This document shows positions 1 to 60,300 of a stretch of 60,300 nucleotides of DNA, in pieces (the stretch's first letter is position 1; each line of letters begins with the position of its first letter). The stretch is taken from NCBI RefSeq assembly GCF_022760955.1, contig NZ_JAKTNU010000015.1, positions 1 to 60,300 on the forward strand, given 5' to 3'. The translations under genes and the position numbers were made by a program. Source of the DNA: Thermus neutrinimicus (lineage in GTDB: Bacteria > Deinococcota > Deinococci > Deinococcales > Thermaceae). Below the pieces are notes generated by a model. That model had not been told where the DNA came from. It made no database searches and saw only the letters and a list, made by a program, of their open reading frames with translations.

Positions 1-22
1 AAGGCGCGGAAGTCCCTTGGGG

Positions 23-679
23 TTATGCCCTATGGAGGTTTTGACGTGTACATAGCCCTCGGTCTGTCTGTTTGATAAATTCTCTGGTTACAACTTGACG
101 CACTTGGTGCTGTGAAGGGCGCAGGTAAACGCCTTTGGCTATCCTAACGCTAATCCCGAAGCCCGAGGAAGTGTAACTTCTCTCTGTTTTGTATTCATAT
201 AAGGGCACATTTTCTTCTACCCAGACAGGCTGCTCGCCTTTTTGTAGAATAAATGGAATAGATCCTTGGATGCTTACGTTAGGAAGACGACCTTCCTGTA
301 GATACGCTAAAATCGTAGCTTTCTTCAAGGTGTTAATTGCCGGAGTAATCCTTTCATAGGCCTTTTCGGTAAGCAATTGTGTCGCTTTATGGAGGACCAG
401 TATCTCGGCTTCCGTTAGCACATGGTCCTCCAGGGCTTTGTTTAGAGCCTTAGGGAAAAGTTCGGCAACTATCTCGGAGATCTCTTCGGTACTCACAAAG
501 GATTGCTGGGCTCTAGTCTCAGCAATCTGAAGGTCTTCGAGCTGATGTGATTCAAAGAGGGCTCTCTGTAAACGTAAGCGTATTTCTTCTAAACCTTTTT
601 TGTGTGTTGACTCGCACTCGGGATGCGCCCTTGCAAACCAGCTCGCAGTTGGTTGCTTACAGTATTTGCACCTAGGCAT
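23..679 (-). CDS. AT-rich hypothetical protein with N-terminal zinc-binding-type cysteines
   Basis: 218 aa, function not recognised. The N-terminus starts MPRCKYCKQPT and has a further Cys (HPECE, about residue 22), which could form a small zinc site with CKYC. The middle (about 25-130) is charged, helical-looking sequence. Residues 160-190 (YKTERSYTSSGF, then SVRIAKGVYL) look like a folded beta domain, and the C-terminus looks cut short. Base composition is near 45% G+C, far below the neighbours, and Leu/Lys codons are AT-rich, so it is probably acquired. A -10-like TAAATT lies on the minus strand at 686-691, overlapping the TAA stop of the upstream flavin reductase gene, which puts the transcript start at or next to the ATG (leaderless). 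The reading frame is sound; the function is unknown. Confidence 0.6.
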   Translation of the reverse strand: MPRCKYCKQPTASWFARAHPECESTHKKGLEEIRLRLQRALFESHQLEDLQIAETRAQQSFVSTEEISEIVAELFPKALNKALEDHVLTEAEILVLHKATQLLTEKAYERITPAINTLKKATILAYLQEGRLPNVSIQGSIPFILQKGEQPVWVEENVPLYEYKTERSYTSSGFGISVRIAKGVYLRPSQHQVRQVVTREFIKQTDRGLCTRQNLHRA

Positions 680-688
680 AAGCAGAAT

Positions 689-1168
689 TTACCCCCCGTA
701 GAACCACCCCGTGTCCCACATGACCAGGGGCTTGTCCTCGTAGTGTACCCCGGCCTCCACCACCTCGGCCACCACCAGGCTGTGGTCCCCGCCCTCGTAG
801 AGGTGGCGCACCTCGGCCTCGAGCCAGTAGGGCAGCTCGGTGAGGAGGGGAAGGCCAAAGGTGGGGGAGGGTTCAAAGGGATGGCCGTTTAGGGTGTTCC
901 CCTCCCGCACCGTGGGTTTGAAGAAGTCCTGGGCGATGGGCTTCTGGTCCTGGGCCAGGGTCATGAGGGCCAGCTTGCCCGTGCGCTGGATGAGCTCGTG
1001 CAGGCGGCTGTCCCGCTTAACCCCTAAGGCGATGAGGGGAGGGGTGAAGGAGGCCTGGGTCACCCAGTTCACGGTGCCGGCGGCGTAGTCCTCCCCGTTC
1101 TTGGCCGTGAGGATGTAAAGGCCATAGGTGAAGCTCCGCAGGACTTTCTTTTTGGCCTCGAGGTCCAT
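689..1168 (-). CDS. Flavin reductase domain protein (FMN-binding split barrel)
   Basis: 159 aa from the ATG giving MDLEAKKKVL; a second in-frame ATG lies four codons upstream (1180). The sequence matches the flavin reductase-like/flavoredoxin family: an early GLYILTA strand, then AGTVNWVTQASF and PPLIALGVKRDS, the usual FMN phosphate and isoalloxazine contacts, and a central SLVVAEVVEAG strand. Members bind FMN and pass electrons from NAD(P)H to FMN for partner monooxygenases or as flavoredoxins. No partner oxygenase is adjacent, so the substrate is open. It lies 13 bp downstream of the inositol-monophosphatase-like gene in the same direction and is probably co-transcribed with it and trpF. 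Confidence 0.85.
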   Translation of the reverse strand: MDLEAKKKVLRSFTYGLYILTAKNGEDYAAGTVNWVTQASFTPPLIALGVKRDSRLHELIQRTGKLALMTLAQDQKPIAQDFFKPTVREGNTLNGHPFEPSPTFGLPLLTELPYWLEAEVRHLYEGGDHSLVVAEVVEAGVHYEDKPLVMWDTGWFYGG

Positions 1169-1181
1169 ACCGCCTTTCATT

Positions 1182-1976
1182 CTAGCCCTGGGCTAGAAGG
1201 GTTTGGATAAGGGCCTCGTGGATGTGCCCGTTGGTGGCCACGATGTAGCGGTGCCCTAGGCGGTAGGGCTTCCCCTCCAGGTCGGTGACCTTACCCCCAG
1301 CCTCCTCCACGATGAGCCAGCCTGCAGCCACATCCCAGGGATTCAGCTTCACCTCCCAGAAGCCCTCCAGCCGCCCGGCGGCCACATAGACCAGGTCCAA
1401 GGCCGCCGCCCCTGGCCTGCGCACCAGGAGTCCCTTGGACAGGGCCCGGTGAAAATAGGTGAGGTTTTCCGGGTCCTTGGCCACATCGTAGGGGAATCCC
1501 GTGGCGAGCAGGCTTCCCAAAAGCTCCTTCCGCTTTGTGACCCGGATGGGCCTGCCGTTTAAGAAGGCACCTTCCCCCCGCACCGCGTAAAAGGCCTCGT
1601 CCCGGCTGGTGTCCAGCACCACCCCCACCTGGATATGCCCCTCCACCTCGAGGGCAAGGGAAACCCCATAGAAGGGAAAGCCATGGGCGTAGTTCACGGT
1701 GCCGTCCAGGGGGTCCACGATGAAGCGCAGGGCCTTTCCCCCCTCGCTTCCCCCCTCTTCCCCCAAAAAACCCGCCTCGGGGAAGCGGGAGAGGAGGAGT
1801 TCCTTGATGGCTTCCTCCGACTCCCGGTCCGCCTGGGTGACCAGGTCGGTGGGGCCGGACTTGGTTCCGTGGGTGAAGCCCTTGGCCTGGTAATAGGCGT
1901 GGATGCCCTTGGCCAGATGGGCGGCTTCCAGCATGGTTTCCAGATAAGGGAAGTAGGGGTGCTTCCGGCCAATCAC
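1182..1976 (-). CDS. Inositol monophosphatase family phosphatase
   Basis: 264 aa, start GTG. It carries the metal-binding signatures of the Li+-sensitive phosphatase superfamily: LGEEGG (about residue 72), DPLDGTVNYAHGFP (about 89) and NPWDVAAGWLIVEEAGG near the C-terminus (about 217). It should hydrolyse a phosphomonoester with Mg2+; family substrates include inositol-1-phosphate, fructose-1,6-bisphosphate and PAP, and sequence alone does not choose. It sits 7 bp downstream of trpF on the same strand. GGGGAGG runs directly into the GTG, so the start could be a few codons further in. Confidence 0.88.
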   Translation of the reverse strand: MIGRKHPYFPYLETMLEAAHLAKGIHAYYQAKGFTHGTKSGPTDLVTQADRESEEAIKELLLSRFPEAGFLGEEGGSEGGKALRFIVDPLDGTVNYAHGFPFYGVSLALEVEGHIQVGVVLDTSRDEAFYAVRGEGAFLNGRPIRVTKRKELLGSLLATGFPYDVAKDPENLTYFHRALSKGLLVRRPGAAALDLVYVAAGRLEGFWEVKLNPWDVAAGWLIVEEAGGKVTDLEGKPYRLGHRYIVATNGHIHEALIQTLLAQG

Positions 1977-1983
1977 CTCCCCA

Positions 1984-2598
1984 TCATACGCTGGAATCCC
2001 ATACCCTTCCCCTGGCGAAAAGGGCCCTTAGCTTGGCCTCGTCCTTTATCCCCGGGGCCCTTTCCACCCCGCTGGCCAGGTCTATGGCGTAAGGCCTGAG
2101 GGCCAAAACCTCCTCCAGGTTTTCGGGGGTTATCCCGCCAGCCAGGATGATGCGCTTTCCCGTTTGCAAAAGGGGTTTGGCCCAGTCCCTCGGGTAGGTT
2201 TGGCCGCTTCCTGGAGCCTTGCCGTCCAAGAGAAGGGCGCCTGCGGGGTACTGGGCCCAGCCAGGATCCGCAGGGCCGGCGAGAGGAAAGGCCTTGATGA
2301 CGGGAAAGTACCTGCCGATGGCTTCTGCCCACTCCGGGGGCTCCTGGCCATGGAGCTGGACCACCTGGAGCCGGGCCTTCTCCATGATGGGAAGCACCTC
2401 CTCGGGGCCTTGGTCCTGGAAGACCCCCACCCTTACCACAAAGGGGCCCAAAGCCTCGGAGATGGCCCGGGCCACCTCGAGGGCCACCCGCCTTCTGGAG
2501 CCTGGGGCAAAGACAAACCCCACGGCGAAGGCCCCCAGGGCCTCCGCCAGAAGGGCGTCCTCCAACCGGGTGATGCCGCAGATCTTGATGCGGGTCAA
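1984..2598 (-). CDS. trpF: Phosphoribosylanthranilate isomerase
   Basis: 204 aa, the usual TrpF size. It performs the Amadori rearrangement of N-(5-phosphoribosyl)anthranilate in tryptophan synthesis. It reads as a TIM barrel: KICGITRLEDA at residue 5 with the catalytic Cys, VQLHGQEPPEW, LLLDGKAPGSGQTY with the catalytic Asp, LAGGITPENL and IDLASGVE for phosphate binding. It is the first gene of a minus-strand group with the phosphatase and flavin reductase; no other trp gene is in the window, so trpF is detached from the rest of the pathway, as is common in Thermus. Confidence 0.95.
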   Translation of the reverse strand: MTRIKICGITRLEDALLAEALGAFAVGFVFAPGSRRRVALEVARAISEALGPFVVRVGVFQDQGPEEVLPIMEKARLQVVQLHGQEPPEWAEAIGRYFPVIKAFPLAGPADPGWAQYPAGALLLDGKAPGSGQTYPRDWAKPLLQTGKRIILAGGITPENLEEVLALRPYAIDLASGVERAPGIKDEAKLRALFARGRVWDSSV

Positions 2599-2621
2599 GG
2601 CAGGATCTCCCCTACCTCCAA

Positions 2622-2864
2622 TTAAACCTGAGGGAAGGCCCTGGGGTATAGGGTGTCCTCAGGGCTTGGCTCCCGCACCCCCGGGTAGGCTCCTCCCGGG
2701 GGATCCCGGTAGACCTCCACCCCCTTTCCCTCCAGGCTCTCCAGCCAGACCTCGGGAATCCCGGCCTGGGCGTGGAGGGGAAGCTGGACCTGGCGGTCAT
2801 GGGCTTGGGAAGCCTTGGACCCCTGGATTGCCCTGGCCTCGAGGAGGCCGGCCCTCAGGGTAAC
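2622..2864 (-). pseudogene. C-terminal remnant of a Uma2-family (DUF820) nuclease-like gene
   Basis: Read on the minus strand ending at the TAA at 2622-2624, this frame encodes about 80 residues with no plausible start. It contains QLPLHAQAGIPEVWLESLEG, then VEVYRDPPGGAYPG and finally EDTLYPRAFPQV. This is the C-terminal half of Uma2 proteins, where K-L-x-x-Y-A-x-A-G-I-P-E-V-W-L is the family hallmark. The N-terminal half, with the first catalytic acidic residues, is absent: the frame runs upstream into the nrdJ terminator. Uma2 genes are abundant and often decayed in Thermus and Deinococcus. The protein match is by recognition of the motif, not a search. Confidence 0.72.
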
Positions 2865-2891
2865 GGCCCCACCAGGGGGGCTGGTGGGGCC
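2865..2891 (-). terminator. nrdJ transcription terminator hairpin
   Basis: GGCCCCACCAG and CTGGTGGGGCC form a perfect 11-bp stem with a 5-nt loop, 20 bp past the nrdJ stop. The T-tract on the minus strand is weak (GTTA), so termination may be Rho-assisted. Confidence 0.7.
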
Positions 2892-2911
2892 AGGACACCC
2901 TTACCTAGGTC

Positions 2912-5884
2912 TTAACCGCACTTGGAGTAGCCGCAGGCCTGGCACTTGTAGCATCCTTCCTCCCGCACCAAGGCCTTTTCCCCGCAGACCGGGCAAGGGA
3001 TGGCCCCCGGCAGGGACAGGCTACCTCCCGATAGGGAGGGGACCTCCTCCAGCTTTGCCTCCTCCTTAAGGGCCTCTCCCCGCAAGCTAGCCCCGCGAGG
3101 TAGCCCCGCAAGGGCTGACTCGGGGCTGGCCAAGGCCTCGGGGATGGTCTCCAGGGCCACGGCAATGAGGTCCGCCTTGCTGGAGACCAGCCTGCCCCCG
3201 TAGGTGCCATAGAGGCCCCCGTTGATTCCCCTTAGGGTCCTCACGATGGCCTCCGGGGGCACCCCGTACTGGAGGGCAATGGAGACCACCCGGCCCAGGG
3301 CCTCGGAGTCGGCGTTGGCCTCATCCCCCGCCTTCCCCGAGGTGAGGATGACCTCTATGGGCCTTCCTTCCAGCATGTTCACCGTGACCAGGAAGCTCCG
3401 CTTGCCCCCGTCGGGGGAGAGGAGCTTGACCATGTCGGTGAAGCCCATGAGCCTGCCCGGGCGCTCGTACACCGGGCCCTCCGGCTTCCTGAGGATCTGG
3501 GGGGAGGCCGCTTTGGGGCCCCCAGCCCCCAAATGAACCGCCCTCGCCTCCCCTTTTACCTCCTTTACCTCCGCCTTCTCCTTCTTCTCCTCCTTTACCT
3601 CCTTCTTCACCGTGAGCACCTGGAACTCCCTCGAGCCGTCCCGGTACACGGTGATCCCCTTGCACCCCGTGCGGTGGGCTTCCAGGTAACAGGCCTCCAC
3701 TTCCTCCACGGTGGCATGGTTGGGCAGGTTGACCGTCTTGGAAAGGGAGTTCCCCGCGTACCCTTCGGCGTCAAAGGCCCGCTGGACAGCTCCTTGCATG
3801 CGCACGTGGTCCAGGGGGTGGATGTCGTGGGCGCACTCGAAGACCTGGCGGATCCCCTCAGGGACGAAGGAAAGCCCCTTCACCGAGCCGTGTCCGTCCT
3901 CCTGGATGGCGGCGACGATCTTCTCCCAGTCCCACTTTCCCTCCTTCTCGTAATCGGGATGGGGCGGGTAGGCCTCCATCATTTCCACAAAGAGGGGGTG
4001 GAGGAGGGGCTTGTACTCCCCGCCGATCCTGCGCCACACGAAGGGGCTGAACACGGGCTCGATGCCGCTACTGACCCCCATGAGCATGCTGGTGGTGCCC
4101 GTGGGGGCCACGGTGAGGAGGGCTACGTTGCGCCTGGGCCTGATCCCTAAGGCCTCAAAGTACTCCCGGTGCTCCTCGTAGAGGGGGAAGACCCCCCTCT
4201 CCTTCGCCAAGGCCTCCGAGGCCCTGATGGCCTCCTCCCGCATGGCGGACATGATCTCGTAGACCTTCTCCCTGGCCTCTTCCGAGGAGTAGGGGAGGCC
4301 CATCTTCATGAGGGCGTCCGCCAGGCCCATCACCCCAAGGCCAAGCCTCCTGAGCTTTCTGGCCGCCTCCTCGTTGTCCTTCAGGGCGAACCGGTTCACG
4401 TCCAGGACGTTGTCCAGGAAGCGCACCGCCGTGTGGACGTCCCTACGGAACTCCTCCATCATGAAGGCCCCATCCTTCACGTAGGCGGCGAGGTTTAAGG
4501 CCCCTAGGTCGCAGGGCTCGCCCACGGTTAGGGGAATCTCCCCGCAGGGGTTGGTGGAGCGGATCTGGTACCTGGGCCCAAGCCCCTTCAGGGCGGAAAG
4601 CTGGTTGATGCGGTCCACGAAGATAAGCCCCGGCTCCCCCGTGGCCCAGGCGTGCCAGGCGATCTCGTGCCAGAGCCAGCGGGCGGGGACCTGGCCCCCG
4701 AAAAGGGGAACGGGTTTAGCCCCGTCCTCCCGCTCCGGAAGGTTGGGGATCTGGCCCCTGTAGGTGCCTTCTAAGGGATAGGGGTAGTACTTTCCCGGCA
4801 CCTCAATGGGGGTCACGGGCCAGAGGGCGTCCTCCTCGAGGGCCTTCATAAAGGCTTCAGTGACCAGGACGGAGATGTTGAAGGTGGAGATGTCCCCCTC
4901 GGCCTTTTCCCGGTCCAGGTCCTTGGCGGTGAGGAAGTCCAGGAGGTCGGGGTGCTCTATGGAAAGGGTGGCCATCCCTGCCCCCCGGCGGGTCCCGCCC
5001 TGGCGCACCACCCGGAGCACCGGGGCGTACACATACCGTAGGGTGGCCACGGGCCCCGCTTCCTCCCCTCCCAGGGCGGCCCACTCCAGGAAGTTGTCAA
5101 AGATCTCCACAAGGAAGCTTACCGGGCCAGAGCTGGTACCCCCAGAGCCCCGGATGGGGGCTCCCTCAGGCCGAAGGAGGGAGAAGTCCACGTGGGGTGA
5201 AAAGCCCTTGCGGGCCAGGTCCGCGGCCTTTTGGGCGGCGTCCACGATGCCCCCCATGTCGTCGGGCACCTGGATGGCTTCCGGGGGGGGCTCCTTGACG
5301 ATCTGGACCCCGTAGCCTTCCGCCAAGGCCCTAAGCTCAGGGGAAACCTCCCCGTAGACGATGCGGGCGAAGTTCTTCAGGGCGATCTCCTCCTTTTCCC
5401 CTTCCGGGTTGGTGGGGGGGCGCATGAGGCCCCGGATGAAGTCGGCCACATCGGGGTGGCGGGCGGAGAGGTAGGCCACGCCTCGCACCGCCCGGCGCTG
5501 GCGGTTCCCCTTGGAGCGGTAGGGGTCCAGGTTGACCCCGTTGCCCCCGCCCACCTTGGTGACCAGGGCCAGCTTTTTGGCCACCTCCATGATGCCGGCG
5601 AAGCTTTCCGGTGGGTTCTCGGTGGCTCCCTGCACGAAGCAGTTCAGAAGGTTGCCGTGGGCGGTGCCGGCCCCCGCCAGGATGCGCCCCCCGGGGGAGA
5701 AGCGCTTGGAGGCCATGAGATGGTAAAACTTTTCCTCCCAGAAGGCGCGGTCTTCCGGCTTCTCCACCTTGGCGATCTCCCGGGCCACCCGGCGGAACAT
5801 GCCCAGGATGTCCCCATCCCCCTCCTGCAGATACTGGCGTTTGGCGATGGCTTGGGCGTGCTCATCAAAGAAATACCGTTCCAT
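2912..5884 (-). CDS. nrdJ: Adenosylcobalamin-dependent (class II) ribonucleotide reductase
   Basis: 990 aa. It reduces ribonucleotides to deoxyribonucleotides using a B12-generated thiyl radical. The barrel carries GGGNGVNLDP (about 155), the active-site loop STNPCGEIPL (about 440) and MGLADALMKMGLPY. Towards the C-terminus (about 800-900) lies a TSCPD-like domain, VTVNMLEGRPIEVILTSGK, followed by a zinc-ribbon tail, CPVC with CYKCQACGYSKCG as the last residues, the likely thioredoxin-reducible cysteines. A Lys/Glu-rich linker separates barrel and tail. The ATG follows GGAGG with good spacing. The promoter at 5963-5992 is overlapped by tandem NrdR-like boxes, so repression by NrdR when dNTPs are plentiful is likely. 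No cobalamin riboswitch is visible upstream. Confidence 0.96.
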   Translation of the reverse strand: MERYFFDEHAQAIAKRQYLQEGDGDILGMFRRVAREIAKVEKPEDRAFWEEKFYHLMASKRFSPGGRILAGAGTAHGNLLNCFVQGATENPPESFAGIMEVAKKLALVTKVGGGNGVNLDPYRSKGNRQRRAVRGVAYLSARHPDVADFIRGLMRPPTNPEGEKEEIALKNFARIVYGEVSPELRALAEGYGVQIVKEPPPEAIQVPDDMGGIVDAAQKAADLARKGFSPHVDFSLLRPEGAPIRGSGGTSSGPVSFLVEIFDNFLEWAALGGEEAGPVATLRYVYAPVLRVVRQGGTRRGAGMATLSIEHPDLLDFLTAKDLDREKAEGDISTFNISVLVTEAFMKALEEDALWPVTPIEVPGKYYPYPLEGTYRGQIPNLPEREDGAKPVPLFGGQVPARWLWHEIAWHAWATGEPGLIFVDRINQLSALKGLGPRYQIRSTNPCGEIPLTVGEPCDLGALNLAAYVKDGAFMMEEFRRDVHTAVRFLDNVLDVNRFALKDNEEAARKLRRLGLGVMGLADALMKMGLPYSSEEAREKVYEIMSAMREEAIRASEALAKERGVFPLYEEHREYFEALGIRPRRNVALLTVAPTGTTSMLMGVSSGIEPVFSPFVWRRIGGEYKPLLHPLFVEMMEAYPPHPDYEKEGKWDWEKIVAAIQEDGHGSVKGLSFVPEGIRQVFECAHDIHPLDHVRMQGAVQRAFDAEGYAGNSLSKTVNLPNHATVEEVEACYLEAHRTGCKGITVYRDGSREFQVLTVKKEVKEEKKEKAEVKEVKGEARAVHLGAGGPKAASPQILRKPEGPVYERPGRLMGFTDMVKLLSPDGGKRSFLVTVNMLEGRPIEVILTSGKAGDEANADSEALGRVVSIALQYGVPPEAIVRTLRGINGGLYGTYGGRLVSSKADLIAVALETIPEALASPESALAGLPRGASLRGEALKEEAKLEEVPSLSGGSLSLPGAIPCPVCGEKALVREEGCYKCQACGYSKCG

Positions 5885-5934
5885 AAATCCTCCGGCTCAT
5901 TCCACCAGACAAAACCGCCAGCCCCAGGGACATT

Positions 5935-5981
5935 CCCCCATATCTTGGGGCGGACGAAAGTGATGCTACAATCTCTTGGGC
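5935..5981 (-). promoter_or_regulatory. Tandem NrdR-like boxes
   Basis: Two related 16-mers lie exactly 31 bp apart: CCCCCATATCTTGGGG (5935-5950) and CTACAATCTCTTGGGC (5966-5981). The first holds a perfect CCCCA/TGGGG palindrome around TATCT. Tandem 16-bp boxes about three helical turns apart upstream of reductase genes are the known NrdR arrangement, and the central A-T-rich core followed by T-w-G fits the NrdR consensus, with GC-rich flanks. Confidence 0.6.
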
Positions 5982-5992
5982 TTTCACCGCAA
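5963..5992 (-). promoter_or_regulatory. nrdJ promoter
   Basis: On the minus strand: -35 TTGCGG (5987-5992), 18-bp spacer, -10 TAGCAT (5963-5968). The spacer holds one NrdR-like box and the other lies just past the start point, giving a leader of about 70 nt. Confidence 0.55.
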
Positions 5993-6022
5993 GTGGGGAG
6001 AATCACACTCTACCCCCGGTTG

Positions 6023-6051
6023 TTGACTTGACCCCCCTAGCCTACCAGAAT
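6023..6051 (+). promoter_or_regulatory. mtaB promoter (leaderless)
   Basis: TTGACT (6023-6028), 17-bp spacer, CAGAAT (6046-6051). The expected transcript start falls at about 6058-6059, on the ATG that gives MRAAFRTLGC, so the mRNA is probably leaderless. Confidence 0.55.
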
Positions 6052-6058
6052 GGGAAGG

Positions 6059-7366
6059 ATGCGCGCGGCCTTCCGCACCTTAGGGTGCAAGGTGAACCAG
6101 GTGGAAACCGAGGCCCTTTTGGGCTTCCTCAAGGCCCTGGAGCCGGAGGTGGTCCCCCTCGAGGAGGGGGCGGACTTGGTGGTCATCAACACCTGCGCGG
6201 TGACCACCACCGCCGAGGCCGATGCCCGTAAGGAGATCCGCCGGGCCAGGAGGGCCAACCCCCAGGCCTTCATCGTGGTCACGGGATGCTACGCGGAGCT
6301 TTCCCCAGAGGAGGTGCGGGCGCTTGGGGCTGACGCCGTGGTGCCCAACTCCCGCAAGGCGGAGCTTCCTCGGGTGATCCTGGAGCGCTTTGGCCTCCCC
6401 TCTGACCCCATCACCACCCCCCCCAACGAGTTCTGGGGGGCGGGGGAGAGGGGGCTTCTCAATAGCCGGGTCCGGGCCTTTCTCAAGGTGCAGGATGGCT
6501 GCCAGGTGGGCTGCGCCTACTGCATTATCCCCCGGCTACGGGGCAAGGAGCGCCACCGGGACTATCGGGATGCCTTACAGGAGGCGGAGACCCTCTTAAG
6601 GAGGGGCATAAGGGAGATCGTGCTCACGGGGGTGCGGCTTGGGAGTTACCGGGGCCACCCCAGGGGCCTTGCGGGTCTGGTGGAGGACCTGTACCACCTG
6701 GGGGCCAAGGTGCGGCTTTCCTCCATCGAACCCGAGGACACGGGGGAGGATCTCCTTCGGGTCATGGCCCGGTATGCCCCTGGGATCAGGCCCCACCTGC
6801 ACCTTTCTCTGCAGACGGGTTCGGACCGCCTCCTGAGGCTTATGGGCCGCCGCTACGACAAGGCCTACTACCGCCAGCTGGTGCAGAGGGCCTACGAGCT
6901 CATCCCCGGCTTTGCCCTCACCACGGATGTCATCGCCGGCCTTCCCACGGAGACCGAGGAGGAGCACCGGGAAACCCTGGCCTTTCTGGAGGAGCTTAAG
7001 CCCACCCGGGTCCACGCCTTCACCTATACCCCCCGTCCCAAGACCCGGGCAGCCTCCATGCCCCAGGTGCCGCCGGAGGTGCGCAAGCGGCGCACCAAGG
7101 AGATCATCGCTTTGGCCCAGCGTCTCGCTGAGGAGCGCATTAAGCCCAAGCTGGGAAGCCAGGTGGAGGTTTTGGTGGAGAGAGTCCAAGGGGGCCTTGC
7201 CCTCGGCCACACCCCGGACTATTACGAGGCCCGGCTTGCCGGCCTTGCCCGGCCTGGGGATACGGTTTGGGCGCGGGTGGAGGGGGCCGAGGGGTACACC
7301 CTTTTAGGCCGGGTGGAAAGGGTAGAGCAGGAGCCCTCGCTTCCCTTGGAACTGCCTATAAGGTAG
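6059..7366 (+). CDS. mtaB: tRNA (N6-threonylcarbamoyladenosine-37-C2) methylthiotransferase
   Basis: 435 aa. A radical-SAM enzyme that converts t6A37 to ms2t6A37 in ANN-decoding tRNAs. The N-terminal domain has the three cysteines of the auxiliary cluster (LGCKVNQVE at residue 8, NTCAVTT, TGCYAEL). The radical-SAM motif CQVGCAYC (C-x3-C-x2-C) follows at about 147, and a C-terminal TRAM domain (SQVEVLVERVQGG) binds tRNA. LGCKVNQ and the order of domains favour MtaB over MiaB. The chosen start MRAAFRTLGC matches the family N-terminus and the promoter; an ATG three codons upstream is also in frame. The HIT gene follows by 9 bp and may be co-transcribed. Confidence 0.93.
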   Translation: MRAAFRTLGCKVNQVETEALLGFLKALEPEVVPLEEGADLVVINTCAVTTTAEADARKEIRRARRANPQAFIVVTGCYAELSPEEVRALGADAVVPNSRKAELPRVILERFGLPSDPITTPPNEFWGAGERGLLNSRVRAFLKVQDGCQVGCAYCIIPRLRGKERHRDYRDALQEAETLLRRGIREIVLTGVRLGSYRGHPRGLAGLVEDLYHLGAKVRLSSIEPEDTGEDLLRVMARYAPGIRPHLHLSLQTGSDRLLRLMGRRYDKAYYRQLVQRAYELIPGFALTTDVIAGLPTETEEEHRETLAFLEELKPTRVHAFTYTPRPKTRAASMPQVPPEVRKRRTKEIIALAQRLAEERIKPKLGSQVEVLVERVQGGLALGHTPDYYEARLAGLARPGDTVWARVEGAEGYTLLGRVERVEQEPSLPLELPIR

Positions 7367-7375
7367 ACTGTTCCC

Positions 7376-7699
7376 ATGGAGTGCGTGTTCTGCCGCATCA
7401 TCGCCGGGGAGCTACCCTCCCGGAAGGTCTACGAGGATAAGGACTTCGTGGCCTTTCACGACATAAGGCCCAAGGCCCCGGTGCACGTGCTGGTGGTGCC
7501 CAAGGAGCACATAGAGAAGCTTTCCGACTACCCCGACACGGAAGAAGGGGAGCGGAAGCTTGGGGCCCTCTTCCGCACCGCCAACCGGGTGGCCCGGGCC
7601 CTGGGCCTTCAGGGCTACAAGGTCCAGGTGCACGTGGGGGAGAAGGGAGGCCAGGAGGTCTTCCACGTGCACGTGCACATCATGGGGAGTCCTGCTTGA
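7376..7699 (+). CDS. HIT family (HINT-like) nucleotide hydrolase
   Basis: 107 aa, a compact histidine-triad protein. It begins MECVFCRIIAGELPSRKVYE and ends with the nucleotide-binding triad HVHVHIMG, preceded by GGQEVFHVH. Such proteins hydrolyse adenosine 5'-phosphoramidates or AMP-lysine/aminoacyl-adenylates; the physiological substrate is usually unclear. It lies 9 bp after mtaB. Its last 20 bp overlap the 3' end of the convergent phosphoesterase gene, so the two mRNAs can pair. Confidence 0.93.
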   Translation: MECVFCRIIAGELPSRKVYEDKDFVAFHDIRPKAPVHVLVVPKEHIEKLSDYPDTEEGERKLGALFRTANRVARALGLQGYKVQVHVGEKGGQEVFHVHVHIMGSPA

Positions 7700-8447
7700 G
7701 GACGAATCGGTCCAGCACCTGGCCGCCTGGATCTAGGGCGTAGCCCAAGAGGCTTTCCCCTTCCACCTCCAGGAATAGGGCATGGTGGGCCACCACCAGG
7801 GCCCGGGTGTATGGGGAAGGGGGCTTGGTGGGGTAGAGGCTCGCCCCACCTCCGCCCACCACCAGGTGGGTGGTATAGCCCACCTGGAGGCGTTCGTAAT
7901 GGTGGTCGTGGCCTGCCAAGACCAAGGGTACCCGATGTTGGCGTAAAAGGGGCTCGAGGAGGCTCCGTAGGCCGGGGCTTCCTCCATGGAGCCCCGAGGA
8001 GTAAAGGGGGCGGTGGAGGACCACTACCCGCCAAGGCGCTTGAGCGCGGCTAAGGGCCTGGGCTAGCCAGGCCCGCTGGGCTCTTAGGTCTCCCTCCGTG
8101 TAGAGGATGAGGAACTCTATGGCCCCCAGGCGCACGTGGTAGTAGGGCCTTTCCAGGTGGAAGCGCTGGAGTTGCTCCTCTAGGTGTGGGGCGTCATGGT
8201 TGCCAAAAGCGGGGTAGAGGGGCACGGGGGGGAGCTCCTGGAGGAAGCGTTCCACCACCTGCCCCCGGGGATAGAAGTTGTCCCCCGCGGTGAAGAGGGC
8301 AGCCAAGGGCTTGCGGGCATGCTCAGCCCGAAGCAGGCTGGCCACCTGGGCGCGGCCCAGGGTGTCCTGGCCCCAATCCCCTATGACCGCCACCCGCTGG
8401 CCAAAGGCCAGTCCAAGGGAAAGAAGGAGGAAAAGGAGCTTACGCAC
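7680..8447 (-). CDS. Secreted metallophosphoesterase (purple-acid-phosphatase-like)
   Basis: 255 aa with a signal peptide (MRKLLFLLLSLGLAFG). The metal-binding blocks of calcineurin-like phosphoesterases appear in order: AVIGDWGQDT, FTAGDNFYPRG (about 57), PAFGNHDAPH (about 82), VVLHRPLYSSG (about 145) and LAGHDHHYERL (about 180). It probably removes phosphate from an organic phosphate outside the membrane. The start overlaps the stop of the bifunctional-nuclease gene by 1 bp, so the two are translationally coupled. The 3' end overlaps the HIT gene by 20 bp. Confidence 0.9.
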   Translation of the reverse strand: MRKLLFLLLSLGLAFGQRVAVIGDWGQDTLGRAQVASLLRAEHARKPLAALFTAGDNFYPRGQVVERFLQELPPVPLYPAFGNHDAPHLEEQLQRFHLERPYYHVRLGAIEFLILYTEGDLRAQRAWLAQALSRAQAPWRVVVLHRPLYSSGLHGGSPGLRSLLEPLLRQHRVPLVLAGHDHHYERLQVGYTTHLVVGGGGASLYPTKPPSPYTRALVVAHHALFLEVEGESLLGYALDPGGQVLDRFVLKQDSP

Positions 8448-8875
8448 TAGGCTTCAGCGGCCCCGTGGGGCTTTAAGCTGGCCTCCTCCACCCCAGCCCT
8501 TTCCACCACCTCCTCGGCCACCAGGATGGGGGCCCCGGCCCTTAGGGCTAGGGCCATGGCGTCGGAGGGCCTTGCGTCCACCTCCAGCTCGATGCCCCGG
8601 TGCTCCAGGATCAGGCGGGCGTAGAAGGTGCCGTCTCTTAGGTCAATGATCTCCACCCGTAGCAGTTTGCCTTGGAGCATTTCCATTACGGATAGCAGGA
8701 GGTCTGGGGTTAAGGGACGGGGGGGTTTCTCCCCTTGCAGGGCCACCACGATGTGGTGGGCCTCGAGGGGACCGATGACGATGGGGAGGAGCTTGTCGTT
8801 CTCCGTCCTGAGCAGGACCACCACGCTCCCGTTCTGGGGGTCCACGCCCAGGGTCTCAATCTTGGCGTTCAGCAT
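8447..8875 (-). CDS. Bifunctional nuclease family protein (BFN/DUF151)
   Basis: 142 aa. It matches the BFN domain: an N-terminal LRTENDKLLPIVIGPLEAH strand-loop and a later DARPSDAMALALRAGAPILV helix, both strongly conserved in the family. Plant and bacterial relatives have been reported to have RNase and DNase activity; the in vivo role in bacteria is not settled. A minus-strand -10 TATACT (8882-8887) sits 7 bp before the ATG, giving a leaderless mRNA, and overlaps the -10 of the divergent phosphoribosyltransferase gene. Confidence 0.88.
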   Translation of the reverse strand: MLNAKIETLGVDPQNGSVVVLLRTENDKLLPIVIGPLEAHHIVVALQGEKPPRPLTPDLLLSVMEMLQGKLLRVEIIDLRDGTFYARLILEHRGIELEVDARPSDAMALALRAGAPILVAEEVVERAGVEEASLKPHGAAEA

Positions 8876-8881
8876 ATCTTG

Positions 8882-8889
8882 AGTATAGA
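8882..8889. promoter_or_regulatory. Overlapping divergent -10 elements (BFN gene / phosphoribosyltransferase)
   Basis: Minus -10 TATACT occupies 8882-8887 and plus -10 TATAGA occupies 8884-8889. The start codons lie 22 bp apart (8875 and 8898) and both genes would be leaderless. A plus-strand -35 candidate TTGGCG lies at 8862-8867 (16-bp spacer). Confidence 0.55.
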
Positions 8890-8897
8890 CTAGCGGC

Positions 8898-9434
8898 GTG
8901 AGGACCTACCCTGTGGAGATCGCTGGGGTTCGGCGCGAACTTCCCATCGTCCAGGTGGGGCCGGATGTGGCCGTGGCCCTTTTGAACCTTCTGGGGGACA
9001 CTGAGCTCACCGAGGCCGCCGCCGAGGAGCTGGCCAAGCGCCTACCCCCTGAGGTGGAAACCCTGGTCACCCCTGAGGTCAAGGCGGTACCCTTGGCCCA
9101 CGCCCTTTCCCGGATCGCCAAGAAGCCCTACGTGGTGGCCCGGAAGACGGAGAAGCCCTACATGATCAACCCCATAAGCCGCCAGGTGCTCTCCATCACC
9201 ACGGGAAAGCCCCAGCTTCTGGTGCTGGATGGAGCGGACATCCCCCTCATCCGGGGGCACAGGGTGGCCATCGTGGACGATGTGGTCTCCACGGGTTCCA
9301 CCCTTTCGGGGCTCCGGGAGCTCATCGAGAGCGTGGGGGGCCAGGTGGTGGCGGTGCTGGCGGTCTTCACCGAGGGCACGCCCCGCCAGGACGTCATCGC
9401 CCTAGGCCACCTGCCCCTCTTCAAGCCGGAATAG
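8898..9434 (+). CDS. Adenine phosphoribosyltransferase-like protein, copy 1
   Basis: 178 aa, start GTG, leaderless from the -10 at 8884-8889. Type I phosphoribosyltransferase fold: the PRPP loop reads [13 protein letters not shown] (about 120), preceded by [20 protein letters not shown], which resembles Apt/PurR-type proteins. Expected chemistry is transfer of a base to PRPP; a PRPP-sensing regulatory role without catalysis is possible because no DNA-binding domain or clear base specificity can be read. It starts the pair with the next gene, 8 bp apart, with the same architecture (YPVEIAGV here, YPITIGGV there). Confidence 0.82.
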
Positions 9435-9442
9435 GAGGTCTT

Positions 9443-9970
9443 ATGGAAACCTATCCCATCACCATCGGCGGCGTTACCCGTCACGTGCCCCTTATCCAGC
9501 CTTTGCCAGGGCGGCGCATCCCCCTGGTGGAGTTCTTGGGGGACCCCGAGCTGGTACGGGCCGCGGCCCAGGCCCTGAAGCCCTTGGTGCCCGCAGGCAC
9601 CGAGGTGCTTTTCACCACGGAGACGAGCCCGATTCCCCTGACCCATGTGCTGGCGGAGGAGATGGGCCTACCCTACGTGGTGGCGAGAAGGCGGCGCCGG
9701 CCCTACATGGAGGATCCCATCATCCAAGAGGTCCAGACCCTGACCCTGGGGGTAGGGGAGGTTCTTTGGCTGGACCGGCGCTTCGCCGAAAAGCTCCTTA
9801 ACCAGAGGGTAACCCTGGTGTCCGATGTGGTTTCCAGCGGGGAAACCATGAGGGCCATGGAGCGGATGGTGCTCCGGGCAGGAGGGCGGGTGGTGGGACG
9901 GATCGCCGCCTTCCGCCAAGGGGCTCCGGCCCTGGATGTGGCCACGGTGGCCGAGCTCCCGATGTTATAG
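9443..9970 (+). CDS. Phosphoribosyltransferase-like protein, copy 2
   Basis: 175 aa. A diverged tandem copy of the upstream gene: same N-terminal pattern (METYPITIGGVTRHVPLIQP), the same PIPLTHVLAEEMGLPYVVAR segment and a PRPP loop VTLVSDVVSSGET (about 128), in which Ser replaces the first Asp-neighbour and Ser-Ser-Gly-Glu replaces Ser-Thr-Gly-Ser. The basic patch RRRRRPYM is distinctive. AGGAGG lies just before the ATG (GAATAGGAGGTCTT). The loop change could alter catalysis, so one copy may be enzymatic and the other regulatory. It ends converging on the HAD gene with a 6-bp overlap. Confidence 0.8.
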   Translation: METYPITIGGVTRHVPLIQPLPGRRIPLVEFLGDPELVRAAAQALKPLVPAGTEVLFTTETSPIPLTHVLAEEMGLPYVVARRRRRPYMEDPIIQEVQTLTLGVGEVLWLDRRFAEKLLNQRVTLVSDVVSSGETMRAMERMVLRAGGRVVGRIAAFRQGAPALDVATVAELPML

Positions 9971-10621
9971 CAAACCCCTTGTGGACGCCTTTCCGCTCTG
10001 AGGGCTGGGCTCCCAGATGAGGTATACAGCGGCTTGAAGTCCGAGGCTCGAGGCCACCTCCACGTTCTCCGGGTCGTCGTCCAGGTAGAGGGTTTCCTCA
10101 GGAGCTAGGCCAAGGCCCTCGAGGGCCATCCAAAACGCCCTGGGATCCGGCTTGGCTACCCCCAGGGAGCAGGAGGCGAAGAAACCGTCCACATACCGGT
10201 CTAGTCCGTGGTAGGCCAGGCTTTCCCGCAAGCTTGGCAAGGTGTTGGAGAGCACGCCCACCTTGAGCCCCTGTTCTTTTAAGCTCCGGAGAAGGGCTTC
10301 CGCCCCAGGGGCTTGGCGCATGAAGTGGTAGTAGCGCCAGGAGTGGAGTTCCCCCGATGCCGAGGATTTTCCGGAGCCGGAAAGCCCAAGCTCCGCGGCC
10401 ACCTTTTGCACCAGGGAGTTCCAAAAAAGGGCTTCCTCCTCGAGGGTGCGTACCCTAAGGGTACGGACGGCCTCGTTGATTTCCCGCTCCGCCCGGGCCA
10501 GAACCGCCAGGGTCTTTTCCAGGCCAGCCCCGTGGATGGAAAACTCCAGGGCCTTCTTGTAAAGGGCTTCCTCGTCCATGAGGAGGAGAACCCCATCCCG
10601 GTCCAAAAGGGCTCCCCGCAT
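9965..10621 (-). CDS. HAD-superfamily hydrolase
   Basis: 218 aa. All four HAD motifs are visible: LLDRDGVLL (motif I, residues 6-13, nucleophile Asp), VLSNTL (motif II), VAKPDPRAF (Lys of motif III) and LYLDDDPENVE (motif IV). The long alpha-helical cap between motifs I and II makes it a type C1 (phosphoglycolate phosphatase-like) member, so a small phosphorylated metabolite is the likely substrate. A minus -10 TACACT at 10629-10634 places the start on the ATG (leaderless). It is 37 bp downstream of the formyl-THF cyclo-ligase gene but seems to have its own promoter. Confidence 0.88.
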   Translation of the reverse strand: MRGALLDRDGVLLLMDEEALYKKALEFSIHGAGLEKTLAVLARAEREINEAVRTLRVRTLEEEALFWNSLVQKVAAELGLSGSGKSSASGELHSWRYYHFMRQAPGAEALLRSLKEQGLKVGVLSNTLPSLRESLAYHGLDRYVDGFFASCSLGVAKPDPRAFWMALEGLGLAPEETLYLDDDPENVEVASSLGLQAAVYLIWEPSPQSGKASTRGLL

Positions 10622-10658
10622 GGGCCTAAGTGTAGCATCCCCGGGCCTGACCCAAGGG

Positions 10659-11180
10659 TCATTTGCCCAGAAGCACCCCTTCCTCGGTGGCCAAGGAGTT
10701 GACCGGCACGTCCCAAGGGTCCCGGGGAAGGCGGGGAAGCAGGAGGGCTTTGGGGATGACCCCCAGCTTCTCGGCCCGGACCGTGGCCAGGAAACGGTCG
10801 TAGTACCCCTTGCCGTGCCCCAGGCGGTAGCCTTCCTGGTCGAAGGCCAGTCCCGGAATCACCAGGAGGTCCAAGACCCCGGGGTCCACCGCCGGGGTGG
10901 TGGGTTCCAGGAGGCCGAAGGGTCCGGGGGCCAGGGGGCCCAGGGGATGAACCGTAAGCCCTGGGCCAGCCACTTTGGGCAGGTAGTAACGGGCGGGGTA
11001 AAGGTGGGTAAGGGAGAGGAGGTCCAGCTCGTGGGGCAGGGGGTGGTAAAGGAGGATGGCGCGGAAGCCCCTGGCCTTAAGCCAGGGCAGGAGGACCTCC
11101 ACCACCTGCTGGGAAAGGCGTGCCCGGTCCAGGGTTCGCCAAAGGCGGAGGCAGTGACGGCGCAAGGTGGGCTTATCCAC
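10659..11180 (-). CDS. 5-formyltetrahydrofolate cyclo-ligase
   Basis: 173 aa from the GTG giving (M)DKPTLRRHCLRLWR. It converts 5-formyl-THF to 5,10-methenyl-THF with ATP. The family signature is PGLAFDQEGYRLGHGKGYYDRFL (about 115-137), of which the glycine-rich GHGKGYYDR binds ATP. The frame is open up to a TTG at 11216, but VDKPTLRR is the normal family N-terminus, and a minus -10 TACCCT (11187-11192) with -35 TTGAGT (11211-11216) puts the transcript start at about 11180. That -35 lies inside the palindromic operator shared with the divergent FmdB-like gene, so both genes may be controlled together. Confidence 0.88.
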   Translation of the reverse strand: MDKPTLRRHCLRLWRTLDRARLSQQVVEVLLPWLKARGFRAILLYHPLPHELDLLSLTHLYPARYYLPKVAGPGLTVHPLGPLAPGPFGLLEPTTPAVDPGVLDLLVIPGLAFDQEGYRLGHGKGYYDRFLATVRAEKLGVIPKALLLPRLPRDPWDVPVNSLATEEGVLLGK

Positions 11181-11205
11181 GGGGGGAGGGTACCACTCCA
11201 CCCCC

Positions 11206-11232
11206 TTGACACTCAAGGTAGTTGAGTGTCAA
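11206..11232. promoter_or_regulatory. CIRCE-like palindromic operator
   Basis: TTGACACTC-N9-GAGTGTCAA, a perfect palindrome whose complementary arms extend to 11 bp around a 5-bp centre (11206-11216 and 11222-11232). The 9-9-9 geometry and seven of nine arm positions match the HrcA site CIRCE (TTAGCACTC-N9-GAGTGCTAA). It covers the -35 of the plus-strand gene (TTGACA, 11206-11211; -10 CAAAAT at 11230-11235) and the -35 of the minus-strand gene (TTGAGT, 11211-11216), so a bound repressor would block both. Confidence 0.65.
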
Positions 11233-11255
11233 AATACCCAGACAGGAGGGTAGGT

Positions 11256-11483
11256 ATGCCGGTCTACGTCTACAAGGGCCTGGAGACGGGCAACTACTAC
11301 GAGTTCGAACAGGGCTTCCACGAGGAGCCCCTCAGGGCGCACCCGGAAACCGGCGAGCCCTTGAAGCGGGTCATCACCCCTCCCGCCATCATCTTCAAGG
11401 GCTCGGGCTGGCACGTGAAGGACTACGCCAAGAAGGACTCCAGCTCCCAGCCGGAAGGCGGGGAGTCCAAGGATAAGGAGTGA
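11256..11483 (+). CDS. FmdB-like small protein lacking the zinc-ribbon cysteines
   Basis: 75 aa. The whole length follows the FmdB/CxxC_CxxC_SSSS pattern: MPVYVYKG at the start, EFEQGFHEEPL, a PETGEPLKRVITPP segment, then AIIFKGSGWHVKDYAKKDSS. In normal members the zinc-ribbon Cys pairs lie after the first strand and in the PxCG turn; here both pairs are replaced (KGLETGNYY and HPETGEP), and no Cys is present at all. Zinc binding is therefore lost while the shape seems kept. The ATG has AGGAGG eleven bases upstream. The gene is driven by a consensus promoter inside the CIRCE-like palindrome. Function unknown. Confidence 0.85.
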   Translation: MPVYVYKGLETGNYYEFEQGFHEEPLRAHPETGEPLKRVITPPAIIFKGSGWHVKDYAKKDSSSQPEGGESKDKE

Positions 11484-11497
11484 GGGCTTAGGTTCCG

Positions 11498-11519
11498 ACC
11501 CCGGGCCTAGGCCCGGGGT
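11498..11519. terminator. Bidirectional terminator between convergent genes
   Basis: ACCCCGGGCCT followed by AGGCCCGGGGT, a fully self-complementary 22-mer between the FmdB-like gene (plus) and the DUF192 operon (minus). No long T-tract on either side. Confidence 0.65.
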
Positions 11520-11968
11520 TAGTGTTGCACCCGGTCCCCCGGGGAGAGGTCTAAAAGCCCCTCCCGCACCTCCAGTATCCCCCGGTAGGCAAGGCCGGGG
11601 GCGTAGGTCTCCCCGGGCTGGACCCGGCTCACCTTGAGCACCCGGCCTTTGGCGTCCAGGAAGGCCAGGAGCACGGGAAAGCGGTAGCCTTCCGTGTTGA
11701 AAGGGGCGTCGGTGGCCTCGGGAAATAGGTAAAGAAGGGCCTCGAGCTCCTCCTTCCGCACCCCCAGGCCCCGGCTCCAGGCCTCTGGGGTGCGGGCCAG
11801 GCGGGCCTGGAGCACCCTTTGACCCTGGGCTGTTTCCACCACCACCCTTTGGGGTGGGGGAGGGGTTTGCAGCCTTCTGGCGGCGAGCAGGTAGCCCATG
11901 AAGGAAAAGACGGAGAGGACGATGAGTAGGGCAAAGGCCACCAGGGGAAAGAAGGGATTCCGTTCCAC
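11519..11968 (-). CDS. DUF192 protein, membrane-anchored
   Basis: 149 aa. An N-terminal membrane segment (about 7-30, PLVAFALLIVLSVFSFMGYL) and Pro-rich linker precede a DUF192 domain: ARTPEAWSRGLGVRK, a run of strands, LLAFLDAKGRVLKV and YRGILEVREGLL. The family is extracytoplasmic and of unknown biochemistry. It starts 1 bp after the stop of another DUF192 gene, so the two are a coupled tandem duplicate, although they differ in much of the sequence. Last gene of the nif3-like/tmk operon. Confidence 0.82.
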   Translation of the reverse strand: MERNPFFPLVAFALLIVLSVFSFMGYLLAARRLQTPPPPQRVVVETAQGQRVLQARLARTPEAWSRGLGVRKEELEALLYLFPEATDAPFNTEGYRFPVLLAFLDAKGRVLKVSRVQPGETYAPGLAYRGILEVREGLLDLSPGDRVQH

Positions 11969-11969
11969 C

Positions 11970-12455
11970 TTACCTCGGCCAGAGCCTCAAGGCCTCGCCC
12001 CCCACCCTGGCCCCGGGGGTGAGGCCACGTTTTTGGAACCAGCCTTGGTTCACCTCGAGGGCCCCCTGGTACACCACCCCGGGGTAGTACACGGGGCAGG
12101 GGTCTTTGCGGCAGGGCTCCATGTCCAGAATGCGGAGGATCACACCTTGACGGTCAAAGAAGGCGATGGAAAGGGGAATGAGGGTGTTCTTCATCCAAAA
12201 GCCCCCGGCCGTGGGGGTAGGGAAAAGGAAGACCATCCCCTCGTCTTCCCCCAGGCTTTTGCGGAACATGAGGCCCTGGGCCTGGCGCTCGGGAGTGTCC
12301 GCCACCTCCACCCTGAGGGGGTAGCGCTTGCCTCCTTGCTCCACGAAGAGGGTGCTTTTGGGGAAGGAAAGACCCTGGCCTAAGGCCCAAAGCCCCAGGG
12401 CAAGCCATAGGGCTAGGCTGAGGCCAGGCCGCCAAGGGGGAGGGGAAAGGCGCAT
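11970..12455 (-). CDS. DUF192 protein, secreted
   Basis: 161 aa from the ATG giving MRLSPPPWRPG; a longer frame upstream has poor coding character and would run into tmk. Signal peptide about 1-35 (LSLALWLALGLWALGQGLS). The DUF192 core is canonical: VEVADTPERQAQGLMFRKSL, GMVFLFPTPTAGGFWMKNTLIPLSIAFFD with the conserved W-M-K-N-T, and YQGALEVNQGWF. It has a CRKDPC pair that could form a disulfide. Seven bases downstream of tmk. Confidence 0.88.
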   Translation of the reverse strand: MRLSPPPWRPGLSLALWLALGLWALGQGLSFPKSTLFVEQGGKRYPLRVEVADTPERQAQGLMFRKSLGEDEGMVFLFPTPTAGGFWMKNTLIPLSIAFFDRQGVILRILDMEPCRKDPCPVYYPGVVYQGALEVNQGWFQKRGLTPGARVGGEALRLWPR

Positions 12456-12462
12456 AGGGCCA

Positions 12463-13787
<1,325 letters not shown>

Positions 13788-13852
13788 GGCGCCCAGCTTA
13801 CCGGAAAGCCGGGCTTGGGGACAGGCGAATGACCGGTCAGTATTATGGGGGC

Positions 13853-15661
13853 ATGGAGCCGCAAATCCTCTTTAAGCTCCGCTTCCTTTCGGACCTGACC
13901 CCTGGCCCCGACGGCTTCCCCCTCTTCCTGCTCACCGATATCCAGGAGGGGGATCCCCCCCGGTACCGCTCGCGCCTGGTCCTTTTTGACGGCGCCTTGC
14001 GCTTGCTCACCCAGGAGGAGGCCAAAAAGCCCCGCTATGCCCATCCTTACGTCTACTTCCTGCGCAAGGTGGGGGAGGCCCAGGAGCTTTTTCGCCTGGA
14101 CCTGAGGGGTGGGGAGGCGGAGAGGCTTACGGAAACCCCGGGGGTCTTGGACTACGCCGTGGGTCCTGAAGGGGAGGTGGTTTTCCTGGCCCTGAAGGAG
14201 GCTCCCAGGCCGGGTAGCCCCCGCACCTACGAGGGATGGCCCTTCAAGTTCGACGGCCGGGGCCTCCTCCCCGAGGGGAATGTGGCCCTTTATGCCCTCG
14301 AGGGGAGCCGAAAGAGGCTTCTTCTGGACCGCTATCCTGCTCCCAAGGAAATGGTACCCTCCCCCGAGGGGCTTTACCTGGTGATGGCCGAGGATGTGCA
14401 GGCCCAGGCGGAGTGGCGGGACACCCTCTACTTGCTTGGGGAAGGGGGGCTACGAAGGGTCTACGGTGGCTTTGGCCCCATCTTCGCCCTGGAGTGGAGC
14501 CCGGAAGGGCCCTTCTTCCTGGGCCACGCCTTTGAGCACGGAGGGGGCACGGAGGCCCGGCTTTACCACCTGCGCGGCGGGGAGGCCCGGGTTCTCCTTG
14601 AAGGGAGCCTGCACAACTCCATCAACTCTGATCTCCGCCACGGGGCCCATATCCAAGGGCCCAGGTGGGCCGGGGATGGGGTCTACATCGTGCGCACGGA
14701 GGAGGGGACGGGAAGGCTTTACCGGGTGGGCCTCGAGGGGGAGGCCGAGGCCCTGCCCATAGAGGGGAGTGTCCTTTCCTTTGCCCTCACGGAGCGGGGC
14801 CTCTTCCTCCTCACCGAGGACTTTACCCACCCGGCCCGGCTTTGGGGTCCCTTAGGGGTCTACGACCCCAACGAGGGGGTTTCCCTGCCCCTGGCCGAAC
14901 CCATCTACACCGAGTGGCCGAGCCCGGAGGGGCACCGGGTGCCGGGGTGGGTCCTGCTTCCAGAAGGGCCAGGCCCCCACCCGGTCATCCTTTACATCCA
15001 CGGGGGGCCCCACACCGCCTTCGGGCGGGCGCCCATGCTGGAGCTCCAGCTTTTCCGGCAGGCGGGATATGCGGTGGCCTTCGCCAATCCGCGGGGTTCC
15101 ACCGGCTACGGCCAGGACTTTGCCCTCCTCCAAGGGGAATGGGGGGAGCGGGACGAGCGGGACCTCCTGGGTTTTTTGGACCATGTCCTGGCCCATTTCC
15201 CCTTGGATCCTGGCCGCGTGGGGGTGGCGGGGGGTAGTTACGGGGGCTACATGGTGAACTGGCTTACCGCCCGCCACCCGGAACGCTTCAAGGCGGCGGT
15301 CACCGACCGGAGCATCGCCAACTGGTTCAGTTTCTTCGGGGCCAGCGACATCGGTCCCCGCTTCGCCTTTATGGAGCTTAGGGCTAGGCCCTGGGAGAGG
15401 CCGGAGGTGCTTTGGGAGAAAAGCCCCCTGCGCCATGTCCACCGGGTGCGGACGCCCACCCTGGTGGTCCATTCCGAACAGGACCACCGCTGCCCCATAG
15501 ACCAGGGGGAAACCTGGTACACGGCCCTCCTCCACCTGGGGGTTAAGGTGCGCTTTTTCCGCGTTCCCGAGGAAGGGCACGAGCTTTCCCGCTCCGGCAG
15601 GCCAGACCGGAGGATCGCCCGGCTCCAGGCCTACTTGGACTGGTGGCGGGAAAACCTCTAG
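13853..15661 (+). CDS. S9 family serine peptidase (acylaminoacyl-peptidase-like)
   Basis: 602 aa. An N-terminal beta-propeller (about 1-340, repeated blades such as LYLLGEEGGLRRV) is followed by an alpha/beta-hydrolase domain. The catalytic serine lies in GVAGGSYGGYMVNW (about 465), the Asp in VVHSEQDHRCPID (about 550), and the His in VPEEGHELSRSGRPDRR (about 580); the oxyanion HGGPHTAFG is at about 385. The propeller gate and the H-E-L-S-R-S motif are typical of oligopeptide/acylaminoacyl peptidases. No signal peptide, so cytoplasmic. The start chosen is the ATG 7 bp after the -10 TATTAT (13841-13846), leaderless; an earlier in-frame ATG at 13829 would precede the promoter. Confidence 0.92.
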   Translation: MEPQILFKLRFLSDLTPGPDGFPLFLLTDIQEGDPPRYRSRLVLFDGALRLLTQEEAKKPRYAHPYVYFLRKVGEAQELFRLDLRGGEAERLTETPGVLDYAVGPEGEVVFLALKEAPRPGSPRTYEGWPFKFDGRGLLPEGNVALYALEGSRKRLLLDRYPAPKEMVPSPEGLYLVMAEDVQAQAEWRDTLYLLGEGGLRRVYGGFGPIFALEWSPEGPFFLGHAFEHGGGTEARLYHLRGGEARVLLEGSLHNSINSDLRHGAHIQGPRWAGDGVYIVRTEEGTGRLYRVGLEGEAEALPIEGSVLSFALTERGLFLLTEDFTHPARLWGPLGVYDPNEGVSLPLAEPIYTEWPSPEGHRVPGWVLLPEGPGPHPVILYIHGGPHTAFGRAPMLELQLFRQAGYAVAFANPRGSTGYGQDFALLQGEWGERDERDLLGFLDHVLAHFPLDPGRVGVAGGSYGGYMVNWLTARHPERFKAAVTDRSIANWFSFFGASDIGPRFAFMELRARPWERPEVLWEKSPLRHVHRVRTPTLVVHSEQDHRCPIDQGETWYTALLHLGVKVRFFRVPEEGHELSRSGRPDRRIARLQAYLDWWRENL

Positions 15662-15667
15662 TACCTA

Positions 15668-15694
15668 CCCCGCCCTGGCAAAGCCAGGGCGGGG
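15668..15694. terminator. Terminator between S9 peptidase and DUF3467 genes
   Basis: CCCCGCCCTGGC-AAA-GCCAGGGCGGGG, a perfect 12-bp stem, placed between two convergent genes and able to serve both. Confidence 0.75.
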
Positions 15695-15710
15695 AGTCCC
15701 GCCATCCCCA

Positions 15711-15977
15711 TTAGGCCTGGCTCTCGGCCACGGGCTCGGGAATGGGGCCGAAGACTTCCTCGTACCGGGCTACGTTTTCCGCCAGGCTCCGGAGAAGGGC
15801 CTTGGCGTGCTGGGGGCTGGTGATCACCCGGCTGACCACCAGGGCCCCGCCCTGGGGTTGCAACAGGGCGAAGTCCAGGATGAACTCGTTCTTGGTGTGG
15901 GCGATGAGGGCCAGGTTGGTGTACCGGCCCAGGGCCACCTCCTTGTCGATTTGGATATCCAGTTTCAGCTCGCTCAT
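15711..15977 (-). CDS. DUF3467 family protein
   Basis: 88 aa. Matches the DUF3467 pattern: YTNLALIAHTKNEFILDFALLQP, VVSRVITSPQHAKALLRSL and ENVARYEEVFG. Proteins of this family are found in bacteria and archaea and have no settled function; the fold predicts a small beta-rich adaptor. The gene overlaps the preceding roadblock-like gene by 4 bp and is last in the ebfC-recR operon, with its terminator just downstream. Confidence 0.85.
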   Translation of the reverse strand: MSELKLDIQIDKEVALGRYTNLALIAHTKNEFILDFALLQPQGGALVVSRVITSPQHAKALLRSLAENVARYEEVFGPIPEPVAESQA

Positions 15978-16324
15978 CTAAGGGCCTCCTCCAACTTGGG
16001 TACGGTCCTCTTCAAGGCCAGGCGTACCCGCCCCAGGCTTCTCACGCTGTCCAGGAGAAGGAGCAGGTGATAGCCGGGAAGGGGCACCAGTAGCAGGGCC
16101 CCCTCGGGGTACTCTACCATGACCTCCTCCACCCCTTCCTGGCCCAGGATCTGGGCCAGGGCCTTGGCGGTGCCCAAGACCGTGGCCGCCCGGGCGGAAA
16201 GAAGGCTGGCCTCAGGGGCCTCCGCCTCCCGGGCCTCCTCCACCACAAACCCGTCCTCGCTGAGGAGGGCGGCCACCCGTACTCCCCTGGTGGCCTTGAG
16301 TTCCTGTAGGGCTTGTTCCACCAT
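15974..16324 (-). CDS. Roadblock/LC7-like protein, third of three
   Basis: 116 aa. Roadblock/LC7 layout: first helix (MVEQALQELKATRGV), strand VAALLSEDGFVVEEA, long helix with LLSARAATVLGTAKALAQIL, strands EEVMVEYPEGALLLVPLPGYHLLLLLD, and final helix. Family members (MglB, for example) dimerise and act as GAPs or scaffolds for small Ras-like GTPases. No MglA-type GTPase gene is in the window. 13 bp after the second roadblock-like gene and overlapping DUF3467 by 4 bp. Confidence 0.78.
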   Translation of the reverse strand: MVEQALQELKATRGVRVAALLSEDGFVVEEAREAEAPEASLLSARAATVLGTAKALAQILGQEGVEEVMVEYPEGALLLVPLPGYHLLLLLDSVRSLGRVRLALKRTVPKLEEALR

Positions 16325-16337
16325 GCCTCCTTAGCCG

Positions 16338-16667
16338 TCAGAGGTTCTGCACCCTGAGGGCGATGCGGGAAAGCTCCTGTCCGATGGCCTTGCGGTCCAT
16401 GCCCCGCTCCACCACCGCCCCCAGGATGTACTCCCCTACCCGTAGGGCCAGGATTTCGTGGGTGTCCGTGGCAAGGGTAAACCGGCGCACCTCCCCGGAG
16501 AGGGCTTCCGCCAAGGGGGTCATGTGCCGCACCAGGGAGGCCAGCTCCGCCGCCAGCACCTCCGCCGGGGGGCTTCCCCGGCCCAGGGCCTCGATGACCA
16601 GGCCGTCCAGGCCCGTGAGCACCGCCCGCTTAACGCCAAAGGGGGTCAGGCTCTCTAGGTAAGCCAT
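16338..16667 (-). CDS. Roadblock/LC7-like protein, second of three
   Basis: 109 aa. Same outline as its neighbours: an initial strand pair VKRAVLTGLDGLVIEALGRG, a central helix VLAAELASLVRHMTPLAEAL and a paired strand region RRFTLATDTHEILALRVGEYILGAVVE. The G-L-D-G-L-V core is typical of roadblock domains. It overlaps the upstream roadblock-like gene by 13 bp, so translation is coupled. The distribution of three diverged copies in a row suggests heteromeric assembly rather than redundancy. Confidence 0.75.
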   Translation of the reverse strand: MAYLESLTPFGVKRAVLTGLDGLVIEALGRGSPPAEVLAAELASLVRHMTPLAEALSGEVRRFTLATDTHEILALRVGEYILGAVVERGMDRKAIGQELSRIALRVQNL

Positions 16668-17065
16668 CCCGCCACCTCCGCCAGCCTATCCGCCGCCTTG
16701 GCTGTCTGCACGCGGGCCTGGCCCAGGTTGGCTTCCGGCCCCAGGAGGAGAAGGAGGAAAAGCTCCTCGTGTCCCTGGCCTCGAGGCGAGGGTCCCTGGG
16801 GTCCTGGGCCTATCCTGCGCACCACGCGGGCATAGCCTACCACGGGATTACCCCCCACCAAAAGCTCGTGCACCCGGGAGGTGCCCAGGCTTGCGGCATA
16901 GGCGGCCTTGGCCTGGCGCAAAAGGGCGGCGTGTTCCGCCACCGCCGCCTCGAGGTCAAGCCGCCTGCGCCTGGCCCCTTCCACCAGGAGCCCGTCCAGG
17001 GTGCCAATGGCGGCGGCAAGGGCTCCTTCCACCTGGTCCAGGAGGTGTTGCAAAAGCTCCTCCAT
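16655..17065 (-). CDS. Roadblock/LC7-like protein, first of three
   Basis: 136 aa. Starts with helix MEELLQHLLDQVEGALAAA, then strand IGTLDGLLVEGA, a long helix (AAVAEHAALLRQAKAAYAAS) and paired strands VHELLVGGNPVVGYARVV and ELFLLLLLGPEANLG. Between the last two strands an inserted Gly/Pro/Gln-rich loop (about 90-100) is longer than usual. The fold assignment rests on the strand-helix-strand pattern and on the company of two better matches. It follows recR by 16 bp. Confidence 0.7.
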   Translation of the reverse strand: MEELLQHLLDQVEGALAAAIGTLDGLLVEGARRRRLDLEAAVAEHAALLRQAKAAYAASLGTSRVHELLVGGNPVVGYARVVRRIGPGPQGPSPRGQGHEELFLLLLLGPEANLGQARVQTAKAADRLAEVAGWLT

Positions 17066-17081
17066 ACCCCTTCCCCGGCGC

Positions 17082-17666
17082 CTAAAGGGATTTTCTCCCC
17101 TCCAGCGCCCGGCCCAAGGTTACCTCGTCCACGTACTCCAGGCTTCCCCCCACGGGGAGGCCATAGGCCAGGCGGCTGGCCCTGATCCCCCGGCGCTTGA
17201 GCTCCTCCGCCAGGAAGAGGGCGGTGGCCTCCCCCTCCACGGTCATGGAAGTGGCCAGGACCACCTCCTCCACCCCGGAAAGCCTGGCCCAGAGGCTTTC
17301 CAGGTTGAGCTCCTTTGGACCTACTCCCTCCAAGGGGTTCAAGACCCCACCCAGCACGTGGTAGAGCCCGTGGAACTCCCCGCTCCGCTCCAGGGCGTAC
17401 AGGTCGGAGACCGTTTCCACCACGGCGATCACCGACCGGTCCCGGGTCTCGTCCTGGCAGATGGGGCAAACCTCCCCCTCCGCCAGGTTGCCGCAGACCC
17501 GGCAGACGCCCAGGGCCTCGAGGCCAGCCAAGGCCCTTTCCAGCTCCTCGGCCTCCTCCCGATGGAAGGCCAGGTGGAGGGAGAGCTTCTGGGCGGTTTT
17601 GGGGCCGATCCCAGGCAGGCGGGAGAGGGCACGGGCCAGCTTGAGGAGGCTTTCGGGGTACCTCAT
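17082..17666 (-). CDS. recR: Recombination protein RecR
   Basis: 194 aa from the ATG giving [14 protein letters not shown]; the upstream extension in the same frame is not conserved. Helix-hairpin-helix [19 protein letters not shown] at about 10, four-cysteine zinc finger (CRVCGN and CPICQD, about 55-72), Toprim domain with [12 protein letters not shown] (about 82), [12 protein letters not shown] and a Walker-like [17 protein letters not shown] at the end. It loads RecA with RecO/RecF on ssDNA gaps. One base after the ebfC stop, the widely conserved ebfC-recR pair. Confidence 0.96.
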
Positions 17667-17667
17667 C

Positions 17668-17985
17668 CTAGAACAGTTTGCCCAGCATCTGCCCCACGCC
17701 GCCAAGCTCCCGGGCCATCTCCTTTTCCGAAAGCTCGTGGGCCTTCTTCTGGGCGTCCTGGATGGCCACCAGAAGGAGGTCTTCCAGGCCCTCCAGGTCT
17801 CCTTGGAAGCTCTCCAGCACCTCAGGCTTCAGGCGGACCGCCAGGATCTTGCCGTGCCCGTTGGCCTCCACCTCCACCAGGCCCTGGGCCGTGCCCACCA
17901 CGGTCATGGTTTCCAGCCGCTCCTGGATCTCGGCGGCCTTCTTCTGGGCTTTCTGCGCTTCCTTCAAGAGCTTCTGAAGGTTCAT
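17668..17985 (-). CDS. ebfC: YbaB/EbfC family nucleoid-associated protein
   Basis: 105 aa. A YbaB/EbfC protein: [24 protein letters not shown] coiled-helix, then [21 protein letters not shown], and a C-terminal helix with [13 protein letters not shown]. It binds DNA as a dimer and affects nucleoid organisation. The frame continues upstream as a long open frame antisense to hemB, but the ATG here has GGGAGGGAG five bases before it. Promoter: minus TATACT (18001-18006) with -35 TTGGGC (18023-18028), overlapping the hemB -10. Confidence 0.93.
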
Positions 17986-18000
17986 GCTCCCTCCTCCCTG

Positions 18001-18008
18001 AGTATAGT
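18001..18008. promoter_or_regulatory. Overlapping divergent -10 elements (ebfC / hemB)
   Basis: Minus -10 TATACT at 18001-18006 and plus -10 TATAGT at 18003-18008. The start codons are 30 bp apart (17985 and 18016); hemB would be leaderless, ebfC has a short leader with a Shine-Dalgarno. Confidence 0.6.
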
Positions 18009-18015
18009 GGAAGGC

Positions 18016-18996
18016 ATGGAGCGCCCAAGGAGGCTGCGTTCGCCCCTCCTCCGGCCCTTGGTGGCGGAGGTGGAGCTTAGCCCAAGGCATCTGGTCCTGC
18101 CGGTCTTCGTGAAGGAAGAGGGGGAGCCGGAGGAGGTTTCCTCCATGCCCGGGGTCTTTCGGTATCCCCTGGCCCAGCTTTCCCGCCTGGGGGAGGAGGT
18201 GCTTAAGGCGGGCCTGGGCGGGGTGATCCTCTTCGGCGTGTTGCCCGAGGAAAGGAAGGATGCCCTGGGGCATGGGGCCTATGCGGAAGACGGGATCGTA
18301 CAGCGGGCCATCCGCCTTCTGAAGGGGGAGTTCCCTGAGCTTCTGGTCATGGCCGACACCTGCCTTTGCGAGTACACCCATCACGGACACTGCGGGGTGG
18401 TGCGGGAAGGCCCCTTGGGGTTTTACGTGGACAACGACGCCACCCTGGAGCTTTTGGCCAAGACCGCCCTTTCCCAGGCCCAGGCGGGGGCGGATGTGGT
18501 GGCCCCCAGCGCCATGATGGACGGGCAGGTGAAGGCCATCCGGGAGGCCTTGGATGGGGGAGGGTTCCCCCATGTGCCCATACTTTCCTATGCGGTGAAG
18601 TACGCCTCCGCCTTCTACGGCCCCTTCCGGGAAGCGGCAGGGAGCGCCCCCCAGTTCGGGGATCGCACGGGTTACCAGATGGACCCCAGGGCGGGCCTTT
18701 GGGATGCGCTGAGGGAGGCCAGGCTGGATGACCTCGAGGGGGCCGATATCCTCATGGTCAAGCCTGCCCTCCCTTACCTGGACGTGCTCTTCGCCCTTAA
18801 GGGGCGGTTTTCCAAGCCCCTTTTCGCCTACCAGGTGTCCGGGGAGTACGCCATGCTGAAGGCGGCAGGCCAAAGGGGTTGGCTGGACGAAAGGAGGGCG
18901 GTTCTGGAAAGCCTGTACGCCCTAAGGCGGGCCGGGGCCCAGGGGATCCTCACCTATTACGCCCTGGAGGTGGCCCGCTGGCTGAGGGAGGCCTAG
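18016..18996 (+). CDS. hemB: Delta-aminolevulinic acid dehydratase (porphobilinogen synthase)
   Basis: 326 aa from the ATG giving [10 protein letters not shown], 7 bp after the -10 (leaderless). Joins two ALA molecules to porphobilinogen in haem synthesis. The zinc-site cysteines appear in [17 protein letters not shown] (about 115-130), the first active-site Lys in [15 protein letters not shown] (about 175) and the Schiff-base Lys in [13 protein letters not shown] (about 250). All three cysteines are present, so it is the Zn-dependent type. Convergent with the MFS transporter (1-bp gap). Haem supply fits the cytochrome-rich window, but the genes are far apart. Confidence 0.97.
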
Positions 18997-18997
18997 G

Positions 18998-20203
18998 TCA
19001 GATCTCTTGGGTTTGCCGGGCCTCCCGGGGTGCGGGAATGCCCCCGGTGAGAAGGGTGTAACCCGCCGCCAGGCTCACCAGGCTGCCGGCCAATAGGAAG
19101 ATCATGGGGGCTCCCATCCATCCCTCCAAGGCCCCGCCCCACATGGTGCCCAGGAGGACGGCGGCGTTCATCACCGCGCCGAAGGCGGCGAAGATCCGCC
19201 CCCGCATCTCCTGGGGGGTGTTGAGCTGCAGGATGGACCGGGCGGGCACGATGAAGGCCATGTTGAGGAAGCCGCTCACGAAGAAGGCCAGGAGCACCCA
19301 GGCGAAGAGGGGGAAGGCCCCGATGGAGGCTTCAAAGAGGCCGTAGAGGAAAAGCCCCAAGAGGAAAAGCCTCTCCCTGGGGATGCGCCTTAGGAGATAG
19401 GGGATGGCGAGGCCTCCCAGGATGGCCCCTAGGGCCATGGCGGCTTCCATGAAGCCAAACCCCGCCGAGCCCACCCCGAGCCACTTGATGGCGAGGACCA
19501 CCCCCAAAGCGGTTTCCACGGAGCCGAAGGCAGCGGCCACGAACAGGGTGCCCACCGCCCGGCGGAGGGCAGGGTGGCCTGCTAGGTGGCCGATTCCCTC
19601 CTTGACCCGGGTGAAGAAGCCCGCCTTGGGAAGCCTTTGTGGCCTTAGGGAGGGGAGGCCCAGGAGGATGAGCCCGGAGGCCAGGTAGGTGGCGGCGTCC
19701 AGGTAGAAGGCGAAGGCCGGCCCCACCGCCGCCACCAGTACCCCCGCGGCCCCCACGAAGAGCACCTCGGAAAGGCGGTCCGCCAGCAGGACCAGGCTGT
19801 TGGCCTCGTCCACTTCCTCCTTGGGGACCAGGTCGGGAACCACGGCATTTTGGATGGGGTCGTGGAGGTCCCGCAAAAGCTCGATCAGGAAGACCAGAAG
19901 GAGCAGGATGGGGAGGCTTTTGGCCCCCAGGAGGGGGATGAGGGCCACCAGAGGGGCCCTGAGGAGGTCGGACCATACCAGAAGCCGCTTGCGGTCTTGG
20001 GTGTCGGCCCAGGCGGAAAGCAAGGGGGAGAAGACCACGGTACCCAGGAGCTGGACCCCCAGGGTGAGGGAGACCCAGAGGGCGTTTTCCGTGAGCAGGT
20101 AGACCAGGACCAAAAGGGCCACCCGGTGCACCTTGCTCCCCGCCTGGGAGACCAGATAGGAGAGGATCAACCGGGCGAAGGCTTTGTGCCGTAAAGGTTT
20201 CAT
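18998..20203 (-). CDS. MFS transporter (enterobactin exporter/EntS-like)
   Basis: 401 aa from the ATG giving MKPLRHKAFARL. About twelve hydrophobic segments, with the MFS loop 2-3 motif DTQDRKRLL (about 66) and PDLVPKEEVDEANSLV in the middle, a hallmark of the MFS_3 multidrug/siderophore-export group. Substrate unknown. The promoter is clear (20222-20248) and a GGGGG stretch lies before the ATG. An upstream extension of the frame to 20680 lies inside the neighbouring gene and is not used. Confidence 0.9.
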   Translation of the reverse strand: MKPLRHKAFARLILSYLVSQAGSKVHRVALLVLVYLLTENALWVSLTLGVQLLGTVVFSPLLSAWADTQDRKRLLVWSDLLRAPLVALIPLLGAKSLPILLLLVFLIELLRDLHDPIQNAVVPDLVPKEEVDEANSLVLLADRLSEVLFVGAAGVLVAAVGPAFAFYLDAATYLASGLILLGLPSLRPQRLPKAGFFTRVKEGIGHLAGHPALRRAVGTLFVAAAFGSVETALGVVLAIKWLGVGSAGFGFMEAAMALGAILGGLAIPYLLRRIPRERLFLLGLFLYGLFEASIGAFPLFAWVLLAFFVSGFLNMAFIVPARSILQLNTPQEMRGRIFAAFGAVMNAAVLLGTMWGGALEGWMGAPMIFLLAGSLVSLAAGYTLLTGGIPAPREARQTQEI

Positions 20204-20221
20204 ACTACCCCCTTGCTCGGG

Positions 20222-20248
20222 AGTATACCAGGAATGGCTTTGGGTCAA
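20222..20248 (-). promoter_or_regulatory. MFS transporter promoter
   Basis: Minus strand: TTGACC (20243-20248), 15-bp spacer, TATACT (20222-20227). The -35 overlaps the stop codon of the upstream 583-aa gene. Confidence 0.5.
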
Positions 20249-21996
20249 GGGTTTTCCATCACCAGGTACGCAAGCCGCCTTCCCTCCCGGGCCAGGATCA
20301 CCATCTCCTCGGGGAGACGGTAGACCAGGAGGTCCTTGAGCCTTTGGGGCACCTCCCCCGCCTGGCCCACGTAAAGGACGTCCTCCTGGGGATCTTGGGA
20401 AGGGGCGTTCCTTGGGCGCAGGGAAAGGACGGTTTGCCCCACCTTGAGGGCCAAGGGTTCGGCCCCGATGGAAAGAAGGTGCACTTCTCCTCCTAGGGTT
20501 TCCCGGGTGGGGGGGCGGCGGCCCAGGTACTCCCTTAGGGCCGCCGCCAGGACCAGGGCTTCCTGCTCCTGCCCCAGGGCCTGGCCCACCTCCTGGAGGA
20601 GGGGGGTAGGGTCCGCCCCACCCAGGCGCTTCAGGGAGAGCTCCAAGACCTTGCGGGCAAAGTCCTGCAGGGCTTCCCAAGGGGCCTGGCGGTACTTCCC
20701 TGCCAGCTCGGGGCCAAAGGCCTGGGGGCTGAACTCCCCTTTTAAGCGGGCGGAAAGGGCCCTGAGGAGGCGTAGGTAGACATGGTCCTGGCTAGGGTTT
20801 AAGAGGAGGGCCAGCATCCGTCCCTCGGCCAGGAGCTCGTAAAGCTTGAGCCCGCTTCGCGCCTCGAGCCTCAGGTGGAGGAGCTCTCCCTCCCGCACCG
20901 CCAGGACCTCGAGGTCCTCCCATGGGATCACCAGGGTGTCCTCCAGCACATGGTCCTCCCCGCCCAGCCCCAGGTGCCACGTCCCCTCCACTTGGCTCAG
21001 GGTGAGGACAAGGGGGCCTAGGGGGATCCGACCTGGCCTTAAGGGCAGGGTGAGGAGGTTTTCCTCCCCCTGGCCGGGTTCGGGAACCCTGGGCCACGGG
21101 GTTTCCCCTTGGGGGGTGGGAAGGAGGTTCAAGAGGGCCAGAACCTTTTCCGCCGCCACACGGAAGCGGCGCCGTTCCTCTTCCAGGAGGAGCTCCCGCC
21201 GCCTTTCCTCTTGGGCCTCTTTCCTAAGGCGCTCTTCCAGCCGGGCGATCTCCAACGCGCTGGCTCCCAGGTTCTTGGCCTCCTCCAGGGCCTTTTTCAG
21301 GGGCAAAAGGTCCCGCTTGGGAGGGAGGCCGTAGGCTTCCTCCCACTCCAGGATGCGGTTCAGGAAGCGGCGGATGTAGGTGCGGGTTTCCTCGGGGGGC
21401 AAGGGAAGGTCCTGGGGCAGGTGCAGGGTGGTTTCCAAAAACTCCGTTACCAGGGCCTCGGCTACCTTGGGGTCCTCGAGGTCCATGAGGCTATCGGAAA
21501 GCGAGGGGATGGGCTGGGTAGGATGGAAGCGGGAGAGGTTGAAGTCCCGCTTGAAGGTTTCCTTTTCCCGGTACTCCAGGTAATTCCCCAAGAAGGCGTG
21601 GATGAGCCTGAGTTCCTCCCGCCTTCCCGTGAGGAGGTCCTTGGCCCGGGCCTTGACCTCCCGCTCTGCCAGGAGGCGCCACACCTTTAAGGCCATGGCC
21701 CGTAAGGGGGAAGGCTTTTCGGTGGGGGTGGGCTCCTCCAGGTTCTCCGGGGCCGGTGGGAGGAGGTCCAGGGGAGGGGTCTCCGCGGGTGGGGAAGGGT
21801 TAAGGCTTTGCCGCAGGGCCCGGAAGCGGGCATCGGCCTGGCGGAAGCGCTTGGCCAAGGGCCCTGGCAAGCGAGCTTGGATGAGGAAGGCCCTCAGTTG
21901 CAGGAGAGCCCTCTTGCCCCCTTTGGGGGTGCGGCCTAGGGCCAGGTCCTCCACCCGGTACTCGTAGAGGTCCACCAGGTCGGCCAGGTGTTCCAC
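20245..21996 (-). CDS. Large hypothetical protein divergent from PP2C/Ser-Thr kinase operon
   Basis: 583 aa, start GTG (MEHLADLVDL). Function not recognised. Residues 1-65 are a helical domain, 66-100 a Pro-rich linker (PPAETPPLDLLPPAPENLEEP), 100-240 helical (RLIHAFLGNYLEYREKET), 235-290 a charged coiled coil (LEERLRKEAQEERRREL), and 300-583 alternating strands and helices. No signal peptide or membrane segment, so cytoplasmic. It shares an overlapping promoter with the divergent PP2C gene (22005-22012) and would be leaderless. The location suggests it is a partner or substrate of the phosphatase/kinase pair, but that is inference from position only. Confidence 0.7.
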   Translation of the reverse strand: MEHLADLVDLYEYRVEDLALGRTPKGGKRALLQLRAFLIQARLPGPLAKRFRQADARFRALRQSLNPSPPAETPPLDLLPPAPENLEEPTPTEKPSPLRAMALKVWRLLAEREVKARAKDLLTGRREELRLIHAFLGNYLEYREKETFKRDFNLSRFHPTQPIPSLSDSLMDLEDPKVAEALVTEFLETTLHLPQDLPLPPEETRTYIRRFLNRILEWEEAYGLPPKRDLLPLKKALEEAKNLGASALEIARLEERLRKEAQEERRRELLLEEERRRFRVAAEKVLALLNLLPTPQGETPWPRVPEPGQGEENLLTLPLRPGRIPLGPLVLTLSQVEGTWHLGLGGEDHVLEDTLVIPWEDLEVLAVREGELLHLRLEARSGLKLYELLAEGRMLALLLNPSQDHVYLRLLRALSARLKGEFSPQAFGPELAGKYRQAPWEALQDFARKVLELSLKRLGGADPTPLLQEVGQALGQEQEALVLAAALREYLGRRPPTRETLGGEVHLLSIGAEPLALKVGQTVLSLRPRNAPSQDPQEDVLYVGQAGEVPQRLKDLLVYRLPEEMVILAREGRRLAYLVMENP

Positions 21997-22004
21997 CCAT
22001 TCAT

Positions 22005-22012
22005 CCTATAAT
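22005..22012. promoter_or_regulatory. Overlapping divergent -10 elements (583-aa protein / PP2C)
   Basis: Minus -10 TATAGG at 22005-22010 and plus -10 TATAAT at 22007-22012. Start codons are 24 bp apart (21996 and 22020) and both messages would start at or next to the start codon. Confidence 0.55.
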
Positions 22013-22019
22013 GGGTCCG

Positions 22020-22775
22020 ATGCGCCTGGCTCCCCGTTATAGCGTGGCCGCGGTCTCCCATGTGGGCCGTCGCCAGAACAACGAGGACTTCCACCGGGTG
22101 ATGCGCCTCGAGGTCCCCCAGGGCAACCTCCTCCTCCTGGCGGTGGCCGACGGCATGGGGGGAATGGAGGCGGGGGAGTGGGCCAGCAAGGTGGCCATAG
22201 AGGCCCTTTCCGAGGTGGTGCGGGCCTATGCGGAGCACCTGAGGGGGGGCCGGCCCGCGGTGGGCCTGGCCCGGGTGATGGAAAAGGCCTTCACCCTGGC
22301 GGCCAGGCGGGTGGAGAAGGAGGCGGAGCGGCTTGGGAAAAGGGGCATGGGCACCACCCTCACCGCCTTCCTCTATGCGGACTGGCTCAAGGAGGGGGTG
22401 GTGGGGCACATCGGGGACTCCCGGGCCTACCATTTCAGCCCCAGGGGGCTAAAGCGGCTCACCGAGGATCACTCCTGGGTGGCGGAGCGCCTGAGGGAAG
22501 GGGTTCTGACCCGCACCGAGGCCGAGCGCCACCCCTACCGCAACGTCCTCACCCGGGCCTTGGGCCTGCCGCAAGCCCGCTTTGACCTCCAGGGGGTGCA
22601 CCTGGCCCCAGGGGAAGGGGTGCTTTTGGTCACGGATGGGCTTTACGGCCTGGTGCCCGAGGAGGAGTGGATCTTGGGCAAGGACCTGCAGGCGAGCCTC
22701 GAGGGGCTCCTCTCCGAGGCTTTGCGCCGGGGCGGGGACGATAACGTCACCGCCGTGGCCTTACGGGTGGAGTGA
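22020..22775 (+). CDS. PP2C-family Ser/Thr protein phosphatase
   Basis: 251 aa from the second ATG (MRLAPRYSVAAVS); the first ATG at 22011 overlaps the -10 box. PP2C metal-binding motifs in order: RRQNNEDFHRV, AVADGMGGMEAGE (about 40-52), GHIGDSRAYHF (about 125), LVTDGLYGLV and GGDDNVTAVALRV at the end. It dephosphorylates Ser/Thr-phosphorylated proteins with Mn2+/Mg2+. The stop overlaps the kinase start by 1 bp (TGATG), so the two antagonists are made together. Confidence 0.95.
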   Translation: MRLAPRYSVAAVSHVGRRQNNEDFHRVMRLEVPQGNLLLLAVADGMGGMEAGEWASKVAIEALSEVVRAYAEHLRGGRPAVGLARVMEKAFTLAARRVEKEAERLGKRGMGTTLTAFLYADWLKEGVVGHIGDSRAYHFSPRGLKRLTEDHSWVAERLREGVLTRTEAERHPYRNVLTRALGLPQARFDLQGVHLAPGEGVLLVTDGLYGLVPEEEWILGKDLQASLEGLLSEALRRGGDDNVTAVALRVE

Positions 22776-24730
22776 TGCAGGGACTTCTGGCCTTCCTCCT
22801 GGTTCTCCTCACCGCAGCCCTGGCCTCCCGCCTTTCCCCCTGGCCCCTTTGGTTCCTCCTGCTTTTCCTCGCGGGAGCCGCCTGGGCCACGGGGGTCCGG
22901 GCGGAGGCGGTCTTCCCCTGGCTGCTTTTGGGCCTGGGGTTCCTGGCCGCACCCCGGGTCTACCTGGGTCCCCGGCGGCGGGCCCCAAGGCGCCCCCGTA
23001 CCCAAGGACAGGCTTCTTCCGCCTACAAGACCACGGAGGAGGCCCAGGCCCTGGGAAAACAGTACGAGATCCTGGAGAAGGTGGGCGTGGGGGGCATGGC
23101 CACCGTGTACAAGGCCAAGGACAGGAAAACCGGGCGGCTGGTGGCCCTCAAGGTTCCCCAGGAGCGCTTTGTGGGCGACCCCCGGTTCGTGCGCCGCTTC
23201 CACCGGGAGGCGGAGGTCCTGGCCAAGATGGACCATCCCAACATCGTTAAGGTCTACGACCACGGCCAGGTGGACGGGGTGCACTATATCGCCATGGAGT
23301 ACCTGGAGGGGGAGGGTCTGGACAAGCTTATCGAGGAAAGGCGCCTTTCCCTGAAGCAGGCGGCAGCCATCCTGGCCCGGGTGGCCGATGCCCTTAAGCA
23401 CATCCACGCCCAAGGCATTGTCCACCGGGACATCAAGCCGGGAAACATCATGGTGCTCAAGGGGGCCCTGAAGGAGGATGGGGTGGACCCCAGGGGGGTG
23501 CGGCTCATGGACTTTGGCATCGCCGCCGGCAAGGTGCTTACCCGCCTCACCATCACCGGGGCCCGCATCGGCACCCCGGTCTACATGAGCCCGGAACAGG
23601 CCAAGGGACAGAAGCTGGACCATCGCTCGGACATCTATTCCTTGGGCATCGTTCTCTACGAGGCCCTGACCGGCCAGCCTCCCTTCACCGGGGGGTACGA
23701 GACGGTGATCCACCAGCAGATCTTCCAGGTGCCCACCCCTCCCAAGCAGCTCAATCCCCAGGTTCCCCAGGTTCTTTCCGACCTGGTCCTGCGGATGCTG
23801 GAGAAGGACCCAGCCAAGCGTCCCAGTTTGGAGGAGGTGATCCAGGGGCTTTTGGGGCCCTGGGAGGAGGAACGGGGCCTGCCCCATCCCTTTTACCTGC
23901 TCTTGGGGGTGGAGGCCAAGAAGGGTACGGTGCGGCTTCTGGACCTTTCGGGCACCGCTGCCCGGCTCCTTTCCGGCATCGGTTCCGGCCCGGGCTACTT
24001 CCCGGCCCCTCCTCTCTCCGTGGCCGCCGATGAGGAGGGGGGCATCTGGATCTCGGTTTTTGAACATGGGGCTAGGCTCCTTCACCGCTTCTCCCCGGAA
24101 GGAGAGCTCCTTCTTTCCACCGGGCCTTACGGCATGAAGCCTGGGGAGTTCCTCTTTCCCGCGGCCCTGGCGGTGGCCAACGGTAGCCTCTTCGTCCTGG
24201 ACTCGGAGACCGCCACGGTGAGCCGGCTGGACTTAAAGGGGCAGTACCAGGAGCGCTTTGGCGGCCAGGGGCCTGGGCGGGGCACCTTTCAGGATCCCAA
24301 GGCCCTGGTGGCCACGCCGGAGTTCCTCTTCGTCCTGGACTACGGTAACCGCCAGGTGCAGCGCTTGGCCCCGGATGGACGCTACCTTTCCCGCTATGCC
24401 TTCCGCCGTTCTAAGGAAAGCGAGGAGCTAAGGCTTTTGGGTGGGGTGGGGGTGGAGGGGGAAAGGCTTTACCTCTACGATGTGGAGGCGGCCAAGGTAC
24501 GGGTGCTGGATTTTTCCGGGTCCCTTCTCGCCTCCCACGCCCTACCCCTTTTGGAGGGGGAGGACCGTATGAGCCTGGTGGAGCTTTTGCCCTTTGGGGG
24601 GATCCTCTATGCGGCGAGGCGTGGGGCGAGCCGCATCCACCGCATAGACCTGAGGACCGGGGAGGCCCTGCCGCCCTTGGAGGTTTATGCTCCCGTGCGG
24701 GCCCTTTCCCTTTGGCGAAACCCGGCATGA
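22775..24730 (+). CDS. Membrane Ser/Thr protein kinase with C-terminal beta-propeller
   Basis: 651 aa. Residues 2-65 hold two or three membrane segments (LLAFLLVLLTAALA, then LWFLLLFLAGAAWA), followed by a basic Pro/Arg linker and a Hanks-type kinase domain about 97-365: Gly loop VGVGGMATVY, VALK with the ATP Lys at 126, HRDIKPGN (catalytic Asp 219), MDFGIA, MSPEQ activation end. From about 380 to 650 repeated VAVANGSLFVLDSETATV-like segments form an NHL-type propeller. Usually a membrane helix lies between kinase and propeller so that the propeller faces outside; here the membrane part is N-terminal, so both domains should be on the same (cytoplasmic) side. Coupled to PP2C (1-bp overlap) and to the response regulator (4-bp overlap). 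Confidence 0.93.
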   Translation: MQGLLAFLLVLLTAALASRLSPWPLWFLLLFLAGAAWATGVRAEAVFPWLLLGLGFLAAPRVYLGPRRRAPRRPRTQGQASSAYKTTEEAQALGKQYEILEKVGVGGMATVYKAKDRKTGRLVALKVPQERFVGDPRFVRRFHREAEVLAKMDHPNIVKVYDHGQVDGVHYIAMEYLEGEGLDKLIEERRLSLKQAAAILARVADALKHIHAQGIVHRDIKPGNIMVLKGALKEDGVDPRGVRLMDFGIAAGKVLTRLTITGARIGTPVYMSPEQAKGQKLDHRSDIYSLGIVLYEALTGQPPFTGGYETVIHQQIFQVPTPPKQLNPQVPQVLSDLVLRMLEKDPAKRPSLEEVIQGLLGPWEEERGLPHPFYLLLGVEAKKGTVRLLDLSGTAARLLSGIGSGPGYFPAPPLSVAADEEGGIWISVFEHGARLLHRFSPEGELLLSTGPYGMKPGEFLFPAALAVANGSLFVLDSETATVSRLDLKGQYQERFGGQGPGRGTFQDPKALVATPEFLFVLDYGNRQVQRLAPDGRYLSRYAFRRSKESEELRLLGGVGVEGERLYLYDVEAAKVRVLDFSGSLLASHALPLLEGEDRMSLVELLPFGGILYAARRGASRIHRIDLRTGEALPPLEVYAPVRALSLWRNPA

Positions 24731-25380
24731 GGGTGCTTCTGGTGGAGGACGACCCAGGGGTTCGGGAGGCCTTGGAGCTGGGGCTTTCCCTCGAGGGGCA
24801 TGAGGTCAAGGCCACGGAGAGCCCGCAGGAAGCCCTAAGCCTTCTTCCCTGGGCGGAGGTGGTGGTTTTGGATGTGCTTCTGCCCGAAAGGGACGGCTTT
24901 TCCCTGCTTAAGGATATCCGCGCCCGTTCGGAGGTGCCCGTGCTGATGCTCACCGCCTTGGACGCGGTGGAGTGGCGGGTGAAGGGCCTCAGGGAAGGGG
25001 CGGACGACTACCTGGTCAAGCCCTATAGCCTCTCCGAGCTCCTGGCCCGCCTCGAGGCCCTCTGGCGCCGCGCCCATAGGGGAAAGGAGGCCCGGGAGGC
25101 TTTGGCCTACAAGGACCTGAGGCTTTATCCCAGGCGCATGGAAGCCTTCCGGGGGGAGAGGAGGCTTTCCCTTCCCCCCAAGGCCTTCCTTCTCCTGAAG
25201 GCTTTCTTGGAATCCCCGGAGGAGGTGCTTTCCAAGGAGGCTTTGATGCGGAGGGTTTGGGGGGAGGAGGTGGACCCCGCCACCTTGGAGGTGCACCTTT
25301 CCCTCTTAAGGAAGGCCCTGGGGGAGCCCAGTCCCATCCAGACGGTGCGCGGCTATGGCTATCGCCTTTTCCTCCCTTAG
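24727..25380 (+). CDS. OmpR-family response regulator
   Basis: 217 aa. Receiver domain with acidic pair EDD at 7-9, phospho-acceptor Asp49 in VVVLDVLLPERDGF, Thr in MLTAL and Lys in YLVKPYSL; C-terminal winged helix (about 125-217) with GEEVDPATLEVHLSLLRKAL and the terminal VRGYGYRLFLP. The ATG overlaps the kinase stop (ATGA), and the histidine kinase starts inside its last 26 bp, so translation is coupled. Targets are unknown. Confidence 0.95.
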   Translation: MRVLLVEDDPGVREALELGLSLEGHEVKATESPQEALSLLPWAEVVVLDVLLPERDGFSLLKDIRARSEVPVLMLTALDAVEWRVKGLREGADDYLVKPYSLSELLARLEALWRRAHRGKEAREALAYKDLRLYPRRMEAFRGERRLSLPPKAFLLLKAFLESPEEVLSKEALMRRVWGEEVDPATLEVHLSLLRKALGEPSPIQTVRGYGYRLFLP

Positions 25381-26659
25381 GGGGAGGCTTTTCGCCCTTC
25401 TCTTCCTGGCCCTTTTGCTTCTGGCCCTGCCCCTGGCCTTCCTTTCCGCCAAGGAGGCGGAAAGGGCGGCCAGCGAGGACCTGCGCCGGGCCCTTTACAC
25501 CCGGCTTTACCTCCTGGGTGAGGAGGGACCCAGGGAAGAAGGGGCCCTGCTTCTTGAGCTTTTCCGCCTAGCCCAGGCTTACGGGGGCGGCACGGGTTTC
25601 GTGATGGGGAAGGAGGGTGTGGCCTTCACCGAGGTGCCCTCCCCGGACCTTCCCCCTGGTCTCCTCGAGGCCCTCGCCCAAGGGCGGGCCTACCAGGGGG
25701 TGTGGCGGGGGGTGCTCTACGTGGCCCTGCCCCGGGAGGGGGGAGGGTTCGGCCTGGCGGTACCCTTGGAGGGGGTTGCCGGCCTGGGACGCAGGCTTCT
25801 CCTCCTCTACGCCACCTGGGGTGGCGGGGTGCTCCTGGCCATCTTTCTCCTCTCCGCCCTGGGGCTTGCCTGGGCCCTCCGTCCCCTGGGGCGGCTGGCA
25901 AAGCTCCTCCAGGCACGGCGGCCCGAGGACCTAAGCCCCCTTCCCGACCCGGGTCTGGCGGAGCTTCGGCCCTTGGTGGGGGCCTTAAACAGCCGTTTGG
26001 CCCAAGTGGAGGGGCTTCTTAGGGAGCTTTCCGAAAAGGAGGAGGCGGCCCGCCGCTTTGCCCGCCATGCCTCCCACGAGCTCCGCAATCCCCTGGCGGC
26101 CTTGAAGGGGTACTTGGAGGTGCTCCTGCGCAAGCCCGAGCCCAGGGCCCTCGCCGGGGCCTTGCGGGAAGCGGAAAGAATGGAGGCCCTGCTCTCCGGA
26201 CTCCTCAGGCTGTCCCGCCTCGAGGCCGCCTCCCCTAGGCTTACCCCCTTGGACCTGCGGGCTTTCTTGGGAAGGTGGGGCCTGGAGGTGGAAGGGGAAG
26301 GCCAGGTCTTGGCGGACCCCGAGCTTCTCGCCCTGGCGGTGGAAAACGTGTGGGACAATGCCCGCCGGCACGGGAGGCTTCCCCTCAGGGCCAGGATCCA
26401 GCGGGAGGAGGAGGGGGTTTGGCTATGGCTTGTGGACTCCGGGCCTGGCTTTCCCAAGGAGCTTTTGCCCCGGGTCCTGGAGCCTTTTGTCCATGGGGGA
26501 AAGGGCACGGGCCTGGGCCTGGCCTTGGTGGCAGCGGTGGCCCGGGCCCATGGGGGAAGAGCCTGGGCGGAGAACCAAAAGGGGGCGGCGGTGGGGCTAT
26601 GGTTGCCTTTGGCTTCCCTTAAGGTTTCGCCCGATGCGCCCTTTAGCCAGAGGGGATAG
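25355..26659 (+). CDS. Sensor histidine kinase
   Basis: 434 aa. Membrane segments at about 10-32 and 147-172 bracket a periplasmic domain of about 115 residues without a recognisable fold. Then a HAMP-like linker, HisKA with the H-box His241 (ARHASHELRNPLAA), and HATPase: N-box NVWDNARRHG, G1 DSGPGF and GKGTGLGLAL. It should phosphorylate the adjacent regulator. The first 26 bp overlap the regulator gene. Two small secreted proteins of unknown role follow. Confidence 0.95.
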   Translation: MAIAFSSLRGRLFALLFLALLLLALPLAFLSAKEAERAASEDLRRALYTRLYLLGEEGPREEGALLLELFRLAQAYGGGTGFVMGKEGVAFTEVPSPDLPPGLLEALAQGRAYQGVWRGVLYVALPREGGGFGLAVPLEGVAGLGRRLLLLYATWGGGVLLAIFLLSALGLAWALRPLGRLAKLLQARRPEDLSPLPDPGLAELRPLVGALNSRLAQVEGLLRELSEKEEAARRFARHASHELRNPLAALKGYLEVLLRKPEPRALAGALREAERMEALLSGLLRLSRLEAASPRLTPLDLRAFLGRWGLEVEGEGQVLADPELLALAVENVWDNARRHGRLPLRARIQREEEGVWLWLVDSGPGFPKELLPRVLEPFVHGGKGTGLGLALVAAVARAHGGRAWAENQKGAAVGLWLPLASLKVSPDAPFSQRG

Positions 26660-26683
26660 CCTTTATGGCGGAGGTGATAGGGG

Positions 26684-27262
26684 ATGAAGCGGGCGTTCAC
26701 GGGTTTGGTTCTCCTGATGGCGGGCCTTTCCTTGGCCCAGGGTACGGATTACGGGCAGGCGGCGGTGGCCTCGGCGACCTTGGCCAGGCTCCAGACGGTG
26801 GCCCAGGGGGCCACGGGGGAGGAGAAGCTTCTCGCCTGGGCCAAGGAGGTGAAGGCCCGGGCGGAGGGGAGCTACGAGGCCAAGGCGTACTTCAAGGCGG
26901 CGCGGGAGGCCCAGGCCGCCCTTCTCCTTTTCCGGGCGGCCTCGGGGGAGTCCCAGGTGCAGGCCCGGGGGCCGAAGCCTGCCCCCCGGATGGGCATGGG
27001 GAGGCACCCTTCCTTTGGACCCAGGGGCCATGCCTCTGCCCCCTGGGGTAAGGGGTGGCCGGGCCTGGATGCCCGCCGGGCCCAGCGGGTCCCGGGGGTG
27101 GTGGACCGGGCGGAGAAGGAGCTGGCCTACTACCGGGCCCAGGACAGCCTGGTGAAGGACCTGGTGGCCGAGGCCAAGGATAGGCTTTCCAAGGAGCCTG
27201 GCCGGGCCTTCCTGCTGGCCCGGGCGGCCTTGGCCCTGATCTCGGCGGAACGGGGCTTCTAA
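26684..27262 (+). CDS. Secreted hypothetical protein, Ala/Gly-rich
   Basis: 192 aa with a signal peptide (MKRAFTGLVLLMAGLSLAQG, cleavage near 19). The rest is Ala/Gly/Arg-rich with helical repeats rich in AAREAQAALL and RARAALALI, and a Met/Gly/Pro-rich unstructured middle (about 95-125). No family recognised. It lies 24 bp after the histidine kinase stop and 2 bp before the next secreted protein, so it is probably in the signalling operon. It might be the envelope component sensed or controlled by the kinase, but that is inference. Confidence 0.7.
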   Translation: MKRAFTGLVLLMAGLSLAQGTDYGQAAVASATLARLQTVAQGATGEEKLLAWAKEVKARAEGSYEAKAYFKAAREAQAALLLFRAASGESQVQARGPKPAPRMGMGRHPSFGPRGHASAPWGKGWPGLDARRAQRVPGVVDRAEKELAYYRAQDSLVKDLVAEAKDRLSKEPGRAFLLARAALALISAERGF

Positions 27263-27264
27263 GG

Positions 27265-27699
27265 ATGCGATGGCTTGGGGTCTTCCTCCTCCTGGCCCTT
27301 GGGGGCTGGGCCATGGGGGAGGAGGGCCCCAAGGGCTTTGGCCCCTCGGCGGAAGAGGCGCTGGCGCGCTGCCTTAAGGTGGTGCGGACCCTCGAGGTCC
27401 AGGCCCTCTACCGGGAAGGGGATACCCTGGTCCTGGCCCTGGGCCAGGCGGAAGGGAGGCCCCTGTTGCTTTTGGCCCTCGAGGGGGGAAGGCCCATGCC
27501 CTACATGGGCCCCATCCGCGGAAAGCCCATGCGAAAGCGCCCCTTTTTCTTCCTGCGGGAGCTTTCCCTGGCCCGGCGGGTGCTGGTCTTGCCCGAGGGG
27601 TACCGCTGCTTTGTCCTCCACCGGGGGCGGGTGGTGGGGGTGTTGCGCCTGGGCTTGGACCTCGCTCCCCTACCCCTTTCCCCGGAGGCCACCCCCTGA
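27265..27699 (+). CDS. Secreted hypothetical protein
   Basis: 144 aa with a signal peptide (MRWLGVFLLLALGGWAMG). The mature part has FGPSAEEALARCLKVVRTLEVQ, then strands LYREGDTLVLALGQAEGRPLLLLALE and a basic GPIRGKPMRKRPFFFLREL. One Cys at about 35. No family recognised. Two bases after the preceding secreted-protein gene, so co-translated with it. A 117-bp gap with a G/C-rich hairpin follows before the recombinase genes. Confidence 0.7.
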   Translation: MRWLGVFLLLALGGWAMGEEGPKGFGPSAEEALARCLKVVRTLEVQALYREGDTLVLALGQAEGRPLLLLALEGGRPMPYMGPIRGKPMRKRPFFFLRELSLARRVLVLPEGYRCFVLHRGRVVGVLRLGLDLAPLPLSPEATP

Positions 27700-27816
27700 T
27701 GCCGCCCCGATTGAGCCTTCTGCGGGTCGGGGGTTTTCGGCGAACCCCTTCCGCAAGGGGTGCGGTTTGGAGCCAAGGGGGGATTCCTGGGCCTTGGGGT
27801 TTTAAAATGGCCCCAT

Positions 27817-30015
27817 ATGAAGCCGGGCCTCTATCCCCTCCTGGGCCCCCCTGCCTCGGGGAAGACCACCCTGGCCCGGGAACGGGCCCTGGAGGTCCTG
27901 AAGCGGCGGGGGAGGGTCTACTGGGTGGGCCTGCCCCACCAAAGGGCCTACGTGTACCGCCTTTTCGGGGCGGAGGGAGCGGTGCTGGGCCTGGAGTTCA
28001 TGTCCTTCCAGGCCCTTTACTACCGGGCGCTGGCGGAGGTGGGCCGGCTTGGGCCCTTGCTTCCCGGGGCGGGAAGGGTGGCCCTGGTGGCGGAGGCCCT
28101 TAGGAGCCTCTATGGGGAAGGGATCGCCCCAGGGGAGGCGCGGCTTTTTGCCCGGGCCATTGCCGAGCTCAAGCGCTTTGGCCTCTCCCCCTTTGCCCTG
28201 CCCAAGGAGGGGGAGGCGGGAAGGCTCAGACAGGTCTACTTCGCCTACGAGCGCCTGAAGGGAAAGGCCTTGGACTATGACGACTTCCGCCACCGGGCGG
28301 GACGCGTGCCCCTTCGCCTTTTCCCCAGGCCCGATCTGGTGGTGGTGGACGGGTTCCGGGAGGTGGGCCCCTTGGACCTACGCTTCCTTAGGCGCTTGGC
28401 CAAGGAGGTGCCCGTTCTCCTCACCCTGGAGGTTCTTCCCGAGGGGTTGGAACCCTGGCAGACCCTTTCCCCCAGGCCGGTGAGGAAGGAGGTCTGGGCC
28501 CTGGCCAACCCCGTGGAGGAGGTGCGCCACCTTCTCAGGGCCTTGAAGCGGGCCCTGGCCCCTAAGGAGATGGATGGGGAAGGCCTGGATCCCTGGGAGG
28601 TCCTGGTGGTGGCCCCTGAGGAGCGCATTGGGGGGCTTCTCCTCCTCAAGGACGAGTACGGCCTGCCCCTTTACGATGGCCGGGAAAGGGCCCTGGCCGA
28701 CACCGAGGAGGGGGAGCGGGTCTTGGCCCTTTTAAACCCCTTTCCCACGGGGCGGGACCTTCTGGCCTTGGGGTTTTCCACCCTGGGAAGGAAGGCCTTA
28801 AGGCTGGGCCTGGCGGGAGTGGAGGCCTTGGGGGCCTTGGCGGAGCGGGAAGGGCTCCTTGAGGAATGGCGGGCCTTCCAAAAGCTCCGCACCCCGGGGC
28901 CCGAGCTTTTGGCCTGGGCGGAGGAGGTGTTGGAGCACCTGGGGATCGGGGCTAAGGAGCCCTTTCTCTTCCGCCTCCGCCTGGCCTTAAGGGCGGATGC
29001 GGGAAACCCTTTGGCCTGGTGGCGAAGCCTGCTTCTGGACGAGAGCCTGCCCCCTGAGCCCAACCGGGGGGTGGCCCTCCTTCCCCCCTTGCGGGCCCTG
29101 GGCCTAAGGGCCAGGAGAGCCTATGTGCTGGACTGGATGAGGGGGCGCTATAGCCTAGGGGAGCGGGAGGACTACTTCCTCCTGGAAGAGCTTAGGGAAA
29201 GGGGGCTTCTAAAGGGGCTACCCCGGCGGCTTAGGGGTTTTGATCCCCTTTTTTGGGAGGAGGTGTCCACCCGAGGGGACGAGGTCTTTCTCCTGTACCC
29301 GGAGGCGGGTCCTTCGGGGCTTTATCCGCCCATGGAGGAGGGGAAGAAGCCCGAGCCCCTGCCCCCGGCAAGCCGCCTCGAGGCCCTTCCCCAGCTTCCC
29401 TTTACCCCACCCCTGCCCACGGGGCGGGAGCCCCCGCCCCACGTGGAGGTCCTCCGCCGCTTCCTGGAATGCCCTTTCCGGGCCTATATGGAGCGTTGGT
29501 CTTTAAGGCCCAGGGATGGAGGGTTGGGTTGGCACCTCCTGCCAGAGGAGCAGGAACGGCTCTTGCGCGACCCCCAGGTGGGCCCCTGGCTGGAAGCATA
29601 TAGAGAACATTGGCAAACCATGCAGTTTTGGAAACTGTGGCAACGAAAGTCCCTGAACCTGCGCCTGGATGGGGTCCGGAGGGAAGGCAATGTCATCCAC
29701 CTTTACCGCCTTTTGCCCCAGGGAGGAGAGCCCGACCTAGGACCCCGGAAGCGTTGGACCGAGTGGTACGCCTTGGGGGTCTTAATGGAGCATAGGGATA
29801 TCCGGGAGGTCCACCTATGGACCTGGCCCTGGATGGGGAAGCCTAACCTTCACCTCCGTCAGCGGTCGGCCTCACTTCCCAAGGCCGTGGAGGAGGTGCG
29901 GCGACAGGTGGGCCAAGCCTACGGGCTTTGGCAACAAGGGTCTTTCCGCCCAGCACCGGGTAACCACTGCTACGCCTGCGACCTCGAGGATCTCTGCCGA
30001 AAGGAGGAGGCGTGA
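27817..30015 (+). CDS. AddB-like helicase/nuclease subunit with degenerate nuclease motif
   Basis: 732 aa from the ATG giving MKPGLYPLLGPPASGKTTLA. It pairs with the AddA-type helicase gene that follows: the stop overlaps the next start (GTGA). The N-terminal P-loop GPPASGKTT and the C-terminal four-cysteine set (FLECPFRAYM, then NHCYACDLEDLC) are those of AddB, where the cysteines bind a Fe-S cluster around the RecB-like nuclease. The expected DYK motif is not visible: the segment after LRLDGVRREG reads HLYRLLP, so catalysis by this subunit looks lost. Length is shorter than Bacillus AddB (about 1160). A -10 TAAAAT (27803-27808) lies before the start (leaderless). Confidence 0.78.
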   Translation: MKPGLYPLLGPPASGKTTLARERALEVLKRRGRVYWVGLPHQRAYVYRLFGAEGAVLGLEFMSFQALYYRALAEVGRLGPLLPGAGRVALVAEALRSLYGEGIAPGEARLFARAIAELKRFGLSPFALPKEGEAGRLRQVYFAYERLKGKALDYDDFRHRAGRVPLRLFPRPDLVVVDGFREVGPLDLRFLRRLAKEVPVLLTLEVLPEGLEPWQTLSPRPVRKEVWALANPVEEVRHLLRALKRALAPKEMDGEGLDPWEVLVVAPEERIGGLLLLKDEYGLPLYDGRERALADTEEGERVLALLNPFPTGRDLLALGFSTLGRKALRLGLAGVEALGALAEREGLLEEWRAFQKLRTPGPELLAWAEEVLEHLGIGAKEPFLFRLRLALRADAGNPLAWWRSLLLDESLPPEPNRGVALLPPLRALGLRARRAYVLDWMRGRYSLGEREDYFLLEELRERGLLKGLPRRLRGFDPLFWEEVSTRGDEVFLLYPEAGPSGLYPPMEEGKKPEPLPPASRLEALPQLPFTPPLPTGREPPPHVEVLRRFLECPFRAYMERWSLRPRDGGLGWHLLPEEQERLLRDPQVGPWLEAYREHWQTMQFWKLWQRKSLNLRLDGVRREGNVIHLYRLLPQGGEPDLGPRKRWTEWYALGVLMEHRDIREVHLWTWPWMGKPNLHLRQRSASLPKAVEEVRRQVGQAYGLWQQGSFRPAPGNHCYACDLEDLCRKEEA

Positions 30016-32636
30016 AGCTCTACGTGGCCTCGGCGGGAACGGGGAAGACCCACACCCTGGTGCAGGAGCTTCTCGGCCTTCTGCGAAAGGGGGTGCCCCT
30101 AAGGCGCATGGCCGCCCTGACCTTCACCCGCAAGGCCGCCGAGGAGCTTAGGGAACGCATCCTGAAGGAGGTTGAAGCCTTTGGGGAAGGGGAAGCGGCA
30201 AACGCCAAGCGGGAGCTCTACGGCGCCCTTTTCACCACCATCCACGGCTTCATGGCGGAGGCCCTGCGCCACACCGCTCCCTTCCTCTCCCTGGACCCAG
30301 ACTTCGTCGTACTGGATGAGATCCTTGCCGAAGCCCTTTTTCTGGAGGAGGCCCGAAGCCTCCTTTACCTAAGGGGTCTGGACCTGGTGCAGGAAGGGGA
30401 GCTTTTGGAGTCCCTACGGCTCCTGTATGAAAAGCGTTCCCTGGCCGCGACCCTCAGGCCCTTGCAGGGGGCGGAAGAGGTCTATGCCCTTTTCCAGGAA
30501 GCCCTGAGGAGATACCAAGAGCGCACCCCCGACCTCCTGGGGCCAGGGGACCTCGAGGCCCAAGCCCTCCGCCTCCTGGAACACCCCATGGCGGTAAAGC
30601 GAGTGGTGGAGCGATTTTCCCACATTTTCCTGGACGAGTACCAGGATGTAAATCCCTTGCAGGGGCGGTTTTTCCAGGCCCTGGAGGAGGCGGGGGCGCA
30701 GGTGGTGGCCGTGGGGGACCCCAAGCAGTCCATCTACCTCTTCCGCAATGCCCGGGTGGAGGTCTTCCGCCAGGCCCTAAAGGAGGCGAAAGAGGTCCAC
30801 CCCCTCGCCGAAACCCGGCGCCATGCCAAGGGGGTGGCAGACTTCCTGAACCGTTTTGTGGAGCGCTTCTTCCCCGAGCCGGAGCGGGTGCCGGTGGTGC
30901 CCCTAAGGCAGGAGGAGGGCCTGGTGGAGGTGCACTGGGTGGTGGGGGAGGGAGGGCTGGAGGAGAAGCGGGAGGTGGAGGCCAGCCTTCTGGCCCGGAG
31001 GCTTCTGGACCTCAGGGAGAAGGGCTATCCCTTCAGCCGTATGGCCGTCTTGGTGCGAAGCCGCCGCAGCCTCCCCCATCTGGAAAGAGCCTTCCGCGCC
31101 CTGGGGGTTCCCTACGGCATCCGCCGGGGGCGTAGCTTCTTCAACCGCCCGGAGGTGCGGGATATCTACCACGCCCTCAGGGTGGCCCTCCTGGAAGGGC
31201 CACCTTCCCCGGAGGAACGCCTTTCCCTTTTGGTCTTCCTGCGGGGTCCTTTTGTGGGCCTGGACCTGGGGCAGGTGGAGGAAGCGTTTAGGCAACCCGA
31301 TCCCCTGGCCCACCTGCCAACGGAGGTAAAAGCCCGCCTGGACTGGTTAAGGGGTTTGGCGGGGAAACGGCCCCTAGAGGCCCTCAAGGCTTTGGTTCGG
31401 GATGAGGCCTTCTTCACGCGGCTATCCCCCAGGGCCCGCACCAATCTGGATACCCTCCTCCTTCTGGCCGCTTCCGAGCGTTTCCCCGACCTCGAGGCCC
31501 TCTTGGAGTGGCTAAGGGTGCGGGTGCAGGATCCCGAGGCCGCCGAGCTTCCCGAAGGGGGCGAGGGGGTGAACGTCCTCACCGTCCACGCCGCCAAGGG
31601 GCTGGAGTGGTCGGTGGTGGGGGTCTTTGACCTTGCCAGGCAGGAGCGTACCTCGGAGGAGCCCCTTCTGGTGGGGCTTGGGGGAGAGGTGGCCCTTAAG
31701 GGCACGCCGGCCTACCAGGAGGTGAGGCATGCCTTGAGGAAGGCGGCGGAGGAGGAGGCGTGGAGGCTTCTCTACGTGGCCCTTTCCCGGGCTCAGGATG
31801 TCCTTTTGCTCACGGGAAGCGCCTCTTCCCGGCCCGGACCCTGGGCCAAGGCCCTCATGGACTTGGGCCTGGGCCCCGAATCCCGGGATCCCCGGGTGCG
31901 GGTGCATGCCCAGGGGGATCCCTTGCCGCCTCCTTCCCTCGAGCCCGGGGTTTCCCTTCCCCCCGCCCCTTACGCTCCCTTGACCCTGGAACCCAAGCCC
32001 TTTCCGCCGGTGTATTCCCCCAGCGCCCACCTCAAGGCGGAAGGGGAGCCCCTGCCCCTGGCCGAGGCCCTGGAGGGGGAGGTGTTGCCAGAGTTCGCCC
32101 GGGCCGTGGGTACCCTGGTTCACTACGCCATCGCCCGCAACCTGGACCCGGAGGACGAGGGAGCCATGCGGGCCCTCCTCCTGCAGGAGGTGGCCTTCCC
32201 CTTCTCCGAGGAGGAGCGGGAGCGCCTGCTTGCGGAGGTGCGGCTCCTCCTGGGGAACCACCGGCGCATGCTGGGAAAAAGCCTCCCCGCCTTGGAAATC
32301 CGGGAGGAGGACCATGCCGAACTCCCCTTGGTCCTGCCCCTCGCGGGCACCGTGTGGTACGGGGTGCTGGACCGTCTCTACCGCGTGGGGGGACGTTGGT
32401 ACCTGGAGGACTACAAGACCGACCGGTCCGTGGCCCCGGAGCACTACCTCCGGCAGCTTGCCCTTTACCGGGAGGCGGTGCGGCGGGCCTGGGGGGTGGA
32501 GGCCGAGGCCCGTTTGGTCTATCTAAGGCAGGAAAGGCTTCACGTCTTCTCGCCAAAGGAGCTTCAGGAAGCCCTAAAGCAGTTGGAAAAAGCCCCCGGG
32601 ATCCTCTCCCAGGGGCTTGAGCCAGGCCTCCTTTAG
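30012..32636 (+). CDS. AddA-like UvrD-family helicase with RecB-type nuclease domain
   Basis: 874 aa, start GTG overlapping the upstream stop. SF1 helicase motifs in order: [10 protein letters not shown] (7-16), [57 protein letters not shown], and [14 protein letters not shown]. The C-terminal domain (about 680-874) has [11 protein letters not shown], then [22 protein letters not shown], the intact Asp and DYK of the RecB nuclease family. It would unwind and resect double-strand breaks together with the AddB-like subunit; the pair replaces RecBCD, which is typical of Thermus. Recombination hot-spot recognition is not readable. Confidence 0.9.
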
Positions 32637-33019
32637 CGCTTGGAGTACTGGGGCGCCCGGCGGGCCTTGTGCTTGCCGTACTTCTTCCGCTCCACCACCC
32701 GCGCATCCCGGGTGAGGAAGCCCAAGGGCTTCAGCTTGGCGCGGTAGTCGGGGTTGTACCGGAGAAGGGCCCGGGCCACCCCCAGCTTGATGGCGTCCAC
32801 CTGGCCGCTCTTGCCGCCCCCCTTCACGGTGATGTAGGCGTCAAAGCGCCCCAGGGCGTCCACAACCCGCAGGGGCTCGAGGGCCGCCACCGCCCGCACC
32901 AGACCCTGGAAATAATCCTGGAAGTCCTGGCCGTTCACGGTGACCTTACCGCTTCCAGGCCTCAGGAAAACCCTGGCTACCGCCTCCTTGCGCCTACCGG
33001 TGCCGTAGTACTGCTCCAT
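32633..33019 (-). CDS. rpsI: 30S ribosomal protein S9
   Basis: 128 aa from the second ATG ([19 protein letters not shown]). Residues [19 protein letters not shown] and the basic C-terminal tail [17 protein letters not shown] are characteristic. The tail reaches the P-site tRNA. The start overlaps the rplM stop by 1 bp, so translation is coupled. The 3' end overlaps the stop of the convergent AddA-like gene by 4 bp. Confidence 0.98.
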
Positions 33020-33450
33020 CACTTGACCTCCAGCTTAACGGGTTTCTGGGCCTGGTGGGGGTGGGTGGGGCCGGCGTAGACCTTGAGGCGCTTGAAGAGC
33101 CTCCGCCCCAGAGGCCCTTTGGGGAGCATGCCCTTCACCGCATGCTCCAGTACCCTTTCGGGGTGGGTGGCCAGCATCTTCTCGGCGGGGATCTCCTTAA
33201 GGCCCCCCTGGTAGCCGCTATACCGGGTGTAGATCTTCTGCTTTAGCTTCTTGCCCGTGAGGCGGATCTTGTCGGCGTTCACCACCACCACGAAGTCCCC
33301 CATGGGAAGGTTGGGGGTCCAGTCGGGGCGGTGCTTGCCCCTTAGCAGGGTGGCGATCTGGGTGGCTAGCCGCCCTAAGGTCTTGCCCTCGGCGTCGATG
33401 AGAACCCACCGGGGTTCGATCTCCTTGGGTATGTACGTCTTGGGCTGCAT
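33019..33450 (-). CDS. rplM: 50S ribosomal protein L13
   Basis: 143 aa from the ATG giving [16 protein letters not shown]13 signature: [25 protein letters not shown] and [22 protein letters not shown]. The frame is open much further upstream, but only this start matches the family and has GGAGGG seven bases before it. The leader carries an 8-bp hairpin (33491-33525) and a -10 candidate TAGAGT (33536-33541). Confidence 0.98.
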
Positions 33451-33490
33451 GCGTTTGGGCCCTCCTTGAACTCTGTGTGCCAAGCACCAT

Positions 33491-33525
33491 GTTCTTGCCG
33501 GGGGATCGGGGGACCCCGCAAGAAC
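33491..33525 (-). promoter_or_regulatory. Hairpin in the rplM-rpsI leader
   Basis: GTTCTTGC (33491-33498) pairs perfectly with GCAAGAAC (33518-33525), and inner GGGG/CCCC pairs extend the stem. It lies about 40 nt before the rplM ATG. L13 leaders in other bacteria hold autoregulatory structures, so this is a candidate binding site for L13. Confidence 0.5.
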
Positions 33526-33580
33526 GCCAAAGAAAACTCTACCATAACCCCGGGGTCTTTTGCCAGATGTGGTAGGCTGA

Positions 33581-35248
<1,668 letters not shown>

Positions 35249-35251
35249 AAC

Positions 35252-36982
35252 TCAAATTTCTTCGTAGGGTTCGCCGAGGTGATCGGCGAACCTGTTACCC
35301 GTGACTTCTTTTATTTTCTGAAGAATGAGCTTGCCGCGCTCCTGAACAAAAACTTCGTAGTGGTCGTCTGACAGAATGCTTGGTTTGATATCACCTTGAG
35401 GGCCTATCCTAATAGGCAAAAGGGCGCCAGCGAAGCGTTCATTCTGAACGCTGAAGTTGCCCTTTTCTACCAAGTCCTTTATGTACTCTGAGGGATTGCG
35501 ATTAGAAAGAAAGCGGTTGGTTTCTTTGGTAACCGGAACCAAGTTGGCGATGCTGTCAATATACTTCTTTCTTGCTCCAAAAGAGCGAGGGAAGAAGTGA
35601 TGCATTTCGAAATTTTCAGAAGTTATGGTTGCGCCGGAATAAAAGTCGGATTTAATGTGTCGGCGTAAAAGAGCCAAAGCGGCCTTGTACCTATTGTCAC
35701 TTTTAGCCAAGCGGACTAGCGTTTCCAAATCTAATTTGACAAGAGGGATGTCTTCTTCTGGCAAGTATCCACTTTTTTGCAAGCTATTTAGGCTTTGATA
35801 GTGAACAAAAATCCTGTAATTTGTGGCACGAAATCCACTCTGCATAACGTTGGCGAAAAACCATTGGACCAGTTGATCATGCTTTTGAATTAGGAAATTT
35901 TCTTGTTCTTTCTCCGATAATCCAGCGAGCACGGAGGCTAAAGCAACGAGCTGGCTTTCTCCAACATAGAATTGGGGTTCTAGTCCGCATTCCCGGCGTG
36001 CCCAAGTAATAGCCTTTACCAACGCATTTACGGCAGCTTCCCAGTGCTTGATGATGTCGCTTTTGCTAAGGCCAAGTTGCTCGCTTCGAGAAGGTTCCCT
36101 TCCCTTCTCCAAAAGGACGATTACTTGTAATAGCCGTTCGCCATCCACATCGAATTCGGATAAAACCGGATGGCTCTGGCGAGCCTTGTCAAATAAGTCC
36201 CGAAGGTCAGGGTAGGGGAAATAACGCGCTACAGCCAGATCGAAGGTTGTCAAGCGCGTGCCGGTCGAGTTAATGGTTTCAAAAATCCGACATATGGCTT
36301 CAACACCTTCTTGGCCTTCCAATAAGATGTAAGGCACCTGGTAATTGCGTATGGTTTCAAATACCCTATGCACTTTTTGAATAGCCTGCATTGCTCTTTC
36401 TTCTTGCTCCAAAAGGTGCTTCAGAAAATATTTGATAACGTATTGTTGTTCCTCACCTTCCAATATTAAATCTGCCCTAATCCAACGACCATCATTCCGG
36501 GTAGTATCTTCGCTTTTCCCCTTAGTTTGTTTGATCCAATCCGATCTTTCTTCATGGAAAGATTCGTAAATTTCCCCCAAATCAAACCAATATGTTTTAG
36601 ATGGGTTTGCGTTTAAGAGAACTCGCACAATGGAAGTTAACCTCTGTTGGCCGTCGAGGATTAGAAACTCTTGTGCTTCGGGAGTCACATCCTTGTTGGA
36701 AGGAGCATCTTTGTTATCAAGTTCAAAGTTTTGATTGTTTATTGAATCAGCATGCTCGGAATCCGCAATGGCAGCTTGCAGCGAGCGGGTGCTCAATTGG
36801 ATGTCGGGGCTCGGTTCTAAAAGCAAAAGGGAGCCTATGGGATAGTTTCGTGCAATGGAGTCGATCAGGAGTGCTACTTGAGCTTCATTCCACACAAAAT
36901 CCCTTTGAAACTGAGGCAACTTAAATTGTCCCGCCTTGGCTTTTTTGAGCAATTGTCTTATTGAAAGAGAACCTGTTTGCAT
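35252..36982 (-). CDS. DUF262 plus HNH-type protein (GmrSD/type IV restriction-like), AT-rich
   Basis: 576 aa. The N-terminal DUF262 domain starts with LSIRQLLKKAKAGQFKLPQFQR and has the ParB-like nucleotide-handling motif ILDGQQRLTSI (D110, GQQR). The C-terminal part carries a DUF1524/HNH-type site, EMHHFFPRS (His461/His462), followed by NLVPVTKETNRFLSN. This is the single-chain version of the GmrS/GmrD type that cuts modified DNA, so a role in phage defence is likely, not proven. G+C is about 42%, with AT-ending codons unlike every neighbour. It is wedged between pyrG (3 bp away) and the DUF815 gene. The promoter at 36991-37019 has a consensus -35 and gives a leaderless start. Confidence 0.85.
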   Translation of the reverse strand: MQTGSLSIRQLLKKAKAGQFKLPQFQRDFVWNEAQVALLIDSIARNYPIGSLLLLEPSPDIQLSTRSLQAAIADSEHADSINNQNFELDNKDAPSNKDVTPEAQEFLILDGQQRLTSIVRVLLNANPSKTYWFDLGEIYESFHEERSDWIKQTKGKSEDTTRNDGRWIRADLILEGEEQQYVIKYFLKHLLEQEERAMQAIQKVHRVFETIRNYQVPYILLEGQEGVEAICRIFETINSTGTRLTTFDLAVARYFPYPDLRDLFDKARQSHPVLSEFDVDGERLLQVIVLLEKGREPSRSEQLGLSKSDIIKHWEAAVNALVKAITWARRECGLEPQFYVGESQLVALASVLAGLSEKEQENFLIQKHDQLVQWFFANVMQSGFRATNYRIFVHYQSLNSLQKSGYLPEEDIPLVKLDLETLVRLAKSDNRYKAALALLRRHIKSDFYSGATITSENFEMHHFFPRSFGARKKYIDSIANLVPVTKETNRFLSNRNPSEYIKDLVEKGNFSVQNERFAGALLPIRIGPQGDIKPSILSDDHYEVFVQERGKLILQKIKEVTGNRFADHLGEPYEEI

Positions 36983-36990
36983 GCCAAAAT

Positions 36991-37019
36991 TCTAAATGGT
37001 GCGGATTGAGGGTTGTCAA
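36991..37019 (-). promoter_or_regulatory. Promoter of the AT-rich DUF262 gene
   Basis: Minus strand: TTGACA (37014-37019), 17-bp spacer, TTTAGA (36991-36996). The -35 overlaps the DUF815 stop codon. The predicted start point is about 36984, with the ATG at 36982. Confidence 0.65.
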
Positions 37020-38062
37020 GGGGTTGTACCCAATTGAGAGAGGGCGAACTGCCGGGCTACCCGTCCGGAGAAACCCTTCTGCAGGGCGAAGCGCAGGGCC
37101 TCGGCCTCCTCCTTGGGGGTCAGGGAGCGGCCCAGGTGGTGGACCACCGCCTGTAGGTAGAGGGCCTTGTCAAAGGGGGGGAAGGTGAGGACTAAGCCGA
37201 AGCGCTCGGAAAGGGCCAAGGCGTCCTGAAGGGCATCCCAGGCCGTGGGGCCTTCCCCAGGCAGGGGGTTTTCCCCAAGATGGCGCACCAGGTGGCGGCG
37301 GTTGGAGGTGGCCACCAGGAGGACGTTTTCCGGGGGACCCTCGAGGCTTCCTTCCAGGAGGGCCTTCAGGTGGTGGAAGGCCTCCTCTTTGGGGTCCAGG
37401 GAGAGGTCGTCCAGGAAGAGGAAAAAGCGGTGGGGAAGAAGGGCCAGCCTCTCCAGCAGGCTTTCCAGGTGGTCTAGGGCCTTGGGCTCCACCTCCACCA
37501 TGCGGGCTTGCGGAAGGTGCAAAAGGCTCTTGGCGGCGGTGCTTTTGCCCGTGCCCCGGGCCCCGTAGAGGAGGGTGTGGAGGGCGGGTTTCCCCGACAG
37601 GAACCGGAGGGCATTGGCCTTGAGGGCCTTAAGCTGCTCCTCGTAGCCCAGAAGCTCGTCCTCCCGGGGCAGGCGGGGGTTTTCCAGGGGACGCACCTCG
37701 CCAAAGAAGCGGAAGGTCCGGTAGAGGGCAAAGGGATAGGGCCCGTGGGCTTGGAGTACCCGGGCCAGGGCCTCGGGGTTGCGGGCGAGGAGGGCGGCCA
37801 GGGCCTCTTCCTCAGCGGGGTAGGGGGGGCGTTCCCCCAGGTCGGCTAAAGGGTACTCCCTTCGCCTCTCCTCCAGTTCCAAGGAAAGGGCCTCGAGGTC
37901 CTGCCGCAAAAGCTGCATCAGCCCCGGGGTGGGCCTTAGGGCCCGCCAGGCCCAGGGGGCTTTGAGGAGGCTTTGGGCGAAGGCGTAGCCCCAGGGTTCC
38001 CCCCGGGGCAAGTCCAGGTCCAGGAGGTCCAGGGGAGTCTTGGGGAGCTCCATGGGCCCCAT
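37016..38062 (-). CDS. DUF815 family AAA+ ATPase
   Basis: 348 aa; an alternative start three codons in (MELPKTPLDL, 38053) is equally good. Walker A LLYGARGTGKSTAAKSLL (about 165), Walker B RFFLFLDDLSLD and sensor 1 VLLVATSNRRHLV place it in the DUF815/YcaC-like AAA+ group; C-terminal residues LTFPPFDKALYLQAVVHHL belong to the lid. About 140 residues before the Walker A are helical. The function is unknown; members are often near tRNA genes and membrane/toxin loci. Its 5' end lies 12 bp past the tRNA terminator. Confidence 0.88.
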   Translation of the reverse strand: MGPMELPKTPLDLLDLDLPRGEPWGYAFAQSLLKAPWAWRALRPTPGLMQLLRQDLEALSLELEERRREYPLADLGERPPYPAEEEALAALLARNPEALARVLQAHGPYPFALYRTFRFFGEVRPLENPRLPREDELLGYEEQLKALKANALRFLSGKPALHTLLYGARGTGKSTAAKSLLHLPQARMVEVEPKALDHLESLLERLALLPHRFFLFLDDLSLDPKEEAFHHLKALLEGSLEGPPENVLLVATSNRRHLVRHLGENPLPGEGPTAWDALQDALALSERFGLVLTFPPFDKALYLQAVVHHLGRSLTPKEEAEALRFALQKGFSGRVARQFALSQLGTTP

Positions 38063-38074
38063 GGTAAGGGAAAG

Positions 38075-38093
38075 CCCCGGGGGTTTCCCGGGG
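38075..38093 (-). terminator. tRNA-Lys terminator
   Basis: CCCCGGG and CCCGGGG (7-bp perfect stem, 5-nt loop) followed on the minus strand by CTTTCCCTT, just past the tRNA CCA end. Confidence 0.65.
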
Positions 38094-38098
38094 TCTTG

Positions 38099-38174
38099 TG
38101 GTGGGCCGCACAGGACTCGAACCTGTAACCCACCGATTAAGAGTCGGTTGCTCTACCGGTTGAGCTAGCGGCCC
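38099..38174 (-). tRNA. tRNA-Lys (anticodon CTT)
   Basis: 76 nt. Acceptor GGGCCGC/GCGGCCC, D arm GCTC...GAGC, anticodon stem ACCGA/TCGGT with loop CTCTTAA (anticodon CTT), T arm with GTTCGAGTC loop, discriminator A and encoded CCA. It has its own consensus promoter upstream. Confidence 0.95.
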
Positions 38175-38219
38175 AAGCCACACCGTGGGCGTACGGCGCT
38201 GGCCTTAACGCCAAAAGCC

Positions 38220-38248
38220 AGTGTAGCCTTCCCTCAAGGCTCTGTCAA
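38220..38248 (-). promoter_or_regulatory. tRNA-Lys promoter
   Basis: Minus strand: TTGACA (38243-38248), 17-bp spacer, TACACT (38220-38225). About 40 bp before the tRNA 5' end. Confidence 0.75.
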
Positions 38249-38253
38249 GGCGG

Positions 38254-38865
38254 CTAGAACAGGTAAAGCACCGCCCTTCCCCTTTCCACCCGGATGCGGA
38301 TGGGTCCTAGGGCCTGGTTCTCCAGGGTAAGGGTGGTGGCCTTAAGGGGGGTGGGGGGAAGGTTCCAGCGGGCTCCTTCCACGGCCAAGGTAGCCTCGGG
38401 GAAGGGCAGGAGGCTGAAGGAAGCCCCCTTTTCCAAGGGAAAGGTGTGAAGCCCAGGGAGGAGGGGGAAGGCTCGGGTGAGCCCGTCGGCGAGCTCTGCC
38501 CGTACCCCCTTTTCCGCCAGCAGGAAGGCCAGCTCCAGGTGGGCCAAGGTGTGGTCCAGGCGGCCCCCGATACCCCCCAGGAGGAGAATTTCCTTGGCCC
38601 CCAGCTCCAGGGCTTTTCCCACCAGGGCTTCGCCGTCCGTCAGGTCCTTTTCCCGGGGAAGCACCTCCTTGGGGGCAGGAAGGATGTGCTGGAGCCAGGG
38701 GGGGCTTGAGTCAAAGTCCCCAAGCCATAGCTCCAAGGGAAGCCCCAGGGCCAGGGCGTGCCGGCCACCGGAGTCCGCCGCCATTAAGCGGTAACCCTTC
38801 AGGCGCTCCCTTAGACCTTCCCCAACCAGAAGGGGACCCCCTAGCAAAAGGGCAAAGCGCCTCAT
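38254..38865 (-). CDS. Thiamine pyrophosphokinase
   Basis: 203 aa from the ATG giving MRRFALLLGGPLL; longer upstream frame lies inside the ABC gene. Motifs of TPK: AADSGGRHALALG (about 30), LGDFDSSPP (about 52), EKDLTDGEALV (about 75) and GGIGGRLDHTLAHLE (about 97), matching the thiamine and Mg-ATP sites; the C-terminal half is the beta-sandwich TPK_B1 domain. It makes thiamine diphosphate from thiamine. It overlaps the ABC ATPase gene by 4 bp, which links that ATPase to thiamine uptake by context. Confidence 0.92.
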   Translation of the reverse strand: MRRFALLLGGPLLVGEGLRERLKGYRLMAADSGGRHALALGLPLELWLGDFDSSPPWLQHILPAPKEVLPREKDLTDGEALVGKALELGAKEILLLGGIGGRLDHTLAHLELAFLLAEKGVRAELADGLTRAFPLLPGLHTFPLEKGASFSLLPFPEATLAVEGARWNLPPTPLKATTLTLENQALGPIRIRVERGRAVLYLF

Positions 38866-39827
38866 CCCTCCAAGGGTACCGCTTGGGAAAGGTCCAGGTG
38901 GAGATGGACCTGGGCCCCCTCTGGGGGGCCTTCCAGGGCCTCGAGGTAAAGCCGCACCGTTCCAAGCCGCACCCAAAGCCCCACCCTGCTTCCGAAGAAA
39001 AGCCGTTCCTCCACCTCCCCCGGGTGCTCCCCCCCCAGGCGAAGAGCCTTTGGCGGAAGAAGGTGGGGTCTGGCGGGTAGACCCAGGGCCCGGCTTTCCT
39101 CCGGGGAGAGGAGGTTTTTGTGCCCGAGGAAACGGGCGGTCCAAAGGTCCTTGGGCCTTGCGTACACCTCTTCCGGAAGCCCCACCTGCACGATCCTTCC
39201 CTGGCGCAAAAGGGCCACCCGGTGGGCCAGGAGGAAGGCCTCCCCCTGGTCGTGGGTGACCACCAGGGTGGTCACCCCTTCCCTCCGGAGGGTCCTGCGC
39301 AGGAAGAAGAGGAGCTCCTCCCGTAGCCTTAGGTCCAGGGCGCCTAGGGGTTCGTCCAGGAGGAGGAGCCTAGGCCTTGGTGCCAGGGCCCGGGCCAGGG
39401 CCACCCGTTGCTGTTCTCCCCCGGAAAGCTCCTGGGGGCGCTTTCGGGCATGGGATACGAGTTCCATGCGTTCCAGGAGTTCCTTCACCCGCGCTTCCCG
39501 TTCCTTCCTGGGCCAACGGGCTTCCACCAGGCCAAAGGCGATGTTTTCCGCCACGGTGAGGTGAGGGAAGAGGGCGTAGTCCTGGAAAAGAAACCCGATC
39601 CCCCGCCTTTCGGGGGGCAGGGGGGTGAGGTCGCGTCCCCCGAAGCGCACAAAACCCCGGTCGGGGGAAAGGAGCCCGGTGATGAGCTTTAGCAGGGTGC
39701 TTTTGCCACTTCCCGAGGGTCCCAAAAGGGCCAGGACCTCGCCCTCCAAAGCGGTGAGGTCCAGGGCCAGTTGGAAGCCGGGGAAGCGCTTTTCCAAGGA
39801 AAGCTCCAGCACCCCTCCATTAAACAA
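38862..39827 (-). CDS. ABC transporter ATP-binding protein (thiamine/iron/polyamine type)
   Basis: 321 aa. Walker A LLGPSGSGKSTLL (about 37), Q-loop LFQDYALFPH, signature LSGGEQQRVALARAL (about 134), Walker B LLLLDEPLGALDL, switch VVTHDQGEA; the C-terminal 85 residues form a TOBE-like domain. The subfamily covers Fe3+, thiamine, sulfate and polyamine importers; coupling to TPK favours thiamine. No permease or binding protein is next to it, so it must partner elsewhere. The start is uncertain: TTG 39827 lies in the cycA terminator trailer; GTG 39812 is an alternative with GGAGG almost touching. Confidence 0.85.
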   Translation of the reverse strand: MFNGGVLELSLEKRFPGFQLALDLTALEGEVLALLGPSGSGKSTLLKLITGLLSPDRGFVRFGGRDLTPLPPERRGIGFLFQDYALFPHLTVAENIAFGLVEARWPRKEREARVKELLERMELVSHARKRPQELSGGEQQRVALARALAPRPRLLLLDEPLGALDLRLREELLFFLRRTLRREGVTTLVVTHDQGEAFLLAHRVALLRQGRIVQVGLPEEVYARPKDLWTARFLGHKNLLSPEESRALGLPARPHLLPPKALRLGGEHPGEVEERLFFGSRVGLWVRLGTVRLYLEALEGPPEGAQVHLHLDLSQAVPLEG

Positions 39828-39854
39828 GGAACCCGGGGATTACCCCCGGGTTCC
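39828..39854 (-). terminator. cycA terminator
   Basis: GGAACCCGGGG and CCCCGGGTTCC (11-bp perfect stem, 5-nt loop) followed on the minus strand by TTGTTTAAT. The T-rich trailer runs into the start of the ABC ATPase gene. Confidence 0.8.
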
Positions 39855-39867
39855 CCACCGGCTTTCT

Positions 39868-40314
39868 TTACTTTAGGCCGAGCTTCTTGCGTTCCTCCAG
39901 CACCTGCTGAGGGGTGAGCTTCTTGTCCCTAAGGGCCTTGACCTCAGCGGCGGTGAAGGGCTTGAAGCCCTGGACCTTCTTGTCGTCCCCCCAGGCGGTG
40001 GCGATGTGGTTGAGCAGGGCGGCGATCTCCTCGTCCTTAAGGCCGTTGTAGGCGGGCATGGCCCCGTTGTACTTCATGCCCTTGACCTCGATGGACCCCT
40101 GAAGGCCCCAGAGGAGCACCTTGATGAGGTACTCGCGGCCGCCCTTGGGGTTCAGGATCTCGGCCACATGCCCCGCCAGGGGCGGGAAGGCCCCAGGAAG
40201 CCCCTGGCCGTTGGCCTGGTGGCACCCCGCGCACTGGGCATAGAGCTTGGCGCCGTCCGCCTGGGCAAAGGCCAGGCTACCGATAAGGAGGAGAGCGGTT
40301 AGGGTCCGTTTCAT
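39868..40314 (-). CDS. cycA: Cytochrome c552
   Basis: 148 aa precursor: signal peptide MKRTLTALLLIGSLAFA, mature protein from QADGAKLYAQ. Haem motif CAGCH (residues 29-33 or so), axial Met in VKGMKYNGAMPAY region, and the long C-terminal extension (DDKKVQGFKPFTAAEV, QQVLEERKKLGLK) are those of Thermus c552, the electron carrier to ba3 oxidase. The frame is open to 40362, but the ATG with GGAGGG upstream fits the signal peptide. A strong promoter is at 40334-40362. It sits divergent from the sox operon, which makes electrons for c-type cytochromes. Confidence 0.96.
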   Translation of the reverse strand: MKRTLTALLLIGSLAFAQADGAKLYAQCAGCHQANGQGLPGAFPPLAGHVAEILNPKGGREYLIKVLLWGLQGSIEVKGMKYNGAMPAYNGLKDEEIAALLNHIATAWGDDKKVQGFKPFTAAEVKALRDKKLTPQQVLEERKKLGLK

Positions 40315-40333
40315 CTTTACCCTCCGGGGTATC

Positions 40334-40362
40334 AGGGTATTTTGTCCCTCGCTCCTTGTCAA
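40334..40362 (-). promoter_or_regulatory. cycA promoter
   Basis: Minus strand: TTGACA (40357-40362), 17-bp spacer, TACCCT (40334-40339); leader of about 15 nt with GGAGGG. Confidence 0.75.
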
Positions 40363-40476
40363 GGCCTTTGGCCAAGCCTAATCTTTAACTTTCCTTAAGG
40401 GTATAGTCCCGGGGGGTAGGCGGGATTCCCGGGGGAGGAGGCTACATAAGCAGGTTTTTATGAGAAGGAGGCTCCG

Positions 40477-40518
40477 TGTCAAAGGAGCTTGACATGGCCC
40501 CGGGAGGGGTGCTAGGGT
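40477..40518 (+). promoter_or_regulatory. sox operon promoter with palindrome
   Basis: TTGACA (40489-40494), 18-bp spacer, TAGGGT (40513-40518). The -35 is the right arm of a perfect palindrome TGTCAA-N6-TTGACA (40477-40494). A second repeat, GCTCC-N8-GGAGC (40471-40488), overlaps it. Either could bind a sulfur-responsive repressor. CATAA and TTATG arms also lie at 40445-40462. Confidence 0.55.
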
Positions 40519-40554
40519 ACAAATGTCCTTGGGTGTACCCAGGCGGTGTATAAG

Positions 40555-40989
40555 ATGTACGCATACCGGGTACTTTGGTCCCTTCTGGTACTAACCCTGG
40601 CCGCAGCCCTGGCTGCCCCGGACTTCGGTCGCTGGTACCCTTTTGGGGCGGCGCTGGACCTGGCCCGGGCCCACGGGCGGGTGGTGTTGGTGTACTTTCA
40701 CTCCCCCCACTGCCCCTACTGCGACCAGATGAATACCTTCGTCCTCTCCGATCCCCAGGTGAGCCAACTTCTGGAGGACAGGTTTGTGGTGGCCTCCGTG
40801 GGTACGGAAACCCCGGAGGGCCAGGAGCTTGCCCGGCGCTACCGGGTTCCGGGCACCCCAACCTTTGTCTTCCTCGCCTTCCGCAAGGGGGCGTGGGAAG
40901 AGGTGGGCCGGTTTTTTGGCAGCCGGCCTCGGGCGCAGTTCCTTGCGGAGTTGCGCCAAATGTGTGCCAAAGGAGGTGTGTGTGAATAG
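40555..40989 (+). CDS. Thioredoxin-fold protein, SoxW-like
   Basis: 144 aa from the ATG giving MYAYRVLW. Signal/anchor segment about 5-22, then a thioredoxin domain with redox motif HSPHCPYCDQM (about 55) and cis-Pro YRVPGTPTFVFL (about 105). CPYC is a reducing-type active site like SoxW. First gene of the sox operon: SoxW-like proteins keep SoxY reduced using electrons from CcdA/SoxV, and ccdA lies downstream. Its stop overlaps the soxY start by a few bases (GTG inside GTGTGTGAATAG). Confidence 0.85.
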   Translation: MYAYRVLWSLLVLTLAAALAAPDFGRWYPFGAALDLARAHGRVVLVYFHSPHCPYCDQMNTFVLSDPQVSQLLEDRFVVASVGTETPEGQELARRYRVPGTPTFVFLAFRKGAWEEVGRFFGSRPRAQFLAELRQMCAKGGVCE

Positions 40990-41434
40990 GCGAGCGTTTC
41001 TAAGGACCACCGGCGTAGCCCTTGGGGCCGTTGCCTTGGCGGGGCTTCCCGTGAGGGCGCAGGGTTTGGAGGGCGAGGATCTGGCCAACTTGGAGAAGGC
41101 CCTGCAGGCGGTGTTGGGCAAGGGGTTTAAGGACCTTACACCCTCCAACGCCATCAAGCTCACCATGCCGGCCATTGCGGAAAGCGGGGCCAACGTTCCC
41201 GCTGAGGTGGAGGTGAACCTGCCTTCCGATCAAGTGAAGGCCATCCATCTCTTCGCCGACAAGAACCCCACCCCCCACCTGGTGGCCTTCATGCCCATGA
41301 AGGCCCTGCCCTACTACGCCACCCGGGTGCGGCTGGCGGAGACCAGCGCCATCCGGGCGGTGGTGGAAACGGCGGACGGCAAGCTCCTGTTGGCTTCGGC
41401 CAGCACCCGCGTGACCGTGGGTGGCTGCGGTTAA
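40982..41434 (+). CDS. soxY: Sulfur-carrier protein SoxY
   Basis: 150 aa, start GTG (AGGAGG six bases upstream). Twin-arginine signal NRRAFLRTTGVALGAVALAG, so exported folded. The last residues VTVGGCG end in the GGCG swinging arm whose Cys carries the sulfur intermediate. Overlaps the thioredoxin gene and is followed 11 bp later by soxZ. The upstream frame (from 40784) is antisense-like extension and is not used. Confidence 0.95.
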   Translation: MNRRAFLRTTGVALGAVALAGLPVRAQGLEGEDLANLEKALQAVLGKGFKDLTPSNAIKLTMPAIAESGANVPAEVEVNLPSDQVKAIHLFADKNPTPHLVAFMPMKALPYYATRVRLAETSAIRAVVETADGKLLLASASTRVTVGGCG

Positions 41435-41445
41435 GGAGGTAGAAG

Positions 41446-41772
41446 ATGGCCATTCGTACCATTGTTCGTTTGACCCCAGCCAAGCCCAAGGCGGGCGAGA
41501 ACTTTAAGCTTCAGGTGGTGGCCCAGCATCCCAACGAGCCCGGAACCCGGAAGGATGCCGAGGGCAAGGTCATCCCCGCCAAGTACATCAACCAGGTGGA
41601 GGTCTACTTCGAGGGGGAGAAGGTGGCCGAGGCCAAACCCGGCCCCTCCACCAGCGCCAACCCCCTTTACGGCTTCATGTTCAAAGCGGAAAAGGCGGGG
41701 ACCTTTACCGTCAAGCTTAAGGACACCGACGGGGACACCGGCGAGGGCACGGTAAAGCTGGAGCTGGCCTAA
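41446..41772 (+). CDS. soxZ: SoxZ, partner of SoxY
   Basis: 108 aa without signal peptide, as usual: SoxZ is exported with SoxY by the Tat system. AIRTIVRLTPAKPKAGENFKL, YINQVEVYFEGEKVAEAKPG and an immunoglobulin-like C-terminal strand set ending GEGTVKLELA identify it. AAGGAGG lies 11 bases before the ATG. A stable hairpin follows immediately (41777-41802). Confidence 0.95.
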   Translation: MAIRTIVRLTPAKPKAGENFKLQVVAQHPNEPGTRKDAEGKVIPAKYINQVEVYFEGEKVAEAKPGPSTSANPLYGFMFKAEKAGTFTVKLKDTDGDTGEGTVKLELA

Positions 41773-41776
41773 AGGT

Positions 41777-41802
41777 GGCGCCCGGGGGGAACCCCGGGCG
41801 CC
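41777..41802 (+). other. Stem-loop between soxZ and soxA
   Basis: GGCGCCCGGGG-GGAA-CCCCGGGCGCC: 11-bp perfect stem with a tetraloop-like GGAA. There is no T-tract, so it is more likely an mRNA stability or attenuation element than a full terminator, separating the carrier genes soxYZ from the cytochrome genes. Confidence 0.6.
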
Positions 41803-41825
41803 GGGTATGGCGTGGAGGTGGGGGT

Positions 41826-42608
41826 ATGGCCTTACGTGGCTGGTGGTGGGTGGTTGGCCTTTTCTTGCTGGGTCTGGCCTTGGCCCAGGCGGAGGTGGAT
41901 CCCAGGGAGGAGGCCAAGCGGCAGAAGCAACTCCTTTTGGAAACCGCGGGGATCCTGCCCACGGAGCTCATCGTGGAGCAGGGCAAGGAGCTCTTTAACC
42001 GCAAGGGGCCAAACGGTAAGACCATGGCCGAGTGCGACTTTGGCCTGGGGAAGGGGGTTCTGGAGGGAGCGGCGGCCCGGCTACCCCGCTACTTCCTGGA
42101 CACGGGCAGGGTGGAGGACCTGGATAGCCGCATCCTCACCTGCATGACCCGGGTCCAGGGCTTCCGGCCCGACCAGATCAAGCGCCAGGAAGTGGTGGCC
42201 ATCGCCTTCTACATCGCCAGTTTCTCCACGGGGAAACCCATCCAGGTACGCCTCCTCTTTCCCCAGGAACGGGAGCTCTATGCCCTGGGCGAAAAGCTCT
42301 TTTATGCCCGCAGTGGGGCCCGGGATGTGGGTTGTGCCACCTGCCACGTGTCCTACGTGGGCCGGCGGGCGGGGGTCCTGCCTTACGCGGATGTCTTGGG
42401 CAAGGATAAGTCCTGGACCCACTGGCCTGCCTACCGTTACTCCAACGACCAGATCTGGACCATGCAGGACCGTATCCGGGCCTGCTACGGCAACATCGGC
42501 CATCCCCAGCCTGCCCTTTACTCCTTGCCCATCCTAGCCCTCGAGCTTTTCATGGCCTATCAGAACAACGGCGCGGTGGTGGAGGAGTGGCCGGCTTTTG
42601 TGCGGTGA
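41826..42608 (+). CDS. soxA: SoxA, c-type cytochrome of the SoxAX complex, copy 1
   Basis: 260 aa from the ATG after the hairpin; the signal peptide (MALRGWWWVVGLFLLGLALA) supports it. One haem motif, CATCH (170-174), and the active-site Cys ligand in DRIRACYGN (C220); C70 and C106 form the other conserved pair in place of the second haem of diheme SoxA. With SoxX it attaches thiosulfate to SoxY. It is followed directly by soxX; a second soxA-soxX pair lies after soxB. Confidence 0.93.
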   Translation: MALRGWWWVVGLFLLGLALAQAEVDPREEAKRQKQLLLETAGILPTELIVEQGKELFNRKGPNGKTMAECDFGLGKGVLEGAAARLPRYFLDTGRVEDLDSRILTCMTRVQGFRPDQIKRQEVVAIAFYIASFSTGKPIQVRLLFPQERELYALGEKLFYARSGARDVGCATCHVSYVGRRAGVLPYADVLGKDKSWTHWPAYRYSNDQIWTMQDRIRACYGNIGHPQPALYSLPILALELFMAYQNNGAVVEEWPAFVR

Positions 42609-42618
42609 GGAGGCGGCG

Positions 42619-43197
42619 ATGAAGGCGAAAAGGCTTATCCCCATCCTGTTGGCCGCGCCCCTGGTGGTGGCCCTGGCCCAGTCGTACTTTGGCCCTTCCG
42701 AGCTGGAGGCCATCCAGACGGGTGGCAAGGCTTATGCGGAAGTCTTCCTTAACCAGCGCCCCGACCAGGCCCTTTGCTCCCTCCACCGGAACCGCCTGCC
42801 CGCGGATACCCTGCCCAAGTTCCTGGAAGAACAGCGGGCCCTCATCCAGTACCCGGCAAGCGGCAAGCTCATGGGGGACTGGAGGAAGGGCGGGGCCATC
42901 TTCAACAACCTGCAGAAGGCCAACTGCTTCTCCTGCCACTTTGGCTCCCCGGTGCACCTGGGCGGGGACGTGGGGCCCAGCCTGGAAAAGTACGGCCTGA
43001 ACCGGGGCCAGTCCGAGGCGGTGCAGCGCTACACCTACGAGGTCATCTACAATGCTTGGGCCTTTTTCCCCTGCACGGTCATGTACCGCTTCGGTGCGCA
43101 GGGGCTTCTGACCCCCGAGGAGATCGCGGACGTGGTGGCCTACTTGTTGGATCCGGAGTCTGACTTCAACACCAAACCCGCAGTGGGGTCCAAATGA
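42619..43197 (+). CDS. soxX: SoxX, c-type cytochrome of SoxAX, copy 1
   Basis: 192 aa. Signal peptide MKAKRLIPILLAAPLVVALAQ. Haem motif CFSCH (103-107), preceded by an N-terminal extension of about 75 residues with an extra Cys (QALCSLHR) and the block ALIQYPASGKLMGDW that recurs unchanged in the second SoxX. C-terminal FPCTVMYRFGAQ and LTPEEIADVVAYLLDP give the Met ligand region. SoxX takes electrons from the thiosulfate-SoxY reaction. Overlaps soxB by 4 bp. Confidence 0.92.
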   Translation: MKAKRLIPILLAAPLVVALAQSYFGPSELEAIQTGGKAYAEVFLNQRPDQALCSLHRNRLPADTLPKFLEEQRALIQYPASGKLMGDWRKGGAIFNNLQKANCFSCHFGSPVHLGGDVGPSLEKYGLNRGQSEAVQRYTYEVIYNAWAFFPCTVMYRFGAQGLLTPEEIADVVAYLLDPESDFNTKPAVGSK

Positions 43198-44915
43198 ACC
43201 GAAGGGAGCTCCTTTTCTGGATTTCCGCGTTGGCGGGGCTTGGGCCCAAGGCCTTGGCCCAAGTTCTGGAGAACCCTTCCCGGCTTTACGACCTTCCTCC
43301 CTATGGCAACGCCACCCTCCTCTACTTCTCCGACCTCCACGGCCAGGCCTTTCCCCACCACTTCATGGAGCCCCCTAACCTCATTGCCCCTAAGCCCCTG
43401 ATGGGCCGGCCCGGCTACCTCACCGGGGAGACCGTCCTGCGCTACTACGGGGTGGAGCGGAAGACCCCCTTGGCCTACCTGCTTAGCTACCTGGATTTCG
43501 TGGAGCTGGCCAAGGCCTTTGGCCCCATCGGGGGCCTAAGCGCCCTCACCGCCCTTATCCGCCAGCAGAAGGCCCAAGCGGAAGCGGCAGGGGGAAGGGT
43601 GCTCCTTTTGGATGGCGGGGACACCTGGACCAACTCCGGCCTCTCCCTCCTCACCCAGGGGGAAGCCCTGGTGGAATGGCAGAACCTCGCGGGGGTGGAC
43701 CACATGGTCTCCCACTGGGAGTGGACCCTGGGGCGGGAGCGGGCGGAGGCCCTTTTCCAAGGGCTTAAGGGGGAGCACCTTTCCTACAACGTGGTGGATG
43801 AGCTTTTCGGCGACCCCCTTTACCCCGCCTACCGGATCCACCAGATGGGCCGCTACGCCCTGGCCATCGTGGGGGCCACCTACCCTTACGTGAAGGTTTC
43901 CCACCCCGAGGAGTTCACCCAAGGCCTTTCCTTTGCCCTGGACGAGCGCCGTTTGCAGGAGGCCGTGGACCAAGCCCGGGCCGAGGGGGCGGATGCGGTG
44001 GTCCTTCTCTCCCATAACGGCCTGCAGCTGGACGCGGCCTTGGCCGAGCGGGTGAAGGGGATCGACCTGATCCTTTCCGGGCACACCCACGACCTCACCC
44101 CTTCCCCCTGGCGGGTGGGCAAGACCTGGATCGTGGCGGGAAGCGCGGCCGGCAAGGCCCTGATGCGGGTGGACCTGGAGCTTTTCAAGGGGGGCATCGC
44201 CAACTTAAGGGTTCGGATCCTGCCGGTTCTGGCCCACCATCTCCCGGGGGCTCCCGACGTGGAGGCCTTTTTGGAGAGGACCCTGGCTCCCCACCGCCAG
44301 CACCTCTTTGAACCCCTGGCGGTCTCCGAGTCCTTGCTGTACAAGCGGGACACCCTGTACTCCACCTGGGATGAGCTGGTGGGGCGGGCGGTCAAGGCCC
44401 TTTACCCGGAGGTGGACCTGGTCTTCAGCCCGGCGGTGCGCTGGGGCACCACCATTCTTCCCGGCCAGGCCATCACCCGGGATCACCTCTACGCCTACCT
44501 GGGCTTTACCTACCCTGAGCTTTACCTCTTCTGGCTAAGGGGGGAGCAGATCCGGAACACCCTCGAGGACATCGCCAGCAACGTGTTTACCCCCGATCCC
44601 TTCTACCAGCAGGGCGGGGACGTGAGCCGGGTCTACGGTATTCGCTATGTTTTGGACCCCGATGCCCCCACCGGCAAGCGCATCCGGGAGATAGAGGTGG
44701 GGGGCAAGCCCTTGGATCCCAACCGCCGGTATCTGGCGGCCTCCTATGGGGGAAGGCTCCAGCGGGTGGGGGAGGCCAAGGGGGGGTACGAGCCCAGGCC
44801 CATCTACCAGGTCCTCGAGGAGTACCTGAGGGCCGAGGGGCGGGTGAAGGTTCTGCCCCAGCCCAACGTGAGGGTTATCGGGCGCAACTACCGCATACCG
44901 GAGGTGAGTTCATGA
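43194..44915 (+). CDS. soxB: SoxB, sulfate thiohydrolase
   Basis: 573 aa, ATG overlapping the soxX stop (ATGA). Tat-type start NRRELLFWISALAGLG. Dinuclear Mn site: YFSDLHGQAFPH, LDGGDTWTNSG, VDHMVSHWEWTLG, LLSHNGLQLDAAL and LSGHTHDLTPS; C-terminal 5'-nucleotidase-like domain (about 370-560). It releases sulfate from SoxY-bound sulfonate. Overlaps the next gene by 4 bp. Confidence 0.96.
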   Translation: MNRRELLFWISALAGLGPKALAQVLENPSRLYDLPPYGNATLLYFSDLHGQAFPHHFMEPPNLIAPKPLMGRPGYLTGETVLRYYGVERKTPLAYLLSYLDFVELAKAFGPIGGLSALTALIRQQKAQAEAAGGRVLLLDGGDTWTNSGLSLLTQGEALVEWQNLAGVDHMVSHWEWTLGRERAEALFQGLKGEHLSYNVVDELFGDPLYPAYRIHQMGRYALAIVGATYPYVKVSHPEEFTQGLSFALDERRLQEAVDQARAEGADAVVLLSHNGLQLDAALAERVKGIDLILSGHTHDLTPSPWRVGKTWIVAGSAAGKALMRVDLELFKGGIANLRVRILPVLAHHLPGAPDVEAFLERTLAPHRQHLFEPLAVSESLLYKRDTLYSTWDELVGRAVKALYPEVDLVFSPAVRWGTTILPGQAITRDHLYAYLGFTYPELYLFWLRGEQIRNTLEDIASNVFTPDPFYQQGGDVSRVYGIRYVLDPDAPTGKRIREIEVGGKPLDPNRRYLAASYGGRLQRVGEAKGGYEPRPIYQVLEEYLRAEGRVKVLPQPNVRVIGRNYRIPEVSS

Positions 44916-45475
44916 GGAAGAAAGTCGGATTAATACTGGCCTTGGTCTTGCTTCTAGGGCTCGGCCTGACCCAGATGAGCCCTTTCAGGGCCCGCCTCGA
45001 GGCGGCTTTGCATGCGGGTGGGCGCGAGTTTGCCCAGGTGATGCTCTCCCAGGACAAGGGCCAGGCCCTTTGCTCCCAGTACCGGGACAAGCTTCCCCCT
45101 GACCTTATCCCGGGCTTCCTGGCGGAGCAGAAGGCCCTCATCCAGTATCCGGCAAGCGGCAAGCTCATGGGGGACTGGAAGAACGGGGAGAAGGTTTTCA
45201 CCGATCCCAAGCGGGGTAACTGCTATGCCTGCCACGCCGGGGTGGCCAGCGAGGTGGCCCACGGCACCATGGGCCCGAGCCTGACCAACTATGGGCAACG
45301 GGGCACCTCGGAGGCAGTGGTGCGCTACACCTACGAGAAGATCTACAACGCCTGGGCCTTTGTGCCCTGCTCCCTCATGTACCGGGGCGGGGTGCACCGC
45401 CTCTTCACCCCCGAGGAGACCGCCGACCTGGTGGCCTTCCTCCTGGACCCCGAGTCCCCCATCAACCGGAGGTGA
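44912..45475 (+). CDS. SoxX, copy 2
   Basis: 187 aa. Signal peptide (MRKKVGLILALVLLLGLGLT). Haem motif CYACH (104-108), same N-terminal extension with Cys (QALCSQYR) and the same ALIQYPASGKLMGDW block as copy 1, but otherwise clearly diverged (for example RLEAALHAGGREFAQVML). C-terminal FVPCSLMYRGG and LFTPEETADLVAFLLDP carry the Met-ligand region. It pairs with the soxA copy immediately downstream, in the order X-A, opposite to copy 1. Confidence 0.9.
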   Translation: MRKKVGLILALVLLLGLGLTQMSPFRARLEAALHAGGREFAQVMLSQDKGQALCSQYRDKLPPDLIPGFLAEQKALIQYPASGKLMGDWKNGEKVFTDPKRGNCYACHAGVASEVAHGTMGPSLTNYGQRGTSEAVVRYTYEKIYNAWAFVPCSLMYRGGVHRLFTPEETADLVAFLLDPESPINRR

Positions 45476-45478
45476 GCC

Positions 45479-46282
45479 ATGAGGAGAAAGAACCGTTACT
45501 TCTTCCTGGGCGTATTGGCCTTGGGGACCCTGGTGGGCGTGGGGGCCTACACCCAGCAGCAAAAGCCCCTGGACCCCTTTGAGGAGGCCATGCGGCAGCG
45601 GCAGATGTACCTGGAGACCTTTGGTGTGCTCCCTGGGGAGCTTTTCGTGGAGGAAGGGAAGGAGCTCTTCTTCCGTAAGGGGCCAAGCGGCAAGACCCTC
45701 GAGGAGTGTGATTTCGGCAAGGGGAAGGGGGTTTTGGAGGGGGTCTATGCCATCCTCCCCAAGTACTTCCCCGACTCCAAGCGGGTGGAGGACCTGGAAA
45801 CCCGGGTCTACACCTGCATGCAGACCGTCCAAGGGTACAAGCCCAGCGAGATCAAGCGGGAGGAGGTCCGGGCCATCACCACCTACATCGCCTCCTTCTC
45901 CTCCAAGGCTAAGATCCAGGTGGTGCCCAAGCACCCCGCGGAGCTGGCCATGTACAACCTGGGGCGGGAGCTTTGGTACACCCGCGCGGGGGCAAGGGAC
46001 ATGAGCTGCGCGGTCTGCCACGACCAGTATGCGGGGCAAAGGGTGCGGCTTTCCCCGGTCAGGAGCCCCAAGCAGGGCCTGGGGAACGAGTGGCCCGCCT
46101 ACCGCTTTGAGGAGGACAAGCTCTACACCATGCAAGACCGTATAGATTTCTGCTACGAATCCATCGCCATCCCCAAGCCGGAGTACTACTCGGATGTCCA
46201 CATCGCCCTGACGGTGTACATGCTGGCCGAGGCCACCAAGGCTGGGCACTCCTTTGAGGAGCTGCCCTTCTTTACCCGCTAG
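45479..46282 (+). CDS. SoxA, copy 2
   Basis: 267 aa with a membrane-type N-terminus (RYFFLGVLALGTLVGVGAY) that lacks an obvious cleavage site and could be an anchor. Haem motif CAVCH (177-181), Cys ligand in RIDFCYES (C225), and matching second-site cysteines C77 and C113. Co-linear with copy 1 across the whole length, including EVRAITTYIASFSSKAKIQVV versus VVAIAFYIASFSTGKPIQVR. The start is 3 bp after the second soxX stop. The following gene starts 2 bp after the stop. Confidence 0.92.
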   Translation: MRRKNRYFFLGVLALGTLVGVGAYTQQQKPLDPFEEAMRQRQMYLETFGVLPGELFVEEGKELFFRKGPSGKTLEECDFGKGKGVLEGVYAILPKYFPDSKRVEDLETRVYTCMQTVQGYKPSEIKREEVRAITTYIASFSSKAKIQVVPKHPAELAMYNLGRELWYTRAGARDMSCAVCHDQYAGQRVRLSPVRSPKQGLGNEWPAYRFEEDKLYTMQDRIDFCYESIAIPKPEYYSDVHIALTVYMLAEATKAGHSFEELPFFTR

Positions 46283-46284
46283 CC

Positions 46285-46731
46285 ATGCGCCGCCGCGACC
46301 TCCTTGCCGTGCTTCCCCTCCTCTCCCTGGCCCGGGCCCAGGGGGGAGGGGGAGCGGGCGGGGATTGGGTGAGGGCCTTTGGGGAGTTCATCCAACGCGT
46401 GCCCCCTGCCAGCTACCTGGTGTACCCCACCGAGGCCAAGGACCTCTTCCTCTTTGATCCCTTCATCCTGGACGTGCGCACCGAAGAGGAGCGGAAAAAG
46501 GGGTATATCCCGGGTTCGGTGCACATCTACGCCGGCCAGGTGCCAGACCGCCTGGCTGAGCTTCCCAAGGATAAGGAGACCTTGATCCTGGTCTACTGCA
46601 ACTCGGGAAGCGTTTCGGCGGTGGTGGCCGCATATTTGCAGGCGCTGGGCTATAAGAATGCCAAGAACATTGCCCATGGGTTCAAAGGCTGGCTGGACGC
46701 TGGCCTGGAGGTGGAAGGAGGTTCGCAATGA
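46285..46731 (+). CDS. Secreted rhodanese-domain protein
   Basis: 148 aa. Twin-arginine-like signal (MRRRDLLAVLPLLSLARAQ) with RRRD rather than RRxFL. Single rhodanese domain: FILDVRTEEERKKG, PGSVHIYAGQ, and the active-site loop VYCNSGSVSAVVAAYLQALG. It can bind a persulfide on its Cys, which fits a sulfur-transfer role beside Sox. It overlaps the DUF302 gene by 4 bp. Confidence 0.88.
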   Translation: MRRRDLLAVLPLLSLARAQGGGGAGGDWVRAFGEFIQRVPPASYLVYPTEAKDLFLFDPFILDVRTEEERKKGYIPGSVHIYAGQVPDRLAELPKDKETLILVYCNSGSVSAVVAAYLQALGYKNAKNIAHGFKGWLDAGLEVEGGSQ

Positions 46732-47579
46732 GGAAGCTTTTGGCTCTGGTAGCCCTTTTGGGCTTAGGCTTGGCGCAGTCCTTGCTGGTGGAGGTTAGGG
46801 GTTCTTTGGAGGAGGTGGAGGCCAAGACCCTTCAGGCCCTTAAGTCGGTGGGCCTCGAGCCGGATCGGGTGCTGAACCTGGGGGAGCAGGTGCGCCAGGT
46901 GACAGGCCCGGGCTTCCCCGAGTACCGCCTGGTGGTGCTTAAGCCGGATAGGGGAAGCATCGAGGCGGTTTCCAAGAACCCCATGGCCGCCATTGTTCTT
47001 CCCCCCACGGTCTTTATCACCGGTCAAGGGGGGAAGTACATGGTGGGCACCTTTGACGGGCGGCTCCTCTTCTCCATGCTCCAGGTCTATGGGGGCGAGG
47101 TGGAGCGGCTGGTGTGGCGCCTCGAGGGGGCCCTGGGGCGGCTTGGCATTGTGAAGCGCCTGCCCCCCGCCATGATGCCCGATCCCGCCAGCGGCATGAT
47201 GCCGGCCCTCCTGTACCGGGTACCCTCCGCCAAGGTGGAGGACGTGGTCCTCATGGTGGAAACGGAGCTCACCTCCAACGGTCTTAACCTTCTCCCCAAC
47301 GTAAAGGTGGGCCCGGTGACGGTGATCATGCCCTGCAAGAGCGAATGGGCCAGGGTTATGTTCCTTGCCCAGCCTGCGGGAGGCTTTGCCGCTCCTTGCC
47401 GCTTCTTCGCCATGCAGATGGGCAACGACGTCTTGGTGGGGGCCATCGAGCCCATGCTCATGACCATCATGCCCGGGGTGATGGGCACCCCGGCGGTGGC
47501 CATGCTCCAGGAGGCCCGCCAGGTGATGACGGAGATCTTGGAAGCCACGGGCGGGGCTCCTTACCGCCCTGGCCAATAA
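46728..47579 (+). CDS. Secreted protein with two DUF302-like domains
   Basis: 283 aa with signal peptide (MRKLLALVALLGLGLAQS). Two similar halves (about 25-135 and 145-275), each with a strand-helix pattern like VEAKTLQALKSVGLEPDR and KVEDVVLMVETELTSNGLN, and the second with VKVGPVTVIMPCKSEWARVMF. DUF302 proteins are common in sulfur-oxidation clusters with rhodanese, but their chemistry is unknown. It has a Cys pair (PCKSE and APCRFF) in the second domain only. AAGGAGGG lies before the next gene. Confidence 0.82.
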   Translation: MRKLLALVALLGLGLAQSLLVEVRGSLEEVEAKTLQALKSVGLEPDRVLNLGEQVRQVTGPGFPEYRLVVLKPDRGSIEAVSKNPMAAIVLPPTVFITGQGGKYMVGTFDGRLLFSMLQVYGGEVERLVWRLEGALGRLGIVKRLPPAMMPDPASGMMPALLYRVPSAKVEDVVLMVETELTSNGLNLLPNVKVGPVTVIMPCKSEWARVMFLAQPAGGFAAPCRFFAMQMGNDVLVGAIEPMLMTIMPGVMGTPAVAMLQEARQVMTEILEATGGAPYRPGQ

Positions 47580-47589
47580 AGGAGGGAGT

Positions 47590-48879
47590 ATGAGCAAGGT
47601 GAATCGGCGTCAGGTTTTGAAGACGGGTGCGGCCTTGGCCGCGGCAGGGGCCCTTTCGGGTTCGGCCTTTGCCCAGGAGTTCTATAGCCGCCCGGCCACC
47701 CTGCTTCCCCGCACGCGCAAGCCCCGAGTGGTGGTGATCGGGGGCGGCTGGGGCGGCACCACGGTGGCCCGGAAGCTGGTCCAGTCCGGGGTGGACGTGG
47801 AGGTGGTGCTTATTGAACAGAAGCCCATCTTCATGTCCTGCCCCATGTCCAACCTCTTCCTGGCGGGGGTCAAGCCCCTGGAGTGGTTGGTCTTTGACTA
47901 CACCCACGTGGTCAAGGACGGGGTGATCTTCGTTCAGGAAAGGGTCTTGGACATCAACCGGGACCGCCGCCTGGTGCGAACCGCTGGTGGGTACATCGGT
48001 TACGACTACTTGGTCCTGGCCCCGGGCATCGACTACATGTACGAGGCCATCCCCGGGTACGCGGAGGTGAAGCACCTCATGCCCGTGGGCTTCAAGCCCT
48101 TTGAGCACATCGCCTTGAGGCGGATGCTGGACCAGTTTGACGAGACGGGCGGGGAGCTGGTCATGTACATCCCTAACCCCCCTTACCGTTGCCCTCCTGG
48201 GCCCTACGAGCGGGCGGCCATGCTGGCCTGGCGGCTTAAGGAGAAGGGAGTTAAGGGGAAGGTCATCGTTCTAGACGCCAACCCCCAGCCCATCTCCAAG
48301 GCCCCGGGCTTCCTGGCCGCCTACAACGACCTCTACAAGGACTACCTGGAGTACGTGCCCAACACCAAGATCACCGGCCTGGACTACGGGAAGAAGGTGG
48401 TGAAGACGGAGCTTGGGGACGTGCCCTTCACCGTGGCCGATATCATCCCCCCCATGAAGGCGGGGGAGCTGGTGCGGGTGGCGGGCCTGGGAGAGCGCTG
48501 GGCCAACGTGAAGATCCCCTACTTCCTCTCCGAGAAGGATGACCGCATCTACCTGGTGGGGGATATCACCGGAAACACCCCTTACCCCAAAAGCGGCATG
48601 GTGGCCTACGTTTCCGGCACCATCGTGGCCCGGCACCTGGTGGAGCGGCTCAAGGGCAAGCCCTTGGCGGAAATTCCTCCGGAGCTTCCCCACAACATCT
48701 GCTATTCCTTCGTGGACAAGGAGGAGGCCATCTGGGTGGCGGCCAACTACTCCTGGGACGAGGCGGCCAAGCAGATCAAGTCCCAGGGCTCCGTGGACAA
48801 CCAGCGCTCCGCCGCCAACGGCACCGCTGCCATCGGCTGGGCCACGGGCATTTGGAACGACATGTTCGGCCCGGCTTAA
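47590..48879 (+). CDS. soxF: FAD-dependent sulfide dehydrogenase flavoprotein (SoxF/FccB)
   Basis: 429 aa. Twin-arginine signal NRRQVLKTGAALAAAGALSG. FAD-binding GxGxxG-type motif RVVVIGGGWGGTT (about 38), substrate-side redox Cys in MSCPMSNLFL and RCPPGPYERA, and second FAD motif YLVGDITGNTPYPKSG. The C-terminal segment GWATGIWNDMFG is typical of flavocytochrome c sulfide dehydrogenase. It oxidises sulfide or polysulfide to feed cytochrome c. It ends at a Rho-independent terminator. Confidence 0.93.
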   Translation: MSKVNRRQVLKTGAALAAAGALSGSAFAQEFYSRPATLLPRTRKPRVVVIGGGWGGTTVARKLVQSGVDVEVVLIEQKPIFMSCPMSNLFLAGVKPLEWLVFDYTHVVKDGVIFVQERVLDINRDRRLVRTAGGYIGYDYLVLAPGIDYMYEAIPGYAEVKHLMPVGFKPFEHIALRRMLDQFDETGGELVMYIPNPPYRCPPGPYERAAMLAWRLKEKGVKGKVIVLDANPQPISKAPGFLAAYNDLYKDYLEYVPNTKITGLDYGKKVVKTELGDVPFTVADIIPPMKAGELVRVAGLGERWANVKIPYFLSEKDDRIYLVGDITGNTPYPKSGMVAYVSGTIVARHLVERLKGKPLAEIPPELPHNICYSFVDKEEAIWVAANYSWDEAAKQIKSQGSVDNQRSAANGTAAIGWATGIWNDMFGPA

Positions 48880-48887
48880 GGGTTTGG

Positions 48888-48915
48888 CCCCGCCCCCCAA
48901 AGGGGGCGGGGTTTT
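48888..48915 (+). terminator. Rho-independent terminator after soxF
   Basis: CCCCGCCCCC-CAAA-GGGGGCGGGG stem (10 bp) followed by TTTT (48912-48915). It closes the first sox transcript; soxC then needs its own promoter or read-through. Confidence 0.85.
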
Positions 48916-48947
48916 CCTTGCGGGAAAGCGATACGATGGGAGGGTAT

Positions 48948-50231
48948 ATGGACCGAAGGAAGTTCTTCCGGCTTTTGGGCGCAGGGGGCGTATTGGGGCT
49001 TCTTAAGGCCAAAGCCCAGACGCCTCCCTGGGATGAGGAGACCTTTGCCCCCATGAAGACCCTGGGGGCCCCCCTTTCCGAGTACGGCCAAAGGAGCCCC
49101 TTTGAGGAAGGGGTGGTGCGCTACATCTCCCCCAACCTGCGCACCCGCCACTCTGGGGCGGACTTTGCCCCCTTGGAGAAGCTGGAGGGGGTGATCACCC
49201 CCAACGGCCTCCACTTTGAGCGGCACCATGGCGGCGTGCCCCAGGTGGACCCGGCCAAGTACCGCCTGGTGATCCACGGGATGGTGGAAAGGCCTATGGT
49301 CTTCACCTTGGAGGACCTAAAGCGCTTCCCCTCCGTGACCCGCACCTACTTCATCGAGTGTGCTGGGAACGGGCAAAACGGCTACCGTAACCCCCCCGAC
49401 CCCAACCTCACCGCCACCCGGAGCCGGGGCCTGGCCTCCAACGCCAGCTGGACCGGGGTTCCCTTGGCCTTGCTCCTCAAGGAGGCGGGGGTGAAGCCGG
49501 AGGCCAAGTGGCTGATCCCTGAGGGCATGGATGCCGCCGCCTACACCCGTTCCTTGCCCCTGGAAAAGGCCATGGAGGACGTGCTGGTGGCGTATGCCCA
49601 AAACGGGGAGGCCTTGCGTCCTGAGCAGGGCTACCCGGTGCGCCTGGTGGTGCCCGGATGGGAGGGAAGCATCCAGGTGAAGTGGTTAAGGCGCATCCTG
49701 GTCACCGACCTCCCCGCCATGGCCAAGGACGAGACCAGCGAGTACACCGACGTGATGGCCGACGGCAGGGTCTGGGCCTTCACCTGGATCATGGACCCGG
49801 AGTCCATCATCACCTACCCCTCCGGCTTGCAGCAGATCAAGCCGGGCTTCCACGAGATCCGCGGCCTGGCCTGGAGCGGGTATGGGCGCATCACCAAGGT
49901 GGAGATCTCCTTTGACGAGGGTAAGACCTGGCGGCAGGCCACCTTGGAACCCCCGGTGGAGCGCTACGCCTTCGTGCGCTTCAAGATGCCCTGGCACTGG
50001 GACGGTAAGGAGGTGGTGCTTTGGAGCCGGGCCTGGGACGAGAAGGGGAATACCCAGCCCACCCGGGAGGAGTTCTTCAAGAAGTGGGGCAAGAACAACC
50101 GCTACCACTACAACGCCATCCAGGCCTGGCGGATCCTGCCCGACGGCCGGGTGGTGAACGGGGATAGGCCCCTGGGCCAGCAGGCCTTTGGGCCCATGGG
50201 CGGATGCGGCGGGGAGGTGTTTGATGGTTAA
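48948..50231 (+). CDS. soxC: SoxC, molybdopterin sulfite/sulfur dehydrogenase subunit
   Basis: 427 aa from the second ATG (MDRRKFFRLLGAGG, Tat signal), with GGGAGGG seven bases upstream; an ATG four codons earlier is also in frame. Sulfite-oxidase-type fold: Cys ligand of Mo in FIECAGNGQNGY (about 137), and the dimer domain motif YGRITKVEISFDEGKTW (about 310) and QAFGPMGGCGGEV at the C-terminus. It forms SoxCD with the following cytochrome, removing six electrons from the sulfane sulfur. Overlaps soxD by 8 bp. Confidence 0.94.
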   Translation: MDRRKFFRLLGAGGVLGLLKAKAQTPPWDEETFAPMKTLGAPLSEYGQRSPFEEGVVRYISPNLRTRHSGADFAPLEKLEGVITPNGLHFERHHGGVPQVDPAKYRLVIHGMVERPMVFTLEDLKRFPSVTRTYFIECAGNGQNGYRNPPDPNLTATRSRGLASNASWTGVPLALLLKEAGVKPEAKWLIPEGMDAAAYTRSLPLEKAMEDVLVAYAQNGEALRPEQGYPVRLVVPGWEGSIQVKWLRRILVTDLPAMAKDETSEYTDVMADGRVWAFTWIMDPESIITYPSGLQQIKPGFHEIRGLAWSGYGRITKVEISFDEGKTWRQATLEPPVERYAFVRFKMPWHWDGKEVVLWSRAWDEKGNTQPTREEFFKKWGKNNRYHYNAIQAWRILPDGRVVNGDRPLGQQAFGPMGGCGGEVFDG

Positions 50232-50772
50232 GCGCACCCTGGTTCTCTTAGCCCTTCTGGGGCTGGCGGTGGGGGCCCGGTACAACCTGGGTAGCCCCAT
50301 CTCCGAGGAGCTGGTGGTCCAGTACGACCTTAGGCCCGTGGTCCTCCCCGATGGCCGGGGACTTCCCCCGGGGGAAGGCAAGGTGGAGGAAGGGGAGCGC
50401 ATCTACGCGGAGAAGTGCGCCTCCTGCCACGGGGCCCGGGGGGAGGGGTACCCCTTCAACCGGCTGGTGGCGGAGCCCTTCCCCATCACGCCAGATACCG
50501 AGCCCGCGGAGTTTGCCATTGGCAACTACTGGCAGTATGCCACTACCCTTTACGATTACATCCGCCGGGCCATGCCCTTTGGGGCCGCAGGTACGCTCAC
50601 CAACGAAGAGGTCTATCACCTGGTGGCCTTCCTCCTCTACATGAACGGCATCATCGATGCCCACGAGCCCATCAACCAGAAGACCCTGCCCCAGGTGAAG
50701 ATGCCGGCACGGGAGCTTCTGGAGCTAGATCCTGAGACCAAACGCCGCTTCCCCTGGCTCACCTTGCCCTAG
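50224..50772 (+). CDS. soxD: SoxD, cytochrome c subunit of SoxCD
   Basis: 182 aa from the ATG inside the soxC 3' end. Signal peptide (MVKRTLVLLALLGLAVG). One haem motif, CASCHGARGEGYPFN (about 58), with Met ligand in RAMPFGAAGTL. Typical SoxD has two haems; here only one is visible, so this is the shorter form found with Thermus SoxC. It accepts the electrons from SoxC. The ccdA gene follows by 9 bp. Confidence 0.9.
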   Translation: MVKRTLVLLALLGLAVGARYNLGSPISEELVVQYDLRPVVLPDGRGLPPGEGKVEEGERIYAEKCASCHGARGEGYPFNRLVAEPFPITPDTEPAEFAIGNYWQYATTLYDYIRRAMPFGAAGTLTNEEVYHLVAFLLYMNGIIDAHEPINQKTLPQVKMPARELLELDPETKRRFPWLTLP

Positions 50773-50781
50773 GATGGAGGC

Positions 50782-51450
50782 ATGAGCGTCTCCTTGGCGG
50801 CGGCCTTCTTTGCGGGGGTGCTCTCCTTTCTCTCCCCTTGCGTCTTGCCCCTGGTGCCCACCTACCTGGTCTACCTGGGGGGGGAGAGGGGGCGCCCCCT
50901 TTTCAACGCTCTCTTCTTCGTGCTGGGTTTTGGCCTGGTGTTCTTCCTCTTGGGCCTGCCTTTTACCCTTCTGGGTGGGCTCCTTTTTGAGCACCGACAG
51001 ACCTTAGCCCGGGTGGGAGGGGTGGTCCTAATCCTCCTTGGGCTCTACATGCTGGGCCTGAGGCCCCGGTGGGGGGTGAGCCTGCGCTACGAGGGGGAGA
51101 CGGCACGTCCCTTGGGGGCTTTTCTCCTGGGGGCTACCTTGGCTCTGGGCTGGACCCCTTGCATCGGGCCCATCCTGGGAGCCATCCTCACCCTCACGGC
51201 GGTGGGGGGTGGGGTGGGGTTTCTTTTGGCCTATATCCTGGGCCTGGCGGTGCCCTTTTTGCTGGTGGCCCTTTTTGCCGAGCGGCTTAAGGGTTGGCTG
51301 AGGCGGGCCGGGCGGCTATCCCACTACGTGGAGTTGCTGGCAGGGGTGGTGCTCCTCCTGGTGGGGGTTTTGCTTCTCACCGGGACCTACAGCGCCTTGA
51401 ACTCCTTCTTCCTCCGGATTACCCCGGAGTGGTTGCAGAAGTACCTGTAG
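50782..51450 (+). CDS. ccdA: CcdA/SoxV-type transmembrane thiol transporter
   Basis: 222 aa, six membrane segments. The two redox cysteines are in SFLSPCVLPLVPTY (about 19) and LGWTPCIGPILGAI (about 128), the CcdA hallmark. It moves electrons from cytoplasmic thioredoxin across the membrane. Placed between soxD and ccmA, it could serve both the SoxW-like thioredoxin and CcmG. AGGATGGAGG precedes the ATG. Confidence 0.94.
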   Translation: MSVSLAAAFFAGVLSFLSPCVLPLVPTYLVYLGGERGRPLFNALFFVLGFGLVFFLLGLPFTLLGGLLFEHRQTLARVGGVVLILLGLYMLGLRPRWGVSLRYEGETARPLGAFLLGATLALGWTPCIGPILGAILTLTAVGGGVGFLLAYILGLAVPFLLVALFAERLKGWLRRAGRLSHYVELLAGVVLLLVGVLLLTGTYSALNSFFLRITPEWLQKYL

Positions 51451-51523
51451 CGGGAGGGGCACTGGGGGGCTTTCCCCCTGGGGTAGGTTTGCCCCTCGAG
51501 GCCACCCCTAAACTGGTATAGGC

Positions 51524-52093
51524 ATGCTGCTTCGCTTGCAGGGGATCTCCAAGCGCTTTGGCCGGGACTGGGTGGTCCGGGACCTTTCCTTCACCTTGGA
51601 GCGAGGGGAGGTGGTGGCCCTCTTGGGGCCCAACGGCTCGGGGAAGACCACTCTTTTGCGCCTCATGGCCGGGCTTCTCAAGCCCACCCGGGGGCAGGTG
51701 GAGCGGGCGGGCAAGGCCCTGTTCCTGCCCAACCCCCCGGCCTTTCATCGCCACCTTACCGCCCGGGAGCACCTCCTTTACGACCTGGCCTTCCACCACC
51801 AAGGCCAAGAACCTGAAGAAGCCCTGGACCGCTTTGGCCTGCCCGGGGACCTTCCCCTTTACGCCTTTTCCAGCGGCATGAAGAAGAGGCTCGCCTTGGC
51901 CCGGCTTACCCTTTTGTTCCCCGACATCTGGCTGCTGGACGAACCCGAGACCGCCTTGGACAAAGGGGGAAGGGAGCTCCTTCTCGCCACCTTGGCCGAG
52001 GCCCGGAAGGGGGCGGGGGTGGTGCTGGCCACCCACGACCGTACCCTGGCCGAGCAGGTGGCGGACCGCACCCTGGAGCTGGGGGGAGCATGA
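51524..52093 (+). CDS. ccmA: CcmA, haem exporter ATPase
   Basis: 189 aa. ABC ATPase: Walker A LLGPNGSGKTTLL (about 34), signature FSSGMKKRLALARL (about 112, a short C-loop typical of CcmA), Walker B IWLLDEPETALD, switch His ATHDRT. In Ccm systems it releases haem-bound CcmE from CcmCD. The gap from ccdA (73 bp) has a CCTCGAGG site and a TATAGG at 51517-51522 that could be a promoter -10. Overlaps ccmB by 4 bp. Confidence 0.9.
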   Translation: MLLRLQGISKRFGRDWVVRDLSFTLERGEVVALLGPNGSGKTTLLRLMAGLLKPTRGQVERAGKALFLPNPPAFHRHLTAREHLLYDLAFHHQGQEPEEALDRFGLPGDLPLYAFSSGMKKRLALARLTLLFPDIWLLDEPETALDKGGRELLLATLAEARKGAGVVLATHDRTLAEQVADRTLELGGA

Positions 52094-52812
52094 AGCTTCC
52101 CGTGGAAGGGTGGCCCCAGGCGGCCGGGCAGGGTAGGGTGGGGGTGGTGCGCCGGGTGGTTTTGCTGGCCTTAAGGGACCTGCGCCTCGAGGTGCGGGAC
52201 CGGGCGGGGCTTCTCTCCATCCTGGCCTTTTTTGCGGTGATGCTCTTCATCATGGCCCTGGCCCTGGGGCCGGAGGAGGACCCCTTGCGCCGGGCCGCCC
52301 CGGGGGTCCTTTGGGTGGCCTTGGCCTTTGGGAGCACGCTCCTGTCCACCCGGGCCTTTGCCCTCGAGGTGGAGGAGGGCACCTTGGACGACCTCCTCCT
52401 GACCCCGGGGGGCAAGGAGTGGATCTACTTCGGCAAGCTTCTTTTCCAGATGCTCCTCCTCCTCCCCCTGGCCGCCCTGGCCCTCTTGATGGCGGCGGGC
52501 CTCTTTTACCTGCCCTTGGAGCGCATCCTTCCCCTCTTCCTGACCCTGGCCCTGGGGGTCTTGGGCTACGCCAGCGTGGCCACCTTTTACGCCGGCCTCC
52601 TGGCCCGGCTTAGGGGGCGGGAGGTGCTTTTGCCCCTTCTCCTTTTCTCCTTGGTGGTGCCCGTGGTCCTGGCCTCGGTGCGGGCCACCACCGGCTTGGC
52701 GGAGGGGTTGCCTTTGGCGGAGATCTCCGCCTGGTGGCAACTCCTTTTGGTGTTTGATGTGGTCTACCTCACCGCCAGCGCCCTCCTTTTCCCGGTGGTG
52801 ATGGAAGGTTAG
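52090..52812 (+). CDS. ccmB: CcmB, haem exporter permease
   Basis: 240 aa. Cytoplasmic N-terminus with VVLLALRDLRLEVRDRAGLL, the CcmB first-helix signature, then six membrane segments (ILAFFAVMLFIMALAL, FLTLALGVLGYASVATF and others) and the pair LDDLLLTPGGKEWIYFGKLL. The N-terminal 20 residues are longer than usual. Followed by a 71-bp gap and a possible promoter (TATGCT near 52856) before ccmC. Confidence 0.92.
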   Translation: MKLPVEGWPQAAGQGRVGVVRRVVLLALRDLRLEVRDRAGLLSILAFFAVMLFIMALALGPEEDPLRRAAPGVLWVALAFGSTLLSTRAFALEVEEGTLDDLLLTPGGKEWIYFGKLLFQMLLLLPLAALALLMAAGLFYLPLERILPLFLTLALGVLGYASVATFYAGLLARLRGREVLLPLLLFSLVVPVVLASVRATTGLAEGLPLAEISAWWQLLLVFDVVYLTASALLFPVVMEG

Positions 52813-52883
52813 AGCTTGGGGTATGGGGGCCACAGATTTTTAACCCTTCCCTTGGCTATGCTAGGGGTCATGGAGGTCCAAGC

Positions 52884-53570
52884 ATGCTGAAGTTGGCGCA
52901 ACCCGACCGTCCGGACATCCTCACCCGGGTTTTCCTGGGGCTAGGGCTGTTGCTCCTCCCCGTGGGGTTTTACCTGGCCCTTTCCGCTCCCCCCGACGTG
53001 AACCAGGGATATCTAGCCCGCATCATGTACCTGCACGTGCCCGGGGCTTGGCTTGGTTATCTGGCCTTCTTCGTCACCTTCCTCTACTCCCTCCTCTACC
53101 TCTTCCGCCAGGATCCCCGCTACGACCGGGTGGCCAGCTCAAGCGCCGAGATTGGCCTGGTCTTCATGGGGCTGGCCCTGGTGACGGGGATGCTCTGGGC
53201 CCGGCCCACCTGGGGGGTTTACTGGACCTGGGAGCCTAGGCTCACCACCACCGCCATCCTGTTTGCCGTCTACGTGGGCTACTTCCTCCTCAGGGGGGCC
53301 ATAGAGGACCCCGAGTTGAGGAGGAAGGCAGCGGCGGCGGTGGGCATCCTGGGCTTTATCAACGTGCCCATCAGCTACATGTCGGTGAAGTGGTGGCGGA
53401 GCCTGCACCAAACCCAGTCCATCGACCTCACCACCGGGAAGATCCACATGGACCCCGCCATGCTCCAGGCCCTCCTCTTTAACCTCTTCGTCTTTACCCT
53501 CCTCTACCTGGGCTTCGTGCGCTTCCGCTCCCTGTTGGCCGCTTTGGAGGCCAGGAAGGAGGAGGCGTGA
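52884..53570 (+). CDS. ccmC: CcmC, haem-handling membrane protein
   Basis: 228 aa, six membrane segments. The haem-binding WWD-type motif reads GVYWTWEPRLTTT (about 112), with Glu replacing Asp, and the two axial His lie in YLHVPGAWLGYL (about 50) and SLHQTQSID (about 175). CcmC puts haem on CcmE. GGAGG is eight bases before the ATG. Overlaps ccmD by 4 bp. Confidence 0.94.
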   Translation: MLKLAQPDRPDILTRVFLGLGLLLLPVGFYLALSAPPDVNQGYLARIMYLHVPGAWLGYLAFFVTFLYSLLYLFRQDPRYDRVASSSAEIGLVFMGLALVTGMLWARPTWGVYWTWEPRLTTTAILFAVYVGYFLLRGAIEDPELRRKAAAAVGILGFINVPISYMSVKWWRSLHQTQSIDLTTGKIHMDPAMLQALLFNLFVFTLLYLGFVRFRSLLAALEARKEEA

Positions 53571-53665
53571 AGGAGGTCTTCGTCACCTGGGTCTACGCCC
53601 TCACCTACCTCACGGTCTTCGGCTACTTAGCCTATCTCCTTTGGCGCTACCGGAGGGTGAGATGA
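53567..53665 (+). CDS. ccmD: CcmD, small haem-exporter subunit
   Basis: 32 aa, start GTG overlapping the ccmC stop. Hydrophobic centre (TWVYALTYLTVFGYLAYLLW) and a basic end (RYRRVR), the shape and position of CcmD. It anchors the release of holo-CcmE from CcmC. Its stop overlaps the ccmE ATG (ATGA). Confidence 0.85.
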   Translation: MKEVFVTWVYALTYLTVFGYLAYLLWRYRRVR

Positions 53666-54090
53666 GGGCCAAGTACCTGATCGGACTCGTGGTCATCCTG
53701 GGGTCCTTGGCCTACCTCATCTTCGGCGGCCTGGGGCAGAACCTGGTCTACTTCCTCACTCCCTCCGAGTACCTGCAGGACCAGGGGCGTTACCAGAACC
53801 GTCCCGTACGCCTGGGGGGATTGGTGAAGGAGGGCACGGTGCGCTACGACAAGGATAACCTGGAGCTTCGCTTTATCCTCACCGATGGGGTGGCGGAGGT
53901 GCCCGTGGTGCATAGGGGCACGCCTCCGGGCATGTTCAAGGAGGGGCAGGGGGTGGTGGTGGAGGGCCGCTTTCAGGAAGGGGTCTTCCACGGCACCAAC
54001 CTCTTGGTGAAGCACTCCGAGACCTACCAGGCCCCCAAGGAGGGCTGGACCCCGGAGGAGGTGCGCAAGCTCATCGAGGAGGCCAAATGA
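53662..54090 (+). CDS. ccmE: CcmE, haem chaperone
   Basis: 142 aa from the ATG overlapping ccmD. An N-terminal membrane anchor (YLIGLVVILGSLAYLIFG) and an OB-fold (VRLGGLVKEGTVRYDK, VVVEGRFQEG). The covalent haem His is in LLVKHSETYQAP (about 122), where E. coli has KHDENY: His and Tyr are kept, Asp and Asn are changed. Periplasmic domain. Confidence 0.93.
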   Translation: MRAKYLIGLVVILGSLAYLIFGGLGQNLVYFLTPSEYLQDQGRYQNRPVRLGGLVKEGTVRYDKDNLELRFILTDGVAEVPVVHRGTPPGMFKEGQGVVVEGRFQEGVFHGTNLLVKHSETYQAPKEGWTPEEVRKLIEEAK

Positions 54091-56018
54091 CCCCGGCCCT
54101 TCTCGGCAACCTGGGCGTCAGCCTGGCTTTGGCCTTCAGCCTTCTGGGCCTGGCCCTTTCCCTTCTCGCCTACCACCAGGGGGACGGGCGCTTCCTGAAG
54201 GGGGCTAAGGCCCTGGTCCTTCCCGCCTTCCTGGCGGCCCTGGCGGCCTTCTTGGCCTTGGAATGGGCCCTTCTCACCCATGACTTCAGCCTGGCCTATG
54301 TGGCCCGCAACCACTCGGTGCATGATCCCCTTTGGGTCACCCTGGTGACCCCGTGGGCCGCCTTGGAGGGCAGCATCCTCCTTTGGGGCCTGTTGCAAAC
54401 CCTCTACACCCTCTTGGCCAGCCGCAAACCCCTGGACTCCTGGCGGGCTACCGTGGTCCTGGCGGTCCTCTTTGGGATCCAGGTCTTCTTCTTCGGGGTC
54501 ATGGCCACCATCGCCAGCCCCTTCCAAACCCTTCCCAACCCCCCTTCGGACGGCACGGGGCCCAACCCCCTCTTGCAGAACCACTGGATGATGGCTGTCC
54601 ACCCGGTTCTCATGTACCTGGGCTTCGTGGGCTTGAGCGTGCCCTTCGCTTATGCCGTGGCGGCCATGGTGGTGCGCCGTTACCAGACCTGGGTGGGGGA
54701 GACCCGGTGGTGGACCCTGATCGCCTGGGGTTTCCTCACCGCCGGGAAGGTGGCGGGGATGTGGTGGAGCTACGAGGTCCTGGGCTGGGGTGGGTACTGG
54801 GCCTGGGACCCGGTGGAAAACGCCAGCTTCATCCCTTGGCTTTTGGCCACCGCCTTCTTGCACACCGCCCTCGTCCAGGAGACCCGGGGGGCCTTTAAGG
54901 CTTGGAACTTCGCCTTCGTCACCCTGGCCTTCGCCGCCACGGTGCTGGGCACCTTCCTCACCCGAAGCGGGGTGATCCAGTCGGTGCACGCCTTCGCCGA
55001 GGGGCCGGTGGGGCCCGCTTTCCTGGGCTTTTTCCTCCTCTCCACCGCTTTAGGCTTGGGCCTACTTTCCCGGGTGAGCCGGGAGGTGCGGGACACTGCG
55101 GTCTTCCGGCCCCTTTCCCGGGAAGGGGCCCTTCTCCTCGGGGCCTTTTTCTTCGCCGGCTGGGCCTTGGTGGTGGTGCTGGGCACCTTCTATCCTTTGC
55201 TGGCCGAGGCCTTCAGCGGGGCCAAGGTGAGCGTGGGGGCCCCCTTCTTTAACCAGGCTTCCCTGCCCATCGGGGCAGGGATCCTCCTCCTCATGGGGGT
55301 GGGGCCCATTTTGCCCTGGCGGAGGCCGAGGGCGGAGGTCGTCCGCAACCTGTACATGCTCCTGGCGGTCCTCCTCCTGGGCACCCTGCTTGGGCTTCTT
55401 CGGGGCTATACCCTTGGGGCTTCCTTGGCGGTGGGGCTTTTCCTGTACAACGCCGCCGCCATCTTCCTCCTGGTGCGGGAAGGGGTGGTGGCCCGCCTTA
55501 GGGCCGGGCTTTCCCCTTGGGGGTTCTTGGAGAACCATAGGCGGATGGGAAGCCTTGTGGTGCACTTCGCCGTGGCCCTTATGGGCCTTGGCATCGCCTT
55601 CAGCCAGACCTACCGCCTCGAGGTTGAGAAGACCCTGTACCGGGGGCAGGCCTGGGAGGCGGGAGGAGTGCGCATGGAGTTCTCGGGGGTGCGGGCCTTG
55701 GACGAGGGGAGGCGGTTTGCCGTGGAGGCCTCCTTGCGCACGGACCGCTTCGGGGAGGTGCGTCCCAGGCTTCACTTCTACCCCCAGATGAACTCCCCCC
55801 TGCCGTCCCCCAAGGTGGTCTACACCCCGGGCAACGATTACTACTTCCTCCTCATGGACTTTGACCGGGAGAAGGGGGAGTGGGCCTCCATCCGCCTCAT
55901 CGTTACCCCCCTGGTCTTCTGGATGTGGGTGGCGGGAGGGCTCATGGCCTTGGGCACCCTGTACATCCTCTGGCCCACGGCTAAGCGGGAGGAGCTTAAG
56001 GGGGTGAGCCCGGCGTGA
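54087..56018 (+). CDS. ccmF: CcmF, cytochrome c haem lyase
   Basis: 643 aa. About fourteen membrane segments. The WWD haem-binding motif reads GWGGYWAWDPVENASF (about 232), followed by the conserved TRSGVIQSVHAFAEG. His ligands are expected in VLMYLGFVG and neighbouring loops. It attaches haem to apocytochromes. The Ccm pathway here is complete (A-I), so this system, not CcsBA, matures the many c-type cytochromes of the block. Overlaps ccmE and ccmG by 4 bp each. Confidence 0.95.
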   Translation: MTPALLGNLGVSLALAFSLLGLALSLLAYHQGDGRFLKGAKALVLPAFLAALAAFLALEWALLTHDFSLAYVARNHSVHDPLWVTLVTPWAALEGSILLWGLLQTLYTLLASRKPLDSWRATVVLAVLFGIQVFFFGVMATIASPFQTLPNPPSDGTGPNPLLQNHWMMAVHPVLMYLGFVGLSVPFAYAVAAMVVRRYQTWVGETRWWTLIAWGFLTAGKVAGMWWSYEVLGWGGYWAWDPVENASFIPWLLATAFLHTALVQETRGAFKAWNFAFVTLAFAATVLGTFLTRSGVIQSVHAFAEGPVGPAFLGFFLLSTALGLGLLSRVSREVRDTAVFRPLSREGALLLGAFFFAGWALVVVLGTFYPLLAEAFSGAKVSVGAPFFNQASLPIGAGILLLMGVGPILPWRRPRAEVVRNLYMLLAVLLLGTLLGLLRGYTLGASLAVGLFLYNAAAIFLLVREGVVARLRAGLSPWGFLENHRRMGSLVVHFAVALMGLGIAFSQTYRLEVEKTLYRGQAWEAGGVRMEFSGVRALDEGRRFAVEASLRTDRFGEVRPRLHFYPQMNSPLPSPKVVYTPGNDYYFLLMDFDREKGEWASIRLIVTPLVFWMWVAGGLMALGTLYILWPTAKREELKGVSPA

Positions 56019-56575
56019 GGCTTGCCATGGGGGCCAGCCTGAGGAGTTGGCTATGGCTTCTTGTGGTCCTGGCCCTGGGGGGGCTTTTCTACTGGGGAAT
56101 GCAGCGGGACCCCAAGGAGCTCCCCTCGGTGTTGGCCAAGGAGCGCCGCCCGGCCCCGGACTTCACCCTGCCGCTGCTTCCCCCATACCGGGGGGAGTGG
56201 GGGGAAACCCTAAGGCTTTCCGACCACCTGGGGAAAAAGCCCATCTTGATCAACTTCTGGGCCAGCTGGTGCTACCCTGCCTGCTACGAGGAGGCCCCGA
56301 TCCTCGAGGCCGCCTGGCGCCGGTATGGAGACCGGGTGCTTTTTGTGGGCATCAACACCCAGGACAAGGAGGGGGATGCCTTGCGCTTCATCGAGCAGTT
56401 TGGCCTCACCTTCCCCCAGGTCTTTGACCCCAGGGGCCGGGTGGGGGTGGACTACGGGATGTACGGGGTCCCGGAGACCTTTGTCATAGACGGGGAGGGC
56501 CGGGTGGTGGTCCGCCACGCGGGGTCCATCGACCAGGCCACCTTGGAGAAGTACTTGAAGGAGGTGTTGCCGTGA
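56015..56575 (+). CDS. ccmG: CcmG/DsbE-type thioredoxin with a C-x3-C active site
   Basis: 186 aa (start GTG overlapping ccmF; an ATG at 56027 is also in frame). A membrane anchor (WLWLLVVLALGGLFYWG) and a thioredoxin fold: INFWASWCYPACYEEAP (Cys86 and Cys90), GINTQDKEGDA, and cis-Pro YGVPETFVID. The active site has three residues between the cysteines (Y-P-A) where CcmG normally has two (WCxxC). CcmG reduces the apocytochrome CxxCH thiols. Confidence 0.9.
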   Translation: MRLAMGASLRSWLWLLVVLALGGLFYWGMQRDPKELPSVLAKERRPAPDFTLPLLPPYRGEWGETLRLSDHLGKKPILINFWASWCYPACYEEAPILEAAWRRYGDRVLFVGINTQDKEGDALRFIEQFGLTFPQVFDPRGRVGVDYGMYGVPETFVIDGEGRVVVRHAGSIDQATLEKYLKEVLP

Positions 56576-57024
56576 TCCGCCAAGGAGCCGGGCTATGGGT
56601 TTGGGCGTTCTCCCTCCTCCTGGCCCTTTCCGCCTGGGCCCAGGAGGGCCCTGCCTCCCCGCCCCCGGACCTCCCCCCGGAGGTTTTCGCCATCGCCCGG
56701 GAGCTTCGCTGCCCCGTGTGCCAGGGGGAGTCGGCGGCGGAGAGCAACTCCGGGGTGGCGGTGGAGATGCGCCGCCTCATCGCCGAGATGCTAAGGGAGG
56801 GGAAGACGAGGGAGGAGATCAAGGCCTTCTTCGTGGACCGGTACGGGGAGTGGATCCTCTACGAGCCCCCCAGGCGGGGGATCACCCTTTGGGTCTGGGT
56901 GTTGCCGGTTCTGGGGCTGGCCCTTTTGGGCCTAGGGCTTTTCGCCTACTTCCGCCCTAAAAAGCCCCTCCCTCCAGAGCTTTTGGAGGAGGCGGAGCGC
57001 CGGCTTAAGGAGCCTCCCGCATGA
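56572..57024 (+). CDS. ccmH: CcmH, apocytochrome thiol reductase subunit
   Basis: 150 aa. Signal/anchor (LWVWAFSLLLALSAWA), then the RCPVCQGESAAESNSGVA active site (about 48), which matches CcmH/CcmL LRCxxCQ motif, and a C-terminal membrane helix (WVWVLPVLGLALLGLGLFAYF). It handles the apocytochrome with CcmF. Overlaps ccmG by 4 bp and the following gene by 4 bp. Confidence 0.93.
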   Translation: MIRQGAGLWVWAFSLLLALSAWAQEGPASPPPDLPPEVFAIARELRCPVCQGESAAESNSGVAVEMRRLIAEMLREGKTREEIKAFFVDRYGEWILYEPPRRGITLWVWVLPVLGLALLGLGLFAYFRPKKPLPPELLEEAERRLKEPPA

Positions 57025-57997
57025 TGGCCACCCTTATCTTCCTGGCCCTATTCCTCTTGGGGCTCTTTCTGGCCTTAAGGCCCCTCTTGGGGCCCAAGGA
57101 GCCCTTCCCCGAGCCTCCCCGGCGGGAGGAGCTTCTCAAGGAGTTGGAGGTCCTGAAGGAGGAGGTGAAGGGCCTCGAGGGGGAGGAGAAGAAGCTGGCC
57201 ATGGCCCGGATGGTGGAGTTGGAGCGGGCCCTAGAGGGTTGGCGCCCCCCCGAGCCACGCCCCTTCAACCCCTGGCCCGTGGCCCTGGCCCTGGGGGTGG
57301 TGGTCCTGCTGGGGGTGGGGCTTTGGCGCTACACCCTGCCCAGGCTTCCCGGGGAGACCACGGTGACCGCCCGGGCCGAGGCCCGGGAGCTCAAGGCCCT
57401 CCAGGACAAGGCCAAGCGCACCGGGGAGGTGGGGGACCTCCTGGCCTGGGGAAGGCGGGCCTATGACCTAGGGGCCTTTGACCAGGCGGCGGAGGCCTAC
57501 CTGGAGGTGCTCAGGAAGGATCCCACCAACATCGAGGCCGTGCGCCGGGTGGGGATCATCCTCTTCATGGCGGGGCGGCCGGAGGAGGCCCAGATGTTTT
57601 TGGAGATCGCCCAGCACGCCGACCCCAAGGCCGCGGAGGGCTGGCTTTTCCTGGGGAACATTTACTTCCAGAAGGGACAGGCGAAGGAGGCCATCGCTGC
57701 CTGGGAAAAGTACCTGGAGGTGGGCGGGGAGGCCAGGGAAAGGGTGGAGGGCCTCATCGCCATGGCCCGGGCCCAGGCCCAGGGGGGGACGGATGGGAAA
57801 ACGGTCTACCAGGCCCGGTGCGCCGCCTGCCACGGGGCCGAGGCCCAAGGGGGAGTGGGGCCCAGGCTTAAGGGGAACCCCATCCTGAAAGCCCCGGAGG
57901 CGGTGAGGGAGATCGTGCTCAAGGGCCGGGGCCAGATGCCGGCGGTACCCTTAAGCGAGGGGGAGCTAAAGGCCCTTCTGGACTACCTCTCTAGCCT

Positions 57998-58001
<4 letters not shown>
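57021..58001 (+). CDS. CcmI-like TPR protein fused to a cytochrome c domain
   Basis: 326 aa. N-terminal anchor (about 3-22), a charged coil (REELLKELEVLKEEVKGLEG), a second membrane helix (about 90-110), TPR repeats (about 140-250; NIEAVRRVGIILFMAGRPEEA and GWLFLGNIYFQKGQAKEA). The last 70 residues form a cytochrome c domain: CAACH (267-271), GPRLKG and Met ligand in GRGQMPAVPLS. CcmI usually ends after its TPRs; the fused haem domain is unusual. The CcmI part should hold apocytochrome C-termini. Coupled to ccmH and the Rieske gene (4-bp overlaps). Confidence 0.85.
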
Positions 58002-60244
<2,243 letters not shown>

Positions 60245-60300
60245 ACCCGGACAAACACATGTGAGACTCTGGGCTGGGATAAAAAGAGGGGGACCGACTC

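Follow-up and report, generated by a model that had tools for sequence, protein, structure and literature searches.

The three genes that lie behind ebfC and recR in a compact operon of a Thermus genome encode non-identical proteins of the roadblock family, termed here R1, R2 and R3, which, judged from their sequences, form three ortholog groups, old and distinct, in Thermaceae, Trueperaceae and further families of Deinococcota, R1 being on the same grounds the closest to MglC among roadblock proteins. Our favoured explanation, to which we give about an even chance, is that R1-R2-R3 serve the MglA polarity switch as an accessory regulatory arm of the MglC/MglB type, with EbfC and RecR outside it and the DUF3467 protein as an optional member.

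The operon and its surroundings

The window, a stretch of 60,300 nucleotides, is one contig (C15) of a 2.06-Mb Thermus genome. Six genes are read from its minus strand in the order ebfC-recR-R1-R2-R3-DUF3467, ebfC being the first, and this order, together with the family matches of the products, bears out the six-gene operon of the initial annotation. The features are as follows:

17668..17985, minus strand: ebfC (YbaB/EbfC nucleoid-associated protein), 105 aa; PF02575 at 2e-23, TIGR00103 at 6e-16
17082..17666, minus strand: recR (recombination mediator), 194 aa; TIGR00615 at 2.3e-64
16655..17065, minus strand: R1, MglC-like roadblock, 136 aa; PF03259 at 20.0 bits, MglC profile and fold
16338..16667, minus strand: R2, roadblock, 109 aa; PF03259 (Robl_LC7) at 9.6e-8
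15974..16324, minus strand: R3, MglB/CvnB-like roadblock, 116 aa; PF03259 (Robl_LC7) at 4.7e-13
15711..15977, minus strand: DUF3467 protein, 88 aa; PF11950 at 1.5e-20
15665..15696, no strand assigned: GC-rich hairpin; MFE -35.7 kcal/mol, z -2.48

The spacings, in operon order, are 1, 16, -13, 13 and -4 bp. The compactness first described, with gaps of 1 to 16 bp, is therefore real, but there are two overlaps, of 13 bp (R1/R2) and 4 bp (R3/DUF3467), and not three. Upstream, hemB (ALAD) is divergent from ebfC at a distance of about 30 bp, and a sigma-70 promoter scan of the operon found none. The 3' end of the operon faces a convergent S9 peptidase gene, with the GC-rich hairpin in between. Of the strong terminator that had been placed at this end, the strong hairpin stands, but it carries no T-tract and the terminator scan revealed no canonical intrinsic terminator; the element is likely a terminator or an insulator of a kind that does without a T-tract.

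Two other regions of the window, both on the minus strand, may be mentioned: two tandem DUF192 genes at 11519-12530 (PF02643, 2.3e-10 and 3.5e-32), apparently diverged paralogs, and a 583-aa open frame at 20245-21996, for which no Pfam match was obtained at 1e-5.

R1, R2 and R3 as roadblock proteins

Both R2 and R3 score above the curated Pfam cut-off for Robl_LC7, and the profile of R2 retrieved the roadblock structures 7f8f (6.5e-11) and 7f8m (2.1e-8). R1, by comparison, remains under the 23-bit cut-off of this family and was recognised by its profile and its predicted fold. A profile made of 18 R1 orthologs matched Myxococcus MglC (7ct3) at 7.1e-22, the next structure following at 3e-10, and the AF2 model of R1 (pLDDT 89.8) showed the element order H-E-E-H-E-E-E-H, which is the alpha-beta-beta-alpha-beta-beta-beta-alpha topology of roadblock proteins. 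When this model was searched with Foldseek, which gave 85 matches at E<=0.001, the first PDB match was MglC (3.1e-8), followed by Thermus MglB, while the TM score was higher to MglB structures than to MglC (0.75 vs 0.58). The description of the three middle genes as genuine, non-identical roadblocks is thus upheld, for R2 and R3 by Pfam and for R1 by the MglC profile and the predicted fold.

In a tree of 82 roadblock sequences, built on few columns and with bootstrap values that had not fully settled, R1 (100/99), R2 (87/78) and canonical MglB (100/100) formed separate groups, and R3 appeared as one group except that MglB was placed within it. R1 was joined, with moderate support (93/71), by three delta-proteobacterial MglC-like proteins. 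This separation suggests that R1, R2 and R3 are old distinct lineages and not recent copies.

MglC of Myxococcus xanthus is a roadblock adaptor between RomR and MglB, and MglB is the GAP of MglA in both M. xanthus and T. thermophilus. R1 resembles MglC in its full-length profile similarity and its best fold match, and in part also at two binding sites, through the acidic turn that corresponds to the MglB-docking site and through one of the three basic residues that make up the RomR site. The F25-D26-I28 site of MglC aligns with an L/M-[D/E]-G-L turn of R1, where the position of D26 is acidic and that of I28 is Leu in all aligned rows (40/40 for each), whereas F25 is not conserved and is mostly replaced by Leu or Met. 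At the RomR site (KRR), the equivalent of R106 is Arg in 39/41 sequences, that of K104 is Q in 24, K in 9 and R in 6, and R110 is not kept. R1 differs from MglC in its surroundings as well, as it is one of three roadblock genes that follow ebfC-recR, while in delta-proteobacteria two MglC-like genes lie between aroB and an aroQ-type gene, in a locus of the order aroB-TPR-MglC-like-aroQ-type; recR was sought next to the delta-proteobacterial MglC-like genes and was not seen.

R3, the most widely kept of the three, has M. xanthus MglB as the best match of its profile (4.5e-11), with which it shares the roadblock domain. In Myxococcus, residues F25, D26 and I28 of MglC contact K14, R115 and K120 of MglB, and this contact is broken by MglA-GTP (PMC10329633, PMC7949163). 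The equivalent of the MglC-contacting R115 is Arg101 of R3, which is invariant (60/60), and a basic residue (R106 of R3) occupies the K120 position in 59/60 sequences; MglB K14 could not be aligned. R3 differs from the MglB of its own genome in length (116 aa vs 163 aa) and in not lying beside mglA, and it scores 37.5 bits, below the cut-off of 200, against the NCBIfam MglB equivalog. It also resembles CvnB5 (PDB 3leq) of the Streptomyces conservons (CvnA-D), which differ from the present operon in that none of its six genes encodes a histidine kinase, a DUF742 protein or a GTPase.

The interface residues of R1 and R3 were looked up with the homology already known, and R2, too, often has D-G turns; docking of R1 on an MglB-type surface is therefore to be considered supported rather than proven. 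R1 is missing from Meiothermus, Calidithermus and their relatives and from genus g21. Since R3 has retained its basic patch just as well in the lineages without R1 (Meiothermus and relatives, g21), R1 alone does not explain this patch, which must have a further use.

Within Thermus, one R1 gene (G010:C4:893091-893414) carries an in-frame TAG, and R1 was undetected in two genomes (G015 and G094), one of them only 65% complete; R1 may thus be degenerating in some members of the genus. Two other Thermus genomes (G014, locus L068, and G093) possess a fast-evolving R3, matched at 5e-16 and 2.5e-18 vs about 1e-40 in the others, as if selection had been relaxed or changed.

MglA in the same genomes and a candidate regulatory arm

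The earlier remark that no GTPase is present holds for the operon but not for the genome, which encodes a canonical mglB-mglA pair on another contig, C12 (L001, 765-1256 and 1258-1845), with an MglB of 163 aa; the polarity GTPase MglA invoked for this genome is accordingly there. In none of the loci read does the roadblock module adjoin mglA.

The co-occurrence of the two was determined across 111 genomes that belong to a single order and among which Deinococcus was not recognisable, MglA being scored by protein search and R3 by profile. One genome (G090) was counted as lacking R3, its sole R3 match being its mglB, and the ambiguous, MglA-positive G074 was set aside. Among the genomes at least 95% complete, 63 harbor both MglA and R3, none has MglA without R3, 4 are devoid of both, and 1 (G107) has R3 without MglA. 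At 90% completeness one genome with MglA only (G070) appears, and G074, if counted as lacking R3, adds another. Fisher values are about 1e-5, a calculation that ignores kinship; the joint absences comprise three g11 genomes and G059 and thus perhaps reflect about two independent losses. A less complete g11 genome (G109) has both MglA and R3. Two genomes without MglA and R3 (G050 and G039) have kept pilT, which indicates that R3 tracks MglA more closely than it tracks pili. According to passages of PMC12024867 and PMC12393216 that cite Salzer et al. 2015, MglA and MglB of T. thermophilus have an effect on where pili are placed and on motility; why Thermus pili are biased to one pole is described as unclear (PMC12393216).

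Under our favoured explanation, R1, R2 and R3 would be ancient, non-interchangeable roadblock paralogs on an MglA/MglB switch that acts on pole-biased type IV pili. The MglC-like R1 would dock through its acidic [D/E]-G-L turn on the basic patch of an MglB-type dimer, provided by R3 and/or canonical MglB, while R2 and R3 would most likely add roadblock layers to this platform, a heteromer of the three proteins being plausible. Together they may place or tune the GAP activity of MglB, and hence MglA-GTP, at one pole. In one part of the phylum the module would have come to lie behind ebfC-recR, itself an old pair, with EbfC and RecR having no share in the mechanism and DUF3467 being an optional partner.

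Several observations speak against such an arm: MglB is already encoded beside mglA, where the module is never found; PP2C and kinase neighbours, described below, could be the real partners; the co-loss with MglA amounts to about two clades (g11 and G059) and, among genomes of at least 90% completeness, has one exception in each direction (G107 and G070); and R1 has not kept F25 and R110. Were the arm to exist, it would suggest that layered roadblock control of MglA, the MglC layer of which has so far been worked out in Myxococcus, is older and wider, and would place such control in a thermophile that is experimentally tractable and whose proteins are stable, while DUF3467 would gain its first testable context. 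No description of this roadblock module was found in the literature searched, the coverage of which mostly excludes subscription papers.

More tentatively, R1-R2-R3, with optional DUF3467, might form a Ragulator-like platform that is layered on MglB/MglA and fixes the pole of the type IV pili. What they have in common with Ragulator/Rag, the layered roadblock heterodimers of eukaryotes, is the presence of several non-identical roadblocks in one set and the predicted fold of R1, which also matches Ragulator subunits.

Gene order, DUF3467 and competing explanations

The roadblock genes follow recR in 47/60 neighbourhoods read, namely 38/40 in Thermaceae, 6/6 in f2, 3/3 in f4, 0/3 in f5 and 0/8 in f3 (Trueperaceae), f2, f4 and f5 being working family labels. 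In the two exceptional Thermaceae, R2-R3-DUF3467 are found together at other sites (L162 and L163), and in f5 and Trueperaceae a full or incomplete module is located elsewhere (L157, L158, L160, L165, L168 and L173-L175); ebfC-recR is present in Trueperaceae without an adjoining roadblock module. Several families have kept the order R1-R2-R3, and not always at the same genomic site. As this order persists across families while the adjacency to ebfC-recR varies, it is the roadblock set that is conserved as a unit, with ebfC-recR adjoining it in part of the phylum; this adjacency seems to be gene order passed on by descent and not the sign of a common task. Hence the link to ebfC-recR is not the fixed one that had been assumed, and of the six-gene order only the roadblock set is conserved across families, the order as a whole not being kept outside part of the phylum.

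In two Trueperaceae loci the R-genes and DUF3467 are followed by genes for a DsbA-like protein (L165), a PP2C (L165 and L168) and a Ser/Thr kinase (L165). Including these, four loci of Trueperaceae type (L165, L168, L173 and L174) place the roadblocks beside DsbA-like, PP2C and kinase (L165) genes, a possible signalling neighbourhood. We regard as doubtful the explanation that R1-R2-R3 and DUF3467 are a self-contained heteromer serving another regulator, such as a PP2C/Ser-Thr kinase pair, and that the co-loss with MglA is coincidental: the PP2C and kinase neighbours of L165 and L168, the absence of the module from the vicinity of mglA, and the fact that R1 may disappear from genomes that retain R2-R3 are all in its favour, but no such kinase neighbourhood was encountered outside Trueperaceae, the interface residues of R1 and R3 are of the MglC/MglB type, and genomes free of MglA are mostly without the module.

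The DUF3467 protein of the window, which matches PF11950 with 73.5 bits (cut-off 25), shares 90-95% identity with its counterparts in named Thermus species, and the family was detected in 98/111 genomes. It is absent from all f4 genomes (4/4), the three of which that were read keep ebfC-recR-R1-R2-R3, and a diverged DUF3467 is kept by four g11 genomes without R1, R3 and MglA. On these two patterns it was rejected as a component of the mechanism; a loosely attached, optional partner describes it best. Its AF2 model, of moderate confidence (pLDDT 77.6), is a small beta-beta-beta-alpha unit for which no fold match in the PDB was obtained at E<=0.001, the best being 0.04 with a low TM score. The DUF3467 family occurs in Bacteroidota and other phyla and is nearly absent from the literature searched, where a single mention in one paper was found; no roadblock neighbours were seen at the DUF3467 loci scanned outside the phylum. 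In Bacteroidales (L228, L229, L232, L244, L247-L249 and L254-L256) the gene lies directly, or nearly so, behind an rpoC-sized gene of about 1430 aa, and in Saprospiraceae/Lewinella-type loci (L222, L227, L238 and L241) it has a TopA-type gene as a direct or near neighbour. An apparent link of recR with DUF3467 in Saprospiraceae was discarded as an artefact, the matches concerned (E about 0.0004-0.005) being TopA-type Toprim proteins of about 850 aa.

These unrelated housekeeping neighbours of DUF3467 (the rpoC-sized gene and topA), its absence where the roadblocks stay, and the occurrence of ebfC-recR without the module in Trueperaceae are in line with a bystander situation, in which roadblocks with real but independent functions are clustered behind ebfC-recR as an ancient housekeeping block. 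We consider this unlikely, since the R1-R2-R3 order is kept at more than one site and R2-R3-DUF3467 have changed place together on two occasions, which speaks for a function held in common, at least by the roadblocks.

Finally, a scaffold linking nucleoid structure or recombination, through EbfC and RecR, to polarity GTPases, as originally suggested, is consistent with the tight co-orientation in 47/60 recR loci, but it has lost its main support with the fixed gene link and appears highly improbable, as the module occurs without ebfC-recR and ebfC-recR without the module, the two being separated between families and inside Thermaceae, R2-R3-DUF3467 have been relocated twice, and recR is retained in 81/81 genomes searched, including those free of the roadblock module.

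Follow-up and report, generated by a model that had tools for sequence, protein, structure and literature searches.

Predicted overlapping leaderless promoters between a gene of no known family and a PP2C phosphatase and Ser/Thr kinase gene pair in Thermus

Introduction

The NHL-repeat kinases of M. tuberculosis (gi|2078052) and D. radiodurans (gi|6457717) consist of a kinase domain followed by NHL repeats and, according to the available part of the published description, a membrane span lies between kinase and repeats in the M. tuberculosis protein (PMC1262709). Ser/Thr kinases have been reported to phosphorylate OmpR-family and other regulators, with CovR (Thr65), WalR, VraR, RitR, and RR06 named in the accessible section of one source (PMC4601284). 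For T. thermophilus, a phosphosite study from 2025 states in its accessible text that the responsible kinases were not identified (PMC12667214). On the transcriptional side, a TANNNT motif about 6–7 bp upstream of open reading frames is a known leaderless signal of Deinococcus-Thermus (PMC12340547), and bidirectional promoters of E. coli commonly fall into start-to-start classes of 18, 10, and 23 bp (PMC12825309), both as given in the available portions of these papers.

Here we describe a gene block of Thermus neutrinimicus that combines Ser/Thr and His/Asp signalling genes, located in a window of 60,300 nucleotides, which is the whole stretch of DNA that was analysed. The features of the block are compiled in Table 1.

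Table 1. Positions of genes, predicted promoter elements, and protein segments in the window
Feature	Positions	Strand	Remarks
U583	20245..21996	-	GTG start; 583 aa; no known family
Predicted -10 box TAGGAT of U583	22003..22008	-	ends 6 nt before GTG start; leaderless distance
Predicted -10 box TATAAT of PP2C operon	22007..22012	+	ends 7 nt before ATG 22020; leaderless distance
PP2C-type Ser/Thr phosphatase (PP2C, PP2C_A)	22020..22775	+	251 aa counted from revised start
STPK, Hanks-type Ser/Thr kinase	22775..24730	+	651 aa
STPK kinase domain (PF00069)	23063..23845	+	
STPK activation-loop segment, residues 249-270	23519..23584	+	conserved where PP2C_A present
RR, OmpR/PhoB-type response regulator	24727..25380	+	217 aa
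HK, sensor histidine kinase	25355..26659	+	434 aa
S192	26684..27262	+	192 aa; signal-peptide-like N-terminus; no known family
S144	27265..27699	+	144 aa; signal-peptide-like N-terminus; no known family

Results

The coordinates bear out the overlaps of 1, 4, and 26 bp that had been noted between PP2C, STPK, RR, and HK, as well as the two small genes downstream of HK, S192 followed by S144. U583, which had been described as facing the block, is oriented divergently (start to start) and not convergently. The STPK/RR overlap measures 4 bp in all 24 Thermus loci in which both genes are intact, and that of RR and HK 26 bp in 22 of 24 intact loci (32 bp in the other two). PP2C and STPK overlap by 1 bp in 22/26 Thermus loci, the remaining four junctions comprising one of 4 bp, one alternative start, and two broken or cut loci. 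Such near-constant lengths indicate that the overlaps are not due to chance. With these fixed overlaps, no sigma-70 -35/-10 pair found in the block interior, and no excess of terminators there, the predicted co-synthesis of PP2C to HK is, at the level of sequence, well supported for Thermus.

PP2C matched PF13672 (PP2C_2; E 7.6e-15, 55.5 bits, cut-off 24), and D44-G45, D206, and D241 are invariant across 16 orthologues. The domain and D44, D206, and D241, which we take to be the metal-binding Asp residues, are those of an Stp1/PrpC-type PP2C, with a score of 178 bits against the equivalog NF033484 that lies below the cut-off of 230. ATG 22020 was preferred as the start over the opening of the reading frame at 22011, because the ATG at 22011 overlaps the -10 box and the orthologues align from 22020.

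STPK is composed of a hydrophobic N-terminus, a PknB-like kinase domain (PF00069, Pkinase; E 2e-56, 191.7 bits, cut-off 31.7), and a C-terminal NHL-like repeat domain. The Lys, HRD, and DFG motifs of Hanks-type Ser/Thr kinases (K126, H217-R218-D219, D246-F247-G248) are invariant in 19 orthologues, and PknB is the closest to the kinase domain among solved structures. The protein does not qualify as a PASTA kinase: the family search gave no PASTA match, and NF033483 scored 315 bits against a cut-off of 450, covering the kinase part only. NHL (PF01436) was matched at 16.6 bits, below the cut-off of 20 and in a single stretch, alongside weak SGL/TolB-like matches. Hydropathy indicated a single hydrophobic segment at residues 3-21 and none after the kinase domain, with weak peaks at 453-477, within the repeat domain, in 4 of 19 orthologues; the repeat domain is presumably cytosolic.

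RR (PF00072 and PF00486) and HK (PF00512 and PF02518) display the receiver plus winged helix and the HisKA plus HATPase_c architecture of OmpR/PhoB two-component systems. HK has two hydrophobic segments (12-30 and 157-175), and the stretch between them is probably extracytoplasmic. Neither S192 nor S144 matched a family in the Pfam/NCBIfam search. Both had been proposed to be secreted, for which their N-termini, signal-peptide-like by eye, speak, but the hydropathy cut-off flagged neither. No FHA phospho-readers were detected in the source genome by a search that was positive in 6 of 14 control genomes.

U583 is cytosolic by hydropathy. Its predicted model consists of an N-terminal helical region, a long helix (247-291), a beta domain (314-379), a helical part (385-492), and a beta domain at the C-terminus (505-581). 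Its earlier description as a coiled-coil protein applies to the one long helix of what is predicted to be a multi-domain protein. U583 was not assigned to a known family: Pfam and NCBIfam searches, a sequence comparison with PDB, Foldseek, and VIA-align 2 all failed to return a convincing match. U583 itself had no Pfam or NCBIfam family match and 20 members of the U583 group no convincing one in Pfam; the sequence profile gave 0 matches in PDB at E<=1, and Foldseek of the model versus PDB nothing at E<=0.001. Structure queries were performed with the whole model (pLDDT 85.9) and with residues 300-583 alone (pLDDT 84.7). The best structural aligner row (Z 7.0 over 64 residues, rmsd 2.6) is not a confident fold match, and the top rows were small helical or beta matches to assorted proteins.

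The neighbourhood of U583 is conserved in Thermaceae. U583 adjoins PP2C in 48/48 Thermaceae loci, STPK being present as well in all 46 with room for it. A second family (f4, genera g12/g13) keeps the same neighbourhood in 7/7 loci, and a third in two loci. Judged by gene order, the ancient unit is U583 together with the divergent PP2C-STPK pair. In the window, the opposed TAGGAT and TATAAT boxes share 2 bp, and both genes have the spacing of leaderless genes with a -10 motif (7 nt for PP2C, 6 nt for U583). Across Thermus, TANNNT ends 7 nt upstream of PP2C in 26/26 loci and 6 nt upstream of U583 in 25/26, despite a spacer of 23-38 bp; the background rate at such a distance is 39 of 1700 ATG/GTG in the window. 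Of the 48 Thermaceae loci, 45 have a start-to-start spacer of 20-26 bp; genus g2 has one of 141-143 bp and has lost the -10 box on the U583 side. The U583/PP2C spacer is predicted to be a bidirectional leaderless promoter, with predicted transcription start sites for both genes.

An alternative is that U583 has nothing to do with Ser/Thr signalling and that the promoter is shared by historical accident. It draws on the f3/f5 genomes, in which U583 lies away from PP2C-STPK among other, varying neighbours: in 30/30 f3/f5 loci, and in one f2 fragment, neither PP2C nor STPK was hit in the stretch covered, which was short in several cases. Two observations argue against it: the divergent arrangement and a -10 core are conserved in two families, and U583 and PP2C_A are absent together even from f5 genomes, in which they do not lie side by side. 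Among 111 genomes, 16 are without U583, 19 without PP2C_A, and 13 without both, 10 of these 13 keeping STPK; U583 is kept without PP2C_A in six genomes, and the reverse is found in three. Both loci read from one genus have MFS and STPK with U583 and PP2C missing from the space between them. Statistical proof of co-loss was ruled out by the small number of independent events, and tests on independent pairs, 3 of them on supported branches, did not reach significance. On balance, we consider an unrelated U583 somewhat unlikely. The activation loop is altered in 12/14 STPKs from genomes that lack PP2C_A versus 0/51 from those that have it (tree set); this comparison was made post hoc, and the events are too few for it to be significant. 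Where a genus has lost U583 and PP2C, the loop has changed at scarcely a higher rate than the remainder of the kinase (2/15 vs 6-7/73).

RR-HK lies directly behind STPK in 25/25 intact loci of Thermus and its sister genus and in 0/18 loci that could be assessed in three further Thermaceae genera. The pair occurs elsewhere in other genera at ~50% identity, preceding S144 and an AddB-like gene in two of them, away from STPK; at E<=1e-40 it was not found in four Meiothermus-type genomes in which the kinase unit is retained. S192 is located at this locus in Thermus and the sister genus, and S144 precedes the AddB-like gene in the two other genera as well. Judging from this distribution, the RR-HK pair probably joined the kinase unit later, in the Thermus line. 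Its location elsewhere in other genera also favours the view that RR-HK is merely co-transcribed, the overlaps reflecting the compactness of Thermus genomes and each system working on its own; tight gene overlaps are common in compact thermophile genomes. The near-invariant overlap lengths over 24 Thermus loci speak against this, though shared ancestry alone could explain them, and we see even odds for mere co-transcription. Such co-transcription is compatible with the U583 part of our preferred explanation.

The original prediction went further and envisaged one crosstalking circuit, in which STPK directly phosphorylates RR, PP2C reverses this, and the secreted proteins are outputs or ligands. 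Direct crosstalk received no specific support: RR-HK is not beside STPK in the 18 loci of the other genera, which keep the kinase unit, and the RR residue at what we take to be the WalR phospho-threonine place is Val. Ser101 and Ser169 of RR occur in 11/11 coupled but 0/5 uncoupled rows of the alignment, a pattern that would suit the circuit. As kinase targets they were rejected, because the pairing is one evolutionary event and residue differences between coupled and uncoupled clades carry no statistical weight; a Ser after KPY/KPF is common in RR's family. The overlaps fixed in Thermus likewise suit the circuit, and since Ser/Thr kinases modify OmpR-family regulators in the systems named in the accessible section of PMC4601284, STPK-to-RR crosstalk is of a known kind and, by analogy, possible in this block. 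We regard the full circuit as quite unlikely.

Discussion

We favour, with a probability of about 0.5, the reading that the block consists of two modules, with U583 as a dedicated partner of the kinase-phosphatase pair under a shared promoter and RR-HK attached later. The old Ser/Thr module would comprise a PknB-like kinase that is anchored in the membrane and carries an NHL-like repeat domain, the opposing PP2C, and U583. Divergent expression of U583 and PP2C-STPK from the overlapping pair of -10 boxes would yield leaderless or nearly leaderless mRNAs, and the shared promoter would keep the three proteins in step. U583 would act in the cytosol, most likely as a substrate or scaffold acted on by PP2C. 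The second module, RR-HK and the two small proteins, would have been attached behind STPK in the Thermus line; RR-HK would now be translationally coupled to STPK, and the components of both signalling routes would be produced jointly. What is observed here comprises gene order, overlaps, spacing of the promoter boxes, conservation, and the joint absence of U583 and PP2C_A; contacts between the proteins, their phosphorylation, and any signal from one module to the other are inferred.

A bolder extension, which we hold to be unlikely, is that U583 founds a new, phylum-wide Deinococcota family of dedicated PP2C/STPK partners, at work in a genome with no recognisable FHA phospho-readers. A single promoter, overlapping, bidirectional, and leaderless, with RNA polymerase facing one way at a time, would set the ratio of U583 to kinase-phosphatase, and loss of U583 and PP2C would free the activation loop to change.

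Within the whole block, U583 is the interesting part. As a conserved, probable partner gene, it would provide a concrete first substrate candidate for Thermus Ser/Thr kinases, in a thermophile that is easy to work with in the laboratory. The U583/PP2C promoter would be a clear example of overlapping leaderless promoters with deep evolutionary roots, and the RR-HK attachment offers a natural comparison of coupled Thermus and uncoupled Meiothermus with regard to operon fusion and crosstalk. Our literature search, with subscription papers mostly outside its scope, yielded no study of this Thermus kinase unit among the matches listed, which is not proof of absence.

With PknB/PrkC-type kinases and their partner PP2C (PstP/Stp1/PrpC), the locus shares a kinase domain closest to PknB and an adjoining PP2C; unlike in those systems, STPK is without PASTA domains and has an NHL-like C-terminus and a divergent U583. 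The order of kinase domain and putative NHL-like repeats would be that of the NHL-repeat kinases in the available part of PMC1262709; by hydropathy, the hydrophobic part of STPK is N-terminal with none after the kinase, unlike that of the M. tuberculosis protein. As in the CovR, WalR, VraR, and RitR crosstalk systems, an OmpR-family regulator and an STPK are present in one cell; in this block their genes overlap, and modification of the regulator by the kinase would be hypothetical. TANNNT at about 6–7 bp before the reading frame is shared with the -10-motif leaderless genes of Deinococcus-Thermus discussed in the available portion of PMC12340547, whereas here two such motifs stand back to back and overlap, an arrangement not taken up in that portion. 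Finally, opposed overlapping -10 boxes and a predicted start-to-start distance of ~23-24 bp, near the 23-bp class, are reminiscent of the E. coli bidirectional promoters (PMC12825309, available portion); in contrast to these, both mRNAs are predicted to be leaderless and the layout is conserved over two bacterial families.

A conserved U583-PP2C-STPK unit

The genes encoding the phosphatase PP2C, the Ser/Thr kinase STPK, the OmpR/PhoB-type regulator RR and the histidine kinase HK successively overlap by 1, 4 and 26 bp in the window sequence. The overlapping block of the original prediction, which proposed Ser/Thr and His/Asp signalling fused in one operon with direct crosstalk, is real; however, the two-component pair taken there as the key association is the younger one. 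The older, better conserved and less explained association of the kinase-phosphatase unit is that with U583, a protein encoded divergently from PP2C.

U583 was present in 49 of 50 Thermaceae genomes searched; within its genus, the window's U583 reaches at most 92% identity (90% to that of L103, a record named Thermus scotoductus). Neighbourhoods of 48 other genomes were compared by tblastn with 12 window proteins. U583 and PP2C were adjoining and divergent in 48/48 Thermaceae loci, and STPK followed PP2C in all 46 loci whose contig continues (L070 and L071, ending at PP2C, were left out); these counts include a frame-broken copy, L082. In L082 (genome G038, 87% complete), the U583-PP2C-STPK-RR block has broken frames and no HK match, reflecting either sequencing errors or decay. 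In L042 (genome G030), the U583 frame is broken near its end, giving two matches in different frames.

Features of the window and of two compared loci
Feature	Sequence	Position	Strand	Remark
U583	window	20245-21996	-	583 aa
TAGGAT, U583 side	window	22003-22008	-	ends 6 nt before GTG 21996
TATAAT, PP2C side	window	22007-22012	+	ends 7 nt before ATG 22020
S192	window	26684-27262
tRNA-Arg	window	32175
Low-G+C stretch	window	34001-38000		G+C down to 0.585 and 0.556
tRNA-Lys	window	38099
U583, frame broken	L042	14917-17031
Different RR/HK pair	L079	8245-10572

The 2.06-Mb genome carrying the window has four Pkinase matches, yet no FHA domain was found in it. Between 19800 and 28000, no sigma-70 -35/-10 pair was found, and terminators were not in excess (7 versus 11 expected). 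Some 70 C-terminal residues of S192, a small protein encoded after HK, have matches in other proteins from different parts of Thermus and Meiothermus-type genomes. The low-G+C stretch (surroundings approximately 0.65), flanked by two tRNA genes, is a possible island.

The U583 protein

No convincing Pfam family was obtained for any of 20 U583 members, and no match occurred among PDB sequences. In the AlphaFold2 model (mean pLDDT 85.9), the N-terminal half is helical, and there are a single long helix and a pair of beta domains. For both the whole model and residues 300-583, Foldseek gave no hit at E≤0.001 and VIA-align 2 none at Z≥8; these results do not show that the fold is new or that a known fold is lacking. 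Since hydropathy analysis revealed no hydrophobic segment, U583 is probably cytosolic.

A predicted promoter region shared by U583 and PP2C

In the window, 23 bp separate the two start codons. The PP2C-side box lies at 7 nt in 26/26 Thermus loci and the U583-side box at 6 nt in 25/26 (9 nt in L038), while the spacer varies from 23 to 38 bp; two bases inserted between the predicted -10 boxes leave both distances unaltered. By chance, TANNNT occurs 5-9 nt upstream of 39 of 1700 ATG/GTG in the window. In other genera, the spacer and box distances were 22 bp in 17/17 loci with 8 and 9 (g4), 24 bp with 10 and 9 (g3), and 20 bp with 7 and 8 (g5, the sister genus of Thermus); in g2, with a spacer of 141-143 bp, the PP2C side has a box at 10 and the U583 side has none. 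Read by eye, the seven loci of family f4 have in common a TATTATA core lying near the U583 start, whereas their PP2C leader is longer and purine-rich. The phylum's leaderless promoter is described in PMC12340547 as TANNNT about 6-7 bp before some 30% of ORFs. Among start-to-start distances at E. coli bidirectional promoters, 18 bp predominates, and 10 and 23 bp also occur (PMC12825309); polymerase competition at bidirectional promoters is reported once one direction is strongly activated.

Probable attachment of the two-component pair in the Thermus line

By tblastn, RR-HK lies directly behind STPK in 24/24 intact Thermus loci (of 26, L056 was dropped for its contig end and L082 as broken), in one g5 locus, and in none of the 18 g2, g3 and g4 loci with room (of 21, L068, L070 and L071 were dropped for contig ends). 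HK matches occurred in 44/50 genomes (E≤1e-40), with 48-53% identity outside Thermus and g5; G008, G010, G011 and G015 have none at this threshold, yet keep U583-PP2C-STPK. The pair lies upstream of S144 and an AddB-like gene in G003 (g3) and G001 (g2); in G002 it is encoded on the strand of STPK, 8.9 kb further downstream, with several other genes in between. Among the f4 genomes that have the kinase unit, three (G058, G059, G060) have contigs that permit comparison; their HK matches are far from the kinase, the best being 40-42% identical across part of the protein. Because the pair sits elsewhere or is unmatched in other genera and f4, its attachment looks like a Thermus-line trait; possibly, an older junction was broken later in the other genera. 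In L079 (G006), STPK is followed after 0.7 kb by another, distinct RR/HK pair (38% and 33% identity), which may reflect a further, independent joining of a two-component pair to STPK.

Distribution and co-absence in Deinococcota

U583 was detected in 95/111 Deinococcota genomes (20-row profile, E≤0.001) and STPK, once per genome, in 103/111 (19-row profile, E≤1e-120). The divergent unit recurs in 7/7 loci of the f4 genera g12/g13 and in L129 and L131 of f2. In 30/30 f3/f5 loci and in the f2 fragment L130, the stretch surrounding U583 yielded neither PP2C nor STPK; STPK still has its own PP2C in 8 of 10 f3/f5 loci read (L169-L171, L174-L177, L180; not L178, L179). Of 81 stretches that matched U583 patterns in a contig scan, 26 were confirmed; the records bear the names Thermus, Meiothermus, Calidithermus, Thermaceae and Deinococcales, except for one with just 'bacterium' as its title.

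The PP2C profile separated the gene beside STPK (PP2C_A, weakest E 1.1e-66) from another PP2C (best E 1.6e-53) in the 111 genomes. PP2C_A was absent from 19, U583 from 16 and both from 13; several of the genomes lacking one or both are incomplete assemblies (G018, G051, G067 and G072 among them). U583 alone was absent from G051, G074 and G090, and PP2C_A alone from G072, G086, G087, G104, G106 and G107. STPK is kept in 10 of the 13 genomes lacking both. In both loci read of genus g14 (L172, L173), the order is recR-hemB-MFS-STPK, U583 and PP2C being gone between MFS and STPK.

The activation loop of STPK was read in 102 loci and the window, a comparison conceived post hoc after the first loops had been seen. 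With PP2C_A present, 88/89 have one conserved pattern, the frame-broken G038 being unreadable; with PP2C_A absent, 12/14 deviate even from a pattern relaxed to accept the Val present in G106 and G107, the two that conform to it.

Changes at positions invariant in PP2C_A genomes
Genome	Loop	Rest of kinase domain
G108, G110	6/15	4/73
G109	4/15	1/73
G100	3/15	5/73
G072	3/15	1/73
G104	3/15	3/73
G107	2/15	3/73
G106	1/15	3/73
Six g14 rows	2/15	6-7/73

On an STPK tree of 65 rows, built without the loop, none of 51 loops with PP2C_A deviates, and 6 changes are required for PP2C_A, 7 for U583 and 6 for the loop. Only 3 independent pairs fall on supported branches, none in the opposite direction, and significance is therefore out of reach. 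General relaxation is an alternative explanation, because STPKs of genomes without PP2C_A also have long branches.

Proposed mechanism

The N-terminus of STPK would anchor it in the membrane, leaving the kinase and NHL-like domains in the cytosol. The strongest candidate for a partner dedicated to kinase and phosphatase is U583, whose gene would be read in the opposite direction from the promoter shared with PP2C. In Thermus, the PP2C-STPK mRNA probably encodes, in addition, the PhoB-like two-component pair and two small, putatively exported proteins; signals might cross between the Ser/Thr and two-component systems. PP2C would reverse both STPK autophosphorylation and substrate phosphorylation, as is established for kinase/PP2C pairs in other bacteria.
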